DNA of 20,546 nucleotides from positions 1 to 20,546 of the IMG/VR virus record IMGVR_UViG_3300044839_000035; one strand, given 5' to 3'. The position numbers and the translations under genes were made by a program. Positions 1-20,546 of this stretch are shown here, one piece after another. The stretch is from a virus. Under the pieces are notes generated by a model that saw only the letters and a list, made by a program, of their open reading frames with translations, had not been told where the DNA came from and ran no database searches. The first letter of the stretch is position 1. Every line of letters begins with the position of its first letter.

Positions 1-113
1 GCGCTCAGTTCGGCGGCAAGGACTCTGCGTGGGCGAGCCGTCTGCGCGAGAAGGGCCTGGACCCCGAGCAGTTCGGGGCGACGCCGGAACCCGATCCCGC
101 ACCTGCGGCCTGA
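1..113 (+). CDS. C-terminal end of an upstream head-module gene (partial)
   Basis: This is the last 36 codons of a gene that begins outside the window. The reading phase starts at base 3 and ends with TGA at 111-113. The visible tail is hydrophilic and ends in a Pro/Ala-rich stretch (about ten residues, ...PEPDPAPAA). The next gene starts 10 bases later and its GAGGAG ribosome binding site overlaps this stop codon, so the two are co-transcribed. A protease or scaffold gene usually sits just before the decoration protein in this kind of head module, so one of those is the likeliest identity. That rests on position only; no domain is visible in the fragment. Confidence 0.7.
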   Translation, partial: AQFGGKDSAWASRLREKGLDPEQFGATPEPDPAPAA

Positions 114-123
114 GGAGACAGAC

Positions 124-504
124 GTGGCTTACGAGCGCGAAGGAGATGCCCTTTTCGTCACCGCTGGTGTGGACGTGCGCCATGGTGCGCCCGCCGCCGA
201 TGACGGCTTTGTGGGGCGTGCGATCAAGACGCTCACGCCCCCGGCCGACGGGCTGCGAGCCGACCGCGACCTGATCAAGGCCGGCGAGAGCTACACGATG
301 CGTCCGCGCGGTGTGATGGAGGTCCTGAACACGAACCTTCCCGGCGCCGTGAAGGGCGACCTGGTCTACATCGCGACCGCCACGAACGTCATCAGCAACG
401 CGGCGGGCGCGGGCAAGGTCGTGCTCGGCAAGATCACCAATCTGCCGGGTGAGCAGGGCACACCGTCCAACATGGTCCGTGTGGACCTCGAGCTGAAGGC
501 CTAG
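124..504 (+). CDS. Capsid decoration (cement) protein, DUF2190-like
   Basis: A 126-aa protein starting at GTG 124, with GAGGAG at 112-117 six bases upstream. Its length, the Gly/Ala/Val-rich beta character, the segment around residues 65-75 (GVMEVLNTNLPGAVKGDLVYI region) and its place directly before the major capsid gene fit the small proteins that sit on the outside of HK97-type capsids and stabilise them (DUF2190 or head-decoration type). The typical pattern of an early TAGADV-like motif is present as TAGVDV at about residues 14-19, followed by a 'gDlVyi' strand. The major capsid gene follows after 15 bases. The family call comes from pattern and context; a protease-processed accessory protein is less likely. 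Confidence 0.75.
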   Translation: MAYEREGDALFVTAGVDVRHGAPAADDGFVGRAIKTLTPPADGLRADRDLIKAGESYTMRPRGVMEVLNTNLPGAVKGDLVYIATATNVISNAAGAGKVVLGKITNLPGEQGTPSNMVRVDLELKA

Positions 505-519
505 AGGGGGACCACGATC

Positions 520-1665
520 ATGCGCATCAACTTCGGCCGTTGGGGCGGTCACATCGAGACGTTCGATCTCTACTACGACTGGCGTGACGAGCGGCAGCGG
601 CTGGTGGAGGCGGGCATCAACCCCAAGACCGGCAAGGAGTTCGATGGCGCGCTGCTCGAGGCGTTCCAGGGCGGCAACATGGCGTTGCTGGAAGCGTCCC
701 CGGACACGAAGGCGGACTTCGCCACGTTCCTGTGGGAGCCGATCAGCGCGAACTTCTACACCGCGTACGAGAACGTCGCGGGCCAGTGGAAGCGCTTCGT
801 TGGCATCGAGTCGGTCAACTCGTTCGACGAGGTCCGCATCAAGGGCATCAACGCGCTGACGGGCATCGGGTACGTCGGAGACAACGGCGAGTACCCGGGC
901 ATGCGGCGCACGTTCCGGCCGGAGGCCGCGATCGTCGTGGACACCTACGGCGGCGTGTACGCGATGACCCGCAAGCTGCTGCGTTCCAACGGCGTCGAGA
1001 AGATCGTCCAGCGCAACCCCACCGACCTCGGTGAGGCAATGGCCGACTTCGTGACCCGGATGGTCGTCGCGCTGATCGTCGCGAACCCCAACGCACCGGA
1101 CGGCGCGGCGATGTACTCGACCGGCCGTGGGAACTCGGTCGCGGTGCAGTTGTCCGAGGACTCGCTGACGGACGCGGCGGTGTGGCTGCGCACGCGCAAG
1201 GATCCCGACAACCGTCCGATCCGCATTCAGCTCAAGAGCGCGGTCGTGCAGAACGACCGCTGGTCTCTGCGACTGCGGCAGATCATCAACTCGCAACTCA
1301 CCGGGCTCGTGGTCAACGACCCGGCGAACAGCGCGATGGTCCGCGGGAACCTGAACCCGCTCGCGGACGCGGGGATCATCCCGCCCGACGGCATCGTGAT
1401 CGATCCGTACTTCCCGGACGCGAACGACGTCTACTTCTTCGCCGACACCGACCGCAATCCGGCGTTCGTCGCTGCGTTCCTCGATGGGCAGCAGCAGCCG
1501 ATGATCGGGATGGCGGACGCGACGGTGATGCATCTGTCCAACTCCAACGGCAGCGGCCACGATCCGTACAGCTACGAGGGCGACAGCATCGACTACAAGA
1601 CGCGCCACGACGTCGGCGTGTCGGCCATCGAGCCCTTGTCCACCTACAGGCTTACGCCGGCCTGA
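520..1665 (+). CDS. Major capsid protein, HK97 fold
   Basis: A 381-aa protein starting at ATG 520, preceded by an AGAGGGGG purine tract at 503-510. It forms the icosahedral shell. The size, the long alpha/beta composition without membrane segments, the central 'YAMTRKLL' segment (about residues 147-154) and the 'DPYFPDANDVYFFAD' segment (about residues 296-310) resemble the HK97-fold capsid proteins of Mu gpT-like and PBSX-like phages. It lies between the decoration protein and the neck genes, as expected. No long N-terminal delta domain is evident, so a separate scaffold encoded upstream is plausible. The next gene starts 13 bases after the stop. Confidence 0.88.
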   Translation: MRINFGRWGGHIETFDLYYDWRDERQRLVEAGINPKTGKEFDGALLEAFQGGNMALLEASPDTKADFATFLWEPISANFYTAYENVAGQWKRFVGIESVNSFDEVRIKGINALTGIGYVGDNGEYPGMRRTFRPEAAIVVDTYGGVYAMTRKLLRSNGVEKIVQRNPTDLGEAMADFVTRMVVALIVANPNAPDGAAMYSTGRGNSVAVQLSEDSLTDAAVWLRTRKDPDNRPIRIQLKSAVVQNDRWSLRLRQIINSQLTGLVVNDPANSAMVRGNLNPLADAGIIPPDGIVIDPYFPDANDVYFFADTDRNPAFVAAFLDGQQQPMIGMADATVMHLSNSNGSGHDPYSYEGDSIDYKTRHDVGVSAIEPLSTYRLTPA

Positions 1666-1678
1666 TCGGAGACCACGC

Positions 1679-2362
1679 ATGGCACCCGATACCGAAGCAC
1701 CGTTCCGCGCAGCCGACCTGATCGGCTCGGCAGGCGTCGGCGCGAATGGCGAGAAGCTCGTCAACACGCTGGCGGCCCACTACCCGGTCGAGCTCGACGC
1801 TGCGTTGCAGAAGACCGAGAACGTCGAACTGTCCAAGCAGCTCGACGACGCGGCGCTCAAGTCGGTTGCGACGATCGCTGGTGTCGACGAGGTTGCGGAC
1901 GCGATCGTGCGCGGCGGTGCTCGTCGCGACGATGACGCGGTCGTGACGTATGCGTACTACGACGCTGCGGGCGACACCGTGAAGGGGTTCTTCCCGTTCT
2001 CCGATCTCGGCAAGAACTCGTCCAAGGGCCATGTGTCCCAGCGCGACCTCATCGGTGCGACCCCGGAGGCGGTGGCGCATGCGGAGGCTCAGGCCAAGGC
2101 GCGCGCGGCCGCGCTGGCGGAGGGTGTCGTGACGCCGGCGGGTCCGGTCGATCCGATCGCTTCGTATGAGGAGCTGACGGCCCCGCAGGTCGTGGAGTAC
2201 CTCAACGCGCATCCCGATCGTGCCGAGGTCGTCAAGGCGCTCGAGGTCGCGACGCGCGGTGAGGACCAGCGCAAGACGGTCATGCAGTGGGAGGCGCCAG
2301 CACCCGACGCGGCCGACGGCGGCCAGGGCGATGGCCAAGGCGATCCTCCTTCCGCTTCCTGA
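1679..2362 (+). CDS. Head-associated protein of unknown function with C-terminal short helical motif
   Basis: A 227-aa protein starting at ATG 1679, directly downstream of the capsid gene. No family is recognised for residues 1-125. An Ala-rich helix follows (about 126-150). A compact segment comes next at about residues 163-204 (SYEELTAPQVVEYL ... EDQRKTVM). It resembles a short helical motif seen at the ends of many actinobacterial phage proteins, and a related version is present in the protein at 5547-5927. The C-terminus is low-complexity (Asp/Gly/Pro/Ser). The gene is followed by the only long gap in the operon. It could be a minor head protein or an assembly factor; function is unknown. 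Confidence 0.8.
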   Translation: MAPDTEAPFRAADLIGSAGVGANGEKLVNTLAAHYPVELDAALQKTENVELSKQLDDAALKSVATIAGVDEVADAIVRGGARRDDDAVVTYAYYDAAGDTVKGFFPFSDLGKNSSKGHVSQRDLIGATPEAVAHAEAQAKARAAALAEGVVTPAGPVDPIASYEELTAPQVVEYLNAHPDRAEVVKALEVATRGEDQRKTVMQWEAPAPDAADGGQGDGQGDPPSAS

Positions 2363-2461
2363 GCTACTAGACGGGGTCGCCCCCCACACGCATGCGCGCG
2401 GGTCGCGCCCGCCTCGGGAGGCCCGCCATAGCGCGGGTCTTCCGCGTGCAGGAGCCAGGAC
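2363..2461 (+). promoter_or_regulatory. GC-rich structured leader or read-through terminator between head and neck genes
   Basis: This 99-base gap is the largest non-coding stretch in the plus-strand operon. Three helices can be drawn. P1 pairs CACGC (2387-2391) with GCGTG (2444-2448). P2 pairs GCGGG (2398-2402) with CCCGC (2408-2412) around a 5-base loop. P3 pairs 2415-2426 with 2433-2444, 12 bp with two G-U pairs and a CATAGC loop; its outermost pair (2415/2444) competes with P1. A small GGGG-TCG-CCCC hairpin precedes them at 2373-2383. The element ends just before the AGGAG ribosome binding site (2450-2454) of the next gene. A run of T is nearly absent (TCTT lies inside the stem), so a strong intrinsic terminator is unlikely. 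A partial terminator, a processing or stability element, or a translation control element are all possible. Confidence 0.5.
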
Positions 2462-3010
2462 ATGAACCAGCCCACCAGCGCAGAGATCCGAGGGTTCGCC
2501 CCGCCGCTGTTCGTGTGGGCTGACTTCGGGTTCCCGGCGCCGTCGGGCAGCGACCCTGATCCGCTCGATGCGCGGGTGGGGTGGGCGGTCGGCACGCTGT
2601 TCGCGGTCACTGGTCGCACGCTGGCGTCGATCACGACGGTGGAGCATGTGGCGATCGCGCAGCGGGTGTTGACGGCGTTCGTGCTGCTCGAGGCGTTGGG
2701 TGGCGGGGAGGCGGCGCTGTCGGTGATGGAGTCGCCGTGGTTGAAGTCGTTTACCGCCGGGTCGTATTCGGAAACGCGGTTCTCACCGTCTGAGCTGGGG
2801 CTCGGGAAGGCGCCTCCGTTCCCGCCGGCGTTGTGGACGTTGCTGTGGGCGCTGATGACCGATGACATGAAGGACGAGTGGATCTTCCGGCTCGGCGGGC
2901 CGCGGCGTCCGGCCGGCACGTTCGTGGAGCCTGACTGGGGGTTCGGCGCGCCGTCGTCGCCGGCCGGTCCGATGGTGTGGGGGTCGGGCATCGAGACCTG
3001 GTGGCCGTAG
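2462..3010 (+). CDS. Head-tail connector (adaptor) protein
   Basis: A 182-aa protein starting at ATG 2462 with AGGAG at 2450-2454. It is mostly helical up to about residue 90, followed by the segment AGSYSETRFSP at residues 99-109. Connector proteins of the gp6/gp15/YqbG type carry a helical bundle followed by this kind of 'aGsyS.t.s' loop before the last helices, which matches what is seen. It should attach to the portal ring and begin the neck. The position, first in the neck block before the closure and gp10-like genes, agrees. The C-terminus is Pro/Gly/Trp-rich. The next gene starts directly after the stop codon, implying coupled translation. Confidence 0.75.
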   Translation: MNQPTSAEIRGFAPPLFVWADFGFPAPSGSDPDPLDARVGWAVGTLFAVTGRTLASITTVEHVAIAQRVLTAFVLLEALGGGEAALSVMESPWLKSFTAGSYSETRFSPSELGLGKAPPFPPALWTLLWALMTDDMKDEWIFRLGGPRRPAGTFVEPDWGFGAPSSPAGPMVWGSGIETWWP

Positions 3011-3394
3011 GTGCGTGCCGCTCTGATCCATAGGGCGCGCCTGGTGGTGCGCGAGCGCGGCTCCCGGACGGACCAGGGCGATTACGAGTCGATCCCGGAT
3101 GACGGCCCGTGGTTCGCGGCCCGGTTGATGGAGCGCGGCGGGCCGGCGTCGAAGGTGCGGCGGCGGGAGAACTCGACGGACGCGAAGGTCCCTCGCGGCT
3201 ACGAGCTGCTGGTGGCACCGAAGGACGAGAACGGCGACGCGGTCGTCATCACGACCGGTGCGGTGGTGCAGACGGAGTGCCCGGTGTTGGGATCGCCGAC
3301 GATCGAGCTGAGCACTGCGCCCGAGGTCCTCACAAATGGGAGGCGCCTGATCGGGTACTTCGCATTCGCCGTCAAGACGAAGGACTCGCCGTGA
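3011..3394 (+). CDS. Probable head-closure (stopper) protein
   Basis: A 127-aa protein starting at GTG 3011, immediately after the previous stop. Its composition suggests a small mostly-beta protein (strands around 'YELLVAP', 'VVITTGAVV', 'IELSTAP' and 'IGYFAFAV'). No diagnostic motif is recognised. In phages with this gene order the gene between connector and gp10-like protein encodes the head-closure or stopper protein (YqbH/gp16 type) that seals the filled capsid; the size fits. The call is therefore positional. Its stop codon overlaps the GTG start of the next small gene (GTGA at 3391-3394). Confidence 0.55.
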   Translation: MRAALIHRARLVVRERGSRTDQGDYESIPDDGPWFAARLMERGGPASKVRRRENSTDAKVPRGYELLVAPKDENGDAVVITTGAVVQTECPVLGSPTIELSTAPEVLTNGRRLIGYFAFAVKTKDSP

Positions 3395-3573
3395 AGCTCA
3401 AGGCGATCCACACGGTCCCGGTGTGGGAGTGCGCGCATTGCGGCGGGCGGCACATCGGCTTCAACGTTGACTACTCCGACGACGGTCGGCTGGTCGGCTG
3501 GGCGAACGTGCTCGTCATCGAGATCCGGGGCGAAAAGCGGATGCTGCTGGCCGGGCCCGAGGCGGGTCGCTGA
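3391..3573 (+). CDS. Small CxxC protein in the neck operon, unknown function
   Basis: A 60-aa protein starting at GTG 3391, overlapping the upstream stop by four bases (GTGA) and overlapping the downstream ATG at TGATG (3571-3575). It has the motif C14-A-H-C17-G-G-R-H21, which looks like half of a zinc-binding knuckle; no second Cys pair is present, so metal binding would need His16/His21 or a dimer. The rest alternates short strands (IGFNVDYSDDG, NVLVIEIRG). The start is chosen because of the overlap; the longer same-frame extension upstream to 3109 overlaps the preceding gene and looks like a shadow. Function is not known; a neck-associated or host-takeover role cannot be distinguished. Confidence 0.7.
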   Translation: MKLKAIHTVPVWECAHCGGRHIGFNVDYSDDGRLVGWANVLVIEIRGEKRMLLAGPEAGR

Positions 3574-4076
3574 TGCCGTTCGTCACGTCGATGCCGCTCG
3601 AGGACATGGTCGATGAGCACGCGGCTCCGCGCGCGTGCAGGCGCATTGCGGATGCGTTCGCGGACAGGCTGGTGGAGAACACGCGCCGCAATACGCCGGT
3701 TGACACGTCCCCGTTTCGCGACAAGCCCGGCCGGCCACGCGGCACGGCACGGGCGTCTGTGCAGCGCACCGGTGTGGAGCTGCGCGGCCGCGACCGCTAC
3801 GAGATTCGGGCATTCAGCGACGACCCAGTGTTTCCGTTCATCGAGTGGACCACTAAGCCGCACTGGATTCGTCCGCGGCAAGAACGCGGGCCCGGCGCGC
3901 GGCTGCGGTTCCCCAATCCCAAGACGGGTGATCCGATCTTCGCGCGCGCGGTCCATCATCCAGGAACGCAAGGGCAACACAGCTTTGCGATTGGCGCCCT
4001 TCTGACCGAAGCTGAACTCGGGGAAATCGCGGCGCCGATCATGATGCGGTTCGGCCGGGACTTGGTCTCGCGATGA
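3573..4076 (+). CDS. HK97 gp10-like neck / minor tail protein
   Basis: A 167-aa protein starting at ATG 3573 within a TGATG overlap. The N-terminal helix (about residues 15-45) ends in 'NTRRNTPVDTSPF'. That is followed by the hallmark segment of the HK97-gp10 family: a 'FIEWTTKPHWIRP' strand-loop (residues 89-101), then 'LRF', then an 'HHPGTQGQHSF' turn (about 128-138). Family members (XkdI-like) act at the head-tail junction or tail completion. The stop overlaps the ATG of the HNH gene (ATGA at 4073-4076). Without the HNH gene the next gene would be the tail terminator, the usual neighbour. Confidence 0.85.
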   Translation: MPFVTSMPLEDMVDEHAAPRACRRIADAFADRLVENTRRNTPVDTSPFRDKPGRPRGTARASVQRTGVELRGRDRYEIRAFSDDPVFPFIEWTTKPHWIRPRQERGPGARLRFPNPKTGDPIFARAVHHPGTQGQHSFAIGALLTEAELGEIAAPIMMRFGRDLVSR

Positions 4077-4708
4077 GTCATCAGCTTCGACGTGGCCTGA
4101 CACCGTTGTGTGCCTGCGGCCAAGACGACCCGGCTGAGTTCTACGCCGGACAGAAGTCGCGATGCAAGGCATGCGTCCGCGCGCGCTCGCAAGCGAATCG
4201 CCACGCCAACTTGGAGGTTGTACGTCGACGCGAGCAGCGATACGCAAGGACTCATCCCGAAGTCAATCGGAGGGCGGTGCGCCGTCGCAACAACCGCGAG
4301 AAGGCGGCGCGGGCGCCCTTCCTTCGATCGAGGCAGACCGCCGAACAGACTCGTGCGCGCCGACAGACGTGGAAGGCCAAGAACCGCGAGAAGTTGCGCG
4401 CACAGGAGCGCGCTCGGTACCGGCGCAATCGTGCGAAGGCGAGAGCCAAGGAAAGACGTCGCCGCGACTTCCGCACTATCGGGAGAGATCCCGAGTGTCA
4501 GGACTACGCAGCGCATCTTCGTTACGACCCGTGCTCATACTGTGGTGGCACAGCAGGCGCACTCGACCACATTGTCCCGGTCGTCACGGGGGGCGGCGAC
4601 AACTGGGAGAACGTGACCGCGGCGTGCACAGTGTGCAACTCGCGGAAGGGAGCACAACTCCTACTGCTGGCGATGCTTGGCCGCAGGCTCATGAGGAGGC
4701 CGGCGTGA
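4073..4708 (+). CDS. HNH endonuclease inserted in the tail operon
   Basis: A 211-aa protein starting at ATG 4073, overlapping the previous stop (ATGA) and with its own TGA overlapping the GTG of the next gene (GTGA, 4705-4708). The N-terminus has Cys residues C13, C15, C31 and C34, a likely small zinc fold. A very Arg-rich middle (about 35-145) probably binds DNA. The C-terminal HNH nuclease has zinc ligands C154/C157 and C185/C188, the catalytic D165-H166 pair ('LDHIVP'), N180 in 'NWENVTAAC' and N189 in 'CNSRKG'. It is probably a free-standing homing endonuclease. Codon use differs from its neighbours: more A/T-ending codons (AGT, CAT, CTT, CGA, CAA, TTG) appear from the first codons on, which suggests recent acquisition. 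Confidence 0.93.
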   Translation: MSHQLRRGLTPLCACGQDDPAEFYAGQKSRCKACVRARSQANRHANLEVVRRREQRYARTHPEVNRRAVRRRNNREKAARAPFLRSRQTAEQTRARRQTWKAKNREKLRAQERARYRRNRAKARAKERRRRDFRTIGRDPECQDYAAHLRYDPCSYCGGTAGALDHIVPVVTGGGDNWENVTAACTVCNSRKGAQLLLLAMLGRRLMRRPA

Positions 4709-5544
4709 CGCGCCGCGAGATCGATGCCATCCGCTCGCTGCAACGGTTCGCGGCGAGCTTCCTGCCCGAGCCATGGGACGTGCGGCTGCTGCTCGAGGCC
4801 GGCAGCGAACCTGCGCGCCCCTACGCATTGGTCGAGCAGGCTGGCAGCTCGGTGATCACCGGCAGCAAGAACATCCAAGAGGTCACGGTCGCCTACACGC
4901 TGAACCTGTACCTGCCGCGGCCGGTGGACGACTCGCGCCGGGCGGCCGACGACGCGGCGCTCGAGCTGCGCGAGACCGTGTTCCAGGCCGTGAAGTGGGG
5001 ACCGGACCTGCACAACCCGACGACGGACCGCATTCCGCTCTACGCGTACGACCCACGCAATGAGGTTCAGCGCGTCAGGGTTCGTGGCGCGACGTCGGGC
5101 ACGTGGCGACTCAAGCTCACCACGCCATGGACGCCGACGATCGCGTTTGACGCCGACATCGCCGCGGTGCAGACGGCGCTCAACGTCATCGAGCCCGGGA
5201 ACACCCTCGTGGTCAAGCGCGGCAACGGCGTGTTCGACATCTTCTTCATTGGGGAGCTGGCCGGCAAGAACGTGCCGCTACTCACGCTGGACGCCGCGTC
5301 GCTGGTGTCCCCCAAGCCACCGACGGTGACGCTGATGCTGCAGGGCGCGCCGGCGCCGTGGCGGTCGCCGTCGGACTTCATGCGCGTCCTGAGCTTCGGC
5401 CAGCACACGATCCGCGATCCGGACGAGCCAGTGCTGATGCAGGTCGCTGTCGACCTGCGATGTGCTTTCGCTAGAACCCTTCCCCTACCGTTCGATCAGA
5501 TGTTGCTCCAGCGGCTCTACGCGACCGGAAGTATCGGAGGCTGA
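4705..5544 (+). CDS. Tail terminator protein with an inserted beta domain
   Basis: A 279-aa protein starting at GTG 4705. Residues 1-118 and about 214-279 look like the two halves of a normal tail terminator/tail completion protein (XkdJ/gpU type, usually near 150-180 aa). These proteins cap the tail shaft and join it to the head. Between them, residues about 119-213 (beginning NEVQRVRVRG and ending near TVTLMLQ) form a separate beta-rich repeat-type domain. It has the pattern 'NEVQ ... G.W.L... IAFDADIAAVQTAL ... LVVKRG ... FFIGELAGKNVP.LTLDAASL', common in surface and tail proteins of unrelated phages and bacteria. The start is supported by the GTGA overlap and by loss of coding character upstream, where the same frame lies under the HNH gene. 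The ORF ends two bases before the next start. Confidence 0.75.
   Translation: MTRREIDAIRSLQRFAASFLPEPWDVRLLLEAGSEPARPYALVEQAGSSVITGSKNIQEVTVAYTLNLYLPRPVDDSRRAADDAALELRETVFQAVKWGPDLHNPTTDRIPLYAYDPRNEVQRVRVRGATSGTWRLKLTTPWTPTIAFDADIAAVQTALNVIEPGNTLVVKRGNGVFDIFFIGELAGKNVPLLTLDAASLVSPKPPTVTLMLQGAPAPWRSPSDFMRVLSFGQHTIRDPDEPVLMQVAVDLRCAFARTLPLPFDQMLLQRLYATGSIGG
5535..5540 (+). promoter_or_regulatory. Ribosome binding site for the TTG-started gene at 5547
   Basis: CGGAGG lies six bases before TTG 5547 and inside the last codons of the terminator gene. It supports the unusual TTG start, since no ATG or GTG fits this spacing. Confidence 0.6.
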
Positions 5545-5546
5545 CC

Positions 5547-5927
5547 TTGGCACCACGTGACGCCACCGAGCCCCGGGACGAGGAAGTTCTCGCAGACCCG
5601 GAGTCGTTCACGGTCGAGCAGGTCGTCGCCGTTTTCGCTCGCAGCTCCGACGATGACGTCGTCGCAGCCCAGAAGCTCGAGAAGGACGGCAAGGCCCGGG
5701 CCACCCTCTTGAACTTCGCGCGGCCGACCGGTCATGACGATGGCGAGCCGCGGTTCTCTCGCGAGCGTGTGCTCGGCCCCGAGGGCGGCCAGATCCTTCC
5801 GTCCGTCCAGGGCTACGTGCTCGCCGGCGCGATTCACGAGAGCGACGCGCAGGAGTTCACCCGCTCCGAGCTGCACAGCCTCGTCGACGCGTTCCTGGCC
5901 CGTCCCGTCCAGACCGAGGAGACCTAG
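5547..5927 (+). CDS. Small tail-operon protein with short helical motif, unknown function
   Basis: A 126-aa acidic protein starting at TTG 5547 with CGGAGG upstream. Residues 19-57 (ESFTVEQVVAVFA ... KARATLLNF) resemble the motif at residues 163-204 of the protein at 1679-2362, with shared 'T..QVV' and a terminal basic-T-hydrophobic end. The remainder has no recognised family. The stop TAG (5925-5927) directly abuts the ATG of the sheath gene, so translation is probably coupled. A role in sheath or tail completion is possible from position only. Confidence 0.75.
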   Translation: MAPRDATEPRDEEVLADPESFTVEQVVAVFARSSDDDVVAAQKLEKDGKARATLLNFARPTGHDDGEPRFSRERVLGPEGGQILPSVQGYVLAGAIHESDAQEFTRSELHSLVDAFLARPVQTEET

Positions 5928-7412
5928 ATGTCGGGCATCTTCACGAAGGCGTCGCGTCCTCCGCTCGCGGGCAGCTACTTCGACTGGGAGGGCGAGCAGG
6001 TCGCGACCGTTCCCCCGTCGTTCGGATCGGTTGTTGCGATCCCGGCGACGTCGGACTGGGGTCCGATCCGCACCGCGATCCTCTACCCCAACTTCGAGGC
6101 GTACCGCCAGGTCTTCGGGGACACCGACACGCCGCTGCATCGCGCGGTGTACGGAGCGTTCAAGGGCGAAGGTCGCCCCGGTCACGGCGGTGCCGGCGGC
6201 GTCTTGGTGTTCCGCCAGGGCGTGTCGGGCACGTCGGCCGCGGCCGTCAAGGCGCTGAACAACACGACCCCGGCGGTCGCGTTGACGCTGACGGCGAAGT
6301 ACCACGGCACGCGGGCGAACGCGCTGCGGATCACGACGCAGGCCAGCGCGATTGCGGGTAAGACCGATCTGATCATTCTCGACGGCACGCGCGTGGACGA
6401 GACGTACACGTTCGCGAACACCGACATCACCGCGGCCGCGGCGGCGATCAACGCGGGGTCGAAGTGGTTCACCGCCGTCGCGAACATCACCGGCGTCGCG
6501 CTGGCGCTCGTGTCGGCCTCTGCGGTCGCCGGCGGCAACGACGGTGCGGTCCTGACCGGCGCCGAGTGGGTCCAGGCCCAAGACGCGTTCGACGCGCAGC
6601 GCTGGGGAGTCATTGCCGCCTACGGCCTGACCGATCCGACCATTCGCGCCGCGTTCGTCGCGTGGATCGTCGCCCGTAACAACATCGGCGCACGCGCACT
6701 CGCCGTCATCGGCGGAGCCGCCGCCGAGGACAACGCGACGGCCAACGCCAGGTCGGTCGCGATCAACGACTGGGACGTCGTCAACCTCGGGCAGGGCACG
6801 CTCCATCTCGACGACCTCGCGGTCGATGCTTCGACCGCCGAATTCACCGCCCGGGCGGCTGGCTCGATCGCCAACCGTGGTGAGAGCCGCGACCTGATCT
6901 ACGCGCGCTTCGCGGACGTCTCGCAAGCCGCCGGGGTCGCGATGCCGACGCTGGCCGAGCAGGCGACGGCACTGGCCGCCGGCACGACGGTGTTCTGCAA
7001 GGACACCAACGCCGACGCCCCGGTGTTCATCAAGGAGGGCGTCACGACGTACGCGAACGATTCGCAGTCGCCCGTCGTCGGCGGGGTCAAGACGCACGAC
7101 GTCGCGCATTACAAGCGGATCAAGAACCTGCGGATCCAGCACGCGATCGAGCTTGCCGCTGACGACTGGTTCACGACCGGTGAGGTCGCCGGCGCGCTGC
7201 CGGTCAACGACCGCATCCGCGCGCTGGCGCTCGGGTTCGTCAAGGGCCTCTACCAGCAGCGTGAGGACGCCGAGATCGTGCAGCACGGCTGGACCGTTGT
7301 GCTCGACCAGGACCCGCCGCCCGACGACGACCAGGACTTCATTCAGTACCGCCACGGCTTCCATCCGACGCGGTCGCTGAGGCAAATGTTTCACACTGCG
7401 CGCATGGGCTAG
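5928..7412 (+). CDS. Contractile tail sheath protein
   Basis: A 494-aa protein starting at ATG 5928. It polymerises around the tail tube and contracts to drive the tube into the cell. The N-terminus has the sheath-like opening 'GSYFDWE ... VATVPPSFGSVVAIPATSDWGP', followed by a variable domain (about residues 110-195) of Ala/Thr-rich beta strands. A conserved core follows, and the C-terminal sheath domain has 'NDRIRALALGFVKGLYQQRED' (about 424-444) and 'IQYRHGFHPTRSLRQM' near the end. Length and layout fit gp18/XkdK-type sheaths. It is followed by the tube gene after 15 bases with an AGAGGAGA ribosome binding site (7411-7418). It is the clearest evidence that the phage is a myovirus. Confidence 0.93.
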   Translation: MSGIFTKASRPPLAGSYFDWEGEQVATVPPSFGSVVAIPATSDWGPIRTAILYPNFEAYRQVFGDTDTPLHRAVYGAFKGEGRPGHGGAGGVLVFRQGVSGTSAAAVKALNNTTPAVALTLTAKYHGTRANALRITTQASAIAGKTDLIILDGTRVDETYTFANTDITAAAAAINAGSKWFTAVANITGVALALVSASAVAGGNDGAVLTGAEWVQAQDAFDAQRWGVIAAYGLTDPTIRAAFVAWIVARNNIGARALAVIGGAAAEDNATANARSVAINDWDVVNLGQGTLHLDDLAVDASTAEFTARAAGSIANRGESRDLIYARFADVSQAAGVAMPTLAEQATALAAGTTVFCKDTNADAPVFIKEGVTTYANDSQSPVVGGVKTHDVAHYKRIKNLRIQHAIELAADDWFTTGEVAGALPVNDRIRALALGFVKGLYQQREDAEIVQHGWTVVLDQDPPPDDDQDFIQYRHGFHPTRSLRQMFHTARMG

Positions 7413-7427
7413 AGGAGACGATCGACC

Positions 7428-7982
7428 ATGGATACCAACGAGGGCGCATATCGCATCTCAGGTCGATTTGGCGAGGGGTTCTACCTCGATCCGACCGGCC
7501 GCCGGCCTCCGTTGAAGATCATGGAGGCGACCGCGATCACGTTCACGAAGGAAATCGGGATCACCGACGTGCCGCTGTCGGGCAACCGCACCGGCTCCAA
7601 GGACGGTGGCGAGCAGCCCGGGTCCGGGACGATGACGCTGCAGAAGATCGACCAGTTCTTCGAGAACATCGTCTACGAGGCGCTGAACCAGAACCTTGCG
7701 GCGCGTCGTGCTGCCAGGGACGCGGGGCAGCGCATCAGCCGCACGTTCACGCTCCAGGTGTGGGAGGACGACCCCGAGGCGTTGGGCGCGATCGGGAACC
7801 AGCTCGACGGCGTGCGTCTGTCGCGCTACGAGGGCGGCTTCAACTTCGGGGACGAGATCACGTCGCGCGAGCACGCGTTCCGCTACGAGCGCGTGACGAA
7901 GATCAAGGCGTTCGAGCGGATCGGCAACCAGACCGATCCGACGACCGGTCTCCCGGCGATCCGGTACACCGACTCGCTGTAG
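7428..7982 (+). CDS. Tail tube protein
   Basis: A 184-aa protein starting at ATG 7428 with AGAGGAGA at 7411-7418. It builds the inner tube through which DNA passes. The size (tube proteins of the XkdM/gp19 type are about 140-185 aa), beta-rich composition and position directly after the sheath gene support the call. The segments 'IMEATAITFTKEIGITDVPLSG' (about residues 32-53) and 'GEQPGSGTMTLQKIDQFF' are typical of a tube strand region that begins with a short linker loop. No unusual feature was seen. Confidence 0.88.
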   Translation: MDTNEGAYRISGRFGEGFYLDPTGRRPPLKIMEATAITFTKEIGITDVPLSGNRTGSKDGGEQPGSGTMTLQKIDQFFENIVYEALNQNLAARRAARDAGQRISRTFTLQVWEDDPEALGAIGNQLDGVRLSRYEGGFNFGDEITSREHAFRYERVTKIKAFERIGNQTDPTTGLPAIRYTDSL

Positions 7983-7984
7983 TC

Positions 7985-8401
7985 GTGTCGCGCCTCGTGG
8001 ATCACGAAGCGCTGCTGCTTGATCTGCGTGGCGAGCTGGCGGCCCGCGAGTCGTGGGGCCGCAGCCAGATCCTCGTGCTGCTGTCCGAGCTCGAGCAGCG
8101 CCATCGCATCGACGAGTCCGACGAGGCCGCTGTGTTGCGGCGCTTTGGCTCGCACCTGACAGACACGTTCTTCGGCCTCGTGCCGAGACTTGCGACCACC
8201 GACCCGCTCTCTGTCGACGACCCCGCTGGGGCGTCGGTGGCGATGGATGGTGGCGCGCCAACCGATCAACAGACGGAAGGAGCAGCATGCCTGCCACCAC
8301 AGAAGACCCCGCCATCCCCGGCACCGATGGACCGACCGGCCTCCCGCTCGGGCAGCGCGACTCGGGTGCGCCACCAGCGCCGCGTTCCGGCGACGAGGTA
8401 A
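7985..8401 (+). CDS. Small protein between tube and chaperone genes, unknown function
   Basis: The ORF starts at GTG 7985, two bases after the tube stop codon, and encodes 138 aa. Residues 1-60 are helical and charged (DHEALLLDLRGELAARESWG, SELEQRHRIDESDEAAVLRRFG). Codon use is typical up to about base 8290. The last ~38 residues overlap the next gene by 115 bases and read like an out-of-frame shadow rich in Pro/Ser/Arg. The protein is probably real, but its C-terminus may be an accident of high GC. No ribosome binding site is evident, so translation would rely on coupling to the tube gene. No family is recognised. Confidence 0.65.
   Translation: MSRLVDHEALLLDLRGELAARESWGRSQILVLLSELEQRHRIDESDEAAVLRRFGSHLTDTFFGLVPRLATTDPLSVDDPAGASVAMDGGAPTDQQTEGAACLPPQKTPPSPAPMDRPASRSGSATRVRHQRRVPATR
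8277..8282 (+). promoter_or_regulatory. Ribosome binding site that sets the chaperone start
   Basis: AAGGAG lies four bases before ATG 8287. It fixes the start of the tail assembly chaperone there rather than at the upstream in-frame ATG 8053, which lies under another gene. Confidence 0.65.
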
Positions 8402-8889
8402 TCGCGGCCGCCGCGCGCGGCGACTCGCTGTCGGCCGGCGAGCACCACGACCTGCTCGCCTACTACCTCGCGAACGGTGAGCTGCCCAACGCCGACGAGG
8501 CTGTCCCGGTCGAGTTCACCGTCGGCCGTGGCGACAAGGCACGCAAGGACGTGTGGCACATCAAGAAGATCCGCTGGGAGGACTGGCAGGACGCTCGCGA
8601 GCGCGCCACGAACAAGAAGAGCGGGGTGTTCGACCCGTTCGTTGCGGCGAGCTGGAACGTCGCGAGAGCGCTCGTAGAGCCGAAGCTCGGGCCGAGCCTG
8701 GTCGAGCTTCAGCAGGCCGATCCGGACAACGCGCCGTCGGATGCGGCGGCGCTGCTGCGGCGGATGTTCAGCACGGAGTCCGGGGTGCTGCTGGAACTCA
8801 GCGGTGAGGTGTTGCGGCTGTCGAAGCTGCAGGACGACAACGAGTCGGTGCGGGTGTTGGACGAGGAGGTCGACGCGGGAAAGGCCTGA
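8287..8889 (+). CDS. Tail assembly chaperone, short (unshifted) form
   Basis: A 200-aa protein starting at ATG 8287 and ending at TGA 8887-8889. By position (after tube, before tape measure) and by the frameshift signal at its end, it is the G-type or XkdN-type tail assembly chaperone. Such proteins bind the tape measure and guide tube polymerisation but are absent from the virion. Residues 1-38 are a Pro/Gly-rich linker; the folded part (about 40-195) contains 'VEFTVGRGDKARKDVWHIKKIRWEDWQDARE' and a C-terminal coiled or helical stretch ending 'VDAGKA'. A fraction of ribosomes is expected to shift frame at codons 198-199 to make the longer form. Confidence 0.85.
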   Translation: MPATTEDPAIPGTDGPTGLPLGQRDSGAPPAPRSGDEVIAAAARGDSLSAGEHHDLLAYYLANGELPNADEAVPVEFTVGRGDKARKDVWHIKKIRWEDWQDARERATNKKSGVFDPFVAASWNVARALVEPKLGPSLVELQQADPDNAPSDAAALLRRMFSTESGVLLELSGEVLRLSKLQDDNESVRVLDEEVDAGKA

Positions 8890-9131
8890 TCCTCGCCGGC
8901 GGTGAAGCGTGGCTTGTCTGGTGCGCGTGGCGGTACGGCGGTGAGGATCCTTGGCAGCTCTACAACGTCCTGGACGAGAACTACCGGCCGCTCACCGCCC
9001 CGGACGACCCGGCGGTGAGGCCTCTGTACCCGAGCAGGTACCGCGCATGGATGTACGCCTGCGCGAAGGTCGCAGCGATACTCGACGGGAAGATGAAAGT
9101 GAACAAAGGTCGCACAAGGAAGGACCGATAG
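8287..9131 (+). CDS. Tail assembly chaperone, long GT form by -1 frameshift
   Basis: Joined product 8287..8883 plus 8883..9131, about 281 aa. The zero-frame codons at the end are GCG GGA AAG GCC TGA, which contain the heptamer G-GGA-AAG (8877-8883), the same slippery sequence as in lambda G/GT. A shift back by one base reads on as GGC CTG ATC CTC and gives an 82-aa extension ending at TAG 9129-9131. The extension has good coding character (GGEAWLVWCAWRYGGEDPWQ..., then YPSRYRAWMYACAKVAAIL and a basic tail) but no suitable start codon of its own at its beginning. The extension fills the otherwise empty space before the tape measure gene. In known phages the shifted domain contacts tube subunits; that role here is inferred. 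Confidence 0.88.
8877..8883 (+). promoter_or_regulatory. Programmed -1 frameshift slippery heptamer GGGAAAG
   Basis: The seven bases GGGAAAG are placed in the zero frame as G GGA AAG, i.e. the X XXY YYZ form that allows both tRNAs to re-pair after slipping back one base (to GGG AAA). The zero-frame stop TGA follows one codon later. Confidence 0.88.
8888..8949 (+). promoter_or_regulatory. Frameshift-stimulating stem-loop downstream of the slippery site
   Basis: Bases 8888-8898 (GATCCTCGCCG) pair with 8939-8949 (CGGTGAGGATC) to form 11 continuous base pairs with one G-U. The stem begins four bases after the slippery heptamer and closes a 40-base loop. This is where a stimulatory stem or pseudoknot is expected. 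Further pairing inside the loop or with downstream bases was not resolved. Confidence 0.7.
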
Positions 9132-9134
9132 AGC

Positions 9135-12100
9135 GTGCCCGCCGCGACCGTTGACAGCGCGTTCGTCCTCCTAGATCGAGCGTCGGGCCCGATCCGCAAG
9201 ATCCGCCGCGAGCTGCGCGGCATGCAGCGCGACGCCGAGGGTGCGGCCGCTGCGATGGATCAGGTGTCGGGGCCGCGTTCGGCGCGGAAGTTGGAGACGC
9301 TGGCCGGCGAGACCCGCCAGGTGCGCCAGGAGACTTCCAGGGCCGGGACAGCGATGTCGTCGACCGAGCGTGACATGCATCGGCTCGAGCGGCGCACGAC
9401 GTCGCTGACGCGGGAGACGCGCCGCGCGAAGATCGAGTGGGGCGGTCTGTCGAAGGTGCTGATGATGTTGAAGTGGCCCGGGATCATTGCCGGCGTCGGC
9501 GGGTTGACACAGGCGTTGGGGGGGCTGGCGGGTGGTGCGGTTGCGCTGATCCCGAACCTGCTCAACGTCGGTGGTGCTGCTGCGTCGATGGGAACGATGC
9601 TGGTCGGCGCCGGTCTTGCGGTGGGGACGTTCAAACTTGCGACGAAGGGTCTCGACAAAGCTCTCGCGGGGAACAAGAAGGCGCTTGCGGCGCTGACGCC
9701 GGAGGGCCGGGCGTTCGTACAGATCATGCGCGAGATGCGTCCCGAGATCCAGCGGACGCGACGGGTGGCGCAGCAGGGGCTCTTCCCGGGGCTGGGGGCG
9801 CTGCTGGGTGACCTGCGCAGCCAGGCGCCGCAGATCCGCCAGATCGTTCGTCAGACCGCTGGTGACCTTGGCGGGTTGGCGCGGTTCGGTGGCCAGCAGA
9901 TCAGCTCGCCGGGGTTCATGCGCGAGCTCATCCAACTCTCTGACCAGGGCGGCCGAGCCCTCGGTGCCGCAGCGCGGTCGGCGTTCTACTTCGCCAGGGC
10001 GGCCGAGCACATCATGGTCGCGGCCGGCCCGTTGACGGACTGGCTGGGCAACACGGTCGAGGGATGGGGCAAGACCGCGGAGCGCCAGGCCAAGGTCGGG
10101 ATGGAGACCGGCAAGCTCGACCGCTACTTCGTGCGGGTGCGTCACACGCTGACGACGCTGTTCGATGTCGGCAAGCACACGTGGGGCGCGATCCACGGGC
10201 TGCTCAAGGCGGCGACGGGCCAGAGCGACAGCTTGTGGGGGTCGATCGACAAGGGTGCGCGGCGGTGGGATCAGTGGTCAAACAGCTTCGTCGGCCAGAA
10301 CCGGATGCGCCGGTGGTTCGATGACGTGCGCCCGACGTTGGATGCGACGGTCGGGCTGTTCGGTGACTTGGCGAAGGCGATCGGCCATCTGTCGTCGGGG
10401 CCGGAGGGCGCGCAGATGCTCGAGAGTCTGCGCAAGGCCGTCCCGGCGCTCGGGCATGGCATGCAGTCGTTGTTGTCGAGCTTTGGGCCGGCGGCGATCG
10501 ACGCGCTCGCGAGCGGCGCGCAGTTGCTCGGCACGTTGGCCGGGCACGCCGGTCCGCTCACCTTGGTTGCGGTCGCGGTGGGCACGACGGCGAAGGCGAT
10601 CAACTCGCTGATCGATGCGCTCGGGCCGCTGGGTCCGCAGCTCGCGGCGTTCGCGTCGACCGCGTTCGTGCTCAAGCGTCTCGGCATTCTCGGCGGTGGA
10701 GGTGGTGGCGGGGGCGCCGGCGGTGGCGGGATGATGCCGCTGATCTTGCCGGGTGGCCGTGGCGGTGCGGGTGCGGCGCGTGGCGGGATGACCGCGGGCG
10801 AGAGTGCGCTGCTGGGCGCCGGCGGTGGTGCGGCCGCGAGCCGACTCGCGATGATGCGCGGCGCGATCGGCGGAGCGCCAGGCTACCTGCGCGGCACCTA
10901 CGGGCTGGCGCGCGGGTTCGGGTACGGACGCGCGGCGTCGGCGGCTGCGGCGGGTGGCGGACTGCTGGGGCTCGGTAGCGAGGCGTCGATGGCGTCACGC
11001 GGCTTGGGGGCCGCGGGCAAGTTCTTCTGGCCGTTGGCGTTGGGTAGCGGCATCCTCGGGGCGCTGGGGACCCAAGGCGGGCCGCTGGCGAAGGCCCAAG
11101 GCGGTCTCAGCGCCGTCACGCTGGGGCTGGTGCCCCGTCCGGTCAGCGCGGAGGAGAAGCGCACCGGAGGGGGCGCGTTCGCGTCCACGTATCTACAACG
11201 CCTCCAGGAACTCGATCAGCGCTTCCCGGGGCGCACGACGGTCGCTGGTCAGCAGCGGACCGTCGGTCGGCTCCAGCACGAGATCCAGACGCTCCCAGGC
11301 AACGATGCGTTCAACCAGAACCAGAAGGACCTGCACCGGGCGACGAACCTGTTGCGCGACGAGCTGTCGCGCCGGCGCCGACTGCTGCTCGAATCTCAGC
11401 GCCAGACGGTCGATGACCTCAACGCAAAGTCGACCGCGCACGGGCAGGCGATGGCCACTGACTTCGCGCAGGCGTTCGACATCCGTGCGCACGGACCGGC
11501 CGGTCCGATCGTGGCGATGCGTAAGACCGTTGACGGAGTGCTGGCCGAGCAGCGTCGTTTGCCGGGGGCTGGGGCGAGGGTGCTCGATGAAGCGTCGCTG
11601 TCGTGGATTGCTGCGGCTGCGCAACACAATCCCGCGCTCAAGAAGGAGTACGAGCGCCTTGTTCACGGGATCGAAGACAAGTTCAGCGCACTGGGCAAGC
11701 ACGTCGCAGTAGTGAATGGGCAGATCCTCGTGGGGTCGCGGTCGGAGTGGCACAACATCCGGCTGGCGATGGTGACGAACACGGAGAAGGCGCGCGAGGA
11801 AGTCAGCAAGGACTTCACGGCGATCCAGCAGCAGGCAGTCGGGGCGCTGACGGCAATGGGGTTTTCGCCGGCGGCCGCACGGCAGCTCGTGCAGAACCTT
11901 GAGAGCGGCGGCACTGGCGGCGCAGCGGCCGCGCAAACGCTCACCCCGGGCAACGCGCCGAAAGCGGCCGCCCCCGGCGGGAAAGGCGCGGGCTCAGGGC
12001 TCGTTGGGACCGGCAAGCCGCGCGCGACAGGCGGCCGCCTCGCTGGTCAAGGCCTCCAGGACAAGATTCCGATGATCGACGGCGGGCTCGCGGCGCCGGG

Positions 12101-13577
12101 CGAGCTCGTCGTCAACCGCCACAGCGAACGCGACGACGATCGTGAGAAGGCTTTGGCGAACCGGCTGCTGGCGTTCGCTGGTGTGAACTTCCGGTTGCCG
12201 ACGATCGCGCAGCGCGTCACCGGCGAGCACCGTAAGCACTCCGCCCCGATCGAGCAGGCCAGCCGCGATGGTTGTCACGGCATGGCGACGGGCACGCGCA
12301 TCGGGTCCGGGCTGGCCGGGGTCGCCGCCGGCGCGTCGGGTGGGTACGGCGGGCCGTTTGGGTCGGGTGACGGGTTCATCCCGGTGACGGCGCTGGCGAA
12401 GGACAAGTTCGGGTTGACGGCGACGGCTGGCCGCACGAACCACAACACGAACACGATCTACGGCAGCGTGTCTGACCACTCGTGGGGCGGGGCGGTCGAC
12501 TACAGCAACGCCGGCAGCCCGACGCCGCAGATGGATGCGTGGTCGAAGTTCTGGGTCGGGCACGTGCTGTCGGGCTCGGCGCTGGGGCCGTCGCCGATCA
12601 AGCAGATGCTCTACCGCACGCTGATCGGCGGCAACCACTTCAACCACGTGCACACCGCGCTGTTGCGGGAGTTTGCGTTCAGCGCCCCCAAGATGTCGGC
12701 GATCATCAGCGCCAAGACGCATGGGGCGCCGCTGAACCTGTCCGGGTCGGCTGCCGTCACACCGGCCGCGGCGCGGTCGATCGCCGCACTCAAGGCCCCA
12801 ACGTCCGGGCTGAGTGGTGTGCCCGGGGCGTTGTCGCGGCGTGCAGGGCAGATATACGCGGCCGGGTTGACACAGAAGATCAACGCGCGCCTCGGCGCCG
12901 GCACCACCACCACGGGTGGAGGGCTTGGCGGACCGGGTGGCGGCAAGACCGTCGGTGCGTCGACGTTCGGCGGTCCCGGCGACCCCGGCACCGGCTCGAC
13001 TGGCTATCGCGGCGACAACCTCTACCAGAAGCCCGATTCGTTCGCTGAGCTGAAGATGGGCACGGCGCTTGGTGGCCTGCCGTACATGGCGGGGATGAAG
13101 GTCACCGGCCCGAAGGGCAGCAAGACGCTGTACAAGCGTGACATCGGCCTCGGCGGCGGACCGGTGTCGGGGCACAGCCGTGACATCGACTTGTGGTTCC
13201 AGGCCGCGAACGATCTTGGTGTCAGCGGCCTGGGGTTGGTGAAGGTCGAACCCGCCAAGGCGCGCGGCGGCCGAGTCGGTCGCGGCCCGGTCTGGGGTGG
13301 GTGGCATGGCAAGGGCACCGACACGGTGGTTCACCGTCCGACGGTGTTCGGTGCGGGGGAGAACGGTCCGGAGCGCGTGAACATCACCCCCGTCGGCACG
13401 AGTGGCGCCGGTGACATGACCGTGCACATTCACCCTGGCGCGATCAAGGTCGAAGGGCATGCGAACAACAGCACGCTTGAGAAGGCTGTGGCCAAGCATG
13501 TCGAAGCGTTCGCGAAGGCAGTCCAGGATGAGATCGCCTCCGGCAGCGAGTCGGATGAGGCTGCGGTGATGGCGTGA
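9135..13577 (+). CDS. Tape measure protein with two putative peptidoglycan-active domains
   Basis: A 1480-aa protein starting at GTG 9135, with an AAGGAAGGA purine tract at 9116-9124. It sets tail length and is ejected ahead of the DNA. Residues about 1-105 are coiled coil; 107-170 are strongly hydrophobic (GIIAGVGGLTQALGG ... MLVGAGLAVG), the usual membrane-interacting part. A poly-Gly segment is at 520-532 and another coiled coil at about 690-785. Residues about 1060-1185 carry an M15/VanY-like pattern: SDHSWGGAVD with H1115 and D1122, and NHFNHVH with H1173. Residues about 1303-1373 resemble a double-psi beta-barrel (RlpA-like): 'LPYMAGMKVTGPKGSKTLYKRD' then 'RDIDLWFQAANDLGV'. Two 'GELVVNR' / 'GPERVNI' type turns (near 991 and 1415) are typical of tape measure proteins. 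Its stop overlaps the next GTG. Confidence 0.93.
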   Translation: MPAATVDSAFVLLDRASGPIRKIRRELRGMQRDAEGAAAAMDQVSGPRSARKLETLAGETRQVRQETSRAGTAMSSTERDMHRLERRTTSLTRETRRAKIEWGGLSKVLMMLKWPGIIAGVGGLTQALGGLAGGAVALIPNLLNVGGAAASMGTMLVGAGLAVGTFKLATKGLDKALAGNKKALAALTPEGRAFVQIMREMRPEIQRTRRVAQQGLFPGLGALLGDLRSQAPQIRQIVRQTAGDLGGLARFGGQQISSPGFMRELIQLSDQGGRALGAAARSAFYFARAAEHIMVAAGPLTDWLGNTVEGWGKTAERQAKVGMETGKLDRYFVRVRHTLTTLFDVGKHTWGAIHGLLKAATGQSDSLWGSIDKGARRWDQWSNSFVGQNRMRRWFDDVRPTLDATVGLFGDLAKAIGHLSSGPEGAQMLESLRKAVPALGHGMQSLLSSFGPAAIDALASGAQLLGTLAGHAGPLTLVAVAVGTTAKAINSLIDALGPLGPQLAAFASTAFVLKRLGILGGGGGGGGAGGGGMMPLILPGGRGGAGAARGGMTAGESALLGAGGGAAASRLAMMRGAIGGAPGYLRGTYGLARGFGYGRAASAAAAGGGLLGLGSEASMASRGLGAAGKFFWPLALGSGILGALGTQGGPLAKAQGGLSAVTLGLVPRPVSAEEKRTGGGAFASTYLQRLQELDQRFPGRTTVAGQQRTVGRLQHEIQTLPGNDAFNQNQKDLHRATNLLRDELSRRRRLLLESQRQTVDDLNAKSTAHGQAMATDFAQAFDIRAHGPAGPIVAMRKTVDGVLAEQRRLPGAGARVLDEASLSWIAAAAQHNPALKKEYERLVHGIEDKFSALGKHVAVVNGQILVGSRSEWHNIRLAMVTNTEKAREEVSKDFTAIQQQAVGALTAMGFSPAAARQLVQNLESGGTGGAAAAQTLTPGNAPKAAAPGGKGAGSGLVGTGKPRATGGRLAGQGLQDKIPMIDGGLAAPGELVVNRHSERDDDREKALANRLLAFAGVNFRLPTIAQRVTGEHRKHSAPIEQASRDGCHGMATGTRIGSGLAGVAAGASGGYGGPFGSGDGFIPVTALAKDKFGLTATAGRTNHNTNTIYGSVSDHSWGGAVDYSNAGSPTPQMDAWSKFWVGHVLSGSALGPSPIKQMLYRTLIGGNHFNHVHTALLREFAFSAPKMSAIISAKTHGAPLNLSGSAAVTPAAARSIAALKAPTSGLSGVPGALSRRAGQIYAAGLTQKINARLGAGTTTTGGGLGGPGGGKTVGASTFGGPGDPGTGSTGYRGDNLYQKPDSFAELKMGTALGGLPYMAGMKVTGPKGSKTLYKRDIGLGGGPVSGHSRDIDLWFQAANDLGVSGLGLVKVEPAKARGGRVGRGPVWGGWHGKGTDTVVHRPTVFGAGENGPERVNITPVGTSGAGDMTVHIHPGAIKVEGHANNSTLEKAVAKHVEAFAKAVQDEIASGSESDEAAVMA
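10692..10730 (+). repeat. G-rich low-complexity run encoding poly-glycine
   Basis: A 39-base run made almost only of G with interspersed C, T and A (GGCGGTGGAGGTGGTGGCGG...), encoding Gly520-Gly532 of the tape measure protein with one Ala. It probably marks a flexible joint in the protein. The G runs could also form a quadruplex in the coding strand or mRNA, but there is no evidence that they do. Confidence 0.6.
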
Positions 13578-14404
13578 GCAAGGTCACCGACGGGCGCTGG
13601 CGCCCGAATACGCCGTTCTCGTCGAGTGACGGGCTGCAGGTCGTGATGCGCCGAGCGGTCGGTCTGACACCGAAGGGCGTGCTGCTGGTGCCGTTGCGTT
13701 TCCAGGTACCGCCGCTTGATCAGTTTCGTCGGGCGTACCGGTTCAACTGGTCGACGTTCGACACCGTGGCGGGCGGGCAGCACTCTCGGCCGATGGGCGC
13801 CCAACTGCTGGAGTTGCAGATCGACACGATGCTGCTGGACCGCATTGAGCAGGACCGCTCGTCGGGCGTGGTGATCTGGGACGACGCCCCGAACCCGGAG
13901 CTGGTGCTGCGCGAGCTGCGCTACATCAGCGGCACCGACGACGCTCGTCGTGGCAAGGCCGCTCCGTTCCGGCTCGTGATCAGCCAGCCGGCGGTGTGGC
14001 ACGACCCGCTGGTCAACATCGTTGCGACGCTCAACAACGTCGAGCCTGCTCAGCACGCGGGGGAGATCGCGACCGAATACCTGTCCGTCACGTTCCTCGA
14101 GTACGCCGAGCTGGCGGCCGGGTCTCAGCGCCGCGCGCCGCACGAGGCGACGTCGAAGTTGTACAAGGTCAAGCTCGGAACCGACGACCTGTACGAGCTT
14201 GCGAAGCGGTTCCTGCACCGCGCGTCGGCTTGGCGGCGGATCGCGGCCGCGAATGGCATCGTCGGTGTCTCTCCGGGGTCTGAGGCGCAGCTTGCGGCGT
14301 GGATGAAGCGCCACCACAAGACGACGCTGATCATTCCGCTGGTCGAGTTCAAGGGTCGCAAGGGCCGCCACGAGACCGGGTCGCTGGGGAGCATCCCGAC
14401 GTGA
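13574..14404 (+). CDS. Baseplate LysM protein, XkdP-like
   Basis: A 276-aa protein starting at GTG 13574 (GTGA overlap with the tape measure stop). Residues 1-190 form a beta-rich body with 'PLRFQVPPLDQFRRAYRFNW' and 'VVIWDDAPNPELVLRELRY', resembling the N-terminal part of baseplate proteins that follow the tape measure gene. Residues about 197-255 look like a LysM domain with an insertion: 'YKVKLGTDDLYELAKRFLHRAS', 'WRRIAAANGI' and final 'TLIIP'. In PBSX-type phages the XkdP LysM protein occupies the same position and is thought to be part of the central baseplate or hub. Whether this LysM binds peptidoglycan or only protein partners is unknown. Confidence 0.82.
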   Translation: MSKVTDGRWRPNTPFSSSDGLQVVMRRAVGLTPKGVLLVPLRFQVPPLDQFRRAYRFNWSTFDTVAGGQHSRPMGAQLLELQIDTMLLDRIEQDRSSGVVIWDDAPNPELVLRELRYISGTDDARRGKAAPFRLVISQPAVWHDPLVNIVATLNNVEPAQHAGEIATEYLSVTFLEYAELAAGSQRRAPHEATSKLYKVKLGTDDLYELAKRFLHRASAWRRIAAANGIVGVSPGSEAQLAAWMKRHHKTTLIIPLVEFKGRKGRHETGSLGSIPT

Positions 14405-15624
14405 CCGGGCCGATCGCGAGCATCAGCCCGCCGAAGGGGTCGCGGCGCCGTGCCGGCCAGGTCGCGTCGGTGCAGCCGACGACTGCCGGGGACTTCGGGC
14501 GTGAGCACTTCCGGTTCTCGCTGATGCGCGAGGTGCGGCAGCTCACGACGCTGAACCTCGACCCGTTCGTGGAGGGCACGACGTGGGACCGTGAGGGTGG
14601 CATCAAGACAGGGACGCTGAACTTTCGGCGGCCGCTGACGGGGATGCAGGCCGGCACGATTGCGGAGGGCGACCGCGTGGTCTGCGAGGTCGATCTGCAC
14701 GGGCTCGGGCAGTGGCAGCGGTTGTGGGAGATGTCGGTAGACACGCCGAGCCACCAGATCGTCAGCGGCGCGATGTCGCTCCAGCTCAAGTCCGGGCTCA
14801 AGACGTCGCAGCAGTCCAAGGCGGCGTTCAAGTTCCGGAATCTGACGGCCCGCCAGATCACGTTGGCGGTCGCCCGGCGGTTCCGCATCAAGGTCGGGGT
14901 GCTGCCCACTACCAAGTTCAAGATCGACAAGCTGGTGCGCAAGTCGGCGTCGCCGTACGACGTCATCGTGGACGCGTGGGCGGACGAGAAGAAGCACTCG
15001 GGCCGGCGGTTCGACATCGATTTGTCGCGCGGGCTGATCGATGTCGTGGAGCAGCGCGACCCGGCGTACATGCTGATGATCGGCCGGGCGATCATCGAGG
15101 CGACCGTCACACAGCCGATCGCGAACATGGCCAGCGCCGTCGAGGTCACGTCGACGCGGAAGGTCAAGGGCCGCAAGAAGAAGCTGATCGTCACCGTCGT
15201 CGATCACCGGCGCGTGAAGCGGTACGGCTACATCGTCAAGCAGGTCAACAAGGCCAACCTCAACTCGGTCGCTGCGTGCCGAACCTATGGGCTGCGGTGG
15301 CTGGCCGACCACGCGAAGTTGACGTCGGACGTCACGTTCTCGCATCCGGGGATCCCGTTCCTCGAGAAGGGCGCGGCGATCAACCTGTACCTGGCTGCGG
15401 CGGCGATCAACCAGCGCGCGTTCATCAAGTCGACCAAGCATTCGCTGAGCCCGGGCAGCTACACGATGGACGTCACGGTCGGTTTTAGCGACCCGTGGGT
15501 GGACATCCGCAAGGAGCGCGCGAAGGCCAAGCGCGACGCCGCGGCCAAGAAGCGCAAGCGTGCGACCGTGAAGAAGACGACGGTCAAGCCCGCGACCTAC
15601 GCGAAGGCAGCGCGCCGGCGATGA
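14401..15624 (+). CDS. Baseplate hub protein, XkdQ/gpD-like, with basic tail
   Basis: A 407-aa protein starting at GTG 14401 (GTGA overlap with the upstream TGA). It should form the hub under the tube that holds the spike. Evidence is its position after the LysM protein, its length, and segments typical of the gpD/XkdQ fold: 'NLDPFVEGTTWDREGGIKTGTL' near the N-terminus; 'LTARQITLAVARRFRIKVGVLP' (about residues 148-169); 'SPYDVIVDAWADE'; and the long domain with 'VVDHRRVKRYGYIVKQVNKAN'. The last ~37 residues (from about 371) are extremely Lys/Arg-rich and probably disordered, which is not usual for a hub. The start is chosen by the overlap; the same frame extends upstream only as a shadow. Confidence 0.83.
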   Translation: MTGPIASISPPKGSRRRAGQVASVQPTTAGDFGREHFRFSLMREVRQLTTLNLDPFVEGTTWDREGGIKTGTLNFRRPLTGMQAGTIAEGDRVVCEVDLHGLGQWQRLWEMSVDTPSHQIVSGAMSLQLKSGLKTSQQSKAAFKFRNLTARQITLAVARRFRIKVGVLPTTKFKIDKLVRKSASPYDVIVDAWADEKKHSGRRFDIDLSRGLIDVVEQRDPAYMLMIGRAIIEATVTQPIANMASAVEVTSTRKVKGRKKKLIVTVVDHRRVKRYGYIVKQVNKANLNSVAACRTYGLRWLADHAKLTSDVTFSHPGIPFLEKGAAINLYLAAAAINQRAFIKSTKHSLSPGSYTMDVTVGFSDPWVDIRKERAKAKRDAAAKKRKRATVKKTTVKPATYAKAARRR

Positions 15625-16475
15625 TTCTCGGTGGCTCCAAGGCTGGCGGCACCGCGGTCGAGCTTGTCGCTGACCGTGTGCGCGTGAACCCGGGTGTGCT
15701 GCCCGCACCGGCGCATCTGTCGCACGTCGCCGCCTACCTCGACGGCCTCGGCGCCGGTGCGGGTGCGGCGCTGCTGCGCGCGGTGATCTACGACGGGGCG
15801 GACAAGCTCGTGGCACGCAGCGCCGAGGGGGCGATCGCCGACGGGCAGGCCGCGAGCTGGGTGCAGTTTCGCTTCGACACCAACGGCGGGCTACTGCTGC
15901 CGGCCGATACGTACAGCATTGGGCTGCACATCGGTGGGGTGACGAACAACGCGCGGACCTGGACCGATGTTGCGCCGGGTCCGACGAGCCGCCAGGCGAC
16001 CGACACCTATGCGGACGGGGCTGCGTCGCCGTTGCCGGCGGCGAGTAACCAGAGCAAGACGCTGCCGGTGTGTGCTGCGCTGTTCGAGCCGTGGGTGACG
16101 CCGCTTGTGCAGGACGTAGAGCTTGCGAGGCTGCCGTGGGTGCTGGCCCAGCGCGTGCTCGGCGCGACGGGTCCTGCGACTCGCACACCGCGCGCAGCGA
16201 CGTGTGGGTGGCATGGGGCCAAGACCGATCCGGAGGTCGGCGCGTTCTGCATCGTGAGGTCGGACGGGCCGTTCGCAGACCTAGTGGGGGAGCGTGTCCG
16301 GGTCACCTACCGAGTAGGCACGAACGAACGAACGGTCGCGCTGTACTGCCACGACGAGCAGTCATTCCCGCCGGAGGCTGCGATGGAGGACTTGTCGCTG
16401 ACCAAGCGCGCGTTCTTGGCGTTGGCGCCGCTGTCGCGCGACTGGCTGCCGGTGTCGCTGCAGGTGCTCGCATGA
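15621..16475 (+). CDS. Baseplate protein with beta-sandwich and double-psi barrel-like domains
   Basis: A 284-aa protein starting at ATG 15621 within an ATGA overlap. Residues about 5-110 are a beta-rich domain ('LSHVAAYLDGLGAGAGAALLRAVIY' then 'WVQFRFDTNGGLLLPADTYSIGLHIGG'), resembling jelly-roll, carbohydrate-binding-like modules in tail proteins. Residues about 190-284 resemble a double-psi beta-barrel: 'VRVTYRVGTNERTVALYCHDEQSFPP' followed by 'MEDLSLTKRAFLALAPLS' and final 'LPVSLQVL'. RlpA-like barrels show the same order of strand, Asp-containing loop, 'DLS..AF..L' helix and last strand. It is an extra gene relative to the PBSX order, between hub and spike. It could act on, or merely bind, cell-wall sugars; catalytic residues cannot be assigned. 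Confidence 0.65.
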   Translation: MILGGSKAGGTAVELVADRVRVNPGVLPAPAHLSHVAAYLDGLGAGAGAALLRAVIYDGADKLVARSAEGAIADGQAASWVQFRFDTNGGLLLPADTYSIGLHIGGVTNNARTWTDVAPGPTSRQATDTYADGAASPLPAASNQSKTLPVCAALFEPWVTPLVQDVELARLPWVLAQRVLGATGPATRTPRAATCGWHGAKTDPEVGAFCIVRSDGPFADLVGERVRVTYRVGTNERTVALYCHDEQSFPPEAAMEDLSLTKRAFLALAPLSRDWLPVSLQVLA

Positions 16476-17692
16476 GTGCCGCGAAGGCGCTGGCACGCGC
16501 GATCCGGGCCGGGGCGGCTCGAGACGCCGAGCGACGCGGCCCAGGCCGCTACACGGCCACCGTGTCGCGCTGGGTCGATGAGAACGCGTTCGACCTAGAC
16601 CTGCACGGCGTCGATCTACAGCTCAACCAAGACGATGTGACGCTCTCGCAATACCTACGCGCCTACAGCGCCAACTCGGGTATCGCGGTCGGGGACGTGC
16701 TGGTGCTGCTAGAGATCGAAGACGGCGAGTTTTCTGCGGTCGCGATCGAGTCCGACACGTCAATCCCGCCGCCCGAGGATGTCGCCACCCAGGCCGAACT
16801 CGACGCGCATGCGGCGATGAAGACCGGGACTCACGGCATCCCAGCTATGACGTCGGGCCACGGCCTGCTGTGGACCGGATCGGCGTGGGTCGACGCCGAT
16901 CTCGCGACGCAGGCCGAGCTCGATGCACACACCGCTCTGACAACCGGGGCGCACGGCGGGATCGTGGCGTCGAGCGACTCGCGGCTGAGCGATACGCGCA
17001 CGCCGACCGATAACTCGGTGACGTCGGTGAAGATCATGGATGGCACGATCGTCGACGTCGACATCAGCGCTACTGCGGCCGTGGCAGAGAGCAAGCTCAA
17101 CCTTGCCACAGACGCCGCCGCGGCCACCGGCAGCCGGCGCACGTTGGGCACCGGCGCGACTCAAGCGGCTGCCGGCAACGACGCCCGCCTGTCGGACACG
17201 CGGACACCAACGGACGGCACGGTCACGGTCGCGAAGACCGGGACCGGCGACAACGGATTGGCGCGCGGCAGCTTCGCCGCATATCTCGGATCGAACACCG
17301 CTTTCGCCACAGGCGCAGTCGTGACGTTCGACACCGAGGAATGGGACGTATCCGGCTGGCACGACCCGGCAACGAACAAGGGTCGGTTCACGCCGCTGGT
17401 CGCGGGCTACTACCGGCTGGCGGCCGTGCTGTTCCCGACGATCGTCATCACGACCGACAAGTACGTGCGCGCCGACCTCTACAAGAACGGCGGGCTGTAC
17501 CGGCTCGGCAGCGCCGAGTTTCAGGCCGGGACCGGCGCTGGTCTCGGAGCTCGCGGCAACTGGCTTGCCGTCGCGAACGGGTCGACCGACTACTTCGAGG
17601 TCAAGATCGCGCACGACAACGGTGGGAGCCTGACCTTGGACGGCCATTCCTACTCGACCGTCTTCCAGGGCGAACTGATTGGGAGGGCATAG
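16472..17692 (+). CDS. Baseplate spike fused to C1q-like receptor-binding domain
   Basis: A 406-aa protein starting at ATG 16472 (ATGA overlap). Residues 1-100 match the XkdR/DUF2577-type baseplate spike or OB-like protein in length and pattern ('YTATVSRWVDEN.FDLDLHGVDLQLNQDDVTLS...VGDVLVLLEIEDGEFSAVAI'). A Thr/Asp/Ala-rich shaft follows with two copies of 'ATQAELDAH' (residues about 105 and 145, 40 residues apart) and two copies of 'RLSDTRTPTD' (171-180 and 239-248). Residues about 265-406 form a C1q/TNF-like knob: 'VVTFDTEEWDVSGWHD', 'GRFTPLVAGYYRLAAV', 'ADLYKNGGLYRLG' and the last strand 'YSTVFQGELIG'. This domain type commonly ends phage receptor-binding proteins as a trimer. The protein thus joins a baseplate anchor, a shaft and a host-binding tip. 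Confidence 0.78.
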   Translation: MSAAKALARAIRAGAARDAERRGPGRYTATVSRWVDENAFDLDLHGVDLQLNQDDVTLSQYLRAYSANSGIAVGDVLVLLEIEDGEFSAVAIESDTSIPPPEDVATQAELDAHAAMKTGTHGIPAMTSGHGLLWTGSAWVDADLATQAELDAHTALTTGAHGGIVASSDSRLSDTRTPTDNSVTSVKIMDGTIVDVDISATAAVAESKLNLATDAAAATGSRRTLGTGATQAAAGNDARLSDTRTPTDGTVTVAKTGTGDNGLARGSFAAYLGSNTAFATGAVVTFDTEEWDVSGWHDPATNKGRFTPLVAGYYRLAAVLFPTIVITTDKYVRADLYKNGGLYRLGSAEFQAGTGAGLGARGNWLAVANGSTDYFEVKIAHDNGGSLTLDGHSYSTVFQGELIGRA

Positions 17693-17695
17693 CTG

Positions 17696-18229
17696 ATGGC
17701 GACCGACGAGGGTTTCGACCCGCTTCCCGCACTCACCGAGGCATTGGATCCTCGCGACGAGCTGCGCATAGAGGACGCGTTCGCAGATCCAGCAACGCTC
17801 GCAGTGCCCGACCAGACGCCCGAGCCGCTCGGGCGAGCACCCGCATACGATTTCGTCAACCACCGGCTGTTGCCGGGCGGGGCAGGTGGCCCGCTGATGA
17901 TCCGCGGCGCTGCCACGCTCGGGCAGTGGGTCGACAAGTGCCTGCGCACTCGTCGCGGCGAGAACCCTGCCGTCGACCCCGACTTCGGATCGGATCTGCT
18001 CCCCGAGGATCTGCTCGGTGAAGGGCGCCCGTTCGACCCGTCGGCCGTCGCTGAGTACATCGCCGCGGCCGAGCGTGCATTGCGCGTCCATCCGCGCATC
18101 TCCGACGTCGACGACATGCGCATCACCAGCGACCCCGACGACGACGCCGTGATGCTGTCGTTCACCGTGATCGTGGACGACGACGAGATCCCCGAGCTGA
18201 CCTTCAACCGCCTGCCCATCGGAGGCTAG
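17696..18229 (+). CDS. Baseplate wedge protein, gp25/XkdS-like (DUF2634)
   Basis: A 177-aa protein starting at ATG 17696, with GGGAGGGC at 17681-17688. The N-terminal 45 residues are acidic and Pro-rich. The core (about 65-170) follows the gp25-like pattern: 'LGQWVDKCLRTRRGENPAVDPDFGSDLL' (the 'r.t..Gr...p.fGs.l' motif), 'IAAAERALRVHPRISDVDDMRI' and a closing strand 'AVMLSFTVIVDDDE'. Proteins of this family link wedge and hub and start sheath assembly. Its position between the spike gene and the gpJ-like gene is the normal one. Its stop TAG directly abuts the next ATG. Confidence 0.87.
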   Translation: MATDEGFDPLPALTEALDPRDELRIEDAFADPATLAVPDQTPEPLGRAPAYDFVNHRLLPGGAGGPLMIRGAATLGQWVDKCLRTRRGENPAVDPDFGSDLLPEDLLGEGRPFDPSAVAEYIAAAERALRVHPRISDVDDMRITSDPDDDAVMLSFTVIVDDDEIPELTFNRLPIGG

Positions 18230-19384
18230 ATGCCCGACCTGACCGACCAACTGCACGTCACGGCCGAGACCCCGGAGTCGATCAAGGCACGGCTGCTGGC
18301 CGACACCAACGCCGGTATCGACCCCAACGACCCGGCCTATGCCGACACAGTGCCGGGGTCGATCTGGGACGACTTCAACGGGGCCCTGACGTTGGAGGTC
18401 GACCGGGTGTATGACCGGTTCAACGAGGTTGTCGCCGCCGCGATCCCGGCGTCGACGAGCGGCATCTTCGCGGACGCGTGGGCACTCTCGCTCGGGCTTG
18501 AGCGCAAGGCGGCGACGCCGGCCGCCGGTGTTGTGACGTTCACCGGTCCGAACGGCACGGCAATCGCGCCGGGCACCCAGGTCGCGACCGTCACGACCGC
18601 GCTCGACACCGACCCGGCTACCTACGCGGTAGATGTCGGCGGCACGATCAGCGGGACAAGCATTGACCTCGCCGTGACCGCCGTGGATCAGGGCTCGCCG
18701 GGCAACGTGCCCGCCAACACCGTGACCGTGCTCGACACCCCGATCACCGGAGTGACGGTCACGAACGCCGACGCGATGACGGGGGGTTCCGACGTCGAGA
18801 CCGACGAGGCGCTGGTCGTGCGTCTCGTGCGCAAGCTCTCCGGCGCCGGCGGCGCGGGCAACCTGGACGACTACATCAACTGGGGGCTCAACTGGCCCGG
18901 CGTCGGGTTCGTCACGGCCCAGCCGAACACGCCCTCGCTCGGCCACGTCACCGTCGTCATCACCGACGTGAACAACGACCCGGCACCAACGTCGATGGTC
19001 AACGCGCTCCAAGCATTTCTCGACCCGTCAGCGAGTCCGGCCCAGGGCGAGGGAGAAGCGCCAGTCGGCGCCACGGTGCACGTGAGCACGCCGACGTCGT
19101 TCGCGGTCGCCGTAGTGTCAGACGTGACCTTGGACCCTGGCTACACGTTCGACGGCGACAGCGGGTCGATCGCCGTCAGAGCAGCGATCGAGGAATCGGT
19201 GGGCCGCTACATCAATCGCCTGCCAGCCGGAGGCGACGTCATCCACAACAAGGCTTTGGCCGCGATCATCGATGTCGTCGGCGTCGCAGACGTGGTGACG
19301 TTGACGCTGAACGGGTCGGGCACGAACGTGGCGGTGTCGGGGACCCAGGTGGCGGCCATGACAACTCCGATCACGCTGTCATGA
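18230..19384 (+). CDS. Baseplate wedge protein, gpJ/gp47/XkdT-like
   Basis: A 384-aa protein starting at ATG 18230, immediately after the upstream stop. It has the family layout: an N-terminal helical part ('DLTDQ...IKARLLADTNAGIDPNDPAYAD...GSIWDDFNGALTLEVDRVYDRFNEV'), then a central domain with 'GVVTFTGPNGTAIAPGTQVA' (about residues 100-120), 'VDQGSPGNVPANTVTVL' and 'GGSDVETDEALVVRLVRKL' (about 185-204). The C-terminal part carries 'GHVTVVITDVNNDPAP' and 'LPAGGDVIHNKALAAIIDVVGVADV'. All are standard for J-type baseplate proteins, which form the triangular wedge units that trigger sheath contraction. ATGA at 19381-19384 overlaps the next gene. Confidence 0.93.
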   Translation: MPDLTDQLHVTAETPESIKARLLADTNAGIDPNDPAYADTVPGSIWDDFNGALTLEVDRVYDRFNEVVAAAIPASTSGIFADAWALSLGLERKAATPAAGVVTFTGPNGTAIAPGTQVATVTTALDTDPATYAVDVGGTISGTSIDLAVTAVDQGSPGNVPANTVTVLDTPITGVTVTNADAMTGGSDVETDEALVVRLVRKLSGAGGAGNLDDYINWGLNWPGVGFVTAQPNTPSLGHVTVVITDVNNDPAPTSMVNALQAFLDPSASPAQGEGEAPVGATVHVSTPTSFAVAVVSDVTLDPGYTFDGDSGSIAVRAAIEESVGRYINRLPAGGDVIHNKALAAIIDVVGVADVVTLTLNGSGTNVAVSGTQVAAMTTPITLS

Positions 19385-19911
19385 GTCTCTCCGCGACCGC
19401 AGAGCGGATGCTGGAGACGGTGCCTGCGTACTACGACGGCGAACCGCTGATGGAGCGACTGTTCCAGGCCGGCGCGAACGAGATCGACCGCATGGACGCA
19501 CTTGTGGATCAGGTGACCGCCGAGCTGCAACCGGGCCAGGCGACCGATGCGCTGGGGCTGCTGGGGGCGTGGGAGGCAACGGAGGGGTTGCCGGTCATGC
19601 CAGTGGGCGCGACCGAGACTCAGCGCCAAGCCAAGATTAACGCCGCGTTGCAGAAGCTCGACTCCGGATCGGGTCGGGCGGCGCTGGCCACGATTCAGGC
19701 CGCGATGGGCGCCGGAGCGTTCACGGTTGATCGCGACACGCCTGTCGTGCTCGAGGACACGTTGAACATCCCGTATCTAGCGGGCACCTACAACGCGGCC
19801 GTCATCCAGGCGATCGCGCTGAAGATCTGGCCAGCACACCGCGCGCTGTTCATCAGGTATGGGGATGGGTTCATTCTTGAACTCAGCCGTCTGGACGCGG
19901 ATTCGCTCTAG
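19381..19911 (+). CDS. Baseplate/tail protein, gpI/XkdU-like (DUF2313)
   Basis: A 176-aa protein starting at ATG 19381 in an ATGA overlap. The opening 'ATAERMLETVPAYYDGEPLMERLFQAGANEIDRMD' and the following 'ALGLLGAWEATEGLPVMPVGATETQRQAKINAAL' region match the DUF2313/gpI layout, in which a helical N-terminus connects the J-type wedge to the tail fibre. The C-terminus ends in a short beta/alpha unit ('WPAHRALFIRYGDGF'). Its TAG (19909-19911) shares the palindrome CTAG with the stop codon of the minus-strand HNH gene. Confidence 0.83.
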   Translation: MSLSATAERMLETVPAYYDGEPLMERLFQAGANEIDRMDALVDQVTAELQPGQATDALGLLGAWEATEGLPVMPVGATETQRQAKINAALQKLDSGSGRAALATIQAAMGAGAFTVDRDTPVVLEDTLNIPYLAGTYNAAVIQAIALKIWPAHRALFIRYGDGFILELSRLDADSL

Positions 19912-20438
19912 GGCGTCCGCTGCGCGGTGTTACCGGGACTCGTGTATCCGGGTCGTGGGGGCAGTAGCCGTGGATCCCGAGGGCCCGTGTTGCAGTTGTG
20001 GCATAGCACGCGGAATCCTTCTGGGTAGCCGTGCTTGGCAAGCCACGAATAGATGCGGTTCGCGCCGACCTCCCGACGGTGCGCTGACCCGCCTCCATCG
20101 ATGTGGTCGAGCGCGAGGAACTCGGGATAGGCGGTGCGGCAGCATGCGCATGATGGGGGCGTCGTGTCGGAGTAGTGAGCCAGAGCGGCTGCGCGCTGCT
20201 CGCGGTATCTCCTCCGACTGTAGGCGTTGCGGGCGGCGACGTTGATGGGCTTGGCATTTCGCCGCGCAACGCTGGCCCGGTAGCGCTTCGGGTTGCGCTC
20301 ACGCCACTCCGCAATTGCTGCGTTCGCGCAGTCCTTGCAGTCGTAGGCCAGACCGTCCGGTGCGTTGCCCGAGCGATAGAAAGCCTCCGCCGATTTGGTC
20401 TCTCGGCAGGTTGAGCAGGTCTTGTGCGCCGCAGTCAT
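19908..20438 (-). CDS. HNH endonuclease on the minus strand
   Basis: A 176-aa protein if started at ATG 20438; the frame is open to an ATG at 20504 that would add 22 residues of poor quality. The N-terminus has zinc-fold Cys residues C8, C11, C34 and C37 ('TCSTCRETKSAEAFY', 'DCKDCANAA'). A basic middle (about 42-85) precedes the HNH nuclease: C97/C100, D111-H112 ('LALDHIDGGG'), the 'IYSWLAKHGYPEGFRVLCHNCN' segment with C146, C149 and N150. It has the same architecture as the HNH gene at 4073-4708 but little obvious identity outside motifs. It runs against the structural genes and probably has its own promoter. No ribosome binding site precedes ATG 20438, so a leaderless or weakly translated message is possible. 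A homing function is inferred. Confidence 0.88.
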   Translation of the reverse strand: MTAAHKTCSTCRETKSAEAFYRSGNAPDGLAYDCKDCANAAIAEWRERNPKRYRASVARRNAKPINVAARNAYSRRRYREQRAAALAHYSDTTPPSCACCRTAYPEFLALDHIDGGGSAHRREVGANRIYSWLAKHGYPEGFRVLCHNCNTGPRDPRLLPPRPGYTSPGNTAQRTP

Positions 20439-20502
20439 TGTTACTAATGGTATCGCAACACATGGACAGGAACGCGCGTCGCTCTGCGACCATTGGTCGC
20501 GC
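20439..20502. promoter_or_regulatory. Divergent intergenic spacer, locally AT-enriched
   Basis: This 64-base spacer separates the start of the minus-strand HNH gene from the start of the plus-strand gene at 20503. Bases 20436-20466 are clearly richer in A/T than the rest of the window (TTGTTACTAATGGTAT). On the minus strand a TACCAT box lies 8 bases before ATG 20438 and would place transcription start almost at the ATG. No convincing -35 was seen, so promoter activity on either strand is only a possibility. Confidence 0.3.
20486..20500 (+). promoter_or_regulatory. Perfect inverted repeat GCGACC-ATT-GGTCGC before ATG 20503
   Basis: A 6-bp perfect inverted repeat with a 3-base centre lies two bases upstream of the predicted start at 20503, where a ribosome binding site would normally be. 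It could act as a protein operator or as an RNA hairpin that affects initiation. No T tract follows, so it does not look like a terminator. Confidence 0.45.
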
Positions 20503-20546
20503 ATGCCGAAGCACGTCGACTACGCGCCGCTCGACCCGCTTCCCGC
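20503..20546 (+). CDS. Start of a downstream plus-strand gene, probably tail fibre (partial)
   Basis: ATG 20503 opens a frame that runs to the end of the window (first residues MPKHVDYAPLDPLP). Codons end mainly in G or C, as in the structural genes. A tail fibre or fibre-assembly gene is expected after the gpI-like gene, but 14 residues do not allow identification. No clear ribosome binding site is visible; AGGA at 20468-20471 is too far away unless the hairpin at 20486-20500 is folded. Confidence 0.45.
   Translation, partial: MPKHVDYAPLDPLP

Follow-up and report, generated by a model that had tools for sequence, protein, structure and literature searches.

This locus raises the question of whether the short protein encoded immediately upstream of a phage tail tape measure gene is the only product of its gene, or whether some ribosomes pass into the overlapping -1 frame and make a longer form. 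The window, meaning the whole stretch of DNA analyzed here, comprises 20,546 nt (positions 1 to 20,546 of IMG/VR virus record IMGVR_UViG_3300044839_000035). Based on the structure of the junction and on its comparison with two related contigs, L002 and L003, it is considered very probable that a contractile-tailed phage here uses programmed -1 ribosomal frameshifting to express a putatively XkdN-type tail assembly chaperone gene. The features on which the discussion relies are as follows.

5928 to 7412, plus strand: tail sheath protein (phrog_279, E 7e-41)
7428 to 7982, plus strand: tail tube protein, XkdM/DUF2001-like (PF09393, E 6e-6)
8287 to 8889, plus strand: zero-frame tail assembly chaperone, G-like and putatively XkdN-type, 200 aa, an open frame from ATG to TGA with homologues in L002 and L003
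8863 to 8870, plus strand: Shine-Dalgarno (SD)-like element GAGGAGGT, probable 5' stimulator, ending 6 nt ahead of the heptamer
8877 to 8883, plus strand: slippery heptamer G GGA AAG, one codon ahead of the zero-frame TGA
8883 to 9131, plus strand: -1 frame extension, T-like, 82 aa (GLILAGGEAW...RKDR), stop TAG 9129-9131, 60-62% identical to the L002 and L003 extensions
8888 to 8949, plus strand: hairpin with an 11-pair outer stem (8888-8898 with 8939-8949) and an inner stem, probable 3' stimulator on the basis of folding and pair counts
9135 to 13577, plus strand: tail tape measure gene, with a GTG start 3 nt past the stop of the extension (phrog_6090, E 3.8e-10; homologues in L002 and L003)

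The 3' end of the chaperone frame reads ...GTC GAC GCG GGA AAG GCC TGA, which places GGGAAAG at 8877-8883 in X_XXY_YYZ phase, and the ending G GGA AAG GCC TGA given in an earlier note on this DNA was thus read correctly. The same note had described a -1 frame that is open from the heptamer to TAG 9129-9131 over 82 codons and has no suitable start of its own, and both statements hold. The last -1-frame stop upstream of the junction is TGA 8805, and between this stop and GTG 9015 the -1 frame contains no ATG, GTG or TTG and only one CTG, at 8886.

The genes of the window are arranged in the order major capsid protein, connector genes, sheath, tube, a small ORF, chaperone, tape measure and baseplate genes, and this gene set marks the virus as a contractile-tailed phage. 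The chaperone lies between tube and tape measure, as it does in L002 and L003, and this sheath-tube-chaperone-tape measure order, together with the XkdN-like match of the L003 chaperone described below, backs the identity of the gene as a tail assembly chaperone proposed in the earlier note. The small ORF (7985-8401 in the window) belongs to no known family, is kept in L002 and L003, and in all three runs about 90-115 nt into the start of the chaperone gene, read in another frame. Two HNH/endonuclease VII-like genes, at 4073-4708 on the plus strand and at 19908-20504 on the minus strand, lie inside the structural operon and are probably homing-type insertions. L003 has GTA (L003:4319-4321) where the tape measure genes of the window and L002 begin with GTG. 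This GTA is preceded by an SD-like GAGGGGG, no ATG, GTG or TTG occurs for roughly 40 codons, and the codon is either an unusual start or the result of a base error. In the window and in L003 the tape measure gene directly follows the chaperone extension; in L002 the two are separated by an opposite-strand ORF (L002:4297-4629, minus strand) with a lipoprotein-like N-terminus (MKIAWLAIVVTVAAAGCGG).

The relative L002 was found by searching IMG/VR contigs with the extension sequence, and L003 was then found with a two-sequence alignment. Further scans of viral contigs with alignments returned only these two again, two scans of genome contigs yielded no relative, and tblastn against cultured phages and plasmids yielded no close relative. 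Identities of L002 and L003 to the window are 55-56% for the sheath, 53-57% for the zero-frame chaperone and 60-62% for the extension, so that the extension is at least as conserved as the zero frame and the sheath. The conserved block LILAGGEAW starts at the junction, upstream of any ATG, GTG or TTG start, and the conserved extension residues of the window and L003 are encoded by 28 synonymous and 18 identical codons. So many synonymous differences at conserved residues indicate that selection acts on the -1 protein; in the window and both relatives alike, the extension is open, under selection at the protein level and devoid of a start of its own. The junction of L002 is G GGA AAA GAC TGA (heptamer GGGAAAA) and that of L003 is GCA AAA AAC TGA (heptamer AAAAAAC), both in the correct phase, and all three heptamers sit 0 or 1 codon before the stop. 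The earlier note had suggested aligning relatives for conservation of the heptamer and had named relatives that keep both frames without any slippery heptamer as grounds for rejection; instead, both relatives keep a heptamer, and the junction is conserved in three genomes with three different canonical heptamers. This exchange of heptamers at one conserved junction provides strong evidence at the sequence level, which we regard as decisive, in favor of programmed -1 frameshifting.

The bare string GGGAAAG is not rare, since two copies are present in the window against 1.4 expected, and the second copy (11979), which falls in the tape measure frame, is not phased to allow slippage there. Phase-correct X_XXY_YYZ heptamers with Y = A or T number 1 in 3357 codons of seven window genes and 2 in 4910 codons of fourteen genes. 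When the last 27 codons of the chaperone gene were recoded synonymously, a phase-correct heptamer arose with P = 0.033 for the window, 0.015 for L002 and 0.003 for L003.

Neither the chaperone nor the extension of the window had a significant match in scans against Pfam, PHROGs and NCBIfam, and AlphaFold2 models built from three-sequence alignments (mean pLDDT 44 and 54) were too poor for a fold search. The L003 chaperone, in contrast to those of the window and L002, for which no such match was obtained, matches phrog_389 ("tail protein XkdN-like") with E 2e-4 over its C-terminal 115 residues; a six-frame search of the three records gave no phrog_389 match at E 0.001. Aligned with hhalign to XkdN of phiC2 and phiCD27, the profile of the window-type chaperone showed weak similarity (probability 13%, E 0.002). 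The L003 match, this weak profile similarity and the gene order suggest that the window gene relates to the XkdN chaperones of PBSX-type tails. Eighteen XkdN-type phages of Firmicutes, including Osiris, EJ-1, Abouo and phiCDKH02, were sampled, and a phase-correct A AAA AAC was found at the end of the zero frame in 17 of them, directly at the stop in 15, 3 nt before it in one and 18 nt before it in one. In these 17 phages the -1 extension continues for 48-65 codons beyond the stop and mostly opens KKLI, and the opening of the L003 extension is identical. The combination of a heptamer at the stop and a KKLI opening was defined here as a feature from the 17 sampled phages plus the fusion in EJ-1; the window group shows it as well, its heptamers lying at the stop or close to it and leading into extensions that open KKLI or similarly. 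In the eighteenth phage, EJ-1, ORF55 is an in-frame fusion: one extra A just 5' of the site relative to phage MismyG, which is nearly identical in the region compared, joins both frames into a 198-aa gene; the extra A may be a sequencing error.

Two elements flank the heptamer of the window. The SD-like element on its 5' side was overlooked in the earlier note and is an addition of the present analysis. In the window it forms the strongest anti-SD duplex (-12.3 kcal/mol); equivalents are GAAGGAGA in L002 and AGGGAGGT in L003, and the spacing of 6-9 nt before the heptamer across all three falls within the 6-17 nt rule for SD-like stimulators that was drawn from experimentally proven cases (PMC4066793). 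Equally strong anti-SD elements occur in 0.2% (window), 2.4% (L002) and 0.8% (L003) of segments of the coding background. Synonymous resampling gave P 0.75, 0.34 and 0.06, respectively, values that are weak because the encoded residues (EEV, KEI and REV) themselves favor such an element.

The hairpin on the 3' side begins four bases past the heptamer, as the earlier note had it, and the 11-bp stem described there consists of 10 Watson-Crick pairs and one G-U pair (8895-8942). It could nevertheless be incidental, with the codons for LILAGG and GGEDPW complementary by chance in a G+C-rich genome and with the heptamer and the SD-like element sufficing for slippage. This reading concerns only the stimulator and is compatible with -1 frameshifting, and we hold it to be somewhat doubtful, though of appreciable weight. 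Compensatory changes in the stem, which the earlier note had proposed to look for, are absent among the window, L002 and L003, in which 11, 10 and 9 of the 11 outer pairs are kept; the RNA downstream of the L003 heptamer folds no better than shuffles, and synonymous conservation over the hairpin in the three does not exceed the level in the sheath gene. With no compensatory change and ordinary synonymous conservation, the stem is plausible but not proven within the trio. Against an incidental stem, the 11 pairs of the window exceed synonymous recoding (P 0.0065 for the number of pairs; 0.064 for L002 and 0.069 for L003), the pairing register is the best among the slides tested, and the position agrees with the rule that a 3' stimulator structure lies 4-10 nt from the heptamer (PMC4066793). 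A 77-nt segment of the window folds at -39.4 kcal/mol (z -2.7), and only 1 of 200 shuffles was as good. Strong downstream structure is, moreover, general at XkdN sites: the RNA 3' of 20 heptamers (17 XkdN phages plus the window, L002 and L003) has a mean z of -2.4, and local controls average -0.4 (Mann-Whitney P 8e-8, which is optimistic because related phages are not fully independent). This stronger folding suggests that a downstream hairpin is a usual part of the signal in the XkdN family, and a downstream hairpin, such as the stem singled out as noteworthy in the earlier note, is common at sites of this type and no exception.

Two further explanations dispense with frameshifting altogether. 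Ribosomes terminating at the zero-frame TGA might re-initiate at CTG 8886, which overlaps this stop, yielding a free 81-aa protein and no fusion. This overlap is kept in the window, L002 and L003 (CTGATCCTC), and the CTG is preceded, at about 15 nt, by the SD-like element; however, CTG is a poor bacterial start, that spacing is long, EJ-1 presents a natural fusion of both frames, and re-initiation would leave unexplained both the three different phase-correct heptamers and the occurrence of a heptamer at the stop of 17 of the 18 XkdN phages. Coupled re-initiation is considered very improbable. Alternatively, the gene could have been split by an indel, an assembly error or decay with no programmed event, a thought prompted by the metagenomic origin of the contig and by the single base that separates a split from an intact gene. 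Two other assemblies nevertheless have the gene split at the same place, with a protein identity of about 60% and with synonymous substitutions where residues are conserved, and the split is seen again in 17 XkdN-type phages. An accidental split is the least probable of the readings considered here. A conserved junction with three heptamers and a selected -1 protein argues against both an assembly indel and a free downstream gene.

In the favored programmed -1 frameshift, the majority of ribosomes would terminate at TGA 8887-8889 and release the 200-aa chaperone. In a minority, tRNA-Gly on GGA and tRNA-Lys on AAG may move back by one base onto GGG AAA, and the slipped ribosomes would read 82 codons to TAG 9129; their product, of about 281 aa, would carry the junction GK-GLILAGGEAW.... 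The slip is probably aided by anti-SD pairing with GAGGAGGU just 5' of the heptamer and by the hairpin beginning four bases 3' of it. We infer the slippage itself, its rate, the roles of the stimulators and the functions of the two products from sequence. When stimulators are present, G_GG.A_AA.G ranks among the three most efficient heptamers in E. coli, where A_AA.A_AA.C is weak (PMC4066793); these were counted for and against frameshifting, respectively. The tRNA-Lys of the host may behave differently. By analogy with lambda, the short form may coat the tape measure protein, and tube subunits may be recruited by the longer product; a fixed ratio of the two products and the bridging from tape measure to tube are likewise carried over from lambda as presumed properties.

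The G/GT gene of lambda uses the GGGAAAG heptamer, and many tailed phages frameshift at this gene position. The window case belongs to this known kind: as in lambda, the gene lies just 5' of the tape measure gene, the -1 shift would occur near the end of the chaperone frame at GGGAAAG, and the C-terminal extension is short. In contrast to lambda, the window phage is contractile and sheath-bearing, its protein has no detectable similarity to known families, and its site lies one codon before the stop, flanked by the SD-like element and the hairpin. The lambda model assigns coating of the tape measure protein to G and recruitment of the tube subunit to GT; it has been described together with GGGAAAG in the haloarchaeal virus HCTV-5 and with mixed heptamers at the g-t junction of HCTV-1, -2 and -5 (PMC5009743). 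According to that description, these viruses resemble the present group in the mixture of heptamers at the chaperone junction, whereas they are archaeal siphoviruses. The XkdN-like (phrog_389) chaperones of Clostridioides difficile phages phiC2 and phiCD27, Brevibacillus phage Osiris and Geobacillus phage phiOH2 share with the window group the order sheath-tube-XkdN-tape measure, a heptamer at the stop (the identical A AAA AAC in L003), the KKLI opening of the L003 extension and, in most, a downstream hairpin. Unlike them, the window and L002 carry GGGAAAG and GGGAAAA in place of A AAA AAC, the extension of the window is longer (82 codons, compared with about 50-67), and its chaperone has no family match by itself.

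The SD-like element, the exchange of heptamers among relatives and the family-wide link to XkdN go beyond the earlier note. We lean, by a small degree, towards the view that a near-universal -1 signal in XkdN/PBSX chaperones, made up of A AAA AAC directly against the stop and a 3' hairpin, has been missed by annotation, and that in high-G+C phages, that of the window included, the heptamer may have drifted to GGGAAAA or GGGAAAG with an upstream SD-like element. A search of the literature turned up no description of a frameshift in XkdN or PBSX chaperones, although the survey of Xu et al. (2004) could cover it. Such a family-wide, unannotated signal would be a more useful result than the single window case. 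With standard gene calling, contractile-tailed phages and PBSX-like tail particles would each have a conserved morphogenesis gene annotated only in part. The family could also serve as a natural series, with the same junction, three heptamers and variable hairpins and SD elements, for studying how a frameshift rate persists while its signal changes. None of the 18 sampled XkdN records annotates the shift as a joined gene, and several, e.g., those of phiCDKH02, Osiris and Abouo, contain the extension only as fragments that lack its N-terminus. In two of the records the XkdN-type chaperone is labelled "portal protein", namely PP767789.1 (phiCDKH02_44) and MZ983385.1 (PVJ1_00066).
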